DNA from: Acidimicrobiales bacterium
Lineage (GTDB): Bacteria; Actinomycetota; Acidimicrobiia; Acidimicrobiales; RAAP-2
Reading direction: 5' to 3'
Length of the DNA: 64,000 nucleotides
Assembly: GCA_025351385.1 (NCBI GenBank)
Contig: JANXWA010000024.1
Coordinates: 124,001 to 188,000 of the forward strand
Shown: positions 1 through 64,000 of the stretch, piece after piece
Position numbering within the stretch: the stretch's first letter is position 1
Layout of the letters: each line of letters opens with the position of its first letter
Position numbers and translations under genes: made by a program
Notes under the pieces: generated by a model
The model's input: the letters and a program-made list of their open reading frames with translations, nothing else
What the model was told of the DNA's origin: nothing
Database searches by the model: none

Positions 1-576
1 ATCGCCGATTTGAGCGCGGACGGTCTGTGCGACCCCCTCCGACCGGGAATCGTCCACCGCCTCGACAAGGGGACGTCGGGCGTACTGGTTGTCGCCAAGA
101 CCCCCGAGGGCTTCTTGAACCTGAGTGCCCAGTTGGCCGAACGACTGATGGATCGGACCTACCTCGGCATGGTCGAGGGTCACGTCACCGAGGAGCGCGG
201 TGTCGTCGACGCGCCGCTGGGACGATCGACCCGCACACCGACGATGATGGCCGTTCGTGCGGACGGGCGGCCGGCCCGCACGGGCTACGAGGTCATCACT
301 CGGATTGACCGGCCCCACGCGATGACCTTGCTGCGCCTACAACTCGACACCGGACGCACCCACCAGATCCGAGTGCACCTCGCGACAATCGGTCATCCGG
401 TCGTGAATGACCCGCGCTACGGTCACCGCCGTGAACGGCGTCTCGCCGAGGATCGATTCTTCCTCCACTCGACGACGTTGGCCTTCGCCCATCCCCGAAC
501 CGACGAGTGGTTGACCACGACCGTGGCGCTGCCCGACGACCTGCGGTCACTGGTGCCGGTCGGCGTGGAGCTCTAG
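1..576 (+). CDS. rluD: RluA-family 23S rRNA pseudouridine synthase, 3' part
   Basis: The gene is open at the left edge, so its start and N-terminal (S4-type) region are missing. The visible 191 residues carry the RluA-family catalytic motif HRLDKGTSG near visible residue 19, where the Asp is the nucleophile that isomerises uridine to pseudouridine, and the later GRTHQIRVHL motif near residue 118. These place it in the RluA/RluD family acting on large-subunit rRNA. The assignment to RluD rather than another family member rests partly on its position close to dnaE, an actinobacterial arrangement. It ends tail-to-tail with the sigma-factor gene, their stop codons overlapping by a few bases. Confidence 0.85.
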   Translation: MADLSADGLCDPLRPGIVHRLDKGTSGVLVVAKTPEGFLNLSAQLAERLMDRTYLGMVEGHVTEERGVVDAPLGRSTRTPTMMAVRADGRPARTGYEVITRIDRPHAMTLLRLQLDTGRTHQIRVHLATIGHPVVNDPRYGHRRERRLAEDRFFLHSTTLAFAHPRTDEWLTTTVALPDDLRSLVPVGVEL

Positions 577-1424
577 ACGTTCTCGTGCGCCGCGACGACG
601 GCGTGGTCCTCGCGCAGGAGCGTGAGGGCCTCTTCCTCGGCCCGTCGCACCCGACGAACGCCGATGTCCATCTTGGTGGCGGTGGCCTGGAGCGAGAGGG
701 GAGTGGCGCCGTTCAGACCGAAGCGCAGGGTCAGCACCTCGCGCTGAAGGTCGTTCAACTTGCCCAGCGCCCCGTGCAACTGGTCATCCATCATGGTCTG
801 CTCGATGTCGCCGACCCAGTCGTGCTGGCTCGGGGCCACGAGGTCGCCCAGAGTGGTCGCTGAGTCGGACGAGGCGGGCTGGTCGAGGCTGGCGGTGACG
901 CCGGCGAGGCCGTGGAGGTTGTCGCGCTCGGCCTTGGACATGCCCGTTGCCTCGGTGAGTTCGTCGTCAGTGGGCTTTCGCGCGAAGATCGACGTCAACT
1001 CGGCCGTCGTCGCCTCGAGTCGCTGCAACTGCTCACCGACCTCCAAGGGGATTCGGATGGTGCGGCCGTGTTGCTGGACTGCGCGTTGGAGGGCCTGGCG
1101 GATCCACCAGGTCGCGTAGGTCGAGAACTTGAAGCCGCGCTCCCAGTCGAACTTCTCGACGGCTCGCAGCAGTCCGAAGGTGCCCTCTTGAACGAGGTCG
1201 ATCATCTCGACGCCGCGGTCCTGGTATCGACGGGCCCAGTGCAGCACGAGTCGCATGTTCGCGGCGACCATCTGCTTCTTGGCCTCCTCGTCACCGGCCG
1301 TGACCCGTTTGGCCAGTTCGACCTGCTCGTCGTAGTTCGGCATCGGGTAGCGATCGAGGTCGCGCATCAAGAGACCCAACATGTCGTTGGTATTGACCGC
1401 AGAGCGGCGAACGATAACAGTCAC
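573..1424 (-). CDS. RNA polymerase sigma factor, sigma-70 family (group 2 type)
   Basis: The 283-residue protein has region 1.2, a full region 2 (core-binding DLVQEGTFGLLRAVEKF and -10 recognition helix around TYATWWIRQA), region 3 and a region 4 helix-turn-helix, but no region 1.1. That fits a non-essential group 2 sigma (SigB/HrdB-like) more than the housekeeping factor or an ECF sigma. Start choice: an in-frame ATG lies at 1430, but the AGGAG ribosome-binding site abuts it with no spacing. The GTG at 1424 has a six-base spacing and is preferred. The promoter region upstream is unusually rich in repeats (separate entry). The regulon cannot be told from the sequence. Confidence 0.9.
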   Translation of the reverse strand: MTVIVRRSAVNTNDMLGLLMRDLDRYPMPNYDEQVELAKRVTAGDEEAKKQMVAANMRLVLHWARRYQDRGVEMIDLVQEGTFGLLRAVEKFDWERGFKFSTYATWWIRQALQRAVQQHGRTIRIPLEVGEQLQRLEATTAELTSIFARKPTDDELTEATGMSKAERDNLHGLAGVTASLDQPASSDSATTLGDLVAPSQHDWVGDIEQTMMDDQLHGALGKLNDLQREVLTLRFGLNGATPLSLQATATKMDIGVRRVRRAEEEALTLLREDHAVVAAHENV

Positions 1425-1494
1425 AAGCATCTCCTAGGGGGTTGGAGAAAAAGGCACATCCACGACCGAGAATTTCTCCTACGGCCGCCTAACT

Positions 1495-1523
1495 AATTTA
1501 CCACGGGGGTCACCGGACTTCAA
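1495..1523 (-). promoter_or_regulatory. Promoter of the sigma-factor gene
   Basis: On the minus strand a -35-like TTGAAG (1523-1518) is separated by exactly 17 bases from a -10-like TAAATT (1500-1495). This is the best two-box promoter I see in the window. It would give a leader of about 60 bases before the AGGAG site. Confidence 0.6.
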
Positions 1524-1526
1524 GGC

Positions 1527-1552
1527 ATTCTCCCTTGGAGAATCCGGAGAAT
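1527..1552. repeat. WTTCTCC/GGAGAAW repeat cluster upstream of the sigma-factor -35 box
   Basis: ATTCTCC (1527-1533), CTT, GGAGAAT (1537-1543), CC, GGAGAAT (1546-1552) form one perfect inverted repeat plus a direct copy, immediately upstream of the -35 box. Related copies lie in the leader: a GAGAATTTCTC palindrome at 1468-1478 and GGAGAAA at 1444-1450. The inverted pair could instead act as a weak terminator for the Rrf2 gene that ends at 1556, but the extra copies favour a protein-binding site. Confidence 0.5.
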
Positions 1553-1555
1553 CGC

Positions 1556-2005
1556 TCAGGCGCTGTGGGTACGGGCCACGGGCTTGATGCCTCGGGCCTG
1601 CAGCACCATGTCCGCCAGGGTGAAGCTGGATAGGTGCTCGCGCATGTGATTGCCGACGTCCGCCCAGACGCCCAGGAGCACGCACTGACCCTCGTGGTCA
1701 CAGGCACCGTCCTTGTGGGGCTCGCCGAAATCACCCGCGACGATTGGACCATCGACGGCCGCCACGATCTCGGCGAGGGTGACCTCCTCGGCCGGACGCG
1801 CGAGCACGTAGCCGCCGCCGACGCCGCGCTTGGACCGCACGAGCCCGGCTCCCTTCAGACTGAGCAGGATCTGCTCGAGGTAGGGCTGGGGGAGGCCGGT
1901 GCGTTCGGCGAGGTCGCGCACGGAGACTGGAACGGCGTGGTCGAGCCGGAGCGCCAGGCTCAACAGTGCCCGACTGGCGTAGTCACCGCGTGTCGATACC
2001 CTCAC
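1556..2005 (-). CDS. Rrf2-family transcriptional regulator
   Basis: This 149-residue protein shows the Rrf2 N-terminal winged helix (residues about 1-65, with RSKRGVGGGYVLARP as the wing) and the dimerisation helix. Iron-sulfur Rrf2 proteins such as IscR, NsrR and RsrR usually have three cysteines in the C-terminal loop. Here only two are visible, C102 and C108, so either the cluster uses another ligand or the protein senses by thiol chemistry. Start GTG at 2005 is fixed by a TAGAAT -10 element six bases upstream. It is divergent from bpa with about 78 bases between starts. Its target is unknown; an iron-sulfur or redox role is inferred from the family. Confidence 0.85.
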   Translation of the reverse strand: MRVSTRGDYASRALLSLALRLDHAVPVSVRDLAERTGLPQPYLEQILLSLKGAGLVRSKRGVGGGYVLARPAEEVTLAEIVAAVDGPIVAGDFGEPHKDGACDHEGQCVLLGVWADVGNHMREHLSSFTLADMVLQARGIKPVARTHSA

Positions 2006-2011
2006 GGCAGC

Positions 2012-2017
2012 ATTCTA
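2012..2017 (-). promoter_or_regulatory. -10 element of the Rrf2 gene (leaderless)
   Basis: TAGAAT on the minus strand ends six bases before the GTG at 2005, with no ribosome-binding site between. Confidence 0.6.
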
Positions 2018-2083
2018 CCGGAGGTCGGTCGCCGGGTCCGGGTCCACCCACGGACCGGTGCGCGCGTCTGGCACAGTGGGTAG

Positions 2084-2569
2084 GTGGAAGACGACCAGAA
2101 CGACAGCGTGACCGTGAACCCCGACGAGGTGCTCGCCCCCGGCGAGGCCGAGGTGAAGCCCGACGACGAGAACAGCGACTACATCAGCCAACCGGCCAAG
2201 GTGATGCGCATCGGGTCGATGGTGAAGTCGCTCCTCGACGAGGCCCGCAGCGCTCCCCTCGACGAGGCCGGACGGGCGAGGTTGCGCGAGATCTACGAGA
2301 TGTCGATTGCCGAACTCTCCGGGGCCCTGTCTCCGGACCTCGGGGCCGAACTGTCGAAGATGGCGTTGCCCTTCAGCGCCGAAGTCCCGACCGAGTCCGA
2401 GTTGCGCATCGCCCAGGCTCAGCTCGTCGGATGGCTGGAGGGTCTCTTTCACGGCATCCAGGCGTCGCTCTTCGCCCAGCAGGCCGCCGCTGCGGCGCAG
2501 CTGGAGAAGATGCGCGACCGGTCACTGAACTCCGGGGCCGGCGAACCTCGCGCCGGCACCTACCTCTAG
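2084..2569 (+). CDS. bpa: Bacterial proteasome activator (Bpa, DUF2587)
   Basis: The 161-residue protein matches the actinobacterial Bpa/PafE family: an acidic disordered N-terminus (residues 1-35), a four-helix core beginning near KVMRIGSMVKSLLDEARS, and a C-terminal tail ending Gly-Thr-Tyr-Leu. That tail resembles the penultimate-Tyr (HbYX-like) tail with which Mycobacterium Bpa opens the 20S proteasome gate. Bpa forms a ring and feeds unfolded proteins to the proteasome without ATP. No proteasome subunit, ARC/Mpa or Pup gene lies in this window. The start is a GTG with no clear ribosome-binding site. CACAGT at 2072-2077 sits at the leaderless -10 position but is a poor match. Confidence 0.88.
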   Translation: MEDDQNDSVTVNPDEVLAPGEAEVKPDDENSDYISQPAKVMRIGSMVKSLLDEARSAPLDEAGRARLREIYEMSIAELSGALSPDLGAELSKMALPFSAEVPTESELRIAQAQLVGWLEGLFHGIQASLFAQQAAAAAQLEKMRDRSLNSGAGEPRAGTYL

Positions 2570-2660
2570 GCGCGCCGGTGGCCAGTGACACGCTGAAGTT
2601 AGCCTGCCGGTCCGCCATCCCACTCACCCGGGGCCGTTATCGAGAGGAGGTGACCAACTG

Positions 2661-5600
2661 ATGGCTGAGGGATTCGTCCATCTGCACAACCACACCGAGT
2701 ACTCGATGCTCGACGGCGCCGCGCGGGTCGAGGAGCTCGTGCTCGCCGCCAAGGCCGACGGCCAGCGTGCGATCGGCATCACGGACCACGGGAATCTCTA
2801 CGGCGCCATCGACTTCTACGAGACCTGTCGGCGACATGGGCTGACGCCAATCCTCGGGCTCGAGGCGTACATGGCGGCGAACTCCCGGTTCGACCGACCA
2901 CCGCGCCGCGGCAAGATCGACGACACCGGCGGGGACACCGACGGTGGTCAGAAGCTCTACCACCACTTGACCCTGCTCGCCGGCTCGAACCAGGGCTACC
3001 GAAACCTACGCGAGCTCTCGTCTCTCGCGTTCCTCGAGGGTTACTACTACAAGCCCCGGCTCGACTGGGACCTCCTCGAGCGCTACTCGGACGGTCTCAT
3101 CGCCACCTCGGGCTGTCTGGGCGGCGTCGTGCTGCAAGCCCTGCTGCAGGACGACTACGCCAAGGCCCTCGCGTTGGCCGGCCGACTCCAGACCATCTTC
3201 GGTGCGGAGAACTTCTTCATCGAGATGCAAGATCACGGACTTCCCGAGCAGATCCGCACGAACCCCCAGCTGTTGCGCATCGCCAAGGACTTGCGAGCGC
3301 CCCTGCTCGCGACCAACGACCTCCACTACGTTCACCACGACGACGCCGAGATGCACGACGCGCTGCTGTGCATCGGTACCGGATCGCTCGTGGCCGACCC
3401 GAATCGGTTCCGGTTCCACAGCGACCAGCACTACTTGAAGTCGGCCGCGGAGATGCGCTACCTCTTCCGCGAGATCCCCGAAGCCTGCGACAACACGCTG
3501 CTGGTCGCCGAGCGCGCCGACGTCACGATCGAGTTCGACAACGACGCCCTGCCCGAGTTCCCGATTCCGGCCGAGTTCCAGGCCGCCACCCACAAGGAGG
3601 GCGCCAATCGGTTGCTGCGGGATTTGAGCTACGCCGGCGCGGCGTGGCGCTACGGCGACCGCTTGAGTGACGAGGTGCGCGCGCGCATCGACTACGAACT
3701 CGGCGTCGTGGCGGAGATGGGCTTCTCGGATTACTTCCTCGTCGTGTGGGACCTGATCCGCCACGCCCGTGAGAAGCACATACGGGTCGGTCCGGGACGC
3801 GGATCGGCGGCCGGCTGCTGCATCGCGTACTGCCTCGGCATCGTCGACCTCGACCCGATTCGCTACGGGTTGATCTTCGAGCGTTTCATGAACCCCGGAC
3901 GCAAGCAGATGCCCGACATCGACATGGACTTCGACGAGCGCTACCGCGGTGACATGATCCGCTACGCCGCCGAGCGCTACGGCTCGGACCACGTGGCCCA
4001 GATCGTCACCTTCTCCACGATTAAGGCCCGCGCGGCGGTGCGCGACGCGGCGAGGGTGCTCGGCTATCCGCCCCAGCTCGGCGACAAGATCGCCAAGGCC
4101 ATGCCGCCTCTCGTGATGGGACAGGACCTGCCACTCGAAGCGTGCTTCACGCCCATGCCGGGCTACGAGGGCCGCTACGCCGAGGCCACTGAACTGCGCG
4201 CGCTCTACGAAGCCGACCCCGAGGTGAAGCACGCCGTCGACGTCGCCAAGGGTTTCGTCGACAAGCGCCGCCAGGACGGCATCCACGCCGCCGCCGTCGT
4301 GATCACCAAGGAGCCGGTGCTCGAGTACGTGCCGGTGCAGCGCAAGGCCGGGCCCAACGGCTCGATCGAGGACGCGCCGATCGTCACCCAGTACGAGGCC
4401 AGCGCCATCGAGAAGCTAGGTCTCTTGAAGATGGACTTCCTCGGGCTGCGCAACCTGGCCATCATCGAGCGCACGCTGGAGCACATCGCGCGCCGCCACG
4501 GTGTCGACGTGGACATCGACCACGTCGAACTCGACGACGCGAAGGTCTTCGACATGCTGAAGCTCGGCAACTCGATCGGCATCTTCCAGCTCGAAGGCGA
4601 CAAGATGCGCCAGCTCATGCGCCGCCTCGCGCCGACCAGCTTCGACGACATCGCCGCGCTGGTGGCGCTGTACCGACCGGGGCCGCTCAGTGAGAACGTC
4701 CACAACGACTACGCCGACCGCAAGAACGGTCGTCAGCTCGTGAGCTACGACACCCCGGACCTCGAGGAGATCCTCGGCGAGACCTACGGCCTGATGATCT
4801 ACCAAGAGGACATCATGCGTGTCGCGACCAAGATCGCCGGCTTCTCGATGACCGAGGCCGACGACCTGCGCAAGGCCTGCTCGAAGAAGATCCGCGAGAT
4901 GATTCAGGCCCAGCGCGCGAAGTTCGTCGACGGTTCCGAGCGCGAGGGCTACGGCCGCGAGCTCGGCGCCACCATCTTCAACAAGATCGAACCGTTCGCC
5001 GACTACGCCTTCAACAAGAGCCACGCGTACGGCTACGCGCTGATTGCCTACCAGAACGCGTGGCTGAAGGCCAACTACCCGGTCGAGTACATGGCGGCGC
5101 TGCTGACGTCGTTTCGCGACGACAAGGACAAGGCCTCGGTGTACCTGAACGAGGCGCGTCTGATGGGCATCACGGTCGGTGTGCCCGACATCAACGAGTC
5201 GTTCGCCGAGTACGCACCGAGCCAGACCCAGGAGGCGACGATTCTCTTCGGCATGGCGGCGGTGCGCAACGTCGGCGAGGCGCTGGTGGACAAGATCGTT
5301 CTCGAGCGCGAGGCGAACGGCCGCTTCGCGTCGGTCTACGACTTCGTGCGCCGCGTCGACCCGGCGGTCTTGAACCGTCGCTCCATGGAGTCGCTCATCA
5401 AGGCGGGGGCCTTCGACGGGCTCGGCGTGGCGAGGTTGGGCTTCCTCTTGAAGGTCGACGAGATCTGTGACGTCACTCTCAGCCGGCGCAAGGACCTCTC
5501 GCTGGGCATCTCGACGCTCTTCGCGTCCATGGGCGACGGCGGCGCCGACCACGATTGGGAGGGCACCGAGATCGAGATCGCGGACCTCGAGTTCGACAAG

Positions 5601-6221
5601 TCGGTGAAGCTCGACTTCGAGCGCGAGATGCTGGGTACCTACGTCTCGGACCACCCCCTCTACGAGGTGGAGGGCGCACTCGTCGCCCGGACCGACGGGA
5701 CGATCATCTCGATCCGCGAGCGCGGCGAGGAGCTGTCGCGCATCGGACGGGCCGTGACCGTCGGTGGGATCCTCGCCGAGGTGCAGATCCGCACCACCAA
5801 GATGGGCAAGCAGTACGCCCGCGTCGTGCTCGAGGACCTCGGAGGGTCGATGGAGATCAACTTCTCGGCGAACAACTTCGAGAAGTACAGCGGCTTCCTC
5901 GCCAAGGACAACATCGTGCTCGTCAAGGTCCGACCGGGCTTCGAGGAGGAGCTTCGCTTCAGCGCCATGGAGGTGGAGCTCTTGAACGTCGTGCGAGGCG
6001 ACGGAGAGCTCCGGCTGTCCCTTCGCCCCGAGGACTTGACGCAATCGTCGATTGCGACCCTTCGCGAGATTCTGTCCCGGTACCCCGGCAAGTCACCCGT
6101 GATCGTCGAAACCGGCGACGCGGGGAAGGTTTTCCGCCTGACCCCGGAGTTCAACGTGAATATCGCCAGCGTCGTCGCCGATCTGCGCACCGAATTCGGG
6201 CGAAACGTCATTCGGGCATAA
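2661..6221 (+). CDS. dnaE: DNA polymerase III alpha subunit
   Basis: The 1186-residue protein has the replicative DnaE layout: an N-terminal PHP domain starting with HLHNHTEYSMLDG, a palm domain with the catalytic acidic motif PDIDMDFDERYRGD near residue 417, the finger/beta-binding region (IGIFQLEGDKMRQLMRR near 640; FNKSHAYGYALIAYQNAW near 780), helix-hairpin-helix repeats, and a C-terminal OB fold (about 1030-1080). Its length is normal for DnaE1. The start is supported by a strong GAGGAGGTGA site just upstream. A TAGCCT at 2600-2605 could be the -10 box. It is transcribed alone between bpa and a gene of unknown function. Confidence 0.97.
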   Translation: MAEGFVHLHNHTEYSMLDGAARVEELVLAAKADGQRAIGITDHGNLYGAIDFYETCRRHGLTPILGLEAYMAANSRFDRPPRRGKIDDTGGDTDGGQKLYHHLTLLAGSNQGYRNLRELSSLAFLEGYYYKPRLDWDLLERYSDGLIATSGCLGGVVLQALLQDDYAKALALAGRLQTIFGAENFFIEMQDHGLPEQIRTNPQLLRIAKDLRAPLLATNDLHYVHHDDAEMHDALLCIGTGSLVADPNRFRFHSDQHYLKSAAEMRYLFREIPEACDNTLLVAERADVTIEFDNDALPEFPIPAEFQAATHKEGANRLLRDLSYAGAAWRYGDRLSDEVRARIDYELGVVAEMGFSDYFLVVWDLIRHAREKHIRVGPGRGSAAGCCIAYCLGIVDLDPIRYGLIFERFMNPGRKQMPDIDMDFDERYRGDMIRYAAERYGSDHVAQIVTFSTIKARAAVRDAARVLGYPPQLGDKIAKAMPPLVMGQDLPLEACFTPMPGYEGRYAEATELRALYEADPEVKHAVDVAKGFVDKRRQDGIHAAAVVITKEPVLEYVPVQRKAGPNGSIEDAPIVTQYEASAIEKLGLLKMDFLGLRNLAIIERTLEHIARRHGVDVDIDHVELDDAKVFDMLKLGNSIGIFQLEGDKMRQLMRRLAPTSFDDIAALVALYRPGPLSENVHNDYADRKNGRQLVSYDTPDLEEILGETYGLMIYQEDIMRVATKIAGFSMTEADDLRKACSKKIREMIQAQRAKFVDGSEREGYGRELGATIFNKIEPFADYAFNKSHAYGYALIAYQNAWLKANYPVEYMAALLTSFRDDKDKASVYLNEARLMGITVGVPDINESFAEYAPSQTQEATILFGMAAVRNVGEALVDKIVLEREANGRFASVYDFVRRVDPAVLNRRSMESLIKAGAFDGLGVARLGFLLKVDEICDVTLSRRKDLSLGISTLFASMGDGGADHDWEGTEIEIADLEFDKSVKLDFEREMLGTYVSDHPLYEVEGALVARTDGTIISIRERGEELSRIGRAVTVGGILAEVQIRTTKMGKQYARVVLEDLGGSMEINFSANNFEKYSGFLAKDNIVLVKVRPGFEEELRFSAMEVELLNVVRGDGELRLSLRPEDLTQSSIATLREILSRYPGKSPVIVETGDAGKVFRLTPEFNVNIASVVADLRTEFGRNVIRA

Positions 6222-6248
6222 CCAGTTCCCGAGGGGTCCGATGTCCCG

Positions 6249-6254
6249 TAGAAT
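6249..6254 (+). promoter_or_regulatory. -10 element, leaderless start at 6261
   Basis: TAGAAT, a six-base spacer, then ATG at 6261. Confidence 0.6.
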
Positions 6255-6260
6255 GGACGG

Positions 6261-6932
6261 ATGGCAATGAACGTCACCACGAAAGACACCACCGCACTCA
6301 GCGACGCAGAACTTGCCGAGATGGCCGACCTCTGCGTCGATCGCGAGCCCAACTTCGACATCGGATTCCTGTCGAAGCAGCGCGAGGACTGGGTCCTCGT
6401 CACCCACGCTCGTGAGGGTAACAAGTTGCGCGGCTACTCGTTCTGCACGCTGGAGCGAATTGGCGGAACGCCCTCACTGCTCGTGGGGCTCTTGCTCGTC
6501 GACCGCAACGCGAAGTCCGACCAGACGTTGAAGACGATCCTCCACGACCAGTTCCGTCGCGCCCTCCTGGCCTTCCCTGACGAGGATGTGCTGCTCAGTT
6601 CACGCCTGACGACCGCCGACGGGTTCCGGGCCTTCGCGGGGCTCGAGGACGTGGTGCCCCGCCTCGGCTACCGCCCCACGGGCGAGGACCGGGCCTGGGG
6701 ACGACGCCTGGCCAAGCGCTTTGGCTCGGAGAAGTCGATCGACGACAAGACCTTCGTCATGACCGTGTCGCCGGGGCCGGTGGGGGGCCTGGACTACATC
6801 GCGGCCAAGGGGCCGGTACCCGAGGGCGCCACCACCTTCTTCGAGGGGCTATTTCCCGAGAAGGGCCAGCGCCTCGTCGTCTTCGGCTGGGCCATGGCCG
6901 AGAGCCTCGCCTCGGGCAAGCTTCTCCGCTAG
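6261..6932 (+). CDS. Protein of unknown function (223 aa)
   Basis: I do not recognise this family. The protein is soluble, with no signal peptide or membrane segment. The region around residues 40-150 (VLVTHAREGNKLRGYSF, then LLVGLLLVDRN, then a helix ending RRALLAFPDEDVLLSS) has an alternating strand-helix pattern that vaguely recalls a GNAT acyltransferase, but no acetyl-CoA loop can be pointed to. The start ATG is set by a TAGAAT hexamer six bases upstream. It stands alone and ends tail-to-tail with the gene at 6938, about five bases away. Codon use resembles its neighbours, so there is no sign of transfer. Confidence 0.7.
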   Translation: MAMNVTTKDTTALSDAELAEMADLCVDREPNFDIGFLSKQREDWVLVTHAREGNKLRGYSFCTLERIGGTPSLLVGLLLVDRNAKSDQTLKTILHDQFRRALLAFPDEDVLLSSRLTTADGFRAFAGLEDVVPRLGYRPTGEDRAWGRRLAKRFGSEKSIDDKTFVMTVSPGPVGGLDYIAAKGPVPEGATTFFEGLFPEKGQRLVVFGWAMAESLASGKLLR

Positions 6933-6937
6933 GCCGA

Positions 6938-7657
6938 TCAGCCCCGAGGTAGCAGTCCGGTGCAGCTCTTGTAGCAGTGCCCGTCGATAGGCATCGACAG
7001 CGTCGTCAGCACGTACGTCGGACGAAAGCCGAGCGCCGAAGCGAGGTCCTTGCCCGCGAGCGACGTGCGCCGCGTCGCCTCCATCGTCCTGATCGCGTGA
7101 GCGTCCTCGCAGAGCAGCCAGACGTCGTCGCCGAACCAGCCGAAGCGTACCCAGGTGGAGCCGTCGTCGTGGCGACGCAGCAACTGAGGGCCGCGGTCCG
7201 CCGCGATCAGCGCGACGCTCGGCCGCTCGCCGCGGAACTCCCAGTACGGGGCACTCGGGCCGCGAAATCCGAAGAGGGGGCCGTCGGCCGGACTCGCCAA
7301 CTGCTCGAGCCATCCCCGGACCCTTCGACCGCGATAGGTTCCGAGCCGCCGTGGCAGGTCGCTGAGCGTCACGGACTCGGGCTGGGCGAGGTCGTTGCGC
7401 TCGATGTCCGCGGCGAGTTGGCCCTCGACGACGTCGAAGACCACGAGATCGGTCACGGAGTCGGCCGGCCAGGGGATTCGCCATCGCACGATCGCCTGGG
7501 ACCCGAGGTCGACGACGGTCGTCGTCTCGTTCGTCGAGCCGAGCACCAGGCCGACGACCGTCGATCCCGGAGTGAGGTCGACGGTCGGACGGTGGGCGGA
7601 GCGTTCGACGAGGTGCTTGATCGCTCGCGCGGCGGGGTCACGATTGAAGATCGACAT
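6938..7657 (-). CDS. Protein of unknown function coupled to the YyaL-like gene
   Basis: The 239-residue soluble protein has no motif I can name. It contains runs of beta-type sequence (TVVGLVLGSTNETTTVVDLG; VALIAADRGPQLLR; WVRFGWFGDDVWLLCED) and a C-terminal Cys pair (HCYKSCTG). Its ATG shares one base with the stop codon of the upstream DUF255 gene (TGATG at 7655-7659 on the minus strand), so translation is probably coupled and the two products may work together. It is perhaps lineage-specific. No function is proposed. Confidence 0.7.
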   Translation of the reverse strand: MSIFNRDPAARAIKHLVERSAHRPTVDLTPGSTVVGLVLGSTNETTTVVDLGSQAIVRWRIPWPADSVTDLVVFDVVEGQLAADIERNDLAQPESVTLSDLPRRLGTYRGRRVRGWLEQLASPADGPLFGFRGPSAPYWEFRGERPSVALIAADRGPQLLRRHDDGSTWVRFGWFGDDVWLLCEDAHAIRTMEATRRTSLAGKDLASALGFRPTYVLTTLSMPIDGHCYKSCTGLLPRG

Positions 7658-9651
7658 CAGCTCTCGACCTCGCGAAGTTCGCGCTCGAGTCCCGCCACGT
7701 CACCCACGGGGAGACGGCAGACGCCCGCGCGGCAGACGTAGGCGAGTCCGATCTCTCGATGGGCGAGGAGGATTGAATCGCCCGAGCCGGTGACGAGGAC
7801 AGAGCGCCGCATAGCCGTCGATCGTACGTGGTCGGAGAGTTGGTTGGCCGGTCCCGGGACGACCACCTCGACGCCCTCGAGCGCGAAACCGGCCGCCTCG
7901 AGTAGGTCGGGCACTGCGCCGGGATGCTGGATCAGCAGCGGCCTCGCCAGCTCGACGAGTCGCCGTGCCACGACCGCTGGACCGGGGTCCCCCGTGCACA
8001 GCGCGAGTCGCGCGAGCGCGCGACAGGCGACCGCATGGCTCGACGGTGTCGCGCCGTCGAAGATCTCCTTCGGGCGCATGGCGAGGTCGGTGACCAGGTC
8101 GCTCTGGGCGAAGATCCCTCGTCCGGCGTTGGGGGTGTCAGCCGTGGGCACGTCGCCGTCCCAGTAGTGCGTCACGAGGAATCGGGCGAGCGCCAACGCT
8201 CGACCGGTCCAGACCTCCTCGCCGGTGGTCTCGAAGGCGTCGAGGGAGGCATCGAGCAACCACGCGACGTCACCGGCCGTCGCGTGGGCCTGGCGACGTT
8301 CGGTGCGCCACCACACGGACCCGTCGAAGTGCGTTCGCGCCAGCGAGTCGAGCAGCTCGAGACCCCGGTCGACGAGATCAACGTCACCACTGAGGGTGAG
8401 GGCCGAAGCGAACATCGCGTTCCATTCGAGGACGACCTTCTCGTCGCGGCCTGGTTGGACCCGTTTCGCTCGCGCCGAACGCATCGCTTGAAGCGCACGC
8501 TCGAGCTGGGGCGGCGTGACGAAGGGCTGGCCCTCGGCGAGGCGAGGAATGGAGCGGCCTTCGAACTGACCGGGTGTCTCGATGCGCCATCTCGCCAATG
8601 CGGCCCCAAGGTCATCCTTCCGACCTGCGGAGGCGAGAGCGGCACCGACCTCGCCCGGGGTCCAGGTCACGTGCGAACCCTCGATGCCGCCCGCGTCCGC
8701 GTCGAGGGACGACGCGAAGCCGTCGTCGACCGAGAGGTCGGCGAGCACGAAGCGCATCGTGTCGAGCGCGACGGCGCGCCAGTCGTCGTGGCCGGGCAGC
8801 GCGCGTGCGGCGCGAAGATAGGCGCGCGCGAGGAGAGCCTGGTCGCACAGCATCTTCTCGAAGTGGGGCACGTGCCAGGACCCGTCGACGCTGTAGCGTG
8901 CGAATCCGCCTCGCAAGTGGTCGTAGAGTCCCCGTCGGGACATTGCGTCGAGCGTCCTCGTGACAGCCGCGCGAGACCCGGGGTCGTCGAAGTGGATCAG
9001 GGCGTCGACGTAACTGGGCCGAGGGAACTTCGGAGCGTCCCCGAAGCCGCCGTCGCCGTCAACGCGTCCGGCCAGGTCGTCGCGCAGCAGTCGCCGCGAG
9101 ACCGCCAGGTCGAGCGTCTGGACGCTCGGGGAGAGGTGGTCGATGAAGGCAACTTCACGGCCAAGCGCCTCGTGGAGCTGGGCCGCCTGGGCCACGACGT
9201 CGTCGCGGCGGTTCGACCAGACGTCGCGCATTGCCCCGAGTAGTCGCCGGAACCCCACTTGGCCCTGTCGATCGACCGGCGGATAGTACGTGCCGGCCAT
9301 GAAGGGGCTCCCGTCAGGGGTCAGAAAGACTGACATCGGCCAACCGCCGTGGCCGGCGACGAGCTGAGTCGCCGCCATGTAGAGCGCGTCGACGTCGGGT
9401 CGCTCCTCGCGATCGACCTTGATCGCGACGAACGAGTCGTTCAGGAGCCGAGCGACCTCGGAGTCCTCGAAGGACTCGTGTGCCATGACGTGGCACCAAT
9501 GGCACGCGGCGTAGCCCACCGAGAGGAAGATCGGACGGTCCAAGCGTCGCGCCATGTCGAGCGCCTCGTGGCCCCACGGCCACCAATCGACCGGGTTCTC
9601 GGCGTGTTGGCGCAAGTAGGCGCTCGAAGCGTCGGCGAGGCGATTGGTCAC
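7657..9651 (-). CDS. Thioredoxin-domain protein, YyaL/DUF255 (SSP411) family
   Basis: The 664-residue protein opens with the family signature: a thioredoxin-like domain with CHWCHVM (Cys50 and Cys53 counted from the GTG at 9651) preceded by [12 protein letters not shown]. It is followed by a long alpha/alpha-barrel region like six-hairpin glycosidases or N-acylglucosamine epimerases. The biochemical role of this widespread family is not settled; a redox or sugar-related role is only suggested by the domains. A longer reading from 9678 is possible. A TACGCT hexamer six bases before the GTG at 9651, and alignment of the conserved N-terminus, favour the shorter form. It is the first gene of a two-gene unit with the gene ending at 6938. 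Confidence 0.88.
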
Positions 9652-9657
9652 CGGCTC

Positions 9658-9663
9658 AGCGTA
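9658..9663 (-). promoter_or_regulatory. -10 element of the YyaL-like gene (leaderless)
   Basis: TACGCT on the minus strand, six bases, then GTG at 9651. Confidence 0.55.
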
Positions 9664-9755
9664 TCGACCTCGACGCAATTGCTTCGCGCTCGACGGGGCT
9701 GCGATCGAACGGTCGATACTCTGTCAGTAGTCGGACTCGACACTGCGAGGAAACG

Positions 9756-10718
9756 TTGCCACAGCCGCTGCGATGGGGGATCATAGGTACCGGAAGAATC
9801 GCTCACACCTTCGCGAGCGACCTGCCCTACACCGACGGGGGTGTGGTCGCCGCTGTGGGCTCACGCTCGCAACCGTCGGCCGAGGCCTTCGGCGACGAGT
9901 TCGACGTCGAGGGCCGCCACGGCTCCTACGAGGCGTTGGTGGACGATCCGTCGGTCGACGTCGTGTACGTCGCCACGCCGCACCCGATGCACTTCGACAA
10001 CGCGATGCTGGCCCTCGAGCACGGCAAGCCGGTGCTCGTGGAGAAGGCCTTCACGATGACGTCGGCGCAGGCTCGAGGGCTCGTAGAGACCGCTCGGGCG
10101 AAGAACCTCTTCATGATGGAGGCGATGTGGACGCGCTTCTTGCCCCACGTGGTGGCCCTGCGCGACATGGTCGCCAAGGGCTGGCTTGGTCGAATCGTCG
10201 TCGTCGAGGCCGACCACGGCCAATGGTTCGAACAGGACCCGACCTCACGTCTCTTCGCCCCTGAGCTCGGGGGTAGCGCCCTGCTCGACCTCGGGGTCTA
10301 CCCAATCTCGTTCGCGTCGATGCTGCTGGGCACCCCCGATCGGATCACCGCGATGGTCGATCCGTCGTTCTCCGGCGTCGATGGTCAGGCGTCCATGCTC
10401 TTCGGCTATTCGGGCGGCGCCCAGGCGGTCCTGACGTGCACGTCGGCCGCGAGGACCGCGACGAGGGCCTGCATCGCCGGCACTGAGGGGCGTATCGAAA
10501 TCGATGGTGACTTCTACGCGCCAACGTCGTTCACGCTGATCGCCCGCGGAGGCGAGACCGAGCGCTTCGAGTTCGCCTCCGAGGGACGGGGCCTGCATTA
10601 CCAGGCGACCGAGGTCGCGCGATGCATTCGTGAGGGACTCCTGGAGAGCCCAGGGATGCCCCTCGACGAGACGGTGGCGATCATGGAGACCATGGAGGCG
10701 GTGTTGGCCCACCCGTAG
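9756..10718 (+). CDS. Gfo/Idh/MocA-family oxidoreductase
   Basis: The 320-residue protein has an N-terminal Rossmann fold ([17 protein letters not shown], residues 6-22), the strand [29 protein letters not shown] with the conserved E-K of this family near residue 96, and a C-terminal alpha/beta substrate domain (EMDHG-type region at [12 protein letters not shown]). Such enzymes oxidise or reduce sugars and their derivatives with NAD(P). The sequence most resembles the dimeric dihydrodiol/D-xylose dehydrogenase branch, which would fit the sugar transporter next door, but the substrate cannot be read off. The start is TTG at 9756 with a GAGGAAAC site; a GATACT at 9715-9720 may be the -10 box. 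Confidence 0.85.
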
Positions 10719-11135
10719 AGGAGATCGGACTCCCTTCGACGCAGTCGAATGGAGTGCCCTGACGAGTCAGTCACGTCACCGATGCCCACGATGGCGGTCC
10801 GGCCGCTCGCGGGCACGGAGGTCGGTGCGTTCTAGGAGTCTTCACCACTATAAAAAGCTGTTGATCAGGTATTAGCCACTAACAATTTGAGTCAATTACG
10901 TGCCGGTGCGTCACCGTATCCGACGTGATGAGGCTTCAATCAGCGGTAGGTCGGCCGTCGAATCGAAAGTATTTGCCGCTCAATGCGAATGGTTTCGGGG
11001 AAATCAAGCCCCGTGAACAATGGAATGGAGATTCTCGTGCTAATTTCACCAATCGGACATGAGATTTCACTAAGTGTTCACGAAGTAAATAATTGCTACC
11101 GACACCACGACGGTGTCAAAGAAGGGTTGGGGATA
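10719..11135 (+). promoter_or_regulatory. 417-base leader/control region of the sugar ABC operon
   Basis: This is the longest gene-free stretch in the window and is clearly more AT-rich than its surroundings from about 10840 on. It holds a TATAAA at 10848-10853, a CGGTG-CGT-CACCG palindrome at 10904-10916, a CGGGG/CCCCG hairpin at 10996-11013, and a perfect GACACC-ACGAC-GGTGTC hairpin at 11101-11117, 19 bases before the start codon. An open frame from 10983 runs into the binding-protein gene, but it encodes no recognisable sequence before the signal peptide at 11136. The palindromes are candidates for a LacI- or ROK-type operator; no such regulator is encoded nearby. Confidence 0.5.
10729..10755 (+). 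terminator. Terminator-like hairpin after the oxidoreductase gene
   Basis: ACTCC-C-TTCGAC pairs with GTCGAA-T-GGAGT around a three-base loop (11 pairs with one C-T mismatch), starting ten bases after the stop codon. There is no T-run, as is common in GC-rich actinobacteria. Confidence 0.45.
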
Positions 11136-12365
11136 ATGAAGTTTAAGACAGGAAGGGCTCTCGCTTCAGTGGCGTTGGTCGGCACTTTTGTCGTCGCGAT
11201 GCTGCCTAGCGTCAGCTCCGGAGCAACACCGACGGTCAAGAACAGCACGTTCACACCGAGTTTCTCGACCATGAAGTACCTGAAGTCCATTGTCAAGAAG
11301 GGCCACGGCTCGATCGCCGTGATCTTGCCAGACACGAAGACGTCGGCACGTTACACCGAGTTCGACGCTCCGTACCTGATCAAGGCCTTCAAGGCGGCCG
11401 GACTCACGGGTAAGCAGTTCATCGTCCAGAATGCCCAGGGCAGCGACGCCACGCAGTTCAACATGGCGCAGGCTGACATTGCTCGGGGCGCCAAGGTCTT
11501 GCTCGTCGACCCCCTTGACTCCACCACCGGTGCAGTCATCGAGGGCTTCGCGAAGGCTCATGGCGTGAAGGTCATCGACTACGACCGCCTGACACTCGGA
11601 GGCGCACGTGCCTACTACGTGAGCTTCGACAATGTCGCGGTGGGCACGTTGATTGGCAACGGTGAGGTTTCGTGTCTGACGGCGTGGAACGTCGCGAACC
11701 CGGTGGTGTACATCTCCTACGGTTCACCGACGGACAACAACGCGACCTTGTTCGCCAAGGGCTACAACGCTGTGCTGACGGCCGCCGGGTTCAACACCAC
11801 GGCGACCACGACCACTGGCGCGAAGCAGACTGTCCTCGAGAGTGCCGGTACGTGGGATGGTCCTACGGCCTTGACCGACTTCCAGGGCGCCTTCACCGCG
11901 CACCCGTCGATCAACGCTGCGGTCACCCCGAACGACAACAACGCCTCGGGCATCATCGCGTACCTGCAAAGTAAGGGTCTCAAGCCGAAGACGTTCCCGT
12001 TCACCGGCCAAGACGCTTCACTCGTTGGGTTCCAGAACGTGATCTCGGGCTACCAGTGTGGCACCGTCTACAAGCCGATCTGGCTCGAAGCTCAGGCCGC
12101 TGCCTCCCTGGCCGTGTACCTGCGCGCCGGCATCAAGCCGCCCGCCGGTCTCGTCAATGGCACCACGCCTGACTCCGTGACCAAGAAGAACGTGAGTTCA
12201 GTGCTGCTGACCGCGACCTGGGTGACGGCTGACAAGATTCAAAAGACCGTGGTGGCTGACAAGGTCATCAAGCCTTCGGATCTCTGCACGGCAACGTCGC
12301 CGACGGTTGCTGGTTCATCCCAGCCGACCTACGCAGTGGACTGCACGACGTACGGCATTAAGTAG
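11136..12365 (+). CDS. Sugar ABC transporter substrate-binding protein (CUT2/XylF-like)
   Basis: The protein starts with a Sec signal peptide (MKFKTGRALASVALVGTFVV..., cleavage near SSGA-TPT). It then has the periplasmic-binding-protein fold of the ribose/xylose class: IAVILPDTKTSARYTEFD, AKVLLVDPLDS, VKVIDYDRLTLGG with YYVSFDN, and AAVTPNDNNASGIIAYL in the second lobe. The YDR and SFDN elements are typical of XylF-like pentose-binding proteins, so xylose or a related sugar is likely, though not proven. The mature protein has 380 residues, roughly normal. The ATG at 11136 is chosen over an in-frame ATG at 10983 because it is followed by the signal peptide and preceded by AAGGGTTGGGG. Confidence 0.9.
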   Translation: MKFKTGRALASVALVGTFVVAMLPSVSSGATPTVKNSTFTPSFSTMKYLKSIVKKGHGSIAVILPDTKTSARYTEFDAPYLIKAFKAAGLTGKQFIVQNAQGSDATQFNMAQADIARGAKVLLVDPLDSTTGAVIEGFAKAHGVKVIDYDRLTLGGARAYYVSFDNVAVGTLIGNGEVSCLTAWNVANPVVYISYGSPTDNNATLFAKGYNAVLTAAGFNTTATTTTGAKQTVLESAGTWDGPTALTDFQGAFTAHPSINAAVTPNDNNASGIIAYLQSKGLKPKTFPFTGQDASLVGFQNVISGYQCGTVYKPIWLEAQAAASLAVYLRAGIKPPAGLVNGTTPDSVTKKNVSSVLLTATWVTADKIQKTVVADKVIKPSDLCTATSPTVAGSSQPTYAVDCTTYGIK

Positions 12366-12373
12366 TCTCTAAA

Positions 12374-12457
12374 CAATGACGTTGACCCCCGAACCACCTA
12401 CGAGTGGTGTGTCCGAAGCCGGGTACACCACAGGTGGTTCGGGGGTCGGCGTCATTG
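12374..12457 (+). repeat. 84-base near-perfect hairpin between the binding-protein and ATPase genes
   Basis: The outer arms CAATGACG (12374-12381) and CGTCATTG (12450-12457) pair fully. Next come three pairs (two of them G-U), then ACCCCCGAACCACCT (12385-12399) with AGGTGGTTCGGGGGT (12432-12446). A four-base bulge follows, then GTGGTGT (12404-12410) with ACACCAC (12425-12431). In total there are about 33 pairs around a 14-base loop. It begins nine bases after the binding-protein stop codon. Such structures commonly stabilise the upstream mRNA or attenuate read-through so that the binding protein is made in excess. Confidence 0.85.
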
Positions 12458-13224
12458 ACAAGGAGCAGCTGCTCAGTCTTCGCGGCATCGCGAAGAGTTT
12501 CGGTCCGGTGCAGGCGCTCAAGCGCGTGGACCTCGACGTTCCTCCGGCCCAAGTAACGGCGCTAATCGGCGACAACGGTGCCGGCAAGTCGGTGCTCATC
12601 AAGACGATCTCCGGGATCTACCCGGCCTCCGCCGGACAGATCTTTTGGAAGGGCCGAGAGGTCCATCCTCACACCCCTCGTGACTCCAGCGAGCTCGGCA
12701 TCGCGACGGTGTACCAGGACCTGGCCCTGTGCGACAACCTCGACATCGTCCAGAACATGTATCTGGGCCGCGAGGAGACTCGTTTCACCCAACTCGACGA
12801 GATCAAGATGGAGTTGGCGACGAAGGAGCTTCTGAAGGACTTGGCGGTGTCCACCGTGAAGTCCGTGCGTCAACTGGTCGGCTCGCTCTCGGGTGGCCAG
12901 CGCCAAGCGATCGCCGTCGCCCGTGCGGTCATGCGGGACTCCGAACTGGTGATCATGGACGAACCGACCGCCGCGCTCGGCGTCTCCCAGACGGCCCAGG
13001 TGCTCGAGCTCGTGCGCACCTTGGCCTCACGAGGTATTGCCGTGATCCTCATCTCGCACAACCTGAACGACGTCTTCAAGGTGGCGGACCGCATCGCCGT
13101 GATGCACCTCGGGACGCTGGTGAGTCACGGACCGATCGCCAACTACGACGTCGCGAGCGCCGTCGAGATGATCACGACCGGTGCGTCGAGTCGCGTGCCT
13201 ACGAATTCGCCCAACGGCGACTGA
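12376..13224 (+). CDS. Sugar ABC transporter ATP-binding protein (single-domain, XylG/FrcA-like)
   Basis: One ABC cassette is present: Walker A GDNGAGKS, Q-loop VYQDLALCDNL, signature LSGGQRQAIA, Walker B LVIMDEPTAAL and the switch His in ILISHN. CUT2 ATPases often carry two cassettes. This one, about 270 residues, is the short single-cassette type such as FrcA. It powers import together with the permease at 13242. The start is uncertain. The ATG at 12376 lies inside the large hairpin and has no ribosome-binding site, GTG at 12409 is in the hairpin too, and homology only begins near QLLSLRGIAKSFG at about 12466. An AAGGAG is present at 12460-12465, but only CTG follows it at a usable distance. 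Confidence 0.88.
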   Translation: MTLTPEPPTSGVSEAGYTTGGSGVGVIDKEQLLSLRGIAKSFGPVQALKRVDLDVPPAQVTALIGDNGAGKSVLIKTISGIYPASAGQIFWKGREVHPHTPRDSSELGIATVYQDLALCDNLDIVQNMYLGREETRFTQLDEIKMELATKELLKDLAVSTVKSVRQLVGSLSGGQRQAIAVARAVMRDSELVIMDEPTAALGVSQTAQVLELVRTLASRGIAVILISHNLNDVFKVADRIAVMHLGTLVSHGPIANYDVASAVEMITTGASSRVPTNSPNGD

Positions 13225-13241
13225 ACGGAAGGTACCTTCTC

Positions 13242-14498
13242 GTGTCGACCCCCTTGGAGGCCAGCTCGTCTGAGCAGGTTGACGACGTGTCGTCGTCCGT
13301 GTCACTGGCAAAACAGATTCGACGGCTGTGGCAAGGCGACACGGGCCTCGGTCCGATCCTCATAGGGCTTCTTGTCCTCATCATCTACTTCGAAGCTCGA
13401 ACTTCGGTGTTCCTCTCGGCGGGGAACATCACCAATCTCTTCATCCAGGCGACGATTTTCATCCTCTTGGGGATGGCCGAGATCTGGCTGCTGCTGATGG
13501 GCGACATCGACCTCTCCATTGGTTACTCGGCTGGCATCGGCGGGGCCGTCGCCGTCATCCTCACCAGCACCCAGCACGACTGGTCGTGGTTCATCGCGCT
13601 CCCGCTCGGCGTGCTCGCCTGCGTGCTGATCAGCGTGGTGTGGGGCACGATCGTCATTCGCTTGCGACTGCCCTCCTTCATTGTCACCCTGGCCGGCCAG
13701 ATCGGACTGCTCGGCGTCCTGCTCTACCTCATCAATAGCCAGGGCAACACGGGAGGATCACTCCCCGTGCAAGAGAAGGTGCTCTACGACCTAGTCAACG
13801 GCGACCTCAGCCCCGTGGCCACCTGGGTAGTGATCGTGGCGTCGGTCGTCTTGCTCGGCTGGATTATCCTGCGCTCCGATCAGCGTCGTCGCTCCGCGGG
13901 GCTGGAGGCCAAGCCCATGTGGCTGAGCTTTGCCAAGGTCATTGCGTTGGCGGCGGCCGGCGTGCTACTGGCCATCATCTTCAACACGAACCGATCGTCC
14001 TTCACCTTCTTGAACGGCATGCCCTTCGCCATCCCGATTGACCTAGGAGTGTTGGCGGCAGGCACATTCATCCTCACCAAGACCCGGGCCGGTCGGTACA
14101 TCTACGCGATTGGGGGCAACGTCGAGGCGGCGCGCCGGGCCGGCATCAACGTCAACCGCTATCGTCTGCTCGCCTTCGTGTTCTCCGGTTTCACCACCGG
14201 CATCGCGGGCCTGCTCTACGTCTCGCGACTCAACGGGATCTCGACCGGCATCGAAGGTGGCACCTACGTGCTCTACGCCGTCGCCGCGGGCGTCATCGGC
14301 GGCACCAGCCTCTTCGGCGGACGAGGGAAGATGATCCACGCCGTCGTCGGTGGACTGGTGATCGCCACCATCTACAACGGCATGGCTCTCATCAACGTGA
14401 GCGCCGCGGGTCTCTACATGGTGACGGCGTTGGTCCTACTCGCCGCTGTGGTGGTCGACGCGATCGCCCGTCGGAGCAACTCCTCGTCCACCAATTAG
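13242..14498 (+). CDS. Sugar ABC transporter permease (XylH-like, CUT2)
   Basis: The 418-residue inner-membrane protein has about ten hydrophobic segments and the BPD_transp_2 signatures. These are the MGDIDLSIG loop (residues about 85-95), LRLPSFIVTLAGQIGLLGV, and the C-terminal GRYIYAIGGNVEAARRAGINV followed by GGTSLFGGRGK. Its length matches XylH rather than the shorter RbsC. It forms the sugar channel with the preceding ATPase. The start is GTG at 13242, 17 bases after the ATPase stop, with GGAAGG upstream. The same frame is open further upstream, but that part overlaps the ATPase and reads as out-of-frame sequence. Confidence 0.92.
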   Translation: MSTPLEASSSEQVDDVSSSVSLAKQIRRLWQGDTGLGPILIGLLVLIIYFEARTSVFLSAGNITNLFIQATIFILLGMAEIWLLLMGDIDLSIGYSAGIGGAVAVILTSTQHDWSWFIALPLGVLACVLISVVWGTIVIRLRLPSFIVTLAGQIGLLGVLLYLINSQGNTGGSLPVQEKVLYDLVNGDLSPVATWVVIVASVVLLGWIILRSDQRRRSAGLEAKPMWLSFAKVIALAAAGVLLAIIFNTNRSSFTFLNGMPFAIPIDLGVLAAGTFILTKTRAGRYIYAIGGNVEAARRAGINVNRYRLLAFVFSGFTTGIAGLLYVSRLNGISTGIEGGTYVLYAVAAGVIGGTSLFGGRGKMIHAVVGGLVIATIYNGMALINVSAAGLYMVTALVLLAAVVVDAIARRSNSSSTN

Positions 14499-14520
14499 TG
14501 CCCGCTGGGCGTCGACGGTC

Positions 14521-14526
14521 TAGTCT
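14521..14526 (+). promoter_or_regulatory. -10 element, leaderless start at 14533
   Basis: TAGTCT, six bases, then GTG at 14533. This gives the SDR gene its own promoter although it follows the transporter by only 34 bases. Confidence 0.6.
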
Positions 14527-14532
14527 CGACCC

Positions 14533-15297
14533 GTGGAATCCTCGCTCGAAGGTCGTATCGCCGTCGTCACCGGCGCCAGTCGCGGCATCGGACTCGCCAT
14601 CGCTCAGCGACTCGTGGCGTCAGGAGCGTCGGTTGTGATCTCATCACGCCGGGCGGAGAACCTCGCCAAGGCGCAGTCGACCTTTGACGATCCGTCGAAG
14701 GTCCTCAGTGTCGCGAGCCACGTCGGATCCCGCCAGGATGCGAACAGTCTGATCGAGAAGGCCATCGAGCACTTCGGGTCGTTGGACATCCTCGTCAACA
14801 ACGCCGGGACGAATCCCTACTTCGGGCCCCTCGTCGACATTGACGACGCGCTGATGCAAAAGACCTACGAGGTCAACCAGGCCTCTATCGTCACCCACAC
14901 GGCCGCCGCCTGGCACCAGTGGATGAAGGGCCACGGGGGAGTCGTGTTGAACATCGCCTCGATCGGCGGGCTCGGCCCGGAACCGGGGATCGGTTGGTAC
15001 AACGTCACGAAGGCCGCGGTCATTCATCTCACGAAGCAGCTGGCCTGGGAGTTGAGCCCCGGTGTGCGGGTGAACGCCATCGCCCCCGGACTCGTCCGCA
15101 CCGACCTCGCCCGCAAGCTGTGGGAGGAGCGTGAACCCGAGATCGCTTCGCGTATCCCGCTTCGCCGGATCGGCGAGCCTGACGACATCGCGTCGATGGC
15201 GTTGACGCTCGTCAGCGACGCGTCGTCGTGGATCACGGGTCAGACGATCGTCATCGACGGTGGAGCGACGAACCAGCCCCTGGGAGGCGTTGGCTAG
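14533..15297 (+). CDS. SDR-family oxidoreductase
   Basis: A classical short-chain dehydrogenase of 254 residues: cofactor motif TGASRGIG (14-21), NNAG near 90, catalytic Ser in NIASIGG, YNVTK (Tyr near 157, Lys four later), and the terminal ITGQTIVIDGG. It resembles FabG/glucose-dehydrogenase-like enzymes; the substrate is not readable. Lying behind a sugar ABC transporter, and with an Idh-type oxidoreductase ahead of it, it may take part in sugar oxidation. Its stop codon overlaps that of menE on the other strand by four bases. Confidence 0.88.
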   Translation: MESSLEGRIAVVTGASRGIGLAIAQRLVASGASVVISSRRAENLAKAQSTFDDPSKVLSVASHVGSRQDANSLIEKAIEHFGSLDILVNNAGTNPYFGPLVDIDDALMQKTYEVNQASIVTHTAAAWHQWMKGHGGVVLNIASIGGLGPEPGIGWYNVTKAAVIHLTKQLAWELSPGVRVNAIAPGLVRTDLARKLWEEREPEIASRIPLRRIGEPDDIASMALTLVSDASSWITGQTIVIDGGATNQPLGGVG

Positions 15298-16400
15298 AAG
15301 AGGTGGGCCAGGTCCGCCCGGCGGATCTTCCCGCTACCGGTTCGCGGAATGGCCGCCACGTAGCGAATCTCCTTGGGCTTGGCCCAGGGCCCGATGTACT
15401 CCGCGGCAATCGCACGGATCGCGTCATCGAGATCCAATCCGTCGCCGACCACGATCGCGACGACGCGTTGGCCCCAGTCGCGGTCCTCGACGCCAGTGAC
15501 CGCGACGTCGCGCACGCCCGGCAAAGTGGCCAGGACCGCTTCGAGGTCTTCGGGCCAGAGCTTCTCACCGCCCGTGTTGATGACGGATCCCAGACGACCG
15601 CGCACTGACACCCTTCCGTCGATGACGTCGCCGCCGTCGCCGGTGGGGAACCAGTCGTTGCGGCCGTCGGGTCCCACGACTACGGGTCGTGCCGCGCTCC
15701 GGTAGGAGCGAAAGAGAGTGGGCGAGCGAACGCACAGCTCGCCGTCGACGCTGGCGACCTCGACGCCCGCCAACGCGACGCCGTCGTAGACGATGCCCGA
15801 GCCGGTCTCGGTCATGCCCCACGTCGTAATGACGTTGCCGGGCCGGTCCCTCGGGGGGCGCGCGCCACCCAACAGCACCTTCGCAAAACCGCTGACGTCG
15901 TGCCGGGCCAGCTGTGCGCGCACCAACGACACGTGGGTGGCGCCGCGCGACGGCGCCGTGTCGAGGTCCTCGGGGTCGCCCCAGAGGAGATCGGCGTCGC
16001 CCATGATGGCGCGCAGCAGCACGGCGAGCCCGCCAATGTGGTTGGGAGGCAGACACGGGTACCAGACCGGCCGGTCGGCACCCCGCAGCGTCGTTTGGGT
16101 CAGGGCCGCGCTCGCGGCGAGCGCCTCCCAGCTCAACTCGGCGGCCTTCGCCGGACCGCTCGATCCTGAGGTCAGCATCACCAGGCCGATCTCGTCGTCG
16201 ACCGGCACGCCCGGGAGCGGATTGAGGCCGTCCTCGCCAAGGACGGCGGTCGCGCCGAGGACCTCGAGATCCTTGGCGCGACGGCGCTGGGAGAGGCGTC
16301 GATCGAGCACGCAGAAGGCCTCGCCGGCGTCGACCCGGTCGCGGATTGCCCTTTCGAGGTCCGGACCGAGCTCGAAATCGAGCGCGACTAAGGGGTTCAC
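15294..16400 (-). CDS. menE: o-Succinylbenzoate-CoA ligase-type AMP-binding enzyme
   Basis: The protein is an acyl-adenylate ligase: P-loop LTSGSSGPAKAAELSW, the A5 motif TTWGMTETGSG, the A7 motif WFPTGDGGDV, the hinge GRLGSVINTGGEKLWP, and the A10 lysine in TGSGKIRR. At 368 residues it is short for the superfamily but normal for compact actinobacterial MenE, which activates o-succinylbenzoate for menaquinone synthesis. Neighbouring menB, menA, menH and menD support the assignment. The GTG at 16400 is chosen because TAGTCT ends exactly six bases upstream; the in-frame TTG three bases earlier is less likely. Confidence 0.88.
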   Translation of the reverse strand: MNPLVALDFELGPDLERAIRDRVDAGEAFCVLDRRLSQRRRAKDLEVLGATAVLGEDGLNPLPGVPVDDEIGLVMLTSGSSGPAKAAELSWEALAASAALTQTTLRGADRPVWYPCLPPNHIGGLAVLLRAIMGDADLLWGDPEDLDTAPSRGATHVSLVRAQLARHDVSGFAKVLLGGARPPRDRPGNVITTWGMTETGSGIVYDGVALAGVEVASVDGELCVRSPTLFRSYRSAARPVVVGPDGRNDWFPTGDGGDVIDGRVSVRGRLGSVINTGGEKLWPEDLEAVLATLPGVRDVAVTGVEDRDWGQRVVAIVVGDGLDLDDAIRAIAAEYIGPWAKPKEIRYVAAIPRTGSGKIRRADLAHLF

Positions 16401-16406
16401 CAAACC

Positions 16407-16412
16407 AGACTA
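16407..16412 (-). promoter_or_regulatory. -10 element of menE (leaderless)
   Basis: TAGTCT on the minus strand, six bases before GTG 16400. A divergent TAGGTT at 16426-16431 may serve the plus-strand unit that starts at 16454. Confidence 0.6.
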
Positions 16413-16453
16413 GATGTTTAGGAACTAGGTTGGTCCCACGGGGGGTGGTACAC

Positions 16454-16852
16454 GTGGCATCACTGCGTCACGAACGGAGGATCTCGGCCAGCGCGAACGT
16501 CGTGTGGGACGTTGTCCGGCGACCAGAGAGCATCCCCCAATGGTTCCCAGGAATCGAGTCATGCACCGTCGACGGCAATCGGCGGGTCATCACCACCTCC
16601 ATCGGCCTCGAGATGCCCGAGGAGATCCTCACCATCGACAACCTGCTGCGCCGTTTCGCGTACCGGGTCACTGCGCCGATGTACCGGTTCCACCTTGGCG
16701 TGATCGACGTGATCGCACTGGGCACCAACGACTCGCTGTGCGTCTACTCGACGACGGCCGAGCCGGACTTGCTGGCTCTGCTGATCGACGGGGGAACGGT
16801 CGGTGCCCTCGACGAGATTCAGCGCATCGCCGAAGCGTCGACCAAGGAGTAG
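16454..16852 (+). CDS. SRPBCC-family (START-like) protein
   Basis: The roughly 132-residue protein has the pattern of polyketide-cyclase/START-like folds: a first strand (SLRHERRISASANVVWDVV), the helix RPESIPQWFPGIESC, then alternating strands ending in a long C-terminal helix (VGALDEIQRIAEAS). These proteins bind hydrophobic ligands or act as cyclases and hydratases; no ligand is evident. The GTG at 16454 follows a GGGGGTGG site; a second GTG at 16445 is possible. It precedes the sulfatase gene by two bases and shares its operon. Confidence 0.72.
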   Translation: MASLRHERRISASANVVWDVVRRPESIPQWFPGIESCTVDGNRRVITTSIGLEMPEEILTIDNLLRRFAYRVTAPMYRFHLGVIDVIALGTNDSLCVYSTTAEPDLLALLIDGGTVGALDEIQRIAEASTKE

Positions 16853-16854
16853 TC

Positions 16855-18429
16855 GTGGGCCGAAAGATCCTCTTCATCACCACCGACCAGCAGCGCTACG
16901 ACACTCTCGGCGCCAACGGCGGCACGCTGGCGCGCACGCCGGTGCTCGATGGGCTCGCCGCGCAGGGCATCCGCTACGAGCGGTGCCAGCCCACGTCGGT
17001 GGTCTGCATGCCGTCGCGTGCCTCGATGCTCACGGGCCAGTACCCTTCGACCCACGGCGCGTGGATGAACGGCGTGCCGCTCGCCGTGGACGCGCCCTCG
17101 GTCGCCGAAAACCTGCACGACGCCGGCTACGCCACCGCACTGATCGGCAAGGCTCACTTCGAGCCGTTCATGGACCCCTTCGGGCGCTTCGCTGAGAACT
17201 CGCTCGCCAATCTCGGCATCCCCACCATCGAGCAGGACTGGTTCGATGGTCGGCGCGGGGTCCACCGGGGCTTCGACTACCTGGAGTTCGCGACCCACGG
17301 GGTCATGGGCCCCCTGCACTACGCCAAGTGGATGGCCCGCTACCACCCCGAGGCCATGGGCGGCTTCTACCAGGTGGTCGACCACGATTTGAACGTCAGC
17401 GCCGTGGGCGGCGGCGACACCGGCGCACCCCAGGTGAAGATGAACGACGTGCCGCGCGAGTGGTACCACACCGACTGGGTCGCCGAGAGAACGATCGACT
17501 GGCTGGCCGGGCAGGGAGACGACCAGGACTGGTTCTGCTGGATGAGCTTTCCCGACCCCCACCACCCGTGGGACCCGCCTCGCACCGAGGTCGGGCGCAT
17601 CCCGTGGCGCGACGTCGCGCTGCCGGTGAACTATCCCGAGCGCGCGAGTGAGCGCGAGTCGCTGCTCGACGCCAAGGCGAGGCACTGGCGCGCCTGGTAC
17701 GACGGACGCCTGGTGAGCAACTACGAGGCGCCCGCCAAGTGGGTGCCCGCGACGTTGACCTCCGACCAGGTCCGTGAGGTGAACGCCCTCAACGCCGTCG
17801 AGGTGGAGCTCATCGACGAGGCGATCGGTCGGGTGCTCCACGCCATCGCGGCCCGAGGATGGGGCGACGACGTCGACGTCATCTTCACCACCGACCACGG
17901 CGAGCTGCAGGGCGACTTCGGACTATTGTTCAAGGGCCCGTACCACGTCGACGGTCTGATGCGCCTGCCCCTCATCTGGCGCCCGGCGCCCTCGACGAAG
18001 CCCCTGCCCAGTGTGGTGCGCGCCCCGGTGAGCCTCGTGTCGCTTGCCGCGACGTTCCTCGCGGTCGCGGGCAAGCCGGCCCCGGCGTGGGTGGAGGGCC
18101 CGTCACTTCCCATCAACGACGACGACGCCCTAGTGCGGTCTTTCGATGCGACGGTCACCGAGTGGGACTCGGCGCTCTTCGGGGTGGACGTCCACGTACG
18201 GTCGGTCGTGACCACGGGACACCTGTACACCGAGTACCGCCCGGGCACGATGCACGACGGGAGCGAAGGCGAGCTCTACGACCTCTCCGACGACCCGCTC
18301 CAGCGGATCAACCGTTTCGACGACCCCGCCTACGCCAACGTGCGCGCCACGCTCGCCGAGCGACTGCAGTCCCACGAGGACCGTCCCGGCGAACGAGCGG
18401 TGCCTGGGACGCTGATGGCTCCGGTGTGA
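16855..18429 (+). CDS. Sulfatase / alkaline-phosphatase-superfamily hydrolase
   Basis: The 524-residue protein has the N-terminal metal site (ILFITTDQQRYD, Asp11) and the sulfatase signature CMPSRASMLTG with Cys51. In type I sulfatases that Cys is converted to formylglycine. A second metal site (VDVIFTTDHGELQGD near residue 345) follows, and the C-terminus is of choline-sulfatase/phosphonate-hydrolase type. It has no signal peptide, so it should act in the cytoplasm on a sulfate or phosphonate ester. It sits between menE and menB, which is unexpected. It starts with GTG at 16855, five bases after an AAGGAG. Confidence 0.85.
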   Translation: MGRKILFITTDQQRYDTLGANGGTLARTPVLDGLAAQGIRYERCQPTSVVCMPSRASMLTGQYPSTHGAWMNGVPLAVDAPSVAENLHDAGYATALIGKAHFEPFMDPFGRFAENSLANLGIPTIEQDWFDGRRGVHRGFDYLEFATHGVMGPLHYAKWMARYHPEAMGGFYQVVDHDLNVSAVGGGDTGAPQVKMNDVPREWYHTDWVAERTIDWLAGQGDDQDWFCWMSFPDPHHPWDPPRTEVGRIPWRDVALPVNYPERASERESLLDAKARHWRAWYDGRLVSNYEAPAKWVPATLTSDQVREVNALNAVEVELIDEAIGRVLHAIAARGWGDDVDVIFTTDHGELQGDFGLLFKGPYHVDGLMRLPLIWRPAPSTKPLPSVVRAPVSLVSLAATFLAVAGKPAPAWVEGPSLPINDDDALVRSFDATVTEWDSALFGVDVHVRSVVTTGHLYTEYRPGTMHDGSEGELYDLSDDPLQRINRFDDPAYANVRATLAERLQSHEDRPGERAVPGTLMAPV

Positions 18430-18437
18430 TGGAACGG

Positions 18438-18443
18438 TAGCGT
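18438..18443 (+). promoter_or_regulatory. Possible -10 element of menB
   Basis: TAGCGT, seven bases, then ATG at 18451. The spacing is one base longer than the window's usual six. Confidence 0.45.
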
Positions 18444-18450
18444 GGTCGCT

Positions 18451-19344
18451 ATGCCCGAGACCGTCATCCATGGTTCGCCGATCGACCCGGTCGAGGAGTA
18501 CCGCTCCTGGCCCCTCCCGAACTGGGAGCAGCGCGGCGAATTCGACGACATTATCTACGAAGTGGCCGAGGGGATGGCCCGCATCACGATCAATCGGCCC
18601 GAAAGGCGCAACGCCTTCCGGCCCCAGACGCTGTTCGAGCTGTCCGACGCCTTCGAACGGGCCCGTGACGACACGTCGGTCGGCACGATCATCCTGACCG
18701 GCGCTGGCCCCGACGCCTTCTGCTCGGGCGGGGACCAGAAGATTCGCGGCGACGACGGCTACCTCGGCGACGACGACGTTGCGCGCCAGGGCGTCGGACG
18801 ACTCAACGTCCTGGACCTGCAGATCCAGATTCGTCGCCTCCCCAAGCCGGTGATCGCCCAGATCGCCGGCTACGCGATCGGCGGCGGCCACATCCTGCAC
18901 CTGGTGTGCGACCTGTCCATCGCCGCGGACAACGCCCGGTTCGGCCAGACCGGCCCCCGGGTGGGCTCGTTCGACGGCGGCTATGGCTCGTCGCTGCTGG
19001 CGCGCTCCATTGGCGTGAAGCGGGCCAAGGAGGTGTGGTTCCTCTGTCGTCAGTACGACGCGCGCCAGGCCCTGGACTGGGGTCTCGTCAACACCGTCGT
19101 CGCCCTCGCGGACCTCGAGCGTGAGACGGTCGCGTGGTGCCGTCAGATGCTGACCCTCTCCCCGATCGCCCTGCGGATGCTGAAGGCCGGTTTCAACGCG
19201 GCCGAGGACGGTCTGGCCGGCGTCCAGCAGCTCGCCGGCGACGCCACGATGCTGTACTACATGTCCGAGGAGGGCCAGGAGGGTCGCGACGCCTTCGTCG
19301 AGCACCGCAAGCCCGACTTCTCGAAGTTCCCCAAGCGTCCATGA
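18451..19344 (+). CDS. menB: 1,4-Dihydroxy-2-naphthoyl-CoA synthase
   Basis: This crotonase-fold enzyme of about 297 residues cyclises o-succinylbenzoyl-CoA in menaquinone synthesis. MenB-specific features are [14 protein letters not shown], the [14 protein letters not shown] active-site stretch, [13 protein letters not shown], and the C-terminal [18 protein letters not shown] closing element. The N-terminal extension before the crotonase core is also typical of actinobacterial MenB. ATG 18451 is preferred over the upstream GTG at 18442. Its stop overlaps the menA start (ATGA), so the two are coupled. Confidence 0.93.
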
Positions 19345-20216
19345 CCGAGGCTCCCGGGCCTCTTCGGCGCTGGGTGCTCGCGGCGCGCCCGCGCACCCTG
19401 CCCGCCGCCACGGTCCCGGTCGTCGTGGGCACGTCGCTCATCCGGCCTCAGTCGATCAACTGGCTGAATTCGGCGTTGTGCCTCGTGGTGGCGCTCGCGC
19501 TGCAGATCGGCACCAACTACGCCAACGACTACTCCGACGGCGTACGGGGCACCGACGAGGTGCGCGTCGGGCCGTTCCGTCTCACTGCGTCGAGGCTCGT
19601 CAACGCCCGACGGGTCCGCGACGTCGCCTTCACGTGGTTCTTCGTCGGGGCGGTCGCGGGACTCGTGCTCGCGTCACGCACGTCATGGTGGCTGGTCGCG
19701 ATCGGGGTGACCGCGATCCTCGCGGGCTGGCTCTACACCGGCGGCCCGAGGCCTTACGGCTACCTCGGACTCGGTGAGCTGTTCGTCTTCGTGTACTTCG
19801 GGATGGTGGCGACGGTCGGTACGGCCTACGTGCAGCACCTCTCCATCCCAACCCGGGCGTGGTGGCTCGGGGTGGCGACCGGCTTCATGGCGTGTGCACT
19901 GCTCGAGGCGAACAACCTGCGCGACGTGCAGGGCGACCGCGCGGCGGGCAAGCGGACGCTGGCGGCCCGACTCGGCCGGGCTCGCGCCTCGACCCTCTAC
20001 CTGGTTTGCGTGGTGGGTGCCCTGGTGGGGATCGCGGGCGCCGGCCACTACGTGGTCGGCGTGGTGGCCCTCGTCGCGTACATGCCGGCACTGCGATTGG
20101 CCTACTCGGACCTCAACGGACGTGAGCTGCTGCCGATGCTCAAATACTCGGCCCGGTCCCAGCTTCAGGTCGGCGCCCTCTTGACCGTCGTGCTGGCGCT
20201 CAGAATCGGGCTGTGA
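19341..20216 (+). CDS. menA: 1,4-Dihydroxy-2-naphthoate polyprenyltransferase
   Basis: The 291-residue UbiA-family membrane enzyme joins the naphthoate head group to a polyprenyl chain. It has about eight to nine hydrophobic segments. The first Asp-rich motif is [15 protein letters not shown] (about 54-68) and the second is [23 protein letters not shown] (about 190-212), both needed for Mg2+-diphosphate binding. The N-terminal RPRTLPAA motif is also typical of MenA. It overlaps menB by four bases and meets the menH gene tail-to-tail with a 17-base overlap. Confidence 0.93.
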
Positions 20217-20952
20217 ACTCCTCGATACCGCGGGCGGTCAGTTCGGGACGCTCGAGGTGGGCGGCGTGATGGGCGCCCACGACGACTCCGATCGCGCCCC
20301 GCTCGACGCCCTCGGCGATCGCGATGGCCTCGATCATGAACTTGTCGTCGTCCTCGCCCGCGAGCGCGAACGTGGGGGCGTCCAGAGTCGCCAGGCGCGG
20401 CGCGAGCCACTCTTGGGTGCCCGTGCCCGAACGACGCAGGGAGGAGGCCAGCCCCCGCGAGTCCGAGCTGCGCGCTCGACGCTCTCGCGGGTCCGACGGG
20501 AGCGTGACGAACATCGGCTGGGCCAGCCACTCGTCGAGGAACTGCGACGCGCCGACCGCCTCGACCCTCTCGGCGAGGGCCTCGTCGCGCCGTCGACGCA
20601 GCGCCCGTTGGTCGGGGTCCTCGATGCCGCGTGACGCGCCGAGCAAGACGACCTGGCGGACCCTCGCGGGGTGGGCCAACGCGAAGTGCAGGGCCACGCG
20701 CGCTCCCAGCGAGTAGCCCCCCAGGATGAAGGGCTCGTCCGGCAGAGTCTCGGCGAGCAGGTCGGCCGTCTCGTCCAGCGAGGCCGCGATTCGCGCGTTC
20801 TCGCCGTGTCCGGGGAGGTCGAGAGTCAGCAGTTCGTAGGTTCCTGCCAGAATGGAGCGGAACTGATGGGCCGAGTCCCTGGTTTGGGTGAATCCGTGCA
20901 GCCACACGAAGGTTGGACCCGAGCCGTGACGTTGGACACCGAGGAGCGACAT
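20200..20952 (-). CDS. menH: Alpha/beta-hydrolase, probable SHCHC synthase
   Basis: The protein has the alpha/beta-hydrolase fold: oxyanion strand VWLHGFTQT, nucleophile elbow GGYSLGARVALHFAL (Ser near 93), and the late Asp and His (GEDDDKF; GAHHAAHLERP). At about 250 residues, and encoded next to menD, it is best read as MenH (2-succinyl-6-hydroxy-2,4-cyclohexadiene-1-carboxylate synthase). A general hydrolase cannot be excluded. The start is ATG 20952 or GTG 20958. A TACGCT at 20966-20961 on the minus strand lies eight bases before the ATG. The ATG shares its first base position with the menD start on the other strand. Confidence 0.78.
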   Translation of the reverse strand: MSLLGVQRHGSGPTFVWLHGFTQTRDSAHQFRSILAGTYELLTLDLPGHGENARIAASLDETADLLAETLPDEPFILGGYSLGARVALHFALAHPARVRQVVLLGASRGIEDPDQRALRRRRDEALAERVEAVGASQFLDEWLAQPMFVTLPSDPRERRARSSDSRGLASSLRRSGTGTQEWLAPRLATLDAPTFALAGEDDDKFMIEAIAIAEGVERGAIGVVVGAHHAAHLERPELTARGIEEFTARF

Positions 20953-22604
20953 TGTCACAGAGCGTACCGAGCCCGAGCGCGGTCCAGGCGACGTTCGCGG
21001 CGACGCTGTTCGACGAGTGGATCCGCCACGGCCTCGTCGACGTGGTCGTATGCCCAGGCTCTCGCTCGACGCCTCTGGTGCTGGCCTGCGCCGGGCGAAG
21101 CGAGCTAACCATTCACGTGCGCATCGACGAGCGCAGTGCCGGTTTCTTCGCCCTCGGCCGGGCGCTCGCCACGAAGCGGCCCGTGGCGATCGTCGTCACG
21201 AGCGGCACCGCGGCGGCCGAGTTGCACGCCTGCGTGGCGGAGGCCGATCAGGCCTACGTGCCGCTGCTCGTGCTGACGGCTGATCGACCCCCCGAACTGC
21301 ACGGAGTCGGTGCACCGCAGACGATCGACCAGCACGAGCTCTACGCCGGCATGGTCCGACGGTCCGAGGAGCCGGGCGTGCCGGTCTTGGCCGCCGCGCC
21401 GACCTGGCGGACCCTCGCCACCCGGTTGTGGCGCAGTGCCGTGAACGCGCCGGGCCGTTCCGGGCCGGTCCACCTGAACGCGGCATTCGCCGAGCCGCTC
21501 ATCGGCGAGCCGTTCGCGCTGCCCGCGCACCTCGACGATCCGCTCGACGAGTGGATCACCCCGCGGGCCGAGATCGACCTGCGGAGCCGTCGTGTGCTCT
21601 GCGTCGTCGGCCGGGGCGTCGCGGCCTCGGTCATCGAGGACTGCGTCGCAATGAACTGGGTTGTCCTGGGCGACGCCACCGCGCAGGGCTCGCTCGCCTT
21701 CTTCGACCCTCTGCTCCGCATCGACTCCTTCGCCGTGGCCGCTCGGCCCGACGTCGTGGTTCGACTCGGGGGACTACCCGCGTCGAAGGTCCTCCAGGAG
21801 AGGTTGCGCTCGTGGAACACTCGCACGATCGGCTTTGACGGGGCCGGCTTCATCGCCGACCCCGACCGACTCGTCAGCGAGTCGGTGGCCGGACTGCCCG
21901 AGCGCGACCTCGCGGCGAGCGCCGACCCCGCGTACCTCGAATTGTGGTGTCGCACGTCGCTCGAGGTGGGCGAGTGGCTGAACGGCGCCGACGGGGTCGA
22001 CGGTGCACTCAGTGAGCCCGCCGTCGCACGCGAGGTCGTGGCGGCCTCCGCGCGCCACGCCACCGCCCTCGTGGTCGGTTCGTCGATGCCGGTGCGTGAC
22101 GTCGAGTGGTGGTCGGATTCGCGCCGGGCGCCGACGTTCTCCAACCGCGGCGTCAACGGCATTGACGGCGTCGTGTCGACGGTGCTGGGTGTGGCGGCCG
22201 GGTCGCGCGCCATTGGATTGATCGGTGATGTCACGATGCTCCATGACGTGTCGGGTCTCGTCGACGGACTCGGCGAGGCGGGCGGGTCCTGTGTCGTCGT
22301 GGTCGTCGACAACGGCGGGGGTGGAATCTTCTCCTTCCTTCCCCAGTCGACGACCCTCGACCACGAACCCTTTGAGCGGCTCTTCGGCACGCCGCGCCCC
22401 CACGACCTCGCCGCGATCGCCGCGGCCTTCGGTCACGTCGGCGTCGTGGTCACGACGCGCGACGAGCTGCGTAGCGCCATCGCGACCGGGCTCGACCGGA
22501 GCGGCGTGAGCGTCGTGGTCGCTCGCGTGCCGTCGCGGGCGCACAATGTCGTGGTGCACGACGAGTGGAACGCCGAGGTCGAGCGCATCGTGAGCGGAGA
22601 GTGA
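20952..22604 (+). CDS. menD: 2-Succinyl-5-enolpyruvyl-6-hydroxy-3-cyclohexene-1-carboxylate synthase
   Basis: This thiamine-diphosphate enzyme of 550 residues adds 2-oxoglutarate to isochorismate. The N-terminal domain has VVVCPGSRSTPLVLA and the catalytic-Glu stretch IHVRIDERSAGFFALG. The C-terminal ThDP domain has LIGDVTMLHDVSGL (GDxx...) and DNGGGGIFSFLPQ. The start TTG at 20952 follows GAGGAG at six bases, which fixes it although it lies opposite the menH start. The gene ends in a GTGA overlap with the CcdA-like gene. Confidence 0.93.
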   Translation: MSQSVPSPSAVQATFAATLFDEWIRHGLVDVVVCPGSRSTPLVLACAGRSELTIHVRIDERSAGFFALGRALATKRPVAIVVTSGTAAAELHACVAEADQAYVPLLVLTADRPPELHGVGAPQTIDQHELYAGMVRRSEEPGVPVLAAAPTWRTLATRLWRSAVNAPGRSGPVHLNAAFAEPLIGEPFALPAHLDDPLDEWITPRAEIDLRSRRVLCVVGRGVAASVIEDCVAMNWVVLGDATAQGSLAFFDPLLRIDSFAVAARPDVVVRLGGLPASKVLQERLRSWNTRTIGFDGAGFIADPDRLVSESVAGLPERDLAASADPAYLELWCRTSLEVGEWLNGADGVDGALSEPAVAREVVAASARHATALVVGSSMPVRDVEWWSDSRRAPTFSNRGVNGIDGVVSTVLGVAAGSRAIGLIGDVTMLHDVSGLVDGLGEAGGSCVVVVVDNGGGGIFSFLPQSTTLDHEPFERLFGTPRPHDLAAIAAAFGHVGVVVTTRDELRSAIATGLDRSGVSVVVARVPSRAHNVVVHDEWNAEVERIVSGE

Positions 22605-23344
22605 TCGCCTCGGTCTCGTCGCTACCGGTGATCGCCGCGCTGCCGCTGGCCGTCGCCGCGGGGCTGGTCTCGTTCGCCTCGCCGTGCGTGCTGCCGTTGC
22701 TGCCGGGATACCTGGCGTTCCTCAGCGGCGCCACCGGGAGCATCGAGGGCCGCTCCGGGCGTGGCCGTGCGGTACTGGGGTCGCTGGCCTTCGTCCTGGG
22801 CTTCGCTCTCGTGTTCGTGAGCTACGGCGCCCTCTTCGGTGGCCTTGGCGGGGCGCTGATCGCTCATCAGAGGACGCTCGAGATCGTCTTCGGCGTCGTG
22901 ACGGTACTGCTCGGCTTCTTCTTCGCCGGCTGGTGGCCCTCGTCGTGGCTGCAGCGCGATCGCCGCATCCATCATCTGCCGAGGGTCTCGATCCTCGGCG
23001 CGGCACTGCTCGGATTCTTGTTCGCGCTGGGCTGGACCCCCTGCATCGGGCCGACGCTCGAGGCGATCCTCGGGCTCGCCGCATCCTCGGGCACGACGGC
23101 GCTGCGCGGATCGGTCCTGGCCTTCTTCTACTGCCTCGGGTTGGGCATCCCGTTCGTGGTGGCCGCGTTGGCCACCGAGTGGATGGCGAGCGCATCGGGG
23201 TGGCTGCGACGTCACCAGAGGGTGATCGGTCGCGTCGGTGGCCTCATGCTGATTGCCATCGGCGTTTGCGAGATGACCGGGACGTGGCACTCGTTCGTGC
23301 TCTGGCTGCAGACCCACATCCCGTCGTCCAGCGCTCTCCTGTAG
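22601..23344 (+). CDS. ccdA: CcdA/DsbD-like cytochrome c biogenesis membrane protein
   Basis: The 247-residue protein has six membrane segments, with the two family cysteines in SFASPCVLPLLPGYLAF (about residue 26) and GWTPCIGPTLEAILGL (about 147). CcdA passes electrons from cytoplasmic thioredoxin to extracytoplasmic thiol proteins, including those that keep apocytochrome c or copper-site cysteines reduced. Coupling to menD (GTGA) fits a respiratory theme. It could supply the SCO1 and CuA proteins encoded at 31-41 kb; that link is inference. Confidence 0.88.
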   Translation: MIASVSSLPVIAALPLAVAAGLVSFASPCVLPLLPGYLAFLSGATGSIEGRSGRGRAVLGSLAFVLGFALVFVSYGALFGGLGGALIAHQRTLEIVFGVVTVLLGFFFAGWWPSSWLQRDRRIHHLPRVSILGAALLGFLFALGWTPCIGPTLEAILGLAASSGTTALRGSVLAFFYCLGLGIPFVVAALATEWMASASGWLRRHQRVIGRVGGLMLIAIGVCEMTGTWHSFVLWLQTHIPSSSALL

Positions 23345-23357
23345 GGCACTCGACTCG

Positions 23358-23363
23358 TAGACT
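23358..23363 (+). promoter_or_regulatory. -10 element of tyrS (leaderless)
   Basis: TAGACT, six bases, then ATG at 23370. This decides between the ATG and an in-frame GTG at 23364 that immediately follows the hexamer. Confidence 0.65.
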
Positions 23364-23369
23364 GTGCCA

Positions 23370-24653
23370 ATGATTCTCCGTGAGGACTGGCAGTTTCGCG
23401 GGCTGGTCCACCAGACCACCGACGAGGCAATACTCGATCGATTGAGCGCCGGTGGCGTCACCGCCTACATCGGCTTCGACCCGACCGCCCCGTCGCTGCA
23501 CCTCGGTAGCCTGCTGCAGCTGTGCAATCTGCGTCGGCTCCAACTAGCGGGCAACCGGCCGATCGCTCTGGCGGGCGGCGGGACCGGGTTGATTGGCGAC
23601 CCCAGCTTCAAGGCGGTCGAGCGGCCCCTGATTACCGAGGAGCTCCTGGAGGAGAATCTGGTGGGGATCCGCGAACAGCTGGGCCGTTTCCTCGACTTCT
23701 CCCCTGCGGCCGGCCCGTCGAAGGCGCTACTGCTCAACAACGCGCAGTGGCTGACGACGGTGACCCTCACCGACTTCCTGCGCGACGTGGGCAAGCACTT
23801 CACGGTCAACCAGATGATCGCCAAGGAGTCCGTGAAGAGCCGCCTCGACCGCGACGACGTCGGGCTCTCGTTCACCGAGTTCTCCTACATGCTGTTGCAG
23901 GCCTACGACTTCCTGCGGCTCAACGTCGACCACGGTTGCACGCTGCAGCTCGGCGGATCGGACCAGTGGGGGAACATCACCATGGGCACCGAGCTCGTGC
24001 GCAAAGAGACCGGCAACACGGTCGCGGGCCTCACGTCGCCCCTGCTGTTGCGTGCAGACGGGCAGAAGTTCGGCAAGTCCGAGGTTGGCAACGACAAGGT
24101 CTGGCTCGACGCGTCGATGACCTCGCCGTTCGAATTCCACCAATTCCTGCTGAACGCCGACGACGCCACGACGCCGGCGCTGCTGCGCTTCTTCACCTTC
24201 CTCGACCATCAGACGATCCTCGACCTCGACGAGGCGACACGCACGCGTCCCCAGGAGCGCCAGGCACAACGAGCTATCGCCAACGCCGTGGTCACGCTCG
24301 TGCACGGCGAGACGGCGGCGCGCCACGCCGAACGGGCCGGTGAGGCGCTCTTCGCTGAGTCGATCGCCGAACTCGACGAGGCGACGTTGCTCCAAGTCGT
24401 CGCCGACGCGCCGTCGTCCACGTGGTCACGGGCCGAGGTCGCCGCCGGCGTAGACCCGGCCGAACTGCTGGTGCGCTGCGAACTCGCCGGCTCCAAGGGC
24501 GAGGCCGGCCGATTCCTCGAGCAGGGCGGAGCGTACGTCAACAACGTGCGCGTCCACGCCGAGACGGCGATCGACATCTCCTGGGCACTGCACGGCCGGT
24601 ACCTGGTGGTTCGCCGCGGTCGGCGATTGCTGCACCTCGTGGTCATTGCGTGA
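23370..24653 (+). CDS. tyrS: Tyrosyl-tRNA synthetase
   Basis: The 427-residue class I synthetase has the HIGH-like motif in FDPTAPSLHLGSLLQL (about residues 33-48), tyrosine-binding residues in the LLQAYDFLRL and GGSDQWGNI stretches, the KMSKS-like KFGKSEVGNDKVWLD (about 232), and a C-terminal S4 RNA-binding domain. Length is standard. Position 23364 would add only two residues upstream of the leaderless ATG. It overlaps the following lipoprotein gene by four bases. Confidence 0.97.
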   Translation: MILREDWQFRGLVHQTTDEAILDRLSAGGVTAYIGFDPTAPSLHLGSLLQLCNLRRLQLAGNRPIALAGGGTGLIGDPSFKAVERPLITEELLEENLVGIREQLGRFLDFSPAAGPSKALLLNNAQWLTTVTLTDFLRDVGKHFTVNQMIAKESVKSRLDRDDVGLSFTEFSYMLLQAYDFLRLNVDHGCTLQLGGSDQWGNITMGTELVRKETGNTVAGLTSPLLLRADGQKFGKSEVGNDKVWLDASMTSPFEFHQFLLNADDATTPALLRFFTFLDHQTILDLDEATRTRPQERQAQRAIANAVVTLVHGETAARHAERAGEALFAESIAELDEATLLQVVADAPSSTWSRAEVAAGVDPAELLVRCELAGSKGEAGRFLEQGGAYVNNVRVHAETAIDISWALHGRYLVVRRGRRLLHLVVIA

Positions 24654-25084
24654 TCCGCCGCGTCACCGTGCTGGCCGCCGCCGCTCTCCTCTTCGGCGCG
24701 TGCGGATCGATCAGCGCGGCTCAGGCCATGGCGTCATGGGTGAAGCAGAGCAACTACTTCGTGAACTCACGGACACTGATCGCCGACGTCGAGCACGCCG
24801 CGGTCGGGCTGCGCTCGACGGACTCGACCGCCGTCGACCTTCACACCGTCTGCGCGGTGCTATTCACCGACGACGGCCACGCCGAACAGGCGTTGCCCGC
24901 GCCAGACGCTCAGTCGACGACGTTGCTCAACCGGGCCTACGCCGACCTCGCCCAAGGAGCCAACAAGTGCTACGAGGCTCGCCAGAGCGTCAGTGCGCGC
25001 GCCGGGGCCCTGGCGTTGCTGGTCCGGGGCGTGGCCACGCTGTCCGAGGCCTCGGCACGGGTGTCGACCGCGGTGCTGCCCTAG
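24650..25084 (+). CDS. Small putative lipoprotein of unknown function
   Basis: The 144-residue product starts with a lipoprotein-like signal: positively charged MIRR, a hydrophobic stretch, and Cys18 in LLFGACGS, where the -3 position is Phe rather than the usual Leu or Val. The rest is mostly helical with two more cysteines (HTVCAVLF and ANKCYEARQS) that could form a disulfide. No family is recognised. It starts by GTGA overlap with tyrS, so it is read from the same mRNA, and it ends in a four-base overlap with the minus-strand gene at 25081. Confidence 0.65.
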   Translation: MIRRVTVLAAAALLFGACGSISAAQAMASWVKQSNYFVNSRTLIADVEHAAVGLRSTDSTAVDLHTVCAVLFTDDGHAEQALPAPDAQSTTLLNRAYADLAQGANKCYEARQSVSARAGALALLVRGVATLSEASARVSTAVLP

Positions 25085-25305
25085 TCCGATCGCGGGCGCA
25101 GATCGACCTCGAGGCGCAAGATGCCGTCCTCCAACGTCGCCGTGGCGTCAGCGAGCATGGCGAAGTCCTGGAAGTCCAGCTTTGCGGCCTCGATGAAGAG
25201 AAGTCGCTCGGGCCCCTCGACCGGCGGGAAACCTCGCCGCTTCACCGCTTCGGCGCGCTCTTGGAAACGCCGGATCATCTCGTTGGGGTCAAAGGCTTGG
25301 CTCAC
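25081..25305 (-). CDS. Small conserved-looking protein of unknown function (74 aa)
   Basis: The product is an acidic soluble protein with an amphipathic helical N-terminal half (FDPNEMIRRFQERAEAVKRR) and a beta-type C-terminal half (LEDGILRLEVDLRPRSD). I recognise no motif. The evidence that it is real is its GTG start, placed exactly six bases after a TAGCAT hexamer, and its compact fit between neighbours. Confidence 0.6.
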   Translation of the reverse strand: MSQAFDPNEMIRRFQERAEAVKRRGFPPVEGPERLLFIEAAKLDFQDFAMLADATATLEDGILRLEVDLRPRSD

Positions 25306-25311
25306 GACCTG

Positions 25312-25317
25312 ATGCTA
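25312..25317 (-). promoter_or_regulatory. -10 element, leaderless start at 25305
   Basis: TAGCAT on the minus strand, six bases, then GTG 25305. Confidence 0.55.
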
Positions 25318-25343
25318 TGGGTTCGTGCGAAGGGATGAGTTGG

Positions 25344-25377
25344 TATCATGGATACTCAACTCAGTTCCGCTGAGTTG
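25344..25377 (+). promoter_or_regulatory. -10 box and leader hairpin of the 25420 gene
   Basis: TATCAT (25344-25349) is a good -10 hexamer. It is followed at once by a perfect eight-base inverted repeat, CAACTCAG-TTCCG-CTGAGTTG (25357-25377), at the expected 5' end of the transcript. The leader then runs about 40 bases to a GAGGAG site. The hairpin could stabilise the mRNA or be an operator at the start site. Confidence 0.5.
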
Positions 25378-25419
25378 CGGTCGCCGCCAGCTATGGCCTG
25401 CGGCCAGTGAGGAGTCGAC

Positions 25420-25632
25420 GTGAAAAAAGGCCGCCACCGCAGGTTTGTGGAAGCTCGCGAACTCAAGCGCTCCACCGGACCCCGGGCTACGACTTGCGTC
25501 GAGTGCGGCGCCGCCCCCGAGGACGTCCACGCCGAGTGGTGTCTCGCCGAAGAGGACCGATTCGACGAGATCCTCGGCAGCCTCCCGCGCACCGCGTTCA
25601 ATGAAGAGGACCCGCTGCGGGCCGAGGGCTGA
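25420..25632 (+). CDS. Small protein with a CxxC motif, unknown function (70 aa)
   Basis: The product is a 70-residue protein, very basic at the N-terminus (MKKGRHRRFVEARELKR) and acidic at the C-terminus, with CVECG at residues 26-30 and a third cysteine in AEWCLAEE. Together they could bind a metal ion. The GTG start has a GAGGAG five bases upstream and its own promoter with a leader hairpin. It ends close to, and facing, the gene at 25633. The small size makes the call less certain, but the signals around it are good. Confidence 0.6.
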   Translation: MKKGRHRRFVEARELKRSTGPRATTCVECGAAPEDVHAEWCLAEEDRFDEILGSLPRTAFNEEDPLRAEG

Positions 25633-26373
25633 CTAGGACTTCTTGCGCAACACGGGGTGCGGGAGCAGCGTGCCCTTGGGCTGCTTCGCCCTGGAGTCCA
25701 TGTACGCCAGCAGCTGCTCGTAGACCATCTGACCGACCATCGCCACGAGTTCCTCGGCCATCGAGTCGACCACGCGCGACGTGCCGATGAACGCCGACGC
25801 GTCCTCAGTGCACCACCAGTGGAACTCCTCGCCGCCGCCGCCCCAGTGTCCGCGGTTCCACTGGGCGATGCGCGTGATGACGTGACCACTGTCTTGGACC
25901 TCGTCGTCGCGCCGTAGCGGTAACTGCCAGCAGACCTCGGGCTTCAACGGGATGTAGCTCTCCTCGTTGTCGATCGCCATCACGTGCAGGGCGCAGCCCG
26001 GGCCACGGTGGAAGTCCGGTCGATTGAGGAAGATGCACGCCCCTTGGACCAGTTTGGTGACGATCTCGCCGTTCTTTTTCACCCGCGTCGTGGCGGTGGC
26101 GCCCTTGGACTTGAACTGCCACTGGTCGTGGGAGAGGCGCTTGGCGGCCTTCTCGACGCGCCGGCGGTCCTTCTCGTCGACGAAGTGGGCACCGTAGCTG
26201 CAGCATCCCTGGACGAGTTCGGGCGTGGGACCGGTCAGGACCCCCTGGCACCCGTTGCCGAAGATGCAGGTCCAGTTGCTCTCGAGGAACGTCACGTCGA
26301 ACATCCACGTCCGTTGGCGCTTCGTGTCCTCGAAACTGATCCATTCGTGAGCGTCGGACGGGATAGTTGTCAC
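25633..26373 (-). CDS. Cysteine-rich protein of unknown function
   Basis: The 246-residue soluble protein has many cysteines: C36 and C42 in the CIFGNGCQG stretch, the pair C57-C58 (QGCCSYGAHF), and later single cysteines in GACIFLNRP, GPGCALHVM, EVCWQLP and WWCTED. The spacing recalls zinc/iron-chelating YkgJ-like proteins but is not identical, so the family name is withheld. A metal or iron-sulfur cluster is likely by inference. Its GTG start lies six bases after a TAAGTT hexamer. It is divergent from nfuA (starts 55 bases apart), an iron-sulfur carrier, which supports a link to cluster metabolism. Confidence 0.75.
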   Translation of the reverse strand: MTTIPSDAHEWISFEDTKRQRTWMFDVTFLESNWTCIFGNGCQGVLTGPTPELVQGCCSYGAHFVDEKDRRRVEKAAKRLSHDQWQFKSKGATATTRVKKNGEIVTKLVQGACIFLNRPDFHRGPGCALHVMAIDNEESYIPLKPEVCWQLPLRRDDEVQDSGHVITRIAQWNRGHWGGGGEEFHWWCTEDASAFIGTSRVVDSMAEELVAMVGQMVYEQLLAYMDSRAKQPKGTLLPHPVLRKKS

Positions 26374-26379
26374 ACGGAG

Positions 26380-26385
26380 AACTTA
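26380..26385 (-). promoter_or_regulatory. -10 element, leaderless start at 26373
   Basis: TAAGTT on the minus strand, six bases, then GTG 26373. Confidence 0.5.
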
Positions 26386-26415
26386 GTTGCCGTCGACAAC
26401 GACCGAGGGCACCTC

Positions 26416-26421
26416 TAGACT
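26416..26421 (+). promoter_or_regulatory. -10 element of nfuA (leaderless)
   Basis: TAGACT, six bases, then ATG 26428. Confidence 0.65.
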
Positions 26422-26427
26422 TGGGTC

Positions 26428-27081
26428 ATGACCACCGTCGAAACCTTCGAAGTCCTCTCACTCACCGACGAAGCGCGCAACGTCGTCACCGACGCGTTGA
26501 ACAGCGAAGAGCAGAGTGACGGACTGGCCCTGTTCATCGAGGTGACCGGCACTCGCGGCGCCGGCTACGCCTACGACCTGTACTTCTCGGACCGCGCCGA
26601 CGCTCCCGAGGGCGCCGCGATCGGCAACGACGGCGGCGTCACAATCGTGGTGCCCAAGAGCAGCGTCGAGCGCCTGCGCGGAAGCCGCCTCGAGTTCGCC
26701 AACGAGGGAGGTGGCGGGCTCGTTCTCGTCAACCCGAACATTCCGACGCCCGAGGAGGTCAATCCGGGAGTCCCGGCTGAGATCCTGGCGTTGGGCATCG
26801 AAGGACCACTCGCTCTGATGGCGGTGGACGTCCTCGAGTCGAGCATCAATCCCTCGATCGCCGCTCACGGTGGTCGGGCCGACCTCGTCGCACTCGACGA
26901 GGAGCAAAGGGTCGCCTACGTCAAGTTGTCGGGCGGTTGCCAGGGTTGTGCGATGAGCCGCATGACGCTGTCCCAGGGGATCGAGACCTCGCTCGTTGAG
27001 GCGATCCCCTCGCTGACCGGCGTCGTGGACGTCACGGACCACGCGTCAGGCGTCAACCCCTTCTACGCCAAAGAGCAGTAG
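26428..27081 (+). CDS. nfuA: NfuA-type iron-sulfur cluster carrier protein
   Basis: The 217-residue protein has a degenerate A-type (HesB-like) N-terminal domain without its cysteines (TGTRGAGYAYDLYFSD; about 10-105). A NifU C-terminal domain follows, with the cluster-binding CxxC in SGGCQGCAMS (Cys171, Cys174). This is the NfuA layout: a carrier that holds a [4Fe-4S] cluster at a dimer interface and delivers it to client enzymes in the cytoplasm. It is transcribed alone just ahead of aroC, which has its own promoter. Confidence 0.9.
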   Translation: MTTVETFEVLSLTDEARNVVTDALNSEEQSDGLALFIEVTGTRGAGYAYDLYFSDRADAPEGAAIGNDGGVTIVVPKSSVERLRGSRLEFANEGGGGLVLVNPNIPTPEEVNPGVPAEILALGIEGPLALMAVDVLESSINPSIAAHGGRADLVALDEEQRVAYVKLSGGCQGCAMSRMTLSQGIETSLVEAIPSLTGVVDVTDHASGVNPFYAKEQ

Positions 27082-27098
27082 CCCTGGGGCGTCGGCCC

Positions 27099-27104
27099 TA
27101 CAAT
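27099..27104 (+). promoter_or_regulatory. -10 element of aroC (leaderless)
   Basis: TACAAT, six bases, then ATG 27111. It presumably drives the aroC-aroK-aroB-aroQ operon. Confidence 0.65.
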
Positions 27105-27110
27105 TGAACG

Positions 27111-28301
27111 ATGTTGCGCTTCCTCACTGCCGGCGAAAGCCACGGACCGTCGCTCAGCGTCATCGTCGAGGGCCTGCCGTCGGGCCTCGCCATCGACGTC
27201 GAACAGGTCGGCGACGAACTCGGCCGCCGTCGCCTCGGCTACGGGCGCGGGCCGCGCATGCGCTTCGAGCGTGACGTACTGCGTCTCATCGGTGGCGTTC
27301 GACACGGACGCAGCCTCGGCTCGCCGGTCGCGATCGAGATCCTAAACTCCGAGTGGCCCAAGTGGGAGCAGGAGATGTCTGCGGCCGCAGGAACTCCGGG
27401 CACCAAGCTGACCAAGCCCCGTCCCGGTCACGCGGACCTGGCGGGGATGCAGAAGTACGCCTTCGATGACGCTCGTGACGTCCTCGAGCGCGCGAGCGCA
27501 CGCGAGACCGCGGCACGCGTCGCGGCCGGGTCGCTCGCCAAGGCCCTGCTCGCGACCATCGGCGTCGAGGTGATCAGCCACGTCGTGCGCATCGGGGGGG
27601 CCGCCGTGACGAGCGGACGTCGACCCATCGCGAGCGACCTCGAGGCCGTCGACGCGAGCGAGGTCCGCTGCTTCGACGAGGAGGCCGCGAAGGCGATGAT
27701 CATCGAGATCAAGGCCGCCGCGAAGGAGGGCGACTCCCTGGGCGGCGTCGTCGAGGTCATCGCCTACGGCGTGCCGGTGGGACTGGGCAGCCACGTCCAT
27801 TGGGATCGCAAGCTCGACGGACTGCTCGCGGGCGCCCTCATGAGCATCCAGGCGGTCAAGGCCGTCGAGATCGGCGACGGCATGGCCCAGGCCGCCCAAC
27901 GCGGCAGTGTGGCCCACGACGCGATCGCCATTAACGAGACCTTCGTCCTCGGCGGCGGCTACGTCCGGCGCAGCGACCACGCCGGCGGACTTGAGGGCGG
28001 CATATCGTCCGGGTCCCCGATCATCGCCAAGGTCGCGATGAAGCCCCTCGCCACACTCAATCGGCCCGTGCTCGAGACGGTCGATGTCGCCACCGGCCAG
28101 TCGACCGTGTCGTTCAAGGAACGAACCGACGTGACGGCGGTGCCGGCCCTCGGTGTCGTCGCCGAGGCGATGATGGCGCTGGTGCTCGCCAACGAGGCGC
28201 TACGCAAGTTCGGCGGCGACTCGGTGGCGGAGTTCACCCGCAACCACGCCTCGTACATTCAGAACCTGGGCTCTGCGGCCTCCGCCGCACCCCCGGGGTG
28301 A
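27111..28301 (+). CDS. aroC: Chorismate synthase
   Basis: The 396-residue FMN-dependent enzyme makes chorismate from EPSP. Family motifs are GESHGPSL at residues 8-15, GYGRGPRM near 44, the ARETAARVAAGSLAK segment near 135, and SDHAGGLEGGISSGSPI near 285, all at the usual places. First gene of aroCKBQ, overlapping aroK by four bases (GTGA). The product also feeds menaquinone synthesis (menD) elsewhere in the window. Confidence 0.97.
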   Translation: MLRFLTAGESHGPSLSVIVEGLPSGLAIDVEQVGDELGRRRLGYGRGPRMRFERDVLRLIGGVRHGRSLGSPVAIEILNSEWPKWEQEMSAAAGTPGTKLTKPRPGHADLAGMQKYAFDDARDVLERASARETAARVAAGSLAKALLATIGVEVISHVVRIGGAAVTSGRRPIASDLEAVDASEVRCFDEEAAKAMIIEIKAAAKEGDSLGGVVEVIAYGVPVGLGSHVHWDRKLDGLLAGALMSIQAVKAVEIGDGMAQAAQRGSVAHDAIAINETFVLGGGYVRRSDHAGGLEGGISSGSPIIAKVAMKPLATLNRPVLETVDVATGQSTVSFKERTDVTAVPALGVVAEAMMALVLANEALRKFGGDSVAEFTRNHASYIQNLGSAASAAPPG

Positions 28302-28804
28302 CCGTGTCCCGTCTCGTCCTCGTGGGGATGCCGGGCGTGGGAAAGACCTCGGTCGCGCGCGCGGTCGCCGCTCGCTGGGGCTGCGATGTGCTGGACACCG
28401 ACGACCTGGTGGCGCTGGAGGTCGACCAGTCGGTGGCGCACTTCTTGCGTACCGAGGGCGAGTCGGCCTTTCGCGTCATCGAGCTCGCAGCGTTGGAGGG
28501 CGCGCTGGCCCGGGATGCCGTCGTGGCAACTGGTGGCGGCGTCGTGACGACGCCGGCGGCGCGAGAACTGCTGGCCGGTCAGATCACTATCTGGCTCGAC
28601 TGCGACGACGCGGTCATCCTCGACCGGCTGGACGACGTGGATCGTCCGCTACTGGGCCACGACCCCGAGAACGCGTTGGCGCTCCTGCGCGCCGAACGAG
28701 GGGGATGGTACGCCGAGGTGTCACGGGCTCGGATCGACGCGACCGGGACCATCGAGGCCGTGGTGACGCTCGTGGTCGACGCGTTCGATCGGGTGGCGCC
28801 ATGA
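28298..28804 (+). CDS. aroK: Shikimate kinase
   Basis: The 168-residue P-loop kinase phosphorylates shikimate. It shows Walker A GMPGVGKTS (about 10-18), the shikimate-binding Asp pair in DTDD, the FR-x2-E-type element in ESAFRVIELAAL, and ATGGGVVTT. Length is standard. It starts with GTG inside the aroC stop and ends in an ATGA overlap with aroB. Confidence 0.93.
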   Translation: MTVSRLVLVGMPGVGKTSVARAVAARWGCDVLDTDDLVALEVDQSVAHFLRTEGESAFRVIELAALEGALARDAVVATGGGVVTTPAARELLAGQITIWLDCDDAVILDRLDDVDRPLLGHDPENALALLRAERGGWYAEVSRARIDATGTIEAVVTLVVDAFDRVAP

Positions 28805-29850
28805 TTGTCACCGTCGAATTGGGGGAACGCTCCTACGACGTCGTGCTCGACGACGGCGCGCGCCACCGTCTCGCCGGCCTCATCGCGTCTCGGGCGCCGC
28901 AGGCGAAGTCGGTCGCCATCGTGACGTCGTCCGAGCTTGCGAGTCAGCCGTGGTTCGATATTGTGAGCGGTCTCCCTCAGCATGTCGTCACGGTCGGCGA
29001 GGGTGAGTCCGCCAAGACCGTGATCGGCCTCGATGGCCTCCTCGAACAACTCGCCGACCTCGAGCTCTCGCGCGACGACGTCGTCGTAGCCGTCGGGGGA
29101 GGGGCGATCACCGACCTCGTCGGGTTCGCGTCGGCGATCTACCTGCGCGGCGTGCCCGTCGTGCACATCCCCACGACGCTCGTCGGCCAGGTCGACGCCG
29201 CGATCGGCGGCAAGACGGCGGTCAACCTGCGGGCCGGCAAGAACCTCGCCGGCGCCTTCCACCAGCCCCTCGGGGTGCTCTGCGACTTCCAGACGCTCAC
29301 GACGCTGCCCGAACGCGAGCGGCTCGGGGGCTTGGGCGAGGTGGCCAAATGTTGGCTCCTGGAAGGCGGCTTCGCCGCCGAACTCGCGGCGGTGTCGCTG
29401 CACGACCTCATCGTCATGTCGGTGAAGTTGAAGGCGGCGATCGTCGGCGCGGACGAACGCGAGGGCGGCTCGCGGGCTCTCTTGAACTACGGACATACTC
29501 TCGCCCACGCCCTCGAGAAGGTGTCGCTCGCGCGCAACGTCGACGAACTGCGACATGGCGAGGCCGTGGCGATCGGACTGGCGTTCGCGGTTCGACTGGC
29601 TCGCGCATTGGGTCGAGTCGATGACTCGGAGGTCGTGCGCCACGATGAGGTGCTCGGCGCACTCGGCCTGGCCCAACGAGTCCCCTCGAACTGCCCCACG
29701 TCCTCACTGCTCGAGGCGATGGCCCACGACAAGAAGGCCCACCACGACCTGACGTTCGTCCTCGCCGGGGCCGAGGGGTTCGAAGTCGTTCCAGGTGTCG
29801 ATGTGACGCTGGTCCAACAGGTCCTGGAGACGTTCAGAGGAGAGCCATGA
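28801..29850 (+). CDS. aroB: 3-Dehydroquinate synthase
   Basis: The 349-residue enzyme converts DAHP to 3-dehydroquinate using NAD+ and Zn2+. NAD-binding GGGAITDLVGF (about 99-109), the IPTTLVGQVDAAIGGKTAVN block, GLGEVAKCWL with the metal-ligand Glu, and LNYGHTLAHALE with the metal-ligand His are all present. It overlaps aroK and aroQ by four bases each. Confidence 0.95.
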   Translation: MIVTVELGERSYDVVLDDGARHRLAGLIASRAPQAKSVAIVTSSELASQPWFDIVSGLPQHVVTVGEGESAKTVIGLDGLLEQLADLELSRDDVVVAVGGGAITDLVGFASAIYLRGVPVVHIPTTLVGQVDAAIGGKTAVNLRAGKNLAGAFHQPLGVLCDFQTLTTLPERERLGGLGEVAKCWLLEGGFAAELAAVSLHDLIVMSVKLKAAIVGADEREGGSRALLNYGHTLAHALEKVSLARNVDELRHGEAVAIGLAFAVRLARALGRVDDSEVVRHDEVLGALGLAQRVPSNCPTSSLLEAMAHDKKAHHDLTFVLAGAEGFEVVPGVDVTLVQQVLETFRGEP

Positions 29851-30290
29851 GCAATGAGATAGTCCTGCTGTCCGGACCCAACCTCGATCTCCTGGGCGAA
29901 CGGAGCCCCGAGATCTACGGCCCGACCACACTGGCGGAGCACGTGGCGAGATTCACCGAGATGGCCGTCTCTGAGGGATTCACGGTGCGCCACCTCCAGT
30001 CGAACTTCGAAGGAGAACTCATCGAGGCCGTCCACCAAGCGCGCGGCCGCGCCGTGGCCATCGTCATCAACGCCGGCGCGCTGACGCACTCGTCCTGGGC
30101 CCTCGCCGATGCGCTGTCGACCTTCGAGGGTGTCAAGGTCGAGGTCCACCTGACCAACCCCGCGGCCCGCGAGCCCTTCCGACACGTCAGCACACTGGCC
30201 GGCGTCGTCAGTGGAACCGTGGCCGGATTCGGCGCCACCAGCTACGACCTCGCGTTCGACGCCGTGCGGCGACTCGTCGCCACCCCCTAG
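29847..30290 (+). CDS. aroQ: 3-Dehydroquinate dehydratase, type II
   Basis: The 147-residue flavodoxin-like enzyme has GPNLDLLGERSPEIYG with the catalytic Tyr near residue 25, the QSNFEGELIEAV loop, INAGALTHSSWAL, and VEVHLTNPAAREPFRHVS with the active-site His. This is the dodecameric type II enzyme, unrelated to type I AroD. It closes the aro operon. Confidence 0.95.
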   Translation: MSNEIVLLSGPNLDLLGERSPEIYGPTTLAEHVARFTEMAVSEGFTVRHLQSNFEGELIEAVHQARGRAVAIVINAGALTHSSWALADALSTFEGVKVEVHLTNPAAREPFRHVSTLAGVVSGTVAGFGATSYDLAFDAVRRLVATP

Positions 30291-30315
30291 TTCTCGGGGC
30301 TCGAGTGCCGTTGCC

Positions 30316-30321
30316 TAGACT
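30316..30321 (+). promoter_or_regulatory. -10 element of efp-nusB
   Basis: TAGACT lies 35 bases before the efp ATG, so this unit has a short conventional leader, with GAAAGG as a weak ribosome-binding site. Confidence 0.5.
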
Positions 30322-30356
30322 GGGCACCGCACGTTCCCCGAAAGGTCCCCAGGCGC

Positions 30357-30920
30357 ATGGCCGCAATCTCCACTTCCGACATCAAGAACGGCATCACCCT
30401 CGTAATCGAGAACAACCTGTTCACCGTGATCGAGTTTCAGCACGTCAAGCCGGGCAAAGGGGGAGCCTTCGTGCGCACCAAACTGCGCAACTCCCGAACG
30501 GGCGCGGTGATCGAGCGCACGTACCGCTCCGACGAGCGCCTGGAGCAGGCGATCATCGACAAGCGCGATACGCAGTACCTGTACCGTGACGGTGACGACT
30601 ACGTCTTCATGGACCAATCGACCTACGACCAGGTCCCGGTCTCTTCGAAGAACCTCGGCGAGGCCGCCAACTTCCTCACCGAGACCGGCAAGGCGATGCT
30701 GATCCTGTACAACGACGAGATCATTGGCGTCGAACTTCCGGCGTCGGTTGAACTCGTCATCGCCGAGACCGAGCCTGGAGTCCAGGGTGACCGAGTGTCC
30801 GGAGCGCGCAAGCCCGCGACGCTCGAAACGGGGCTGGTGGTTCAGGTGCCGCTTTTCGTCGGACCGGGCGAGACCATCAAGGTCGACACCCGGACCGGCG
30901 AGTACATGACCCGGGCCTAG
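30357..30920 (+). CDS. efp: Elongation factor P
   Basis: The 187-residue protein has the three-domain EF-P fold. The tip loop of domain I reads HVKPGKGGAFVR; its Lys32 (in PGKGG) is the residue modified in some bacteria. The C-terminal signature is GETIKVDTRTGEYMTRA. EF-P rescues ribosomes stalled at polyproline. It is followed at once by nusB, a standard pairing. Confidence 0.96.
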   Translation: MAAISTSDIKNGITLVIENNLFTVIEFQHVKPGKGGAFVRTKLRNSRTGAVIERTYRSDERLEQAIIDKRDTQYLYRDGDDYVFMDQSTYDQVPVSSKNLGEAANFLTETGKAMLILYNDEIIGVELPASVELVIAETEPGVQGDRVSGARKPATLETGLVVQVPLFVGPGETIKVDTRTGEYMTRA

Positions 30921-30921
30921 A

Positions 30922-31323
30922 GTGAGCGAACTCGGCGCCCAGCGTCACCACGCACGCGAACGGGCGTTGGAGATCTTCTACGAGGCGACGATCAAGGCAC
31001 GCGACGTGTCGACGGTGCTCAATCAGCTGCCGCTGCGGCCCGACGCTTACACCGTGGTGCTGCTGACGTCGGCCGAACAGCACCTAGAGAGAGCGAATGC
31101 ACTCATCTCGGAGTTCGCGATCGACTGGCAGCTGGACCGGATCGCGATCGTCGACCGGCTGATCATGACCCTCGCGATCGGCGAGTTGCTGATGGAGGAC
31201 GGGCCGCCCATGGCGGTTATCCTTGACGAAGCCGTCGAGCTGGCCAAGGTCTACTCGACCGACGGCTCACCGGCGTTCGTCAATGGCGTGCTGTCGGCCT
31301 GCGCCGAACATCTGAATGGCTAG
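30922..31323 (+). CDS. nusB: Transcription antitermination factor NusB
   Basis: The 133-residue all-helical protein has the NusB pattern: an N-terminal ARERALEIFYEA helix, the central IDWQLDRIAIVDRLIMTLAI core, and the C-terminal DGSPAFVNGVLSA. It acts with NusE/S10 at boxA sites on rRNA transcripts. It starts with GTG one base after the efp stop. A polytopic membrane-protein gene follows only 17 bases later and may share this transcript. Confidence 0.92.
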   Translation: MSELGAQRHHARERALEIFYEATIKARDVSTVLNQLPLRPDAYTVVLLTSAEQHLERANALISEFAIDWQLDRIAIVDRLIMTLAIGELLMEDGPPMAVILDEAVELAKVYSTDGSPAFVNGVLSACAEHLNG

Positions 31324-31340
31324 CTCGAAGGACGTCTGAC

Positions 31341-33080
31341 ATGCCGGGTATGGGCGGATCGCCGATCCAACTGACGAACCCGCTGGTCGTGGCGATCTTC
31401 CGTCACTCTCTCTTCGTGTCGAGCGTGGCTTGGATCCTCGGACTCGGGCTCGCGGTCCTGCTCACCTCGACGGTGCTGCGCAAGGTCTACGCATTCAACC
31501 TCTCCGACGCGGGCCTCCGCGAGCCACGCAGCCGCACCTACCTGCGATGGGGCTTCGGGGCGCTGTGGCTCTTCGACGGCGTTCTGCAGTTCCAGCCCTC
31601 GATGCCGCTCGGCCTGGCCAATGACGTCGTCGCGCCGGCGGCGATCGGGTCACCTTCGTGGCTGCACGCCCTCGTCTTCAGCGGTGTCGGTGTCTGGAAC
31701 AGTCATCCCGTCGCGTTCGCCGTCGGCGCGGCCTGGATCCAGGTGGGCATCGGGCTGCTCCTGCTGGTCTCGAACGGCGCAGTCGGCCGGCTCGGAGCCG
31801 CGGCCTCGGTCGGCTGGGCCTCGATGATCTGGCTGATCGGCAACGGTGCCGGCGGGATCTTCTCGCCGACCAGCTCGATCCTCTTCGGCTGGCCGGGGGC
31901 GACCATTTTCTACGTCGCGGCCGGCGCGTGGCTCGTGGTGGGCAATGCGAGGTTCACCGAGCGCTTTGCGCGCGACACCACTCGCGCGCTGAGCGTCCTG
32001 CTGGTGATCGGGACAATCGTCCAGTGTCTGCCGGGTCGGGAGTTCTGGCACGGAGGGAACTCCAACGCCCTGACGGCCATGACCAGCTTCATGACCAAGA
32101 CCCCCCAGCCCCACTGGTTGGCGTGGCTGGCCCAGAAGGGAGGCACGATCGCGGGCACCATGGGCGGCGGATTCAATCTCGTGGTCGTACTCTGGCTGCT
32201 CGCGAGTGCCGCGGGCCTCTGGTGGTCGACCTATCGACCTCTTCGTTGGCCGGTGTGGACGCTCATCGCTGGTTGCGCGTTGATGTGGTTGGTCGCCGAA
32301 GACGGCGCCATCTTCGGTGGACTCGCGACGGACTTCAACTCACTCGTACCCCTCGCGATTCTCGCGTGGTGCGCCGTCCCCTCCGATCAGGCCTCACTGC
32401 CCCGTGAGAGGAGGCTGCCCAAGGAGATGCGCTCGAGCACCGGCGCCGTCGCGGCCTCGTTCGCCGCCGCCGCAGTCGTCTTTTCCCTGTGTTCGATGGG
32501 CTGGGCCAGCCTGGCGTCGGCGGAGAACACGTTCTTCCTCGCCCAGAACGGCCCGGCGTCACAGGTCTCGGGCCCCGCCGCCTCCTTCACCCTGGTCGAC
32601 CAGTTCGGCTCGTCGTACCGTCTTGGCGAGCACGCGGGCCACTACACCCTGCTCACCTTCCTCGACCCGATTTGCTGGACTGACTGCCCGCTCATGGCCA
32701 ACCAATTGCGGAGCGTGCGCTCCGCACTCTCGGCGGGCGCCCCCCTCGACATCGTCGCGGTCGCGGCCAATCCCTACCATGAGAGCCTGGCGGACGTGAG
32801 GCACTTCATCGAGCGACGCGGTCTGGGCACCATGAAGGACTTCTACTTCGTCACGGACCCGAACCTGAAGGTCGTCGCGAAGGTGTGGTCGACCTACGGC
32901 ATCAGCGTCATCATGAAGCGGACCGACAAGATGAGCATCCACTCGGACTTCATGTTCATCATCGATCCGAGCGGCCACCTGAAGTGGGTGATACCCGACG
33001 ACCCGCTCTCGAACTGGTTGGGCCAGCGTTCGGCCGTGAGCGAACTGTTGAGCCTGCTCCATCAGTCCGGCGTCCGCTAG
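31341..33080 (+). CDS. Polytopic membrane protein fused to a SCO1-type thioredoxin domain
   Basis: The 579-residue protein has two parts. Residues 1 to about 385 carry roughly nine or ten membrane segments with no family signature I can name; conserved-looking polar spots are WGFGALWLFDGVLQFQPSMP and NGAGGIFSPTSS. After a further membrane segment, residues about 410-575 form a SCO1/SenC-like thioredoxin fold. It has a CWTDCP motif (Cys445, Cys449) and the distal His534 in MSIHSDFMFIIDPSG, the Cu-binding triad of SCO proteins. It probably delivers copper or electrons to the oxidase encoded downstream. A separate SCO1 gene exists at 39567. Confidence 0.82.
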   Translation: MPGMGGSPIQLTNPLVVAIFRHSLFVSSVAWILGLGLAVLLTSTVLRKVYAFNLSDAGLREPRSRTYLRWGFGALWLFDGVLQFQPSMPLGLANDVVAPAAIGSPSWLHALVFSGVGVWNSHPVAFAVGAAWIQVGIGLLLLVSNGAVGRLGAAASVGWASMIWLIGNGAGGIFSPTSSILFGWPGATIFYVAAGAWLVVGNARFTERFARDTTRALSVLLVIGTIVQCLPGREFWHGGNSNALTAMTSFMTKTPQPHWLAWLAQKGGTIAGTMGGGFNLVVVLWLLASAAGLWWSTYRPLRWPVWTLIAGCALMWLVAEDGAIFGGLATDFNSLVPLAILAWCAVPSDQASLPRERRLPKEMRSSTGAVAASFAAAAVVFSLCSMGWASLASAENTFFLAQNGPASQVSGPAASFTLVDQFGSSYRLGEHAGHYTLLTFLDPICWTDCPLMANQLRSVRSALSAGAPLDIVAVAANPYHESLADVRHFIERRGLGTMKDFYFVTDPNLKVVAKVWSTYGISVIMKRTDKMSIHSDFMFIIDPSGHLKWVIPDDPLSNWLGQRSAVSELLSLLHQSGVR

Positions 33081-33091
33081 AGACGCCACGA

Positions 33092-33409
33092 TCAGCCGGC
33101 CGGAGGCTCGTTTGATTGCTCCGACGTAGGTTCGTGCACCTGGGCGAGGAACTCGTTGTAGGCCAGGAGCGCTTCGTCATCAACGTCGCTCGGCGTCGAG
33201 CGCGGGGGAGATCCGTCGTCGACTTCGAGCTTTCGCCACATGTAGATCCCGTAGACGCCGAGGATCGGCCATTCGAATACGTACGCCCACGAGAGCGTGT
33301 TGCCCGACAGTGCGCGCGAGAGCTCGATGGTGAAGGCCGAAACGCAGATAATCTCTGCGATTGCCAGTCCGAGGTGAACGCTAAGAGGTTTCTTAGGTTG
33401 ACGCTGCAC
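33092..33409 (-). CDS. Small membrane protein, paralogue of the 40564 product
   Basis: The protein has two membrane helices: residues about 10-30, then LSWAYVFEWPILGVYGIYMW. A charged cytoplasmic tail follows. It shares SWAYVFEWP, LG and YMW with the protein at 40564 on the far side of the oxidase genes. The GTG at 33409 is tentatively chosen because TAAAGT lies eight bases upstream. A TTG at 33460 would add 17 residues, but they include a stretch unlike the paralogue. It is divergent from the oxidase operon. Function unknown; an accessory role in the oxidase is inferred from position. Confidence 0.68.
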   Translation of the reverse strand: MQRQPKKPLSVHLGLAIAEIICVSAFTIELSRALSGNTLSWAYVFEWPILGVYGIYMWRKLEVDDGSPPRSTPSDVDDEALLAYNEFLAQVHEPTSEQSNEPPAG

Positions 33410-33487
33410 GAATAGTGACTTTACAAGGTGTTCACATCTATCCTTCTGGTCAGCGCGCAACTAGTGGCCTCGTCGTAAGGGAGATGT

Positions 33488-34174
33488 ATGTCGAGAAATG
33501 GGAGGCTAGCGACGGTCCTCGGGCTCTTCGTGGTGGCCGTAGGTCTTGTCGTGGCAGCCGTCGCTGCGTTCCTCACCCCTGGGATCCCCGGTGGCGTCGT
33601 CAACTTCACGAGCGGCTCGGCCGGCCAGCCGGTCAGCCTGGTCGTACAGACCGTGCCCTCGATCGGCGTCGGCTTTGGCGACCATCCGACCTGGGTCTCG
33701 TACCTGGTGAAGACGCCATCAGGCAAATGGGTACACAGCACGACCTGGCAACTACCGGCCAACACCGTGGTCAACATGACGATCCTGCAGTACGACTCCG
33801 GAAGCCCGCTACGCAATCAGCAGTGGGGACAGGTCACGGGCACCCTCGGCAACACCATGAGCCTCAACGGCACCGCCACCAGCGCTTACAACTCGAACAC
33901 CGGCGACGGCGTCGGCCACACGTTCACCGTGCCGGCCTTGGGGCTCGACATACCTCTCGTGGGGATCGGCGGGGGCTCGACCAACGCCTGCAGTCAGGCG
34001 CCCTGCGGCACGAACTTCGACCACAACACCATCACGTTCAGCTTCAAGACGCCGGGACCCGGAAACTACCCCTGGCAGTGCTTCGTTCCCTGTGGCCTGG
34101 GCTACCTATTTGGAAATGGAGGGCCGATGTCGACGCAAGGCTACATGGGCGGCTTCTTGAAGGTGGTGGCGTAG
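33488..34174 (+). CDS. Membrane-anchored cupredoxin-like protein of the oxidase operon
   Basis: The 228-residue protein has an N-terminal membrane anchor (residues 7-29) and an extracytoplasmic cupredoxin fold. The first likely Cu ligand is His144 in GVGHTFTVPALGLDIPL. The C-terminal loop is CFVPCGLGY...GPM...GYMGG, with Cys198, Cys202, Met214 and Met220. The Cys-x3-Cys spacing is that of a CuA site, but the following His is Tyr206. It is the first gene of the oxidase operon (TAAGGGAGATGT ribosome-binding site), three bases before subunit II. A role as electron donor or extra copper subunit is inferred. Confidence 0.75.
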   Translation: MSRNGRLATVLGLFVVAVGLVVAAVAAFLTPGIPGGVVNFTSGSAGQPVSLVVQTVPSIGVGFGDHPTWVSYLVKTPSGKWVHSTTWQLPANTVVNMTILQYDSGSPLRNQQWGQVTGTLGNTMSLNGTATSAYNSNTGDGVGHTFTVPALGLDIPLVGIGGGSTNACSQAPCGTNFDHNTITFSFKTPGPGNYPWQCFVPCGLGYLFGNGGPMSTQGYMGGFLKVVA

Positions 34175-34177
34175 ATC

Positions 34178-35161
34178 ATGGCTGCTGAGAACTCCAAGGG
34201 CGAAGTGAACGATCTTCGTCGAATGACGATGATCTGGGTGGTCCTGTCGGTCGTGGCGGACCTGTTGTTCTGGTTCCTGGTCGGACCCCACGTGCCGCCG
34301 GGGCGGATGACCGAGACCGCAGTGAACAACCAGCGCACCTTCAATGTCCTGCTCGTCATCGCGTTGCCGGTCTTGATCGGTGTATGGGTGTACTTGGGCT
34401 ACGCGGCAACCATGTGGAGCGCGAAGCGCGAAGGCGTCGCCGAGTCGGTCGGGGGAGAGGGCGCCCGCACGAACCGCAAGGTCCAGGTCTGGTGGATTGC
34501 CCTCACTTCGGTCATCGTCATCTTCCTCGCGGGCTACGGCACCTTCGCCGTGATCGCCGAGCACGGATCGGGGGGTGGCGAAGGACCCAATCCGGTGTGG
34601 TCGCCCTCGGGAGCGACGCAGGCCGAGACGGCCGCCTTGAGCGGCAGTTCCTCTTGGACGCCGGGCCACGTTCTGGTCGTCCAGGTCATTGGCCAGCAGT
34701 GGAAGTTCACGTACCGCTACCCGAGCTTTGGGGGCTTCGAGTCGGACAAGCTCGTGCTGCCGGTGAACACCGAGATCGCCTTCAACGTGACCTCGCTCGA
34801 CGTGATCCACAGCTTCTGGGCTTACCAGTTGAGCGTCAAGGCCGACGCCAACCCGCAGTTGAACAACGTCGCGTACACCGAGACCAAGCACACGGGTAAC
34901 TTCACCGTACGGTGCAGCGAACTGTGCGGACTGTGGCACGGTTCGATGTACAACTTCGGAAAGGTCGTGTCGTCGACCGACTTCATGAACTGGGCGTCGA
35001 CGACCCAGTCAGCCAACGCCGCGAACACCGCGAACCTCCCGCCGTTCGCCTGGACGTACGTGCCCGACGCCAACGGGGCGTCCGGGGGCTGGTACCCGGA
35101 CGGTACCGTGACGCCCTACTCGACGGTGGAGACCTACGGTTCGAAGACCCCGGCCTCGTGA
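34178..35161 (+). CDS. coxB: Cytochrome c oxidase subunit II
   Basis: The 327-residue protein has two N-terminal membrane helices (about 14-36 and 55-77, with a further hydrophobic segment near 105-125) and a C-terminal cupredoxin domain. The dinuclear CuA site is complete: His211 (DVIHSFW), then Cys246, Glu248, Cys250, His254 and Met257 in CSELCGLWHGSM. It therefore accepts electrons from a c-type cytochrome or cupredoxin, not a quinol. The tail after residue 280 is longer than usual, with no haem-c motif. Confidence 0.93.
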   Translation: MAAENSKGEVNDLRRMTMIWVVLSVVADLLFWFLVGPHVPPGRMTETAVNNQRTFNVLLVIALPVLIGVWVYLGYAATMWSAKREGVAESVGGEGARTNRKVQVWWIALTSVIVIFLAGYGTFAVIAEHGSGGGEGPNPVWSPSGATQAETAALSGSSSWTPGHVLVVQVIGQQWKFTYRYPSFGGFESDKLVLPVNTEIAFNVTSLDVIHSFWAYQLSVKADANPQLNNVAYTETKHTGNFTVRCSELCGLWHGSMYNFGKVVSSTDFMNWASTTQSANAANTANLPPFAWTYVPDANGASGGWYPDGTVTPYSTVETYGSKTPAS

Positions 35162-35218
35162 CATGGGCGACCGCACGATGAATGAGACGCCAACGATGAA
35201 AGAAACGGAGATCGCGCG

Positions 35219-37177
35219 ATGACCATTAGCGCTGAACGACCGACCGACGTGGTGGCCAGCATCTCGGCACCGCCGCCCTCGGCCGCATCCTCGTGGACGC
35301 AACGACCAGGTTGGCTGAGCCAGCATCTCGGCACCGCAATCGTCGGTGCCGTGCTGGGCTACGTCCTGGGCCACTGGTTCGGGAACTTCGTTTCGAGCAG
35401 CTACCCCTACATCGCCAACAGCGGCCAGAACGCCATCGCCGACGCACTGGGACTCTCCGTCGGGGTCCTCGGTTGGCTGCTCGGCATCGGAGCCCTCAAC
35501 TACCCGTTGGCCAAGATGATTGGTCGTGAAGGTGGCGAGGAGCCGGCCGTTGAAGGCTGGAGCAAGTACTTCCGCTACTCCCTCGACCACAAGACCGTCG
35601 GCATGCAGTACATCGTCGGCGTACTGCTGTTCATGTTCACCGGTGGCCTCTTGGCCATGGCGATTCGCACCGAGCTGCTGAACCCGACCACGCACGTCTT
35701 CTCACCCGACACGTACATCAAGATCGTCAGCGAGCACGGGACCATCATGATGATGATGGCGACGTCGATCATCGTGGGCCCCCTGGGCAACTACCTGGTG
35801 CCGCTGATGATCGGTGCACGCCGCATGGCCTTCCCGCGGATCGAGGCCTTCAGCTTCTGGATCTTCGTCGCCGGCTACATGGTGATCTTCTCGGCTCTGC
35901 CGTTCGGAGGATTCCCGACCGGTTGGACCGGCTACGCCCCGCTCCAGACGCAGGCCGGCCCGGGGATGGTCTCGTACCTCCTCGGTTTCGCGGTCATTGG
36001 ACTGGGTATGATGGCCGCCGGTTTCAACATCGCGGTGACCATCATCAACTATCGCGCGCCGGGCATGACCTGGAGCCGCCTGCCGATCTTCGTCTGGTCG
36101 ATACTCGCGACCGCGGCGCTGCTCACGTTGGCGACTCCTGTGCTGTTCGCGGGAGGACTCTTCGGACTCCTGGACAAGACCATCCAGACCTCGTTCTACG
36201 TGACCGAGCACGGGGGCAGCTCGTACCTCTGGCAGAACCTGTTCTGGTTCTTCGGGCACCCCGAGGTGTACATCATGGCCCTGCCGGGATTCGGCATCGT
36301 GGGCGAGATCATGCCGGTCTTCACGAGAAAGCCCCTCTTCGCGTACAAGGTCGCCGCCGCCGGAATGATCGGTGTCGCTCTACTTTCGTTCTTCGTCTGG
36401 CAGCATCACCTGTTCCAGAGCGGTATCAACCCCGACATGAGGCCACTGTTCATGCTCACGACGGAGCTGATCTCGATTCCGACGGGATTCATCTTCCTCG
36501 TCGGCATGGGCACGCTCTATAAGGCGAAGATCAGATATGAGGTGCCGATGCTCTTCTGCATGGCGCTCTTCTTCAACTTCCTCATTGGCGGAGTGACCGG
36601 AGTCTTCCTCTCCGACGTTCCGGTGAACGTGACGGTGCACGGTGGCTTCTTCGTACTGTCGCACTTCCACTACACCATCATGGGAGGACTGCTCTTCGCC
36701 TTCATGGCCGGCCTGTACTTCTGGTTGCCCAAGATGACCGGGCGGATGATGAACTCGCGGATCGGGAAGTGGCACTTCTGGACGATGTTCATCTTCTTCA
36801 ACCTGACGTTCTTCCCGATGTTCGTCATCGGACTGCTCGGCCAGCCCCGTCGAGTGTTCACCTACGCCTCCAACCTGCAGGGCCTCAACGACTTCTCGTC
36901 GGTTAGTGCTTTCCTGCTCGGCATCTCTTTCCTGATCTTCTTCGCGAACCTGATGTGGTCGATGTTCATCAGCCCGGTTAAGGCCCCCGCGAACCCGTGG
37001 GACTCGCTGGGCCTGGAGTGGCAGACGGCGAATCCGGTGCCGCCGTATAACTTCGAGCGCATTCCCGTGATCATGACCGACCCCTACCGTTACAGCGAGC
37101 CGGGTGCGCCGGCGTTCGCCGACATGGGCGACGGATTGACGCAAAGTTCCTCGACGACCAGCAGTGACCAGGCCTAG
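35219..37177 (+). CDS. coxA: Haem-copper oxidase subunit I
   Basis: The 652-residue protein has the twelve core helices plus an N-terminal extension with two extra hydrophobic segments. Haem and CuB ligands are present: His173 (EHGTIMM), His347 with Tyr351 (GHPEVY), His396-His397, and His482/His484 (SHFHY). Glu349 at the end of the D-channel is kept. Against canonical A-type enzymes, the D-channel entry Asp (APDMAFPR) is Arg202 (ARRMAFPR), the K-channel Lys (PTGIK) is Ile425 (PTGFI), and the Mg-site Asp (HDTYY) is Gly475 (HGGFF). It is thus a divergent oxidase, perhaps with altered proton uptake. Confidence 0.93.
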   Translation: MTISAERPTDVVASISAPPPSAASSWTQRPGWLSQHLGTAIVGAVLGYVLGHWFGNFVSSSYPYIANSGQNAIADALGLSVGVLGWLLGIGALNYPLAKMIGREGGEEPAVEGWSKYFRYSLDHKTVGMQYIVGVLLFMFTGGLLAMAIRTELLNPTTHVFSPDTYIKIVSEHGTIMMMMATSIIVGPLGNYLVPLMIGARRMAFPRIEAFSFWIFVAGYMVIFSALPFGGFPTGWTGYAPLQTQAGPGMVSYLLGFAVIGLGMMAAGFNIAVTIINYRAPGMTWSRLPIFVWSILATAALLTLATPVLFAGGLFGLLDKTIQTSFYVTEHGGSSYLWQNLFWFFGHPEVYIMALPGFGIVGEIMPVFTRKPLFAYKVAAAGMIGVALLSFFVWQHHLFQSGINPDMRPLFMLTTELISIPTGFIFLVGMGTLYKAKIRYEVPMLFCMALFFNFLIGGVTGVFLSDVPVNVTVHGGFFVLSHFHYTIMGGLLFAFMAGLYFWLPKMTGRMMNSRIGKWHFWTMFIFFNLTFFPMFVIGLLGQPRRVFTYASNLQGLNDFSSVSAFLLGISFLIFFANLMWSMFISPVKAPANPWDSLGLEWQTANPVPPYNFERIPVIMTDPYRYSEPGAPAFADMGDGLTQSSSTTSSDQA

Positions 37178-37197
37178 CGGTGAGTGGAGACGACAGC

Positions 37198-37854
37198 ATG
37201 ACTGAAACCTTTGACAAGTCCCGGGGACCGAGCGAGACGCCCGAGGAACGCGAGTTCGAGTTGCGAGCGCAGATTGGTTCGATATGGTCCGGTGGCCGTC
37301 TGTTCATCGGCATGTACACCTTCCTCCTTGCGTCGCTCGTGTTCTCGTACTTCTACCTTCGTTCGAGCAACAACGGCATGGAGTGGCGTCCCCACAACCA
37401 GCACGCGCCGCTCTACTATGGATGGTCGATCTACCTGCTGACGGTGGCCGCGGCGCTCCTGGCGATCTACGGTCAGCGACGACTGCGCAAGGGCGACGTC
37501 GCCGACTTCCAGGTCGCGGGCTGGACTGGGGTGGTCTGCGGTCTCGTCGCTCTGTTCCTCCAGATATGGGAGTTCCAGAAGCTGTCGTTCTACCCGGGAG
37601 CGAGCGGCTATTCGTCGACCTTCATTGGATTCGCGGTCATGAACATCATGAGCCTGGTCATTGGCACGTACTGGCTCGAGACGACGCTGGCGCGCTCCTT
37701 GCGACTGCGGCGCGAACTGGGAGGGGACAAGCCCGAACTGTCGATGGCCGCGACGGCGCAGGAGTTCCGCGCGGGAGTGGCGTCGATGGCTTACTTCTGG
37801 GGGTTCCTCGCGATCGGCGGTGCGCTGCTCACCGCGATGTTCTACGTGATGTAA
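37198..37854 (+). CDS. coxC: Cytochrome c oxidase subunit III-like protein
   Basis: The 218-residue membrane protein has five hydrophobic segments. It contains RLFIGMYTFLLASLVFSYFYLRS near the start, the LFLQIWEFQKLSF segment (Glu within a helix, as in CoxIII), and a final YFWGFLAIGGALLTAMFYVM. It matches the short five-helix subunit III of actinobacterial oxidases. ATG 37198 is preferred to GTG 37180 because a GGAG site precedes it. Third core gene of the oxidase operon. Confidence 0.82.
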   Translation: MTETFDKSRGPSETPEEREFELRAQIGSIWSGGRLFIGMYTFLLASLVFSYFYLRSSNNGMEWRPHNQHAPLYYGWSIYLLTVAAALLAIYGQRRLRKGDVADFQVAGWTGVVCGLVALFLQIWEFQKLSFYPGASGYSSTFIGFAVMNIMSLVIGTYWLETTLARSLRLRRELGGDKPELSMAATAQEFRAGVASMAYFWGFLAIGGALLTAMFYVM

Positions 37855-37917
37855 GCCGTCTGCGAAAGAGCGCGGAAACAGGTCATGATGGAAACGAGGA
37901 ATGGTTAGGTGGTGATG

Positions 37918-38031
37918 ATGCAAGCTGTTAATGACTACATTGGTCCACAGGTACAGACGATGGTGGTCTTGCTGGGGGTCTTCGTGGCGGTATGTCTCTG
38001 GGGCTTCTTCCAGCGTCACCACTCCGAGTGA
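37918..38031 (+). CDS. 37-residue single-span membrane protein in the oxidase operon
   Basis: The short frame reads MQAVNDYIGPQVQ, then one hydrophobic helix with VVLLGVFVAVCLWGFF, then a basic QRHHSE end. AGGTGG lies five bases before the ATG, and its stop overlaps the next start (GTGA). It looks like a small accessory oxidase subunit of the CcoQ or subunit-IV kind. It is short, so the call rests on position, ribosome-binding site and coupling. Confidence 0.6.
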   Translation: MQAVNDYIGPQVQTMVVLLGVFVAVCLWGFFQRHHSE

Positions 38032-38846
38032 CGGCGGTCACCCCTTCGACGCAGGCATCGACGGGGATCGGCCAATTTAGGATTTTCCTCGCGGTACTCG
38101 GTCTCGGCCTGTGGGTGGCGTTCCTCGCTCCGCCGCTGGCCACGTGGGCCGGCCGATACGAGTTCGTCCAAGCCATCCAGTACGCGGTCTTCGCCTTCGC
38201 GGTACCGGCGCTGTGGGTCACCGGCGCGCAGTGGCACCGCGTGGGACTCGCGTCGAAAGAGGGACTGCTCGTCGGTCCTGACGGGACCCGTCTATCGTCG
38301 GCGACCTCGCGCTACGTGGACCGCGTCGCTGTGAACCGTGCCTCCACCGCGCACCAGCAGCGCGCGGTGATGGCCGCCCTCGTCTTCTCCGGCCTGTCGA
38401 TTCTCTGGAGGGTCGCGCCCGTCGTCGACTTCCTCGTGCGCCATCCCTGGATGGCGGTCATCGAGTCCTTGAGCCTCGTCGGAGCCGGCCTGGCCCTCTT
38501 CAGTGATCTCGTCGAGTCGCCTCCGATGAGGCCGGGCGCGACCCGCCCGTACCGGATCTGCATCGCCGCCGGCGTCATGTGGACGGCGTGGGTGGTCGCC
38601 TACTTGGACGGCATGTCCCATACGTCGTGGTACCACGCCTTCCACCACGTCGCCGGTCAGGGCGTGTCCCTGTCGGCGGACCAGCAACTGAGCGCCGGGC
38701 TGATCTGGCTCATCTCCGGTGCCGTCTTCGTGCCGATCATCTTCTGGAACCTCGTCTATTGGTTGCAGTCTGAAGAGGACCCCAACGAGGAACTCGGTCG
38801 GCTACTTCGCGAGGAGCGAACCCGGGGCTTCTTCGGCACCAACTGA
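38028..38846 (+). CDS. CtaG/Caa3-type oxidase assembly protein, first copy
   Basis: The 272-residue membrane protein has about seven helices. It shows the C-terminal features of the Caa3_CtaG family: a His-rich stretch HTSWYHAFHHVAGQG and SADQQLSAGLIWLISGAVFVPIIFW, the counterpart of DQQ-x-G-x3-W in the second copy at 40935. Such proteins help insert copper into subunit I. GTG 38028 overlaps the stop of the small protein before it. Resemblance to CtaG is moderate; it could be an oxidase subunit in its own right. Confidence 0.65.
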   Translation: MTAVTPSTQASTGIGQFRIFLAVLGLGLWVAFLAPPLATWAGRYEFVQAIQYAVFAFAVPALWVTGAQWHRVGLASKEGLLVGPDGTRLSSATSRYVDRVAVNRASTAHQQRAVMAALVFSGLSILWRVAPVVDFLVRHPWMAVIESLSLVGAGLALFSDLVESPPMRPGATRPYRICIAAGVMWTAWVVAYLDGMSHTSWYHAFHHVAGQGVSLSADQQLSAGLIWLISGAVFVPIIFWNLVYWLQSEEDPNEELGRLLREERTRGFFGTN

Positions 38847-38892
38847 CCGACGCGCTGTCGCCATTGGTCGGGCCGTGACGACGAGAACCCGC

Positions 38893-39570
38893 TTAGGTTC
38901 CGGAGAGCCTCTCGAGTGCGGGAAGTTTAAGGGTGACCAGATCGGTCGACAGGATCGCGTTGGCTCGAGCGAGGTGGTCGAGCGCCTGCGAACGGTCCTT
39001 GGCGAGGTAGCTCTCGCGAACCCCGAGGTCCCGGATCGTCTTGGTGTCCCCCGGGTGCTTGAACAGGTACGCAATGTCCGCGATGGCGCCATTGGCGTCG
39101 GAGTCCATCCAGATGATCGTCACCTTCAGCATCTTGTCGAGGGCCCTTCCCGCAGGGGTCTCGGCGGGTTGCAGATTGTTGGTCAGCTCGGACATGCTCG
39201 GGCCGGCGAATGAGCAGACGGTCTGGTCCTCGATTAGGTACTTGTCAATGACCTTGTGCTGGGCGGACGAGAGACTGCCCCCGGTCTCCTCGCGATAGAA
39301 ACGAAACGCCTCGCTGAGCCCGAACGTGCACTGCTTGATGTCGGCGTTGACCTGCTTCATCGTGGCGTTCTGCGCCGCGACGTCCTCAGCGTTGGTGATC
39401 GGGTGGGAGATGTCCGACACCACCGAGACGGCGATGATGATGATGACGGCCACGGTGACGAGGAACCAGGGCCGCTTGTACCAGAGTGAACGCTCGAGGC
39501 CGAGCGACGAGGTGGCCATGGAGGCCGGGTCGTAGGCGACGCTTTCGTCGGAGGGCCGGTCCTGCGTCAC
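38893..39570 (-). CDS. Single-span membrane protein of unknown function next to SCO1
   Basis: The 225-residue protein has a cytoplasmic N-terminus of about 35 residues, one membrane helix (FLVTVAVIIIIAVSVVSD), and an extracytoplasmic helical domain with two cysteines (IKQCTFGL and QTVCSFAG) that could bind copper or form a disulfide. No family is recognised. It is coupled to the SCO1 gene (GTGA overlap, 39567-39570), so a part in oxidase maturation is plausible. A small GAACC/GGTTC hairpin at 38885-38900 straddles its stop codon. Confidence 0.68.
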   Translation of the reverse strand: MTQDRPSDESVAYDPASMATSSLGLERSLWYKRPWFLVTVAVIIIIAVSVVSDISHPITNAEDVAAQNATMKQVNADIKQCTFGLSEAFRFYREETGGSLSSAQHKVIDKYLIEDQTVCSFAGPSMSELTNNLQPAETPAGRALDKMLKVTIIWMDSDANGAIADIAYLFKHPGDTKTIRDLGVRESYLAKDRSQALDHLARANAILSTDLVTLKLPALERLSGT

Positions 39571-40424
39571 TTGGCAAGACTAATGGCTACGTTGGCGATG
39601 CCCGTGGCGAAACGGCTCACCTCGGCCGGACTCAGATGGAAACGTCCGGAGTGGTCCTTGTTGGCGAACGGCAATGCGAGGTAGCGAAGCCGTCCGTCTG
39701 GAGCGATGAAGTATATGACGTTGTTGTGGGCCACCTGGTTCGCCAACCTACCCACGTTGACGGCAAGTCCGTAGTCGACCCACACGGAGTTCAATCGGTC
39801 GAGAGTTCCGGTGAGAAAGTAGACGGACCGAAGTCCGGACAGTCCGGTGTAGGAAATCGCGGGGGGACTCGCCTCGAGGCCGGGATGCTTGGGATCGGAG
39901 TTCACGACGGCGAAGTCGACCGTGGACGACGCGGCGCCGAGTCGACGTTGGGCGAGGCGGATTTCGGCGCCCACCACCGGACAGATGTCATTGCAGTCGC
40001 GGTTGAAGAACGTGAGGACGATCACCTTGCCACGGTGCCGCCCGAGTGACCACACCCGATTGAACTGGTCGCGCAGGGAGAAGTCAGGCGCCGTGGCCAC
40101 GCCTATCTCCTTCAAGCCAATGAAGGCGCGGGTCGACGCACCAACCTGGGGACCTGACGGTGTCACGGGGGTGGGCGCCAGGGTGAAGGTCGTCGTCGGA
40201 CCGCTCGTGCCGACGCCACCGAAGTAGTGCTCGACCAGGACTCCACCGAGGCCGAGGACCACGAAGACGGTGGTTACCAGGAGAACGAACTTGCCGGGAA
40301 TCGGTGCGCGTCCCATCTGGGGTCGGCCGTGCCGGCCCGCCGGAGCGGTCGCGTTCGCGAAGGCCGAGGCCCGTTGGGCCTCGCTCAGGGTCTCTTCGGG
40401 AGGCTCGGAATCTTCGCTCGTCAT
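39567..40424 (-). CDS. SCO1/SenC copper chaperone
   Basis: The 285-residue protein has a Pro-rich cytoplasmic N-terminus, one membrane helix (residues 45-65), and an extracytoplasmic thioredoxin-like domain. Its SCO1 copper site is CNDICP (Cys144, Cys148) and His233 in VAHNNVIYFIAPDG. SCO1 loads copper into the CuA site of subunit II. It is transcribed away from the second assembly unit at 40564, with 139 bases between starts. Confidence 0.9.
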   Translation of the reverse strand: MTSEDSEPPEETLSEAQRASAFANATAPAGRHGRPQMGRAPIPGKFVLLVTTVFVVLGLGGVLVEHYFGGVGTSGPTTTFTLAPTPVTPSGPQVGASTRAFIGLKEIGVATAPDFSLRDQFNRVWSLGRHRGKVIVLTFFNRDCNDICPVVGAEIRLAQRRLGAASSTVDFAVVNSDPKHPGLEASPPAISYTGLSGLRSVYFLTGTLDRLNSVWVDYGLAVNVGRLANQVAHNNVIYFIAPDGRLRYLALPFANKDHSGRFHLSPAEVSRFATGIANVAISLAK

Positions 40425-40551
40425 CTCGCCTATTCAGTCGAATGGTTTGGACCACTCTACCGACGTCGATTCTCGGTTCCCGAGACGACCGCCGGAGCGG
40501 AGGACCGCCCAGGTCACGCCTTTCGGGCCGAAAGATCGCAAGGTGGCCTTG

Positions 40552-40557
40552 TAGGGT
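40552..40557 (+). promoter_or_regulatory. -10 element, leaderless start at 40564
   Basis: TAGGGT, six bases, then GTG 40564. Confidence 0.55.
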
Positions 40558-40563
40558 GACGTC

Positions 40564-40938
40564 GTGGGCAACGATGAAGTCGAGGCTGGGGCGACGGCGA
40601 ACGTCGCCGCCAAGCGCCTGACGGGGACCGAGGCCCTAAAGGCGCACGTGACGCTGGCGCTCGGCTTGGCGTTGTGCGTCACGGCCTTCGTTTTTGAGAT
40701 CGAACGCGCACTCGGCGGCAACGACCTCAGCTGGGCTTACGTCTTCGAGTGGCCGCTCCTTGGAGCCTTCTCCGTCTACATGTGGTGGCGAGTGATCCAC
40801 CCGGAAGGGCCCACGCGCGCTTCCAAGGAGCCGACCCTCGCGCCAGAGTTCGACGGAATGCTCGCGGCCTGGCGCGAGCACCAGCGAGATCTCGCCCGGA
40901 ATCAGGAGTCCACGTCCCCCGAGCGCGAATCGAAGTGA
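40564..40938 (+). CDS. Small membrane protein, paralogue of the 33092 product
   Basis: The 124-residue protein has two membrane helices, HVTLALGLALCVTAFVFEIE and LSWAYVFEWPLLGAFSVYMWW, and a charged C-terminal tail. It aligns with the protein at 33092-33409 across both helices and the loop between them (ERALGGNDLSWAYVFEWP against SRALSGNTLSWAYVFEWP). It is coupled to the ctaG gene that follows (GTGA). Function unknown. Confidence 0.72.
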   Translation: MGNDEVEAGATANVAAKRLTGTEALKAHVTLALGLALCVTAFVFEIERALGGNDLSWAYVFEWPLLGAFSVYMWWRVIHPEGPTRASKEPTLAPEFDGMLAAWREHQRDLARNQESTSPERESK

Positions 40939-41876
40939 ACTACCTCGACGCCCACTGGTCCTTTGACCCGATGCTGCTCGCCGTCGCGCTCACGGTGGCT
41001 GCCCACGAGGTCGGACTGGCGCGGCTGCGCGTTCACTCGGCACCATCACGTACCCGCAGGCGTCGGCGCAACGCACTCGCGTTCTACGCGGGGCTCATCG
41101 TGCTCATGCTCGCGATCGTGTCGCCGATCGACTATTGGGCGTCGGACTACTTCTTCGTGCACATGCTCGAGCACCTGCTGCTCGCGTTCTTCGCTCCGAT
41201 GCTGATCGTCGCCGGAGCCCCGTGGGTGCCCCTGATGTTCGCCCTGCCCGTGGGAGCTCGACGGACTCTCGGGCGATTCCTGTTCCTCAGTCGCCGTGCT
41301 GAAGCACTGCGCGTGGTCGGCCGGTTCATTCGCAGTCCCTGGTTCGCGGTCGTCTCGTTCAATCTTGCGATGCTCGTGTGGCACGTGCCGTCGTGGTTCG
41401 ACCTGGCCGAGCGCAGCGCCGCGGTGCACGTTTGGCTGATGCACGGCAGCTTCATCGTCACCGGCGTGCTGTTCTGGCTCCAGATCATCCCCTCACACCC
41501 GATGAAGCCAGCGCGCGGACCGGTCTTCCAGGTCAGCGCCATCGTCGTGACCAACGTGCTGATGACGGTCCTGGCCATCTCGATGAGCATCCTGACCACC
41601 GTCAGTTGGTACTCCGTCTACGCCGGTCTGCCGGGCGTCACGCTGGCGCCGTTCGCCGACCAGCAGATCGGAGCGGCAATCCTCTGGGTCTGCGGCGACT
41701 TCTGGGCCCTGCCGGCGATCTACGTGGTCATCCGGCGCGCCCTCGACGCCGAGGCACCACTGGGTAGCGTGCTGGACCGATTGATGGGTCGTAGCGCAGG
41801 TCCTTCGATCGAGTCGTTCCGTCGGAACCAGGAGGGCGAGCCGAGCGAGCATCGTCCGGGGACGTCGGCGCCGTAG
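40935..41876 (+). CDS. ctaG: Cytochrome c oxidase assembly protein CtaG/Caa3 family
   Basis: The 313-residue membrane protein has seven to nine helices. It carries the family's conserved features: YFFVHMLEHLLLAFFAPMLIVAGAP (two His), LAMLVWHVPSWFD, VHVWLMHGSFIVTGVLFWLQI, and the C-terminal ADQQIGAAILWVCGDFWALPAIYVV. The His residues at membrane edges are thought to handle copper for CuB insertion. It shares the mRNA of the small protein before it and ends 85 bases before pyrR. Confidence 0.88.
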   Translation: MNYLDAHWSFDPMLLAVALTVAAHEVGLARLRVHSAPSRTRRRRRNALAFYAGLIVLMLAIVSPIDYWASDYFFVHMLEHLLLAFFAPMLIVAGAPWVPLMFALPVGARRTLGRFLFLSRRAEALRVVGRFIRSPWFAVVSFNLAMLVWHVPSWFDLAERSAAVHVWLMHGSFIVTGVLFWLQIIPSHPMKPARGPVFQVSAIVVTNVLMTVLAISMSILTTVSWYSVYAGLPGVTLAPFADQQIGAAILWVCGDFWALPAIYVVIRRALDAEAPLGSVLDRLMGRSAGPSIESFRRNQEGEPSEHRPGTSAP

Positions 41877-41904
41877 CGCTTCGAGGATCGGCACTGTCGT
41901 CTGC

Positions 41905-41957
41905 TACCGTGGACTGCAGTCGTGAAGCGGGTCCCGTGAGGCCCGAACGACGGGAGA
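41905..41957 (+). promoter_or_regulatory. pyr operon promoter and leader with PyrR-binding loop
   Basis: A TACCGT -10 box (41905-41910) precedes a leader of about 45 bases. At 41928-41945 the RNA would form CGGGTC-loop-GGCCCG around GUCCCGUGAGGCC. This matches the known PyrR anti-antiterminator consensus (ARUCCNGNGAGGYU) at nearly every position. The TCCCG at 41932-41936 can also pair with CGGGA at 41951-41955, which covers the ribosome-binding site of pyrR. No intrinsic terminator follows, so control would act on translation, as reported for Mycobacterium. Confidence 0.75.
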
Positions 41958-41961
41958 CATC

Positions 41962-42531
41962 GTGGAAGAGAGAAGTCGTCGTGACGCGACCTCGCGCGAT
42001 CCGACGTTCATCCCGCGGTCCCAACTTCTCTCCTCGGACGACGTCGCACGGGCCGTGCGCCGTATGGCTCACGAGGTGATCGAGCACACGAGGAGCGTCG
42101 ACGAGCTGGTCGTCGTCGGGCTCCAGACCGGAGGCGTCGCCTTCGCCACGCGCCTGGCCGAGGTCCTCGGGGAGATCACCGGTCGCGAAGTCCGCTGCGG
42201 TCAGCTGGACGTCGCCTTCTACCGGGACGACTTGGCCCGCAATCCCGCCCCGACGCCGGCCTCGACGGTGATCGATCACGACCTCACCGATCAGACTGTC
42301 GTGCTCGTCGACGACGTCCTCTTCACAGGCCGAACGGTCCGCGCCGCGCTCAACGCCCTGACGGACTGGGGACGGCCCCGCGCGGTTCAGCTCGCCGTCA
42401 TGGTCGACCGCGGTCATCGCGAACTGCCGATCCGCCCCGACTTCGTCGGCAAGAATCTCCCCACCTCGCTCGACGAGGCCATCGTGGCCACGCTCGACGG
42501 GGTGTGGATCGGCACGAAGTCGGCGCCGTGA
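41962..42531 (+). CDS. pyrR: PyrR bifunctional pyr operon regulator / uracil phosphoribosyltransferase
   Basis: The 189-residue phosphoribosyltransferase-fold protein has the PRPP-binding loop VVLVDDVLFTGRTVRAAL (about 113-130), an IPRSQLLSSDDVARAVRRMAHEV-type N-terminus, and VDRGHRELPIRPDFVGKNLPTS, typical of PyrR. It binds the leader RNA loop when UMP or UTP is high. GTG 41962 is fixed by GGGAGA five bases upstream. It overlaps pyrB by four bases and opens a seven-gene UMP-synthesis operon. Confidence 0.93.
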   Translation: MEERSRRDATSRDPTFIPRSQLLSSDDVARAVRRMAHEVIEHTRSVDELVVVGLQTGGVAFATRLAEVLGEITGREVRCGQLDVAFYRDDLARNPAPTPASTVIDHDLTDQTVVLVDDVLFTGRTVRAALNALTDWGRPRAVQLAVMVDRGHRELPIRPDFVGKNLPTSLDEAIVATLDGVWIGTKSAP

Positions 42532-43514
42532 CGAGCTCGATCCGCGGCGAGAACCTTCTGTCGCTGAACGACCTGGACCGTGACGCCATCGTCGAGGTGC
42601 TCGACACGGCCGAGGCCTTCGTCGAGGTGAACCGTCGAACCATCAAGAAGGTCCCAGCGCTGAAGGGTCGCGTCGTGGCCTCGCTGTTCTTCGAGGAGTC
42701 AACGCGGACCCGTCTCAGCTTCGAGACGGCCGCGAAGCGACTCAGCGCCGACGTGCTGTCATTGGCGGTCGCGTCGAGCAGCATGAAGAAGGGCGAGTCG
42801 CTACGCGACACGATCGCCACCGTCGACGCCCTAGGCATCGACGCGGTGGTGATGCGCCACCAGTCGAGCGGTGCGGCGCTCCAGGTGAGCCGCTACGTTC
42901 CCCACGTGCGCGTCATCAATGCGGGCGACGGTCTGCACCAGCACCCGACCCAGGGCCTGCTGGACGCCTTCACCGTGCGCCAGGTCCTGGCCGAGCGGCG
43001 CGGCGCGGCGGGCGTCGAAACTGGAAGTGAGCTCTTCGAGGGCCTGCGGGTCCTCATCGTGGGCGACATCCGTCACAGCCGAGTCGCACGCAGTGACATC
43101 GCGGCCTACGTGGCGCTCGGTGCCGAGGTGCGCGTCGCCGCCCCGGGGACTCTGCTGCCCGAGTTCCTCGCTGACTGGCCCGTCGGCGTCGTGGACGACT
43201 TCGACGAAGCGCTCGAATGGGCCGACGTCGTCGCCCTCTTGCGCCTCCAGCGCGAGCGGGGGAGCGGATCGTTCGTCCCGAGCCTCGGAGAGTTCACGAC
43301 CTCCTTCGGTTTGACCGTCGAGCGGGCGCGCCGTCTGCGGACCGACGCGCTCATCATGCATCCCGGCCCGATGAACCGGGGCGTCGAGATCGACTCGCTG
43401 GTCGCCGACTCGGCGGCGGCGGTCATCACTCGCCAGGTGCAGAACGGCGTGCCGATTCGAATGGCGGTGCTGTACCTGTGCGTCGCCGGGTCCCACGGGG
43501 GAGGGTCGCAGTGA
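42528..43514 (+). CDS. pyrB: Aspartate carbamoyltransferase catalytic subunit
   Basis: The 328-residue enzyme has the carbamoyl-phosphate motif FFEESTRTRLSFE (about 47-59), the MKKGESLRDT loop, and HQHPTQGLLDAFT, followed by the aspartate domain ending MHPGPMNRGVEI. No regulatory pyrI gene accompanies it. The start GTG 42528 overlaps the pyrR stop; a frame open to 42504 overlaps pyrR and lacks homology. Confidence 0.96.
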   Translation: MTSSIRGENLLSLNDLDRDAIVEVLDTAEAFVEVNRRTIKKVPALKGRVVASLFFEESTRTRLSFETAAKRLSADVLSLAVASSSMKKGESLRDTIATVDALGIDAVVMRHQSSGAALQVSRYVPHVRVINAGDGLHQHPTQGLLDAFTVRQVLAERRGAAGVETGSELFEGLRVLIVGDIRHSRVARSDIAAYVALGAEVRVAAPGTLLPEFLADWPVGVVDDFDEALEWADVVALLRLQRERGSGSFVPSLGEFTTSFGLTVERARRLRTDALIMHPGPMNRGVEIDSLVADSAAAVITRQVQNGVPIRMAVLYLCVAGSHGGGSQ

Positions 43515-44821
43515 ACTTCGTCTTGCGCCAGGGCCTGGTCGTCGGAGTGACGTCGGTCGACGTCGCTGATGTCCTCGTCGTCGATGGGCGCATCGCCGAG
43601 GTGGCGCCGAGCGTCGACGCGCCCAGTGACGCGGTCGAGGTCGACGTTCGGGGTTGTTGGGTCGGGCCGGGATTCGTCGACCTCCACACGCACCTACGAG
43701 AGCCCGGTCGCGAGGAGGCCGAGACCGTCGAGAGCGGTGCGCGCGCCGGCGCGCTTGGCGGTTACAGCGCGCTCGTGGCGATGCCCAACACCGAACCGGC
43801 GCTTGACAGCGTCGCGATGGTCTCGTACGTGCTCGCACGGGGCGAGAATTCGGTCCTGGATGTCGCGGTCGCCGGGGCCATCACCCTGGGGCGCCGTGGC
43901 GAGCTCTTGGCGCCCCTCGCCGAGATGGCAGCACTGGGCGTGCGCCTCTTCACCGACGACGGAGTGGGGGTCCAGGACCCGTCGGTGATGCGCCGGGCGC
44001 TGACGTACGCCAAACCCCTCGGCGTACGTCTCGCTCAACACTGCGAGGACGAGTCGCTCGCTGGTGGCGGGTCGATGAACGAGGGTCGGCTGAGTAGTCG
44101 ACTCGGCCTGATCGGTCGTCCGGCGCTGGCCGAAGAGCTGATGGTGGCGCGCGATATTGAACTTGTTCGCCTGACCGGCGCGCCCATGCACTTCTTGCAC
44201 CTCTCGACCGCTCGGTCCGTGGCCCTCGTGGTTGCGGCCCGGCTCGAGGGCCTGGACGTCACCTGCGAGGTCGCTCCGCACCACCTCACGCTCGACGAGG
44301 GCACGTGCGCCACCTTCGATCCACTCTTCAAGGTCCATCCACCGCTTCGTCCCCGCGGCGACGTCGAGGCTCTGTGCGCGGCGCTGCGAAGTGGCGACGT
44401 GGACGCCGTCGCCACGGACCATGCGCCTCATGCGCCGGAGTTGAAGGATCTTCCCTTCGACGAGGCGCCAGCGGGGATGCTCGGACTCGAGCACGCCGCG
44501 GCCCTCACCTTCGAGGTGCTCGGCGGCGAGTCGTGCAGTCCGCTGCGCTTCTTCGAGGTGCTGAGTCGGGCACCGGCGCGCATCGCACAGTTGCGCCAGA
44601 GCGACACTCGGGTTCGTCACGGCGGCCACGGGGGTGCGATTGCCGCCGGCGAGGACGCGAACATCGCCGTCTTCGACCCGAGCGAACGATGGGTGGCCGA
44701 TCGCCGGGCGCTCGCCAGTCGCTCGACGAACACTCCGTACGATCAGCGCTCGATGACGGGCCGAGTGCGCGCCACGATCGCGAAGGGTCGGCTCGTCGTG
44801 GTGGACGGGAGGCTGAGGTGA
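43511..44821 (+). CDS. pyrC: Dihydroorotase
   Basis: The 436-residue amidohydrolase (class I) has the metal ligands HTHLREPG (about 58-65), the carbamylated-Lys region, His in AQHCED and LHLSTARS, and the catalytic Asp in VATDHAPH (about 299-304). It cyclises carbamoyl aspartate. GTG 43511 overlaps the pyrB stop and its own stop overlaps carA (GTGA). Confidence 0.95.
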   Translation: MNFVLRQGLVVGVTSVDVADVLVVDGRIAEVAPSVDAPSDAVEVDVRGCWVGPGFVDLHTHLREPGREEAETVESGARAGALGGYSALVAMPNTEPALDSVAMVSYVLARGENSVLDVAVAGAITLGRRGELLAPLAEMAALGVRLFTDDGVGVQDPSVMRRALTYAKPLGVRLAQHCEDESLAGGGSMNEGRLSSRLGLIGRPALAEELMVARDIELVRLTGAPMHFLHLSTARSVALVVAARLEGLDVTCEVAPHHLTLDEGTCATFDPLFKVHPPLRPRGDVEALCAALRSGDVDAVATDHAPHAPELKDLPFDEAPAGMLGLEHAAALTFEVLGGESCSPLRFFEVLSRAPARIAQLRQSDTRVRHGGHGGAIAAGEDANIAVFDPSERWVADRRALASRSTNTPYDQRSMTGRVRATIAKGRLVVVDGRLR

Positions 44822-45909
44822 CGCGGCTCGAGTCCATACTCGTGCTCGCCGACGGCGCGACGTTCGAGGGCTACGCCGCCGGCCACCTGCCCGACCAGGG
44901 CTTCACGACGGGCGAGTTCGTCTTCAACACCGCACTGAGCGGCTACCAGGAGGTGATCACCGATCCGAGCTACGCCGGTCAGGTCATCGCCTTCACGTAC
45001 CCCCACATTGGCAACTACGGCGTCACGCCGCTCGACGATGAGGCGCCGCACCCGTGGTGTCGAGGCGTCGTGGTACGGGACCTCTCCGAACGTCCCTCGA
45101 ACTGGCGCTCGACGGGGCCGATTGAGGGCTTCTTGCGCCATCATCGGGTGCCCGCATTGGTCGGCGTCGACACGAGGCGACTGACGAAGCACTTGCGGAC
45201 CCACGGTGCGCTGCCCGGCGCGTTCGGCCACGGCCACCCCGACGTCGTCGCGGCGGCCGCGCGCCGCGCTGTGGGCACCGACGGCACGGATCTCGTCGCC
45301 ATGGTCTCGATCGACGAACCGTACGAATGCGGTGACGGCGACCTGCATGTCGTAGCCCTCGACTACGGCATCAAGACGACGATGGTCCACCAGTTGGCCC
45401 AACGGTTCCGTGTCACGGTCGTGCCCTCCTCCACGCCGGCCAGCGAGGTGCGCTCCCTTCACCCCGACGGTGTCTTCCTCTCCAATGGGCCCGGCGACCC
45501 GGCGGCGCTCGGCGCGAACGTCGCGGTGATCGCCGACCTCCTGGGCGAGGTGCCGATCTTCGGCATCTGCCTGGGCCACCAGCTGCTGGCGAGCGCCCTT
45601 GGGGGCACGACCCTCAAGCTGCCCTTCGGCCACCACGGATCCAACCACCCGGTCCAGGACCTCACGACCGGACGGATCGAGATCACGGCACAGAACCACA
45701 ACTACGCCGTCGCACCCGGATCGCTCTCGCGCGGCGTCGTGAGCCACGTCAACCTGAACGACGGCGTCATCGAGGGAGTCTCCTCCCCGAGGGACCGCTG
45801 CTTCTCGGTCCAGTATCACCCCGAGGCCGGTCCCGGGCCCCACGACGCGCGCTACCTGTTCGAGCGCTTCGAGGCACTCCTGCGTCGTGGCGTCCTGGAA
45901 GGGGCCTGA
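44818..45909 (+). CDS. carA: Carbamoyl-phosphate synthase small (glutaminase) subunit
   Basis: The 363-residue protein has the N-terminal CarA domain ([20 protein letters not shown]) and a C-terminal class I glutamine amidotransferase: [11 protein letters not shown], nucleophile Cys in [11 protein letters not shown] (about 250), and the His-Glu pair in [13 protein letters not shown]. It supplies ammonia to CarB. Its start sits in the pyrC stop and its stop overlaps the carB ATG (TGATG at 45907). Confidence 0.95.
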
Positions 45910-48900
45910 TGCCCCGGCGCACCGACATCCACTCCATCATGGTCATCGGCTCGGGGCCAATCGTCATTGGCCAGGCCTGCGAGTTCGACTACTCCGGGAC
46001 CCAGGCCTGCCAAGTGCTTCGCGCAGACGGCTTCAGGGTCATCCTCGTCAACTCCAATCCCGCGACGATCATGACCGACCCCGTCACCGCCGACGTCACC
46101 TACGTCGAGCCGCTCGACGCCGATGTGCTCACCGACATCATCGAGCGCGAGCGCCCCGACGCCCTGCTGCCCACTCTCGGCGGTCAGACCGCGCTCAACC
46201 TCACTATGGAGCTCGTCGCGAGCGGCGTGCTGGAACGGTTCGGCGTCGAGGTGATCGGCGCGCGACCTGAATCGATCTCGACGGCCGAGGACCGTGAGCT
46301 CTTCAAGGCAGCGATGGCCGACATTGGTCTCGCGGTGCCCGAGTCGGGGTTCGCGCGCAATGTCGATGACGCCGTGGCCATTGCTGAGCGGATCGGCTGG
46401 CCGATCATCATCCGGCCCAGCTACATCCTCGGTGGTGCCGGCACGGGCATCGCCCACGACGTGTCGTCGTTCCGGCGCTTGGCGGGCGAGGGGCTCGCCG
46501 CGTCGCCGATCCACGAGGTCCTCGTGGAGAAGTCGATCGCCGGATGGAAGGAGTACGAACTCGAGGTCATGCGCGACGTGGCCGACAACTGCGTCGTCAT
46601 CTGCAGTATCGAGAACTTTGACCCGATGGGCGTGCACACTGGTGACTCCATTACGGTGGCGCCGGCCCAGACGCTCTCGGACGTGGAGTACCAGGAAATG
46701 CGCGACGACGCCTTCGCAGTGCTGCGACGAGTCGGGGTCGAGACGGGCGGTTCCAACGTCCAGTTCGCCGTCAATCCGATCGACGGCGAACGTCTGGTCA
46801 TCGAGATGAACCCCCGAGTCAGTCGATCGAGCGCGCTGGCGAGCAAGGCCACCGGATTTCCCATCGCCAAGATTGCGGCGCGCCTCGCTGTCGGCTACAC
46901 CTTGAACGAGATACAGAACGACATCACACGGGTCACCCCGGCCAGTTTCGAGCCGGTCATCGACTACGTCGTCACGAAGATCCCTCGCTGGGCCTTCGAG
47001 AAGCTGCCGGGCTCGACGCCCGAGCTTGGTACCCGGATGCAGTCGGTGGGCGAGGTCATGGCGATCGGACGCAACTTTGCCGAGTCGCTGCAAAAGGCCG
47101 TCCGTTCGCTCGAGCAAGGTCGTGCCGGTTTCGCCCCGGGCATCGCCACCGAGTTCGCCGAACTCGACCTCGCCGCGCTCTGGCGCCACTGCGAAGTGGC
47201 GACGCCGGAGCGGCTGTTCGCTCTTCACGAGGTGTTGTGGCGGGGCGCCTCGATCGACGAGGTGGCCGAGCGCACGAGGATCGACCCTTGGTTCTTGCAC
47301 CAACTGGTTGGCATCATCGAGCGCGAGCGTGAACTGCGGGGCGACCTCGCCCTCTCGTCGCTCGACGGGCGCGGTTGGCGGCGCTATAAGCAGTGGGGCT
47401 TCTCCGACCCCCAGATCGCCGCCATGACTGGCGCCAGTGAGCACGAGGTGACGCGACTTCGCCGCGAGGCCGGAGTGCCCACGACGTTCAAGACGGTCGA
47501 CACCTGCTCGGCCGAGTTCGAGGCGACGACGCCGTATCACTACAGCACCTACGAGGACACGTCCGAGGTGATCGAGTCGGCGCGCGACCGGGTGATCATC
47601 CTCGGTTCGGGTCCGAATCGGATCGGCCAGGGGATCGAGTTCGACTACTGCTGCGTGCACGCTTCGATGGCGCTTCGCGAGATGGGCTACGAGACCGTCA
47701 TGATCAACTGCAACCCCGAGACCGTATCGACCGACTATTCGACCTCGGACCGCCTCTACTTCGAGCCGCTGACCCCCCACGACGTGGCCGAGGTGATCCG
47801 CGCCGAGCAGGCCGCCTGCGTCGACGGCGCGCGGGTCGTGGGAGTCATCGTGTCGTTGGGCGGCCAGACTCCGCTCAAGCTCTCGCACTCCCTCGATCCC
47901 GGCCTAGTCCTCGGCACGCCCGTGGTGTCCATCGACGCCGCCGAGGACCGCGAGCAGTGGTCGGCCATCTGCCACTCGCTGGGGCTGCGTCAACCCCCCG
48001 GCGCCGTGGCCACGAGCCTCGCCGAGGCGAGAGCCATCGTGAAGCGAATCGGCTACCCGGTCTTGGTGCGGCCGAGCTACGTCCTCGGTGGGCGGGCCAT
48101 GGAGATCGTCTACGACGACGCCTCGCTCGTTCGCGTGATGGAGGACCTGACCAGTCTGCACGGCTCCCTGGCGCGCGAGGGCGCCGCCGCAGCCAGCCGG
48201 CCCATCCTCATCGACAGCTTCCTCGAGGACGCCATCGAGGTCGACGTCGACGCAGTGCGTGACGCCACGGGCGACGTCTTCATTGCCGGCGTGATGGAGC
48301 ACGTGGAGGAGGCCGGGGTTCACTCCGGCGACTCCGCCTGCGCGCTGCCACCCCAAACGCTCGGCGAGAGCGTCATCGCTCTCTTGCACGAGCACACCGA
48401 GCGGATCGCCGCGGCGCTCTCCGTCGTCGGCCTCATCAACGTCCAGTTCGCGGTGAAGAATGACGAGGTCTTCGTACTCGAGGCCAATCCCCGGGCGAGC
48501 CGCACCGTTCCCTTCGTCGCCAAGGCGACGGGCGTAGCGGTCGCCGAGGTCGCGGTGCGCGTCATGATGGGCCAGTCCATCGCCGAGCTGAAGGAGCTCG
48601 GCGTGGTGCCCAGCGTCGCGCCGGAGCGTGATTACGTCTGCGTGAAGGAGGCCGTGCTGCCCTTCAGCCGCTTCCCGGGCGTCGACATCGTCCTGGGCCC
48701 CGAGATGCGATCGACCGGAGAAGTGATGGGCGTCGGGGAGAGCTTCGGCATCGCCTTCGCCAAGGCCCAGCTGGCCGCCGGCACCCGGCTGCCGGACAAG
48801 GGTCAGGTCTTCTTGTCACTGGCCGATTGCGACAAGGTGGCCGGCCTGACGCTGGCCCGCCAGCTCACCGAGCTCGGCTTCACGTTCGCCGCGACCGTTG

Positions 48901-49202
48901 GCACTGCCGGCTACCTGCGGGCGAACGACGTCGCGGTCGCCACGCTCGTGGGCAAGGTAGGCCTCGCCGATCTGGGCGTGGACGCGGTGTCGCTGATCGC
49001 CTCGGGTGACGTCCATCTCGTGGTCAATACGCCCTCGGGCGGCGGCGCGCGCGCCGACGGCGCCTTGATCCGTGCGTCGTGCGTCCAGAGCGCGGTGCCC
49101 TGCCTCACGACGCTGAGCGCCGGCTTCGCCGCCGCCAAGGGGATTGCGGACACGCGCGCGCAGGGGTGGCGCGTTCGTTCGCTCCAGGAACTCCACGGAT
49201 GA
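45909..49202 (+). CDS. carB: Carbamoyl-phosphate synthase large subunit
   Basis: The 1097-residue protein has two homologous ATP-grasp halves. The first starts [20 protein letters not shown] and the second [21 protein letters not shown] (about residue 560). An oligomerisation region lies between them, and a C-terminal MGS-like allosteric domain starts near 950. Both halves have the INPR/ANPR-type metal loops ([38 protein letters not shown]). Length and order are standard. Coupled to carA and pyrD. Confidence 0.97.
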
Positions 49203-50107
49203 CCGACCTCGCCACTCGAGTCGGCTCCGTCGACCTTCGCTCGGCCGTCCTCACGGCTGCGGGAACCTCGGGTTACGGCGACGAGCTGGCGGGCTACGGC
49301 GACCTCGGCCAACTCGGCGCGGTCGTCACCAAGTCGCTGGCGGTGTATCCATGGGAGGGAAACCGGGCGCCCCGGTTGGCAGCATCGGGGACCGACATGC
49401 TCAACGCGGTCGGACTCGCTGGACCGGGTGTCGCGGCGTGGCGCGAGCGGTACCTGCCCGGCCTCGTTGCCGCCGGTGCGACGGTCGTCGGCTCAATTTG
49501 GGGCCGCACGGTCGGGGAGTTCGCCGAAGCCGCCGAGGCGATGCACGGTGCCGGGATCGTCGCGCTCGAGTTGAACGCCAGCTGTCCGAACCTGGAAGGC
49601 CGCTCCACGATGTTCGCGCACTCCGCGTCCGCCACGGCCGAGATCGTGCAGGCTGCGCGAAGTGCCGGCGTGCCACTCTGGGTGAAACTCAGCCCGAACA
49701 CCCCCGAGCTCGTCGAGATCGCCGGTGCGGCGATCGCGGCCGGCGCCGAGGCCCTGGTGCTCGTGAACACGGTGCTCGGCCTCTCGATCGACCTCGAACG
49801 TCGACGGCCCTCGCTCGGCAACGGAGGCGGCGGGTTGAGCGGACCGGGGATCCTCCCGGTCGCGTTGCGGGCCGTCTTCGACTGTCGCGCGGCATACCGC
49901 GACTGCGCGATCGTCGGCGTGGGCGGGGTCGCCAACGGCGACGACGCGGTCGCGATGCTGATGGCCGGGGCCAACGCCGTCGAGGTGGGCACGGCCACGT
50001 TCGCCAACCCGCGGGCCCCCTGGCTCGTGCAACGGGGCGTCGAACAGTGGATGGGCCGTCATCAGGTCCGAAGCATCGACGAGTTGATCGGGGCCGCCCA
50101 TGCGTGA
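49199..50107 (+). CDS. pyrD: Dihydroorotate dehydrogenase, class 1B-type catalytic subunit
   Basis: The 302-residue FMN barrel enzyme has the class 1 catalytic Cys in [13 protein letters not shown] (about 125-137; class 2 has Ser), the [12 protein letters not shown] loop, [15 protein letters not shown], and [26 protein letters not shown], which is the 1B type. Class 1B enzymes normally need the FAD/[2Fe-2S] subunit PyrK to reduce NAD+. No pyrK is encoded in this operon or elsewhere in the window. ATG 49199 overlaps the carB stop. Confidence 0.93.
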
Positions 50108-50936
50108 CCCGTTCGGCCAGCGCCTCCAAGAGCGGGTCCGCGCCCTCGGACCGCTCTGCGTCGGCGTCGACCCCAGCTCGCTGCTGTTGAGTGCGTGGGA
50201 ACGTTCCGACTCGGTCGAAGGGCTCGAGTTCGCGTCGCTGGCGATCCTCGAGGCGGTCCTCGGCGTCGCCGCGGCCATCAAGCCCCAGGTTGCTTTCTTC
50301 GAGCGTTTCGGATCGAGTGGACTGCGGGTCCTCGAACGACTGATCGGCGACGCGCGCGACGCGGACATCCTCGTGGTGGCCGACGCGAAGCGCGGCGACT
50401 TCGCCCCGACCAACGTCGGTTACGCCGAGGCGTGGCTGGGCGAGCAATCGCCGCTCTGCGTGGACGCCGTCACCGTCAGCCCCTACCTCGGCGTCATGGC
50501 ACTACGTCCCTTCTTTGATCTGGCCGAGGAGAACGGTCGGGGGGTCTTCGTGCTCGCCGCCACGTCGAACGACGAGGGCCGGGTGCTGCAGTCGGCGCGC
50601 ACCGCCGACGACGAACGGGTCGAGGAGATGGTCCTGCGCCAGGTCTCCGAGCTCAACCGGCGCGACGACGGTCTCGGGAACGTCGGCGCCGTGCTCGGGG
50701 CGACTCGTGATCGCCCCGCCTTCAATCTCTCATCCCTCGGTGGACCATTCCTCGTGCCGGGCGTGGGCGCCCAGGGCGCGACGGCTGACAACGTGTCGCG
50801 GATGTTCGAACGCTGTCCTCAGGGCACCGTGCTCGTCAACGTCGGACGGGCGATCCTCGAGGCTGGCCCCGACCGCGCGGGACTGCGTGACGCCACCCAG
50901 CGATGGCGCGACGACCTAGGCGCGGCCCTTCCCTGA
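50100..50936 (+). CDS. pyrF: Orotidine 5'-phosphate decarboxylase (type 2)
   Basis: The 278-residue barrel enzyme has the VGVDPSS start, IKPQVAFFERFG, the catalytic DAKRGDFAPTNVGYAEAWL (about 98-116), and LVPGVGAQGAT. Length and pattern match the longer type 2 enzymes of actinobacteria and myxobacteria. It completes UMP synthesis and overlaps pyrD by eight bases. The operon ends here; IHF downstream has its own promoter. Confidence 0.95.
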   Translation: MRDPFGQRLQERVRALGPLCVGVDPSSLLLSAWERSDSVEGLEFASLAILEAVLGVAAAIKPQVAFFERFGSSGLRVLERLIGDARDADILVVADAKRGDFAPTNVGYAEAWLGEQSPLCVDAVTVSPYLGVMALRPFFDLAEENGRGVFVLAATSNDEGRVLQSARTADDERVEEMVLRQVSELNRRDDGLGNVGAVLGATRDRPAFNLSSLGGPFLVPGVGAQGATADNVSRMFERCPQGTVLVNVGRAILEAGPDRAGLRDATQRWRDDLGAALP

Positions 50937-50957
50937 ACAAATGTCGCCACAGGGGAG

Positions 50958-50963
50958 TAATCT
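50958..50963 (+). promoter_or_regulatory. -10 element of the IHF gene (leaderless)
   Basis: TAATCT, six bases, then GTG 50970. Confidence 0.6.
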
Positions 50964-50969
50964 GACGAC

Positions 50970-51290
50970 GTGACCCCGACACCGCCAACTCTGTCGCAAG
51001 AGCAGCGCGTCGAGGCGTCACGTCTGGCCGTGGCGAACCGTCGGCGGCGCGCCGACGTGAAGCGAATGGTGAAGTCGGGTGAGTTGTCGCTCGAGGAGCT
51101 CTTCGAACTGGCCGCGCGCGAGGAGTGCGTCGCGCAGATGCGCGCGTACGACCTCATCAGCGCCCTGCCCGCGATCGGCGAGGTGAAGGCTGAGCGGATC
51201 ATGCGCAACGCGTCCATCGCCAAAACCCGACGGATCCGCGGCCTCGGTCCCAAGCAGCGCGCCGAGCTCTTCCGAGCCCTTGTCCGCTGA
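50970..51290 (+). CDS. mihF: Actinobacterial-type integration host factor
   Basis: The 106-residue basic protein matches mIHF/sIHF, a nucleoid protein unrelated to E. coli IHF. It has an N-terminal helical arm (QRVEASRLAVANRRRRADVKRMVKSG) and a helix-two-turn-helix core (LISALPAIGEVKAERIMRNASIAKTRRIRGLG) that binds DNA non-specifically. The family is found only in Actinobacteria and usually sits between pyrF and gmk, as here. It overlaps gmk by 11 bases. Confidence 0.93.
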   Translation: MTPTPPTLSQEQRVEASRLAVANRRRRADVKRMVKSGELSLEELFELAAREECVAQMRAYDLISALPAIGEVKAERIMRNASIAKTRRIRGLGPKQRAELFRALVR

Positions 51291-51855
51291 ACCACTCGTC
51301 GTGGTTCTCATTGGCCCGGGTGGCGTGGGCAAGGGGACCCTCGCCCAGCGCCTGGTGTCCGCCGACGACCACCTCTGGCTGAGCCGCAGCTGGACGACCC
51401 GGCCCCGGCGCGAGACCGAGGACGGTACCGAGTACCACTTCGTTGACCGCACGACCTTCGAGCAGGCGATCGACGACCGCCTCTTCCTCGAATGGGCCGA
51501 GTTCAACGGCAACCTCTACGGAACCCCGTTTCCCCACGCCCCACCGGGGGTCGACGTCCTGCTCGAGATCGAGGTCCAAGGGGCCGAGCAGGTTCGAAGG
51601 GCCGATCCCCAGTCGGTGGTCTTCTTGATCATGCCGCCCTCGCTCGAAGAGCTCGAGGAACGTCTGCGGGCCCGGGGCGACCATGACGAACACGTGAAGT
51701 TCCGCCTCTCCAGCACGCCGGCGGAACTGGCCAAGGGCCGCGAACTGGCCAGTTATGTCGTGGTCAACGACGATCTGGGGACCGCGACGGCGCAAATCCT
51801 CTCTATACTGGAGGAACTTCGTCTTCGCCGGCGAGCCCCCTCGGAAAAGGAATGA
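51280..51855 (+). CDS. gmk: Guanylate kinase
   Basis: The 191-residue P-loop kinase has Walker A LIGPGGVGKGT (about 9-19), the GMP-binding SRSWTTRPRRETEDGTEYHFVD, FLEWAEFNGNLYGTP, and IEVQGAEQVR. It starts with a TTG at 51280 inside the IHF gene, so translation is likely coupled. A TATACT at 51802-51807 near its 3' end probably starts a separate rpoZ transcript. Confidence 0.94.
   Translation: MSAEPLVVVLIGPGGVGKGTLAQRLVSADDHLWLSRSWTTRPRRETEDGTEYHFVDRTTFEQAIDDRLFLEWAEFNGNLYGTPFPHAPPGVDVLLEIEVQGAEQVRRADPQSVVFLIMPPSLEELEERLRARGDHDEHVKFRLSSTPAELAKGRELASYVVVNDDLGTATAQILSILEELRLRRRAPSEKE
51802..51807 (+). promoter_or_regulatory. Internal -10 element ahead of rpoZ
   Basis: TATACT, the closest match to the -10 consensus in the window, lies inside the end of gmk, about 47 bases before the rpoZ ribosome-binding site. 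No clear -35 box is seen. Confidence 0.5.
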
Positions 51856-51860
51856 AGACC

Positions 51861-52214
51861 ATGGCCGAACGCCCCACCCTCGTAGACCCGCCCATCGAGA
51901 CCCTCCTGCACAAGGTCGGGGACTCCAAGTTCACCCTCGTGGCCGTGTCGGCCATCCGGGCACGCGAGATCAACGAGTACTACAACGGCCTCGGCTCGGG
52001 TCACGGCGCCCTGATTCCGCCGCAGGTCACCTCACTCTCGAACAAGTCGCTGTCGCTCGCGATGGATGAGCTCTACCAGGGCAAGCTGGAGTTCCACCGT
52101 CCGACCGCCGAGGAGCTTGAAGCCGAACGCCTTCAGGCCGAGGCGTTGGAACAGGCCCGCCAGGACGCCAACAACGACCTGGACGCCTTCACCGATGCCC
52201 TCCGCGACGCCTGA
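51861..52214 (+). CDS. rpoZ: RNA polymerase omega subunit
   Basis: The 117-residue protein has the omega core KVGDSKFTLVAVSAIRAREIN (about 15-35), KSLSLAMDELYQGKLEF, and an acidic C-terminal helix. Omega binds the beta' subunit and helps polymerase assembly. ATG 51861 is chosen because GGAAAAGGA abuts the earlier ATG at 51852 with no spacing but lies nine bases before 51861. It overlaps coaBC by 20 bases. Confidence 0.92.
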   Translation: MAERPTLVDPPIETLLHKVGDSKFTLVAVSAIRAREINEYYNGLGSGHGALIPPQVTSLSNKSLSLAMDELYQGKLEFHRPTAEELEAERLQAEALEQARQDANNDLDAFTDALRDA

Positions 52215-53427
52215 CCCGTCCCCTCCTCGCATTGTCCTAGGGGTCTCCGGTGGCATCGCCGCCTACAAGTCGGTCGAGTTGCTGCGCCGCCTGCGCGACG
52301 CCGGCTTCCACGTGGCCCCTGTCCTCACCCCTGACGCCACGCGATTCGTCGGTGCTGTCACCTTCTCGGCGCTCGCGAGCGAGCCGGCGCGCACGTCACT
52401 CTTCGGCGACACCGTCACGCCGATCCCGCACACCCACCTGGGCCAAGGCGCCGACCTCGTCGTGGTCGCCCCGGCGACCGCCCACCTGATCGCGCGCTAC
52501 GCCACCGGACTCGCCGACGACCTCCTGACCGCGACCCTGCTGGCCACCCGGGCCCCCGTACTTCTCTGTCCTGCGATGCACACCGAGATGTGGGAGCAGC
52601 CCTCCGTTCAAGAGAACCTGGCGACGCTGCGCCGGCGCGGCGTGATGGTGCTCGGCCCCGAGTCGGGGCCACTAGCCGGGGGCGACGTCGGAGCCGGTCG
52701 AATGGCCGAGCCCGAGGCCATCTTCGAGCTGGTTGAGCGAATCGTGCGCGGCTATCGCGGCCCCCTCACCGGCCAGAGGATTCTTGTGAGCGCCGGCGGC
52801 ACCCGCGAGCCCATCGACCCGGTCCGCGTGATCTCGAACCGCTCGTCGGGCCGACAGGGCCACGCGATCGCCGAGGTGGCGTGCCGGCTCGGCGCCGCGG
52901 TCACCCTCGTGACGACCGTGGACCTCGAACTGGCCCTCGACGTCGTGCGAAGTGTCGACGTGGTTCGCGTCGCGACGGCCGCCCAGATGCACGACGCCAT
53001 GCTCGAACGGACGGGGGAGAGCGACTGCGTGATCATGGCCGCCGCCGTGGCGGACTTCACCGTGACCTCGGCCACCGAGAAGCTGAAGAAGGGCGCCGGC
53101 ACCCCACAGCTGTCCTTCGAACCGACCGCCGACATCCTCCACGACCTGGTCGCCAAGCGCCACGCGGGACAGGTCATCGTGGGATTCGCCGCCGAGACGA
53201 CCGACGTGGCGGCGAACGCCTTGGCGAAGCTGCGCTCGAAGGGGGTGGACCTGCTCGTGGTGAACGACGTCGCCTCTCCGGGCGTCGGCTTCGAGCACGC
53301 CACCAATGAGGTCATCCTGCTCGACCGCGACGAGTTGGCCGAGACCGTCACGCTGCGCTCGAAGTCAGCGGTCGCGTTGGTCATCTTGACTAGGGTTGCC
53401 TCATTGTTAGCGCAAGGAGCCCCATGA
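52195..53427 (+). CDS. coaBC: Bifunctional phosphopantothenoylcysteine decarboxylase / phosphopantothenate-cysteine ligase
   Basis: The 410-residue fusion makes 4'-phosphopantetheine for coenzyme A. The CoaC half (1-190) has [19 protein letters not shown] and the decarboxylase motifs with [11 protein letters not shown]. The CoaB half starts at [27 protein letters not shown] (about 195) and includes AAAVADFTV and [10 protein letters not shown]. The ATG at 52195 lies within the rpoZ end. The gene ends in an ATGA overlap with metK. Confidence 0.94.
53391..53396 (+). promoter_or_regulatory. Possible internal -10 element of metK
   Basis: TAGGGT within the end of coaBC would start a transcript about 20 bases before metK, which has its own GCAAGGAG site. 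Confidence 0.4.
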
Positions 53428-54620
53428 GCGACCGCACCCTCTTCACCTCGGAGTCGGTGACCGAAGGCCACCCCGACAAGATCGCCGACCAGGTCTCCGA
53501 CGCGGTGCTCGACGCGATCCTCGCCCAGGACCCGACGGCGCGCGTGGCCTGCGAGACGCTGCTGACGACGGGGCTGTGCATCGTGGCCGGTGAGATCACC
53601 ACGAGCGCGTACGTGGACATCAACCACCTCGCGCGCCAGACGATCATCGGCATTGGTTACAACGACGGAGCCATGGGATTCGACGGGCGCAGTTGCGGCA
53701 TCCTCGTCTCGCTCGACAAGCAGAGCCCCGATATCGCCGAGGGCGTGGACGTGGCGTTCGAGCACCGCTCGGGTGCCGGTGGCGAAGACATGCTCAACGC
53801 CCTGGGCGCCGGCGACCAGGGGATGATGTTCGGCTACGCCTGCAACGACAACGCGGACTTCATGCCGTTGCCGATCTGGCTGGCTCACCGCCTCTCGATG
53901 CGTCTCGCCCAGGTTCGCCACTCCGGGCTCGTGCCGTACCTGAGGCCCGACGGCAAGACCCAAGTGACGATCGCCTACGAGGATGGACGTCCGGTGGCGG
54001 TCGACACTGTGCTCATCTCGACCCAGCACGAGGACGGCTACGACTCCCAGACCACGATCAGGGACGACGTCCTCGAGCACGTCATCAAGCCGATGCTGCC
54101 CGCCGACCTCGACACCAGCTCGATGCGCGTCTTCGTGAACCCCTCGGGCAAGTTCGTCCTCGGCGGACCCCACGCCGACACCGGCCTCACGGGCCGAAAG
54201 ATCATCGTCGACACTTACGGGGGCATGGCCCGCCACGGGGGTGGGGCATTCTCGGGCAAGGACCCTTCCAAGGTGGACCGCTCCGGCGCCTACGCCGCTC
54301 GCTGGGTTGCCAAGCACGTCGTCGCCGCCGGCGCGGCCGACCGTTGCGAAGTGCAGGTCGCCTACGCGATCGGTGTGGCCCGACCGGTGTCGGTCCTCGT
54401 CGAGACCTTCGGCACCGAGCGGGTCGACCGGGCCAAGATCGCCAAGGCCGTCGACGCGCTGTTCGACCTGCGCCCCGCCGCCATCATCCGCGACCTGGAC
54501 CTGCGCCGCCCCGTCTACCAGCGCACCGCGGCCTACGGCCACTTCGGACGCAGTGACCAGGGCTTTACGTGGGAGCAGACGCCCCGCGTTGACGACGTGC
54601 GCCGGGAACTGTCGCTGTAG
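53424..54620 (+). CDS. metK: S-adenosylmethionine synthetase
   Basis: The 398-residue enzyme has the [14 protein letters not shown] start (about 8-21), [23 protein letters not shown] (about 129-140), [23 protein letters not shown] and [13 protein letters not shown]. It makes SAM from methionine and ATP. No SAM riboswitch is visible upstream. A strong AAGGAG site precedes the ATG. Confidence 0.97.
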
Positions 54621-54622
54621 AA

Positions 54623-56332
54623 GTGGTCCTGCGCGCGGTCCAGGTCATTACCGAGGTCGCGCCACTCGACCGGCCCTTCGACTACCTGGTGACCGAGAGA
54701 ACCGCCCAGGTCGCCGTCGGCGACCGAGTGCGAGTTCAATTGCAGCACCGCTCGGTGCGCGGGTGGGCGGTCGGCGAGGTTGAGCCGGAAGGTGAATTGA
54801 AGCCGTTGACGAAGTGGCTCGGCTTCGGACCGCCGTCGTCGATGCTCCCGTTGCTCTTCTGGGCGGCGCAGCGCTGGTACGGCCCGGTTTCACGTTTCCT
54901 GCTCGCGAGCTCGCCCCGGCACCTCGTCACCTCCCTGCCGAGCCCGCCGGCCAAGGCGCCGCTCGAACAATCGGTGTCCGATGCAGTCCGTGCGGTCGCC
55001 CCCGGAGTCCACGAGCTGTCGCCGACGACCGACCCACTCGCGCTGATTCTCGCCGCCTACGAGTCGACGCGCCAGCATGAGGGCTCGCTCTTGGTGCTCG
55101 TGCCGACCGAGGGTTGGGCTAACCGTCTTCGCGGACGCCTGGAGCAGCGTGGATGCGCCGTCGCGTCAGGCGAGGCGCAGTGGGACCGAATGCGCGCCGG
55201 ATGGCCGGTCGTGGTCGGCTCGCGCGGCGCGGCGCTCGCGCCGGTGCCCCGGGTCGCCGGCGCGGTCGTGTTGGACGCGGACGATGAGGCCTTCCGTTCG
55301 GAGGGTTCACCCACCTGGGACGCGGTCGCGATGCTGCGCGAGCGCTGCCGAATCGACGGCGCCCCCCTGTGGTGCACCTCGATGGTCCCCTCGCCGGCGC
55401 TGCTCGACGACGGGGCGTACGAGGTCGAAGAGGCCGTCGCGACCGGTTGGCCTCGGATCGTCGTCGCGGACCGTCGCCTCGCGGACCCTCACGATGGAGC
55501 GCTGTCGGGCGTCGCGCTCGACGCCGCCCACCGCGCCCTGCGCGGCGACGAGCCCGTCGCCGTGGTCGTGGTCCTGCAGCGGCTCGGCACCGGCCGGCTG
55601 TTCGCCTGTCGCAAGTGTGGCGAGCTCGCACGCTGCGCCGAGTGCGGACTGGCCGAGGAGGAGGTTGAGGAGGGCCTGGCCTGTCGGGACCGTCATGAGC
55701 CGCGCGCGAACTTCTGCCGGACGTGCGGCGCGACCAACCTGAAGCGAGTGCGCGTGGGTGTGACGACCATGGCGCGCGACGTCGCGGCCCAACTGGGTCA
55801 GCCGGTGACCGAACTGACCGCCGCGAGCGTCCCGGCAGCGCCGGTGCACCGGATCGTCGTGGGCACCGAGGCAGTGTGGCGTCACGTACGGCGGTGCGCG
55901 GTCGTGATCTTCCTCGACTTCGACCAGTACCTGCTCGCGCCGCGCTCGTCGTCACGACGGAGCGCCGTCACCGCCGTTGGTAAGGCCGGCCGGCTCGTGG
56001 GACCACGTCGCGACGGGCGGGGCGAGGTCGTACTGCAGACGAGAAGGGGTGAGGACCCGGTTGTGGGCGCACTCGTCGACGGGCAGATGGCGGGACTGGT
56101 CGCCGACGACGTGGCCACGGCCCGCCTGCTGGGCCTTGCGCCCTACGGGGCCGCCGCGGAAGTCTCGGGCGACGGCGCCGCACAGTTCGTCGAGCCGCTG
56201 CGCGCCCTGGGAGTTGACGTCCACGTCACGTCGGAGGGCTACGAGGTCCGGGCCACGGACGTCGCGACGCTGTCGGCGGCGTTGCGTCGCTCACCACGTC
56301 CACCGGGGCGACTGCGAGTCGCCGTCGAGTAG
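54623..56332 (+). CDS. priA: Degenerate primosomal protein N' (PriA-like, helicase-inactive)
   Basis: The 569-residue protein keeps the PriA N-terminal DNA-binding domain (FDYLVTERTAQVAVGDRVRVQLQHRSVRGWAVG) and four paired zinc cysteines in CRKCGELARCAECG and FCRTCGATNLKR. The Walker A lysine motif is missing (LLVLVPTEGWANRLRGRL stands in its place) and the DEAH box reads DADDEAF, so ATP-driven helicase activity is not expected. This matches the known actinobacterial form. It probably acts as a loading platform at replication restarts. It follows metK by two bases. Confidence 0.88.
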   Translation: MVLRAVQVITEVAPLDRPFDYLVTERTAQVAVGDRVRVQLQHRSVRGWAVGEVEPEGELKPLTKWLGFGPPSSMLPLLFWAAQRWYGPVSRFLLASSPRHLVTSLPSPPAKAPLEQSVSDAVRAVAPGVHELSPTTDPLALILAAYESTRQHEGSLLVLVPTEGWANRLRGRLEQRGCAVASGEAQWDRMRAGWPVVVGSRGAALAPVPRVAGAVVLDADDEAFRSEGSPTWDAVAMLRERCRIDGAPLWCTSMVPSPALLDDGAYEVEEAVATGWPRIVVADRRLADPHDGALSGVALDAAHRALRGDEPVAVVVVLQRLGTGRLFACRKCGELARCAECGLAEEEVEEGLACRDRHEPRANFCRTCGATNLKRVRVGVTTMARDVAAQLGQPVTELTAASVPAAPVHRIVVGTEAVWRHVRRCAVVIFLDFDQYLLAPRSSSRRSAVTAVGKAGRLVGPRRDGRGEVVLQTRRGEDPVVGALVDGQMAGLVADDVATARLLGLAPYGAAAEVSGDGAAQFVEPLRALGVDVHVTSEGYEVRATDVATLSAALRRSPRPPGRLRVAVE

Positions 56333-56372
56333 TCGTGCGCGTAGACCGGCGTGGTCGCGGGGTCCTCGGCGG

Positions 56373-56378
56373 TAACGT
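56373..56378 (+). promoter_or_regulatory. -10 element of def (leaderless)
   Basis: TAACGT, six bases, then GTG 56385. Confidence 0.55.
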
Positions 56379-56384
56379 GGGTCG

Positions 56385-56909
56385 GTGAGCACGCTACCGA
56401 TCCGCATCTACGGTGACCCGGTGCTGAACCAGGTGACGACGGAGATCGAGAACATCGACGGACGGGTCGCGGCGCTGGCCGACACCATGATCGAGACGAT
56501 GTACGAGGCTCCGGGCGTCGGGCTCGCGGCCAACCAGATCGGCGTGCAGAAGCGTCTCTTCGTCTACGACAAGGGCGAGGGCCCGGTGGTCGTGGTCAAT
56601 CCGGTGATCGTCGAATCGGAGGGCGAGTGGACCTACGAGGAGGGCTGCCTCTCCGTGCCCGGACTCAGCTGGGAGATCACCCGCGCCAACGCCATCCACC
56701 TGATCGGCTTCGACTTGGACGGCAACGAGATCAGTGTTGAGGCCGACGAGTTCGAGGGGCGGATCTTCCAGCACGAGATGGACCACCTCAACGGCGTGTT
56801 GCTGATCGAGCGGCTCGACGCCGATCAGAAGAAGGAGGCCAAGAAGATCCTGCGTCAGCGCCAGCTCCCGGTCGCACTCCACGATCCCGACGGCCTGCAC
56901 CTCTTGTAG
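56385..56909 (+). CDS. def: Peptide deformylase
   Basis: The 174-residue metalloenzyme has all three motifs: GVGLAANQIG (motif 1, about 44-53), EEGCLSVPG with the metal-binding Cys (motif 2), and QHEMDHLNGVL with two metal-binding His and the catalytic Glu (motif 3, about 130). It removes the formyl group from new proteins. It pairs with fmt six bases downstream. Confidence 0.95.
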   Translation: MSTLPIRIYGDPVLNQVTTEIENIDGRVAALADTMIETMYEAPGVGLAANQIGVQKRLFVYDKGEGPVVVVNPVIVESEGEWTYEEGCLSVPGLSWEITRANAIHLIGFDLDGNEISVEADEFEGRIFQHEMDHLNGVLLIERLDADQKKEAKKILRQRQLPVALHDPDGLHLL

Positions 56910-56915
56910 GTCGGG

Positions 56916-57791
56916 ATGCGCCTCGCGTTCCTCGGAACTCCCGAACCGGCCGTGGCGTCGCTGCGCGCACTGGTCGGCGCCGGTCATGACGTCGCAATCG
57001 TCATCACCCGTCCCGACCGCCGGCGAGGACGTGGCGGGGCCCTGTCGGCCAGTCCCGTGAAGGTCGCGGCCGAGTCGCTCGGGATTCCCGTCGTCCATCG
57101 CCTAGCCGACCTTGACGGTGTCAGGGTCGAACGGGGCGTCGTGGTCGCCTACGGCGCCATGATCCCGGCGCGCGTGCTCGGGGCAGTCCCGATGCTCAAC
57201 GTTCACTTCTCGCTGCTGCCCCGATGGCGCGGCGCCGCGCCGGTCGAGCGGGCGATCCTCGCCGGGGACGCCGAGACCGGCGTGTGCATCATGTCGCTGG
57301 AGGAGGGTCTCGATACGGGTCCGGTGCACCTCGAGCGGCGGGTCGTCATCGACGAGAAGACGGCGGCGCAGCTCACCGCGGAGTTGGCCTTGGTCGGTGC
57401 GGCGGCCCTGGTCGAGGTCCTCGCGTCGCCGGACCTGTTGGCCCATCCCCGGGCTCAGGAGGGGACGGCGACCTACGCCGAGAAGTTGACCAAGGAGACG
57501 TGGCACGTGACGCCGGCGATGTCACGGTCGGAGGTACTTCGCACCGTGCGACTCGGTGGGGCCTTCACGTTCGTCGACGGACGACGTGTCCGAATCGACG
57601 ATGCTCAAGTCGGTGCGACGATCGGGGTCGGGGCCGGAGCGATCGCGAGCCACGACGGCGAGGTCACGATCGGCGCGGCGGACGGCCCGGTTGAACTCGT
57701 TCGTGTTCAGCCCGAGGGGTCGCGTCCGATGTCGGCGATTTCCTGGTGGGCCGGGGCGCGCCTCGACGCGTCGTCCGCTCGGTGGTCGTAG
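56916..57791 (+). CDS. fmt: Methionyl-tRNA formyltransferase
   Basis: The 291-residue enzyme has the N-terminal FLGTPEPAVASLRAL, the 10-formyltetrahydrofolate site with the catalytic Asn-His pair in LNVHFSLLPRWRGAAPVERAI (about 94-114), the Asp in LDTGPV, and a C-terminal tRNA-binding domain. The usual SLLP signature is intact. It is slightly short of the common 310 residues, mostly in the C-terminal domain. Confidence 0.94.
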   Translation: MRLAFLGTPEPAVASLRALVGAGHDVAIVITRPDRRRGRGGALSASPVKVAAESLGIPVVHRLADLDGVRVERGVVVAYGAMIPARVLGAVPMLNVHFSLLPRWRGAAPVERAILAGDAETGVCIMSLEEGLDTGPVHLERRVVIDEKTAAQLTAELALVGAAALVEVLASPDLLAHPRAQEGTATYAEKLTKETWHVTPAMSRSEVLRTVRLGGAFTFVDGRRVRIDDAQVGATIGVGAGAIASHDGEVTIGAADGPVELVRVQPEGSRPMSAISWWAGARLDASSARWS

Positions 57792-57808
57792 CTATTCAGG
57801 CAACGCCC

Positions 57809-57814
57809 TAGGCT
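57809..57814 (+). promoter_or_regulatory. -10 element of rpe (leaderless)
   Basis: TAGGCT, six bases, then GTG 57821. It presumably drives rpe and the rib genes. Confidence 0.6.
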
Positions 57815-57820
57815 GATCGC

Positions 57821-58510
57821 GTGACTGCGATCGACGCCGGCCCTACCGGAGCACTTCGAGTAGCGCCCTCGATACTCGCCGCCGACTTCGGCGAGTTAGC
57901 CCAGGCGGTGCGCGCAATCGATGCCCAGACCGACTGGCTTCACGTCGACGTCATGGACGGCCACTTCGTGCCCAACGTGTCGATCGGCCCTCCCGTGGTG
58001 CAGTCGCTTCGTCGCTACAGCACCCGATTCTTCGACTGTCACTTGATGATGAGTGAGCCGGCGCGGTACCTCGAGGCCTTCTCGCGCGCCGGGGCTGATG
58101 GCTGCACGGTGCACGTCGAGGTCGGGGGCACCGCCTCCTTGATCAGCGACGCGCGCGCCCTGGGATTGAGGATCGGCCTCGCGGCCAATCCGGACACCGC
58201 CTTCGACCGGGTGGCCCCGTTCCTCGGTGATATCGACCTCCTGCTCTTGATGACGGTCTTTCCGGGGTTCGGGGGACAGTCGTTCATGGGTGAGGTCATG
58301 ACCAAGGTCACCGAGGCCCGTCGCGAGGTTGACGCCAACGCCCTCGCCCTCGACATCGAAGTGGACGGCGGCATCGATGTCGTCACCGCGCCGATCGCCG
58401 TCGAGGCCGGGGCCAACGTCCTCGTCGCCGGGTCGGCGATCTTCGCCAGTCCAGTCCCGCTCGACGCCGCCCGCGAGTTGCACGAGGCCGCCAGCGCGGT
58501 GCGCCGATGA
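57821..58510 (+). CDS. rpe: Ribulose-phosphate 3-epimerase
   Basis: The 229-residue barrel enzyme has APSILAADFGEL (Ser and Asp of the active site), WLHVDVMDGHFVPNVSIGP with metal ligands, CHLMMSEPARYLEAF, MTVFPGFGGQSFM, and VDGGIDVVTAPIAVEAGANVLVAGSAIF. It links ribulose-5-phosphate to the pentose pathway; ribulose-5-phosphate is also the substrate of RibB in the same operon. Overlaps ribD by four bases. Confidence 0.95.
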   Translation: MTAIDAGPTGALRVAPSILAADFGELAQAVRAIDAQTDWLHVDVMDGHFVPNVSIGPPVVQSLRRYSTRFFDCHLMMSEPARYLEAFSRAGADGCTVHVEVGGTASLISDARALGLRIGLAANPDTAFDRVAPFLGDIDLLLLMTVFPGFGGQSFMGEVMTKVTEARREVDANALALDIEVDGGIDVVTAPIAVEAGANVLVAGSAIFASPVPLDAARELHEAASAVRR

Positions 58511-59493
58511 AGTTCTCGAACACCGAGCTCATGACGATGGCGATCGCGGCCGGTGAGAAGGCCCGCTTCCTGGCGCCGCCGAACCCCTGGGTCGGCGCGA
58601 TCGTCGTCAGCCCGCGTGGCGTCGTGATCAGCGAGGGCCATACGCAGGTGCCCGGTGAGTCGCACGCCGAGGTCGAGGCCCTGCGCCGGGCCGGCGAGGG
58701 CGCGCGCGGCGCCACCTTGGTGGTGACGCTGGAGCCGTGCTGCCACGTCGGTCGCACCGAGCCGTGCGTCGAGGCGATCGTCGAGGCCGGCATCGCGAAG
58801 GTCATCGTCGGCACCCTCGACCCCGATCCGCGCGCTTCGGGCCGGGGGATCGAGCTCTTGAAGGCGTCGGGAATCGACGTCGAGGTGGGCGTCGAGGAGG
58901 ACCTGGTCCGCGCGCAGCTGGCCTCGTACATCTGGCACCGGGTGACCGGGCGTCCCTACGTCGTATTGAAGGTCGCGAGCACGCTCGACGGGATCGTCGC
59001 CATGGCCGACGGCTCGAGTCAGTGGATCACCGGCGAATTGGCGCGACGAGACGCCCACGTGCTGCGCGCCCAGAGCCAGGCCGTCCTCGTCGGGGCCGGC
59101 ACCGTACGCAACGACGATCCTTCGCTGACGGCCCGGCTGGACGACATCGTCGTGGAGCCGCTGCGCGTCGTGCTGGGCCGCGCGCCCGAGGGGGCGAAGG
59201 TTCGCCCCTGTCTCGAACTGTCCGGCGACTTGGGCCACGTGCTCGACGAGCTCGGCGGCCACGACGTCCTGCAGTTGCTCGTCGAGGGTGGTCCCACCAC
59301 CGCCGGCTCGTTCCTCGACGCCGGCCTCGTGAACCACGTGGTCTGGTACCTGGCCGGCGCCTTCGCCGGAGGCCAGGGGAACCTGGCCGCCCTGCATTCC
59401 CTGGCGACGCCGACCGTCGCCGCGCTGCGTCGGGGCCGAGTGGTGGACGTGCGGCGAATCGGCGAAGATATACGCGTAGACGTGGAGGTCTGA
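58507..59493 (+). CDS. ribD: Bifunctional riboflavin biosynthesis deaminase/reductase
   Basis: The 328-residue fusion has an N-terminal zinc deaminase (SHAEVEALRRAG with the catalytic Glu near 58; EPCCHVGRTEPCVEAIVEAG near 77) and a C-terminal DHFR-like reductase (RPYVVLKVASTLDGIVAMADG; LLVEGGPTTAGSFLDAGLV). It carries out the second and third steps from GTP. Its stop shares a base with the ribBA start (TGATG). Confidence 0.93.
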   Translation: MKFSNTELMTMAIAAGEKARFLAPPNPWVGAIVVSPRGVVISEGHTQVPGESHAEVEALRRAGEGARGATLVVTLEPCCHVGRTEPCVEAIVEAGIAKVIVGTLDPDPRASGRGIELLKASGIDVEVGVEEDLVRAQLASYIWHRVTGRPYVVLKVASTLDGIVAMADGSSQWITGELARRDAHVLRAQSQAVLVGAGTVRNDDPSLTARLDDIVVEPLRVVLGRAPEGAKVRPCLELSGDLGHVLDELGGHDVLQLLVEGGPTTAGSFLDAGLVNHVVWYLAGAFAGGQGNLAALHSLATPTVAALRRGRVVDVRRIGEDIRVDVEV

Positions 59494-60713
59494 TGGCGTT
59501 GTCGACGATCGAAGAGGCGATTGACCAGTTGCGTCGTGGCGCGATGGTGGTGGTCGTCGACGACGAGGACCGCGAGAACGAGGGTGACCTGATCATGCCC
59601 GCCGAGGACGTGACGCCCGAGAGCATGGCGTTCTACCTCGAGCACACCTCGGGCGTGTTCTGCGTGCCACTGGAGTCCTCGAGGGCCGACGAGCTGGAGC
59701 TGCCGTTGATGGTGGTGGCCAACACCGAGGCGCAGCGCACGGCCTTCACCGTGACGGTGGACTTTCGCCACGGCACCACTACCGGAATCTCGGCCGGCGA
59801 CCGCGCGGCCACCGTGCGAGCGTTGATCGATCCCGCGACGCGTCCGACGGACCTCAACCGCCCGGGGCACATCTTTCCTCTGCGCTACCGGCCCGGTGGC
59901 GTCTTGAAGCGCGCCGGCCACACCGAGGCGACCGTCGACCTCTGTCGCCTGGCGGGCAAGTTCCCCTCGGGAGTGCTGTGTGAGATCGTCTCCGCGGACA
60001 AGTCCGACATGGCGCGCCTGCCCGAGCTCGAGCAGTTCGCGGCGGTCCATCACCTTCCCATCATCTCGATCGCCGACCTGATCCGCTACCGTCGCCATCA
60101 CGAGAAGCTCGTTCGTCGGATCGCCGAGGCCTCCTTGCCGACCGAGCACGGCCACTTCCAGGTCTACGTTTTCGAGAGCGTGCTGGACGGCGAGCAGCAT
60201 CTAGCTTTGGTGTACGGCGACATCGACTCGATTCGTGACGTGCTCGTGCGAGTGCACTCGGAGTGCCTGACTGGCGACGTGTTCGGTTCGCTGCGCTGCG
60301 ACTGCGGACCCCAACTCGAGACGGCTCTCGCCAAGGTGGCCGCCGAAGGTGCCGGCGTCGTGGTCTATCTGCGAGGCCACGAGGGACGCGGGATCGGCCT
60401 CGGCCACAAGATCCGCGCCTACGCGCTCCAAGAGGACGGTCGTGACACGGTGGACGCCAACATCGAACTCGGTCTGCCGGTCGACTCGCGAGAGTACGGC
60501 ATCGGCGCACAGATCCTGGTCGACCTGGGAGTGACCGACATGCGCCTCATGACGAACAACCCGAGCAAGTACGGCGGGCTCGAGGGCTTCGGATTGAACA
60601 TTGTCGAGCGGGTGCCGCTCGAGAGTAGTCCGACGGCCTTCAACATTGACTACCTGCGCACGAAGCGCGAGCGGCTCGGTCACATGCTCGGAGGACTCGA
60701 TGACCTCCAGTGA
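59493..60713 (+). CDS. ribBA: Bifunctional DHBP synthase / GTP cyclohydrolase II
   Basis: The 406-residue fusion: residues 1-200 are the RibB half (VVVDDEDRENEGDLIMPAEDV, GRAGHTEATVDL-like region). From about 210 the RibA half has the zinc cysteines in SECLTGDVFGSLRCDCGPQLE and the YLRGHEGRGIGLGHKIRAY catalytic loop. It supplies both riboflavin precursors. A frame open further upstream overlaps ribD and is not coding. It overlaps ribH by 14 bases. Confidence 0.95.
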   Translation: MALSTIEEAIDQLRRGAMVVVVDDEDRENEGDLIMPAEDVTPESMAFYLEHTSGVFCVPLESSRADELELPLMVVANTEAQRTAFTVTVDFRHGTTTGISAGDRAATVRALIDPATRPTDLNRPGHIFPLRYRPGGVLKRAGHTEATVDLCRLAGKFPSGVLCEIVSADKSDMARLPELEQFAAVHHLPIISIADLIRYRRHHEKLVRRIAEASLPTEHGHFQVYVFESVLDGEQHLALVYGDIDSIRDVLVRVHSECLTGDVFGSLRCDCGPQLETALAKVAAEGAGVVVYLRGHEGRGIGLGHKIRAYALQEDGRDTVDANIELGLPVDSREYGIGAQILVDLGVTDMRLMTNNPSKYGGLEGFGLNIVERVPLESSPTAFNIDYLRTKRERLGHMLGGLDDLQ

Positions 60714-61239
60714 CGCCACCGAGATCGATCCGGCCCAGTCCGAGTTGATGCGGGCCCGGGCGGGGGAGTACCTGGAGGGATCGACGAACGGTCGCGGTCT
60801 GCGGGTCGCGATCGTCTGCGCCCGGTTCAACGGCGCCATTACTCTCCGGCTCTTGGACGGCGCGCTGACGGCGCTCTCCGAGGTCGGCGTCGACCGCGCC
60901 GACGTCTCGGTCGGTTGGGTCCCCGGCGCTTTCGAGATTCCCCTGATGGCCTTGGCTTACGCCGACGCCGAGCGGCCCTACGACGCGGTCATCACCCTCG
61001 GTGCGGTCATCCGTGGCGACACGGGCCACTACGAGGTCGTCGCTGGCGAGTGTGCGCGCGGCGTCCAGGACGTCCAACTGAGCACGCGGGTCCCCGCCGT
61101 GTTCGGCGTGCTCACGACGAACACCGTCGATCAGGCTTTGGAGCGCTCGCGACCCGACGAGACCAACAAGGGCCGCGAATCGGCTCTCACCGCCGTCGAG
61201 ATGGTTTCGGTGCTCCGCCAAGGTTCACTGGCCAGCTGA
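60700..61239 (+). CDS. ribH: 6,7-Dimethyl-8-ribityllumazine synthase
   Basis: The 179-residue protein has the lumazine synthase core: VAIVCARFNGAITLRLLDGAL, GWVPGAFEIPLMALAYA, and the phosphate loop GAVIRGDTGHYEVVAGE, followed by FGVLTTNTVDQALERS. The N-terminal 40 residues are an extension compared with most family members. GGAGG precedes the ATG. Riboflavin synthase (ribE), the next enzyme, is not encoded in this operon. Confidence 0.92.
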   Translation: MTSSDATEIDPAQSELMRARAGEYLEGSTNGRGLRVAIVCARFNGAITLRLLDGALTALSEVGVDRADVSVGWVPGAFEIPLMALAYADAERPYDAVITLGAVIRGDTGHYEVVAGECARGVQDVQLSTRVPAVFGVLTTNTVDQALERSRPDETNKGRESALTAVEMVSVLRQGSLAS

Positions 61240-61241
61240 AC

Positions 61242-61445
61242 GTGATCACCGGCGTCATCGAAGGCTTCGACGACCGACGTGGTTACGGTCTCCTGGTCGA
61301 CCAGGCCGGACGGCGATTCTTCTTCCACTGCGTCGACATCATCGACGGCTCACGTTCAATCCCGAACGGTGCGGCGGCCAGTGGCGAGCGCACCGTGGGG
61401 CTCTTGGGTCACGATCAGGTCACAGAAGTGCGCGCGCGGGGCTAG
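61242..61445 (+). CDS. Small cold-shock-domain-like protein
   Basis: The 67-residue protein resembles a single cold-shock domain: GVIEGFDDRRGYGLL (RNP1-like, matching the family's G-x-V-K-W-F-N...K-G-F-G-F-I), RRFFFHCVDIIDG (RNP2-like), then a GxxVxF-type turn and a final strand. Such domains bind single-stranded nucleic acid. The key aromatic Trp of RNP1 is replaced by Gly. It starts with GTG two bases after ribH and ends the operon. Confidence 0.72.
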   Translation: MITGVIEGFDDRRGYGLLVDQAGRRFFFHCVDIIDGSRSIPNGAAASGERTVGLLGHDQVTEVRARG

Positions 61446-61451
61446 GGCCCG

Positions 61452-61466
61452 ACCTCTCAGTGAGGT
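61452..61466. terminator. Small hairpin between convergent genes
   Basis: ACCTC-TCAGT-GAGGT is a five-pair hairpin, seven bases after the stop of the cold-shock-like gene. It is weak and has no T-run. Confidence 0.3.
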
Positions 61467-61517
61467 GAGAACCATCGAACGCGACGTGGACCGCTCGCTA
61501 TCGAGGAGGCGACGTCG

Positions 61518-61898
61518 TTAGTGGAACGACGAGCCGAACTTGTGCGGCTTCACCGGAGGCTTGCCGAGCGCCGTCAGGGCACTGGCGCGCGCGGCGGTGG
61601 CGTTGGCAATCGCCAGACGCATCGCGGCCCGGGCGGTGATCCGATCGGCCGAACTGGTGGCCGTTGCGAGGGCCGACTGATAGTCGGACTTGGCGACCGC
61701 GATCGCTTCGATGAAGGCCAGGTTGATCGCCTTCAGCTGCGTTCGGTACGCGTGCTCGGACGTCTGATACGCGTGAAGCGACGAGAAGGTCGTGGTGGTC
61801 GTCGTGTTGTTCCCGGCGAAGGCCACCACGGGCGTGCCTAGCGCGAGGGTCGCCACCATCGCCGCCGAGGCGATGCTTCGGATGGCGAATCTCTTCAT
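61518..61898 (-). CDS. Secreted Ala-rich helical-repeat protein, one unit
   Basis: The 126-residue product has a Sec signal peptide (MKRFAIRSIASAAMVATLALG..., cleavage near AFAG), a short Thr run, then one helical unit of about 75 residues. That unit runs from AYRTQLKAINLAFIEAI to LAIANATAARASALTALGKPP, and a His/Lys tail follows. The same unit occurs twice in the protein at 62164. I know no named domain for it. The ATG at 61898 follows GAAAGGG at a good distance and is preferred to an ATG 14 codons upstream. The promoter closely matches that of the paralogue. Confidence 0.75.
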   Translation of the reverse strand: MKRFAIRSIASAAMVATLALGTPVVAFAGNNTTTTTTFSSLHAYQTSEHAYRTQLKAINLAFIEAIAVAKSDYQSALATATSSADRITARAAMRLAIANATAARASALTALGKPPVKPHKFGSSFH

Positions 61899-61925
61899 GG
61901 ACGACCCTTTCACTGCGATGACCCC

Positions 61926-61980
61926 ACAGTACCGAAACAACCTTTGAAATTCCTGTGAACTGGTTGATTATCTGTTGTGA
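61926..61980 (-). promoter_or_regulatory. Promoter with triple 11-bp-period repeats, upstream of the 61898 gene
   Basis: Read on the plus strand, CCTGTGA (61952-61958), GTTGATT (61963-61969) and GTTGTGA (61974-61980) are seven-base elements separated by four bases. A TACTGT -10 box lies at 61931-61926 on the minus strand, 21 positions from the first repeat. The sequence next to it, TTGAAATTCCTGTGA, is 14 of 15 identical to the paralogous promoter. Confidence 0.7.
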
Positions 61981-62113
61981 ACATGGACGCAGGTCGGACA
62001 AATGCTTCCAATCGTGCGCTCACGATGGCGAGGTCCGGGCCCCGTCTCTTGACGACAGTCCGTCAATGGGCCGGGTCGCGGGGCACTCGCCACACCAACA
62101 CGGGGTACAAGCA

Positions 62114-62147
62114 GATCGGCGCTGCCCTTGCGAGAGCAGCGCCGATC
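62114..62147 (-). terminator. Terminator hairpin after the 62164 gene
   Basis: GATCGGCGCTGC (62114-62125) and GCAGCGCCGATC (62136-62147) form a perfect 12-pair stem with a ten-base loop, extendable by GCA/TGC beyond a one-base bulge. It lies 16 bases past the stop codon of the minus-strand gene. A second, weaker hairpin (TTGACG/CGTCAA, 62049-62066) sits further on. The rest of 61981-62113 shows nothing gene-like. Confidence 0.7.
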
Positions 62148-62163
62148 GTGCACTACCTGGTGA

Positions 62164-62826
62164 CTACAGAGTCGTGGTGGTGACTGGAACCGTGGTCGTC
62201 GTGGTGTTCTTCACGGGCGGTGGTCCCAGGGTGGTCAGGGCCGCGGCACGGGCCACGGCGGCGTTGGCGATGGCCAGTTCCAGCGCGGCGCGTACGGTGG
62301 CACGCTCGGCCCGGGTGGAGGCCGAGGAGAAGTCGGCGGCGAAGGTCGCTTGCGCGGAGGCGACCGCGGTGCGATAGGCCTCATTGATCCCCTGCAGCGC
62401 AACGATGTAGGTCGATCGGGCGGTGCCGGCCGGAGGCGCCGGCGGGTTACCGAGCGCAGTCAACGCCGTAGAGCGCGCCCCCATCGCGTTGGCGATCGAC
62501 AGCGTCAGCGCAGCGCGGGCCGCGGCGATGAGGGCCGCGCGGTTGGCCGAGCCCTTGGACGCCTTCACGGCGTCGCGGAAGGCGTCGCGCGCCGTCTTGA
62601 CGGTGCTGTGAAACGTCTGGCGGATGACCTTCAGCTGATCGACGTAGGCCTGTTGAGCGTGACGCCACTGTTTCCAGGGATTGGTGACTGTCGCCTTGAC
62701 GGTCGTGGTCGTCCCGGGCACGGTGGTGGTCGTGGTGGTGTCGCCGAACGCCACAGCGGGAGTGGCAATTCCCAGCGCGGTGACGAGGGCGATGGCCACG
62801 ACACCTCGTGTCTTGATGCTCTTCAT
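62164..62826 (-). CDS. Secreted Ala-rich helical-repeat protein, two units
   Basis: The 220-residue product has a Sec signal peptide (MKSIKTRGVVAIALVTALGIA..., cleavage near AFGD), a Thr/Val linker, then two helical units of about 75 residues each. Unit A runs from AYVDQLKVIRQTF to LSIANAMGARSTALTALGNPP, and unit B from TYIVALQGINEAY to LAIANAAVARAAALTTLGPPP. A second Thr-rich tail (TTTTTVPVTTTTL) follows. Thr-rich tracts suggest a surface-exposed or glycosylated linker. There are no cysteines, lipobox or sortase signal. The ATG at 62826 follows GAAAGGGG. Function unknown. Confidence 0.78.
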   Translation of the reverse strand: MKSIKTRGVVAIALVTALGIATPAVAFGDTTTTTTVPGTTTTVKATVTNPWKQWRHAQQAYVDQLKVIRQTFHSTVKTARDAFRDAVKASKGSANRAALIAAARAALTLSIANAMGARSTALTALGNPPAPPAGTARSTYIVALQGINEAYRTAVASAQATFAADFSSASTRAERATVRAALELAIANAAVARAAALTTLGPPPVKNTTTTTVPVTTTTL

Positions 62827-62854
62827 GTGGACCCCTTTCAAAGGAACACTCTCC

Positions 62855-62909
62855 AAGGTAGGAGCAAAGGTTTTGAGATTCCTGTGAGGCGATTGTCGAT
62901 TGCCTGTGA
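62855..62909 (-). promoter_or_regulatory. Promoter with triple 11-bp-period repeats, upstream of the 62826 gene
   Basis: On the plus strand CCTGTGA (62881-62887), ATTGTCG (62892-62898) and CCTGTGA (62903-62909) have four-base spacers. The minus-strand -10 box TACCTT is at 62860-62855, again 21 positions from the first repeat. On the minus strand the outer repeats read TCACAGG, like the TCACAGC-N4-TCACAGC site of mycobacterial PhoP. Confidence 0.75.
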
Positions 62910-62956
62910 ATTTGAGCGCCCACGTCAGGCCACCCGACCCCGACGATGGTGGACGG

Positions 62957-62986
62957 TACGCTCACAGCATGGCGGAAACGAGATGA
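62957..62986 (+). promoter_or_regulatory. -10 element and five-codon leader ORF before the response-regulator gene
   Basis: TACGCT (62957-62962), six bases, then ATG at 62969, which is out of frame with the regulator. It opens a frame of only five codons (Met-Ala-Glu-Thr-Arg) whose TGA (62984-62986) overlaps the regulator ATG at 62983. The regulator could thus be read by coupling from a leaderless mini-ORF. A single TCACAGC lies at 62962-62968. Confidence 0.45.
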
Positions 62987-63672
62987 CGACGATCCTCATC
63001 GTTGACGACGAGCCCGGGGTGCGCGACCTGCTTCACGACGCCCTCGAGAACGCAGGCTACGAGACCGAGCTCGCGTCCAACGGCGCCGAGGCCCTCGACC
63101 TGCTGCGCCGAAAGAGTGCCGACATCTGCATCGTGGACATCAACATGCCGATCATGAACGGCTTCGAGTTCCTCGAGCGCCTGCGCGAACACGACACCCA
63201 GACGCCGGTGCTCATGCTGTCGGCGAGGGACTCGGCCGATGACGTGGCTCAGGGACTGCGCTTCGGCGCCGATGACTACGTCCGCAAGCCCTTCAGCCTC
63301 GAGGAGATCCTGCTGCGCATCGCGGCTATCTTGCGCCGCTCGAACCCGGACGCCGGCGACGAGCTGGTCCTCGTGAGCGGGCCGATCGAGATGAACGTCG
63401 ACCGCCACGAGATCGCTGTCGACGGCGAGACCATCGACCTCTCAGCGACCGAGTTCCGGCTTCTCGAGGTGCTGCTCGAGCGCAAGGACCGTCTCGTCAC
63501 CCGTGAGCAGCTCTTGCGCGAGGTGTGGAACATCGACTTCGACTCCGAGACGTCGGTCCTCGACACCTACGTGTCGTACCTGCGTCGCAAGATCCATCAC
63601 GACGGGTTCGCGCCCATCACGACCGTGAGAGGCGTGGGCTTCAAGCTCGTCAGTCCGGACAGTCGAAAGTGA
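62983..63672 (+). CDS. OmpR/PhoB-family response regulator
   Basis: The 229-residue protein has a receiver domain with acidic pair Asp8-Asp9, phosphoacceptor Asp52 (CIVDINMP), Thr/Ser near 80 (MLSARDS) and Lys102 (YVRKPFS). A winged-helix DNA-binding domain from about 130 (LSATEFRLLEVLLERKDRLVTREQLL; SYLRRKIHHDGFAPITTVRGVGFKL) follows. It resembles MprA/PrrA/TcrX-type regulators of actinobacteria. It is coupled to the kinase gene (GTGA) and is divergent from the secreted-protein gene whose promoter has direct repeats of the kind this family binds. Confidence 0.94.
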   Translation: MTTILIVDDEPGVRDLLHDALENAGYETELASNGAEALDLLRRKSADICIVDINMPIMNGFEFLERLREHDTQTPVLMLSARDSADDVAQGLRFGADDYVRKPFSLEEILLRIAAILRRSNPDAGDELVLVSGPIEMNVDRHEIAVDGETIDLSATEFRLLEVLLERKDRLVTREQLLREVWNIDFDSETSVLDTYVSYLRRKIHHDGFAPITTVRGVGFKLVSPDSRK

Positions 63673-64000
63673 AGTTGGCGACACGCCTGACGATTCTGCT
63701 CGCCTGCCTGACGACCGTGGTGGCACTGTCGGTCGGCATGTACGCGGTCAACCTGAGCACCCGTTCCGAGTACGCCACGCTCGACGGCACCATCAACTCC
63801 GTGGTCGACAGCGGGCTGGGCCACCCCAATACGGCGCTCAGCGACGCGCTGAACGTCGTCCAGCAGCAGAACTACAATCTGACGCTCGACGTCATCGACC
63901 CCAGCAACACGGTCACCCAAATCAATTCGCCACCGGGAGCCCTCCGCAAGCACCCGACACTCGCCGACGCGAGGAACTCGCTCAGCCGAGTGAACACCTC
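63669..64000 (+). CDS. Sensor histidine kinase, 5' part
   Basis: About 110 residues are visible before the right edge. The start is GTG 63669, inside the regulator stop codon. A first membrane helix (residues about 6-27, LTILLACLTTVVALSVGMYAV) is followed by an extracytoplasmic sensor region rich in Asn, Asp and Ser (SEYATLDGTINSVVDSG; NYNLTLDVIDPSN). The second helix, HAMP, DHp and ATPase domains lie outside the window, so the kinase call rests on the coupling to the response regulator and the N-terminal layout. Confidence 0.75.
   Translation, partial: MKLATRLTILLACLTTVVALSVGMYAVNLSTRSEYATLDGTINSVVDSGLGHPNTALSDALNVVQQQNYNLTLDVIDPSNTVTQINSPPGALRKHPTLADARNSLSRVNT

Follow-up and report, generated by a model that had tools for sequence, protein, structure and literature searches.

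In a genus of Acidimicrobiales, the junction between the binding-protein and ATPase genes of a sugar-type ABC importer operon was found to carry a long hairpin. By comparison of 64 such junctions, structure rather than letters is conserved there, though the stretch is most likely translated. This hairpin is probably a cis-acting RNA element through which more binding protein than ATPase and permease is made.

The window, that is, the whole 64-kb stretch of DNA analysed, contained the operon in the order binding protein, single-domain ATPase, permease, as assigned from Pfam and NCBIfam matches (Table 1). Among NCBIfam models the binding protein resembled XylF best and the permease GguB, each under the cut-off of the family. 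The longest frame of the binding protein opens at 10983, and its likely start is the ATG at 11136, ahead of a signal-peptide-like stretch.

Table 1. Coordinates in the window of the operon genes, the junction and the parts of the hairpin.
Feature	Position	Strand	Remark
Binding-protein gene, XylF-like	11136..12365	+	Pfam Peripla_BP_4 (PF13407); likely start
Binding-protein stop codon	12363-12365	+	
Spacer, 8 nt, binding-protein stop to stem	12366..12373	+	without Shine-Dalgarno; contains in-frame stop 12370-12372
Hairpin, 84 bases	12374..12457	+	
Hairpin outer arms, 26 pairs	12374-12399 / 12432-12457	+	
Hairpin bulge, 4 nt	12400-12403	+	
Hairpin inner arms, 12 pairs	12404-12415 / 12420-12431	+	
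Hairpin loop, 4 nt	12416-12419	+	
ATPase start codon ATG	12376-12378	+	3rd-5th base of stem, foot of 5' arm
ATPase N-terminal extension	12376..12468	+	31 codons ahead of LLSLRG, mostly hairpin-encoded
Single-domain ABC ATPase gene, 282 aa	12376..13224	+	PF00005
Permease gene	13242..14498	+	BPD_transp_2 (PF02653)

By ortholog search, the operon is patchy within the genus. An ATPase ortholog at E≤1e-90 was missing from 36 of the 99 genus genomes, one of which (G014) holds a partial ortholog, and from 19 of the 59 genomes that were at least 90% complete and at most 5% contaminated. Two ATPase matches, L067 (G007) and L117 (G063), contain one in-frame stop apiece, TGA and TAA, and these are read as broken genes or assembly errors.

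The 84-base hairpin announced at this junction in a preliminary description was borne out by folding. The minimum free energy of 12360-12480 was -79.4 kcal/mol, against -38.1 (sd 3.7) for 200 dinucleotide shuffles, none of which was as low (z -11.1); the stem itself was computed at -70.2 kcal/mol. The earlier figure of about 33 pairs was too low, since 38 pairs were counted (34 Watson-Crick and 4 G-U). The hairpin ranked first among the 24 inverted repeats in the 64-kb window with at least 20 nt and arms within 300 nt, its arms being 92% complementary and those of the other 23 at most 85%. No Rfam covariance model scored over its gathering score in the window.

A mobile or dispersed element (REP, MITE or Rickettsia palindromic element) was considered and rejected, because the hairpin is present as a single copy in the 2.18-Mb assembly. 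The search of this assembly (G000) returned, besides the hairpin itself, two 14-nt matches only (E 1.93). A 16-mer of the 5' arm occurred at 46 loci across the genome collection, and the two inspected, from Acidimicrobiaceae and Acidimicrobiales, were not the same hairpin.

The longest ATPase frame starts inside the stem without a ribosome-binding site, as had been described: ATG 12376 is its first start, an in-frame stop lies two codons ahead, and a Shine-Dalgarno is absent (anti-SD energy -0.8). The way in which the ATPase starts had been called unclear, and this was largely answered by comparison of 64 genus junctions, comprising 63 orthologs at E≤1e-90 from the 99 genomes and the partial ortholog L077; these genomes are partly incomplete and the junction rows share ancestry, so that cells and pairs are not independent events. 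An in-frame start was present in or close to the stem at all 64 junctions (ATG in 57, GTG in 7). The first ATG was chosen where present, and in L058, L063, L094 and L106 a GTG or TTG precedes it by one or two codons. The distance from stop to start was 21-65 nt in ten members of the genus. No in-frame start was found before the binding-protein stop in the 64 junctions, where as many as 60 codons preceding the domain were covered. A start upstream of the hairpin, which the preliminary description had named as evidence against its reading, thus appears to be lacking in these junctions and in the window, where an in-frame stop intervenes.

Furthermore, the frame was open from the start codon at the stem to the ATPase domain in 64 of 64 cases, the other two frames being open in 18 and 23 of 64, a count that is partly built in, as starts were picked downstream of the last in-frame stop. 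The position of the chosen start, at the stem and 25-32 codons before the domain, does not follow from this choice. With a conserved start in or near the stem and an open frame beyond it, ribosomes therefore most likely read through the hairpin, which would be translated.

Homology recognisable only after the hairpin had also been reported, and this held for the family models: the Pfam ABC_tran match begins at residue 48 of the ATPase, and the best 25 of 190 NCBIfam matches begin at residue 28 or later, that is, from the last base of the hairpin onward. It did not hold within the genus, where alignments of orthologs begin at residue 1 or shortly thereafter, the closest with 84% identity across residues 1-279.

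The fold of the junction was then compared with shuffled sequences across the genus, the ATPase/permease junction serving as a control for the hairpin statistics. The mean z was -5.86, and 62 of the 64 junctions lay below all 100 dinucleotide shuffles; the ATPase/permease junctions gave a mean z of -0.10 and the binding-protein tails -0.61, with one case beating all shuffles in each control (1/64 and 1/63). When the peptide was preserved by synonymous-codon shuffling, the mean z was -3.2 and 35 of 64 extensions were matched by none of 150 shuffles, whereas in 29 at least one shuffle equalled the fold. Permuting the extension's own synonymous codons gave -3.7, with 41 of 64 reached by none, and synonymous shuffling of control stretches from the same genes gave -0.32 (n=319, 6 under -3). 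The synonymous z was near zero in L066, L096, L107 and L108, in L066, L107 and L108 because the 5' arm, with a Shine-Dalgarno, precedes the ATG.

The two arms have changed together. With the arms fixed and partners limited to those less than 80% identical, own arms outpaired swapped arms in 3877 of 3938 swaps, and the own arm was the best partner overall in 46 of 64 junctions. A 14-pair register was 89.7% paired in the 49 alignable rows, and sliding it by 1-3 left at most 50.3% paired; it contained 91 cells changed on both sides against at most 22 when slid, a count based on 14 hand-chosen columns in the best of 28 registers. Fifteen rows were excluded from it by eye (L066, L067, L068, L070, L071, L077, L107, L108, L113, L115-L118, L120 and L121). 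RNAalifold recovered only 4 pairs from the full 64-row alignment, because arms and loops vary in length and register.

In 55 close pairs, the extension and the gene body changed at similar rates (0.124 vs 0.135 changes per site), and third positions accounted for 235 of 579 changes in the extension (41%) against 3606 of 4465 in the body (81%). Hence, amino acids vary freely in the extension and synonymous sites are constrained, the reverse of the gene body, and the poorly conserved peptide looks like a passenger. In L121 an unrelated 21-pair stem, the main part of which begins after the ATG, encodes another peptide; the peptides of L068 and L066 differ as well and are still hairpin-encoded.

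A weak signal of a second hairpin was observed at the beginning of the ATPase domain, over LRGIxKxFGPVQAL (domain start to +66). Its mean synonymous z was -1.71 in the genus (24/64 below -2) and -0.88 in the outgroups (6/32 below -2).

Hairpins were also found behind other binding-protein genes. The organism's own genome contains 21 such genes of four Pfam families (L182, L183, L204-L222), all evaluable except L207 and none chosen by an energy scan for hairpins. A hairpin at z≤-3 followed 14 of the 20, the gene in the window included and L221 being borderline (z about -3.0). The stems of L213 and L214 exceed 20 pairs; in L183 a hairpin cut by the end of the locus was seen by eye. Five of the 20 (L210, L211, L212, L215 and L219) have no following hairpin. 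As a control, none of the 27 evaluable loci among 30 located 3' of own-genome ABC ATPase genes reached z≤-2.5 (mean -0.13), two pairs of these loci having picked the same gene. In L205 the hairpin lies just after the binding-protein stop and covers the start codon of the next gene, presumably an OppB-like permease judging by its sequence, and its 3' arm encodes what we take to be a conserved permease motif.

In sister operons of the genus with PF13407 genes, 8 of 10 junctions had z below -2.5, a biased rate, as these 10 of 20 regions had mostly been pre-flagged by an energy scan; the next gene was mostly a permease. L185 of this set is below the family cut-off, L203 has a 13-pair stem by eye (z -0.6), and L198 no hairpin. 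In other genera of the order, 14 of 26 binding-protein/ATPase junctions were below z -3 (mean -3.37) and 15 of 26 beat all 100 shuffles; for the ATPase/permease junctions of these outgroups the count was 3 of 29, with a mean z of -1.04. The outgroup set held 32 loci, two of them seen twice (L072=L130, L073=L142), and 26 were shuffled; L129 and L147, in which a binding-protein stop was not found, and four loci that were too short were left out. Judging by eye, the outgroup hairpins stood between genes, ahead of the next start, in L131, L134, L144, L146 and L151, for example, and in a coding extension in L125, L133, L135, L136, L138, L143, L149 and L150, several of these by-eye hairpins having a z of only -1.7 to -2.7.

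In this comparison, the position behind a binding-protein gene is the general feature, and the genus has a special form in which the hairpin overlaps the next start. The hairpin is not indispensable, because L073, L076 and L148 are tight junctions of the order without one, and five binding-protein genes of the own genome lack it too. L074 was not counted as hairpin-less, since its called stop is doubtful and its tail is not binding-protein-like; it has a 14-pair hairpin about 160 nt upstream of that stop.

The suggestion of the preliminary description, that the hairpin holds back the ATPase or protects the upstream message and so gives more binding protein, would fit this comparative evidence: 64 junctions, the binding-protein side only, 14/20 against 0/27, and published precedents. 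In the mechanism proposed here, once the downstream message had been cleaved or arrested, the stem would stop 3'-to-5' exonucleases and the binding-protein part would be stabilised, a step modelled on malE and on the E. coli hairpins inside the coding sequence of the next gene. The folded hairpin would also block fresh initiation at the ATPase start, because this start lies in the foot of the stem without a usable Shine-Dalgarno. The ATPase would then probably be started by ribosomes just finishing the binding protein, perhaps for the most part while the 3' arm is still to be transcribed. Protection and block would both shift the ratio toward the binding protein. Nevertheless, protection would be opposed by translation of the ATPase, in which the ribosome must melt the stem.

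A more specific proposal is tentative and, as a whole, doubtful. The hairpin may be a translated element of dual use, which protects the binding-protein message at its 3' end and also keeps the ATPase start closed, and for which the genus has added the passenger codons to the ATPase; only ribosomes close behind RNA polymerase would initiate there, ahead of the synthesis of the 3' arm. If so, few ATPases and many binding proteins would come from each transcript, and the hairpin would be a folding timer within a coding sequence.

Among the alternatives, a partial transcription terminator, in which the GC-rich stem would release some polymerases after the binding-protein gene, is rather unlikely, and it has a precedent. 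In the part of the work on cellulolytic Clostridia drawn on here, stem-loops behind the binding-protein genes of ABC importers act as partial terminators, with 20.7-96.1% termination in a reporter, and those of type IV hardly have U-rich regions (PMC9045158). The placement relative to the binding-protein gene is the same as here. The intrinsic-terminator pattern of a GC-rich stem followed by a U-rich tract was, however, found here only as to the stem. At the 64 junctions the next 8 nt contained on average 1.72 T, against a background of 1.50, and at least 4 T in 3 cases, as counted with a stem segmentation that is wrong for L055, L084 and L094. No terminator-like site was found in 10700-14600. 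The stem is also longer and far more stable than the published ones, and it lies within a frame that is most likely translated. Because no U-tract follows the stem, protection was favoured over termination.

A purely translational device is less probable still. Here the stem would close the ATPase start and tie its translation to ribosomes ending the binding protein, mRNA stability being uninvolved. That the start codon lies within or near the stem at all 64 junctions agrees with such a device, and so does the cost of opening the start region. From -10 to +15 the opening energy had a median of 23.6 kcal/mol (range 10.9-43.3; 34.2 in the window) and was under 15 kcal/mol in 3 of 64 regions; the control values were 9.6 kcal/mol for 63 permease starts and 13.7 for 192 random coding sites. 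For the start codon itself the excess of pairing was only moderate, the median unpaired probability being 0.24, with 0.35 for permease starts and 0.33 for random sites. Shine-Dalgarno-like sites were rarer at the ATPase starts (7/64, 11%) than at random sites (26% of 640) or permease starts (46% of 63), and by eye they were largely paired in L066, L067, L107 and L108 and partly in L077 and L115. Thus, the features of a translationally coupled start, namely a closed start, a near upstream stop and no Shine-Dalgarno of its own, occurred together in the window and in most of the genus. Against a device of translation alone, many comparable hairpins in the own genome and in relatives precede the next start, by eye, and could not act in this manner.

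It is quite improbable that the repeat is a palindrome acting at the level of DNA (a cruciform, a protein site, or arms homogenised by template switching), the RNA form of which has no function under selection. Arms can come to co-vary through template switching even where nothing is selected. The mismatches also leave room for such a palindrome, as G-U pairs were not in excess over A-C: in whole stems there were 116 G-U and 148 A-C, leaning toward A-C (p 0.056), and among isolated internal mismatches 32 and 23 (p 0.28). Mismatch types do not prove that RNA, rather than a DNA palindrome, is the selected form. The fixed place directly behind binding-protein genes speaks against a palindrome of this kind, as do the absence of one at the ATPase/permease junction and behind the 27 ATPase loci, the frame open in 64 of 64 cases, and the unrelated replacement stem of L121. 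Finally, it is very improbable that the peptide of the extension is functional and that the stem arises only as a consequence of its codons. A TPES/GSGV-like pattern is seen repeatedly among the members, but the fold is weakened by synonymous shuffles, the first and second codon positions of the extension change freely, and L121, L068 and L066 encode differing peptides by hairpins.

A cis-acting RNA element favouring the binding protein, the reading preferred here, would bear on an old question, namely how an excess of binding protein over the pump is obtained from one message, to which E. coli and Clostridia have given the answers found. The 64 junctions of the genus form a natural series, the structure staying constant while letters, and even the peptide, turn over. 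A regulatory RNA and a protein N-terminus would share the same bases, the RNA being the main constraint, and caution is advised, since annotated N-terminal extensions can be RNA elements.

Translationally coupled start codons that are hidden in a hairpin are a known class. The junctions resemble it in the closed start region, the near upstream stop and the lack of a Shine-Dalgarno; they differ in that both arms lie mainly within the downstream coding sequence, and the coupling is inferred here. Among the titles and abstracts listed in searches of open-access literature, no start-codon hairpin of such kind was found in a binding-protein operon.

The stem-loops of Clostridia, in the part of that study used here, likewise lie directly behind the binding-protein gene and are linked to an excess of its transcript, and they are intergenic, have energies of -38.3 to -10.1 kcal/mol and mostly carry some U-rich tail (PMC9045158). 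Unlike those so described, the present hairpin is most likely translated, has about -70 kcal/mol and lacks a U-tract.

The closest likeness is to E. coli. According to the portion of the study considered, hairpins without U-tracts protect the 5' gene there, which in ABC operons encodes a binding protein, and 17 of 26 such hairpins lie within the downstream coding sequence (PMC5927463). The features of this differential-decay type were found here as well, with a hairpin behind the binding-protein gene, an open frame, no U-tract, constrained wobble positions and a structure that relatives have retained. As in the E. coli cases reported in that portion, malE-malF included, a stable stem without a U-tract borders a binding-protein gene; those hairpins lie on average 107 nt into the coding sequence, whereas here the hairpin is at the start codon itself, and differential decay was measured there, whereas the present hairpin is known from sequence alone (PMC5927463). 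The 38 pairs, an N-terminal extension that seemingly exists for the stem and the compensatory changes across the genus set it apart from the E. coli hairpins as given in that text. Hence, hairpins behind binding-protein genes are known, and what is unusual here is the fusion of the hairpin into the start of the next gene without a U-tract or a Shine-Dalgarno.

Follow-up and report, generated by a model that had tools for sequence, protein, structure and literature searches.

The direct-repeat arrays upstream of two secreted-protein genes, secA and secB, in an uncultured lineage of soil Acidimicrobiales are very probably operator sites of the OmpR/PhoP-type response regulator whose gene starts at position 62983, and would activate secreted helical-hairpin genes. 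We read the locus as most likely encoding an OmpR/PhoP-type two-component system that activates secreted proteins through four-element tandem operators, and we infer direct binding, activation rather than repression, the adjacent kinase as partner and the use of the -10 boxes.

Results

Four phased heptamers precede secA and secB

The window (the whole 64,000-nucleotide stretch of DNA analysed) comes from a genome of 2.18 Mb in 36 contigs. Among named records, the closest are metagenome-assembled Acidimicrobiales/Acidimicrobiaceae, and two of these carry palsa isolate names. The genes lie in the order ribBA-like, ribH, a small ORF, secA (61518-61898, 126 aa) and secB (62164-62826, 220 aa), the last two on the minus strand, these names being given by reading the translations without a family search. 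Divergent from secB, on the plus strand, are an OmpR/PhoB-family response regulator (62983-63672, 229 aa), which is the proposed binder of the arrays, and a histidine kinase (HisKA + HATPase_c) whose gene begins at 63669 and extends beyond the window end at 64000 (L056 7669-9018), followed by infC-, pheS- and pheT-like genes, likewise named from their translations. The regulator and kinase genes overlap by GTGA.

At both secreted-protein promoters, heptamers recur on the minus strand with a period of exactly 11 bp. Upstream of the secA -10 box (TACTGT, 61926-61931) stand element 4 (TCAAAGG, 61941-61947), which starts 16 nt before the -10, element 3 (TCACAGG, 61952-61958), the best conserved of the set, the degenerate element 2 (AATCAAC, 61963-61969) and element 1 (TCACAAC, 61974-61980), so that the coding strand reads TCACAAC AGAT AATCAAC CAGT TCACAGG AATT TCAAAGG. 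The secB promoter reads TCACAGG CAAT CGACAAT CGCC TCACAGG AATC TCAAAAC, with element 1 at 62903-62909, element 2 at 62892-62898, element 3 at 62881-62887 and element 4 at 62870-62876, again 16 nt upstream of the -10 box (TACCTT, 62855-62860). The original prediction had described three heptamers per array; their letters and coordinates all proved correct on re-reading, as did the distance of 21 positions between array and -10 at both promoters, but a fourth heptamer, lying between the described array and the -10, had been overlooked. The two promoters have TCACAGGAATYTCAAA exactly in common, a sequence that occurs nowhere else in the genome, and TCACA-N17-TCACAGG without mismatch likewise has only two matches genome-wide, one at each of these promoters. 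The arrays are therefore not chance matches. A looser scan of the same genome with two mismatches returned 20+36 matches against 24+18 in a reversed control, which is noise, and thus we claim no further targets in this genome from it.

The array is conserved across the genus

An orthologue of the regulator was present in 52 of 61 genus genomes, and regulator-divergent promoters were collected from 50 loci. Among these 50, pairs of TCACA (at most one mismatch) were found at a spacing of 11 in 29 promoters (2.3 in shuffles), of 22 in 38 (2.2) and of 33 in 20 (2.1), with a smaller peak at 44 (11 promoters, 1.8 in shuffles); the 11, 22 and 33 peaks were also seen in 10 other promoters of the family. 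A weaker excess outside the 11-bp series was found at 20 bp (13/50 promoters, 2.2 in shuffles), which was the sole spacing off the series with z > 3.2. Unsupervised ungapped motif finding returned four phased elements genus-wide, with TCWCAG-type heptamers, an 11-bp period and the consensus TTCTCAgc.atcc..cAggc.ctTCACAGcg.TTTCACAa. Elements 1, 3 and 4 reached up to 1.5-1.8 bits per base, while the second element was degenerate and most spacers were near random, most of their bases holding 0-0.5 bits. The -10 was evident in the aligned promoters (T51 and A52 at 90% or more, T56 invariant). Since element 4 lies at a fixed distance from this -10, while the distance to the regulator's own start is widely variable (the array starts 28-83 nt away), the array is, judging by the alignment, anchored to the promoter of the secreted gene.

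Absence of the repeats upstream of orthologues in related genomes would have spoken against the prediction; instead, 47 of the 52 regulator-bearing genomes kept the array in the divergent promoter, a count that is not independent in that most of these sites also trained the profile described below (R1). In the remaining five regulator-bearing genomes, R1 had no match in the divergent promoter. A search for the regulator in the wider order (E <= 1e-80) returned genomes of its own genus only, so that the footprint covers this genus.

Arrays precede further secreted-protein genes in relatives

R1 is a sequence-only profile built from 41 regulator-linked promoters, from which the own-genome secA promoter and all unlinked promoters were excluded. 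In the window's 2.18-Mb genome it recovered secA (E 7e-8) and secB (E 5e-7), and beyond these two no match below E 0.04. Across 62 genus genomes 77 matches passed E <= 0.01, where chance would give about 0.6; counted from the table, 48 belonged to regulator loci and four to a second secreted gene next door, while 25 lay elsewhere. The named relatives L109-L111 have the same locus, where R1 found five arrays, and the secB array of L109 is legible by eye. Twelve of the 25 regulator-unlinked sites precede hairpin-family genes, six a second secreted family (~240 aa, with a C-terminal GGYTGS/A), four secreted repeat proteins and two ComA-like enzymes (PF02679), while one, near a tRNA read by eye, has no clear gene. 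By eye, the protein downstream has a signal-peptide-like N-terminus at 22 of the 25. The expectation that further sites would stand before the same secreted family thus held for relatives, at loci unlinked to the regulator; in the genome that holds the window, no such site was added to those of secA and secB. The small system first proposed, of kinase, regulator and two secreted proteins, is broader than a pair: in relatives the array also stands before at least two more secreted families, and the kinase is assigned to the system by adjacency.

The second secreted family (L145, L146, L147, L150, L152 and L159) was found in 11 of 62 genus genomes but not in the window's genome; Pfam gave no match for the member tested. 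The array-preceded secreted repeat proteins (L155, L157, L160 and L163) comprise four records from three or four genomes, and the repeats of L160 are of the type VxGxVTALTPxSGTPTSVTIQP. Two weak matches in the window's own genome are leads only: a four-element array with a TACCGT -10 before the gene of an orphan protein with a receiver domain (G000:C10:3085-3140, L114; E 0.04), and a match at G000:C10:18524 (L115; E 0.11) before a ComA-like enzyme. Three genomes, the window's own among them, have two-element sites before ComA-like (PF02679) genes (L115, L161 and L162), and dimer-like sites of the form TCWCAG-N5-TCYMAR are legible in front of many among 27 ComA orthologues. A spacing of 11 occurred in 7 of these 27 promoters against 1.7 expected, with other spacings raised equally, and 5 of 30 ComA loci matched R1 at E < 0.5. 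As these period statistics are weak and so few loci match, we keep the ComA-like genes as a candidate, a possible non-secreted member of the regulon.

The secreted proteins are predicted helical hairpins

SecA and SecB are secreted proteins in which a signal peptide and a Thr-rich linker precede one (SecA) or two (SecB) copies of a predicted helical-hairpin domain, which is Ala-rich and ends in A-R-x-x-A-L-x-x-L-G-x-x-P. In the AlphaFold2 model each domain forms a single antiparallel helical hairpin (mean pLDDT 73.5, pTM 0.56), with the helices of SecB at 50-89/96-125 and 136-168/172-200. The hairpin-family profile matched 48 of 62 genus genomes, and a search with the single protein, run over 24 other families in the order, returned no genome. 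Searches of the secreted family against Pfam, NCBIfam and PDB sequences returned nothing significant; a Foldseek search with the model found no hit at E <= 0.001, and VIA-align returned a generic helical list only. The family thus resembles no listed sequence or fold family. A box in the 5' leader, GTTCCTTTGAAAGGRG, is conserved before genes of the secreted family (62824-62848 in the window and, among unlinked loci, L030-L034, L149 and L152), and CCTTTGAAAGG forms an inverted repeat, which includes the ribosome-binding site.

Three of six PhoP base contacts are identical in the regulator's recognition helix

The predicted OmpR-type regulator at 62983 was borne out by its receiver (PF00072, Response_reg, 5.2e-34) and DNA-binding domains (PF00486, Trans_reg_C, 1.2e-24), both above cut-off. 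Its nearest solved structures are RegX3, PhoP and PrrA of Mycobacterium tuberculosis, with RegX3 (171.7 bits by phmmer) slightly above PhoP (166.5), and it does not reach the NCBIfam cut-offs for PhoB (184.3 vs 296.2 bits) or MtrA (172 vs 300). On TCACAGC-N4-TCACAGC, M. tuberculosis PhoP sits as a tandem dimer; the 4-bp spacer is a strict requirement, and affinity is higher for repeats of three and four motifs (PMC4832192). The half-site and the 4-bp spacer of the present arrays match this arrangement (PMC4832192), in agreement with the OmpR/PhoP-family geometry originally claimed. In the PhoP-DNA structure, N212, V213, E215, S216, Y217 and Y220 read TCACAGC (PMC4832192), and the valine and the two tyrosines touch the 5' TC. 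Comparing the recognition helix of the present regulator with that of PhoP (SETSVLDTYVSYLRRK vs GDVNVVESYVSYLRRK), these six base contacts become S, V, D, T, Y and Y; only three are identical, and three are conservative. The conserved 5' TC of the half-site is in line with the kept V213, Y217 and Y220, and across the genus the recognition helix is invariant or conservatively changed.

A five-codon ORF overlaps the regulator's start

Directly after the regulator's own -10 box (TACGCT, 62957-62962, plus strand), the stretch 62957-62986 holds a mini-ORF, ATGGCGGAAACGAGATGA, of five codons (ATG GCG GAA ACG AGA TGA, 62969-62986, plus strand), which is putatively leaderless and overlaps the regulator's start codon. 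The arrangement recurs at about 37 of 50 genus loci: an ATG stands 6-7 nt beyond the regulator's -10, the ORF that it starts runs for exactly five codons, and the stop shares bases with the start codon of the regulator (ATGA, GTGA or TTGA), while the peptides themselves are not conserved in sequence. At such a short distance from the -10, this ATG probably marks the mRNA's 5' end. At five loci a leaderless ATG or GTG seems to lie in frame and to serve as the regulator's own start, and the remaining loci mostly have Shine-Dalgarno-like sequences instead. Mycobacteria commonly have leaderless transcripts (PMC4633059), and overlapping codons are known to couple genes (PMC6728339); the arrangement suggests that the regulator is under termination-reinitiation control. 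A coupling ORF of fixed five-codon length merits separate study.

Proposed mechanism and alternatives

In the mechanism we propose, the regulator would be phosphorylated, presumably by the adjacent kinase (assigned by gene adjacency), and would then bind the direct repeats head-to-tail, each heptamer taking one monomer and every two heptamers a pair. Elements 3 and 4, the proximal pair, would cover approximately -39 to -22, the position of a -35 box, and assist RNA polymerase at the -10 box 16 nt further, while the distal pair (elements 1 and 2) would contribute cooperative affinity. In this way the expression of secreted alpha-helical-hairpin proteins, in this genome SecA and SecB, would become switchable. 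The same overlap with the -35 position could be taken to mean that the regulator is a repressor, its occupancy of the -35 region and spacer blocking RNA polymerase. We consider this unlikely, given that no recognisable -35 hexamer can be read at these promoters and there would be nothing to mask, and that a constant spacing between element 4 and the -10 corresponds to the geometry known from class II activators such as PhoB. It is less probable still that the conservation reflects recent duplication and shared promoter ancestry rather than selection on binding sites. SecA and secB are indeed paralogues whose promoters have a 16-bp core in common, but the heptamers are kept across divergent genomes while spacers and flanks vary, an unrelated secreted family is preceded by the same array, and the excess of TCACA pairs falls at multiples of 11.

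The arrays might also be bound by another OmpR-family regulator, with the neighbour merely sharing the locus. The genome encodes about ten OmpR-type regulators above the family cut-off, among them a second PhoP-like one (L244, G000:C20; helix DPNIVEVYIGYLRRKI), which has N and E at the positions of PhoP N212 and E215 and is there closer to PhoP than the neighbouring regulator is. The motif was found in 49 of 52 genomes with the neighbouring regulator and in none of the nine without it (G006, G011, G013, G016, G019, G022, G064, G069 and G076), most of this co-occurrence being that of a promoter that physically adjoins the regulator and is lost together with the locus. Counting unlinked sites only, the contrast is 20 of 52 against 0 of 9, for which a hypergeometric estimate that ignores relatedness and genome size gives ~0.02. 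Every motif-bearing genome covered by both searches carries the neighbouring regulator. L244, in contrast, dissociates from the motif in both directions: three genomes have L244 with neither the motif nor the neighbouring regulator (G011, G019 and G069), and six have the motif and the neighbouring regulator without L244 (G012, G014, G018, G024, G030 and G062). By its distribution among these genomes, the motif follows the neighbouring regulator and not L244, because L244 and motif part both ways while the neighbour co-occurs; the placement in the divergent promoter favours the neighbour as well, and we regard a different binder as improbable.

Discussion

A literature search found no description of the present system, and the closest parallel is PhoPR of M. 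tuberculosis (PDB 3R0J, 5ED4), which has in common with it an OmpR/PhoB-family regulator, TCACAG-type heptamers, direct repeats and the strict 4-bp spacer; for PhoP, tandem trimer/tetramer binding on longer repeats is documented. Unlike the PhoP sites, most of the present ones have four elements, the second of them degenerate, and the putative regulon is a genus-specific set of secreted proteins. The Pho boxes of PhoB (E. coli) and PhoP (Streptomyces) are also direct repeats with an 11-bp period, and these replace the -35 region at activated promoters. The present heptamer differs from the Pho box, however, the regulator falls below the NCBIfam cut-off for PhoB, and the profile matches showed no connection with phosphate genes. 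As in CpxAR-CpxP-type systems, a gene for a small secreted alpha-helical protein is divergent from a regulator and kinase, although the present host is a monoderm actinobacterium. None of eight members of the secreted family passes the Pfam cut-off for LTXXQ (PF07813), the best value being E 0.14 for a single member, and compared with the cradle-shaped hairpin fold of CpxP/Spy, the SecB model consists of two helical hairpins (mean pLDDT 73.5) with generic helical matches only. A more speculative scheme, to which we give a low probability, is a genus-specific envelope circuit in which the secreted hairpin families would feed back on, or be ligands of, the co-encoded kinase, and the regulator would be metered by the leaderless five-codon mini-ORF via termination-reinitiation.

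PhoP/PhoB systems already display this architecture; the novelty lies in its lineage, in arrays that naturally have four elements and in a secreted regulon that is uncharacterised. The result is a testable link from regulator to operator to gene in an uncultured Acidimicrobiales lineage, drawn from its DNA alone. It would place PhoP-type tandem operators outside Mycobacterium, as natural four-element arrays, and would bring several secreted families without Pfam matches into one regulon, which narrows the search for their function.
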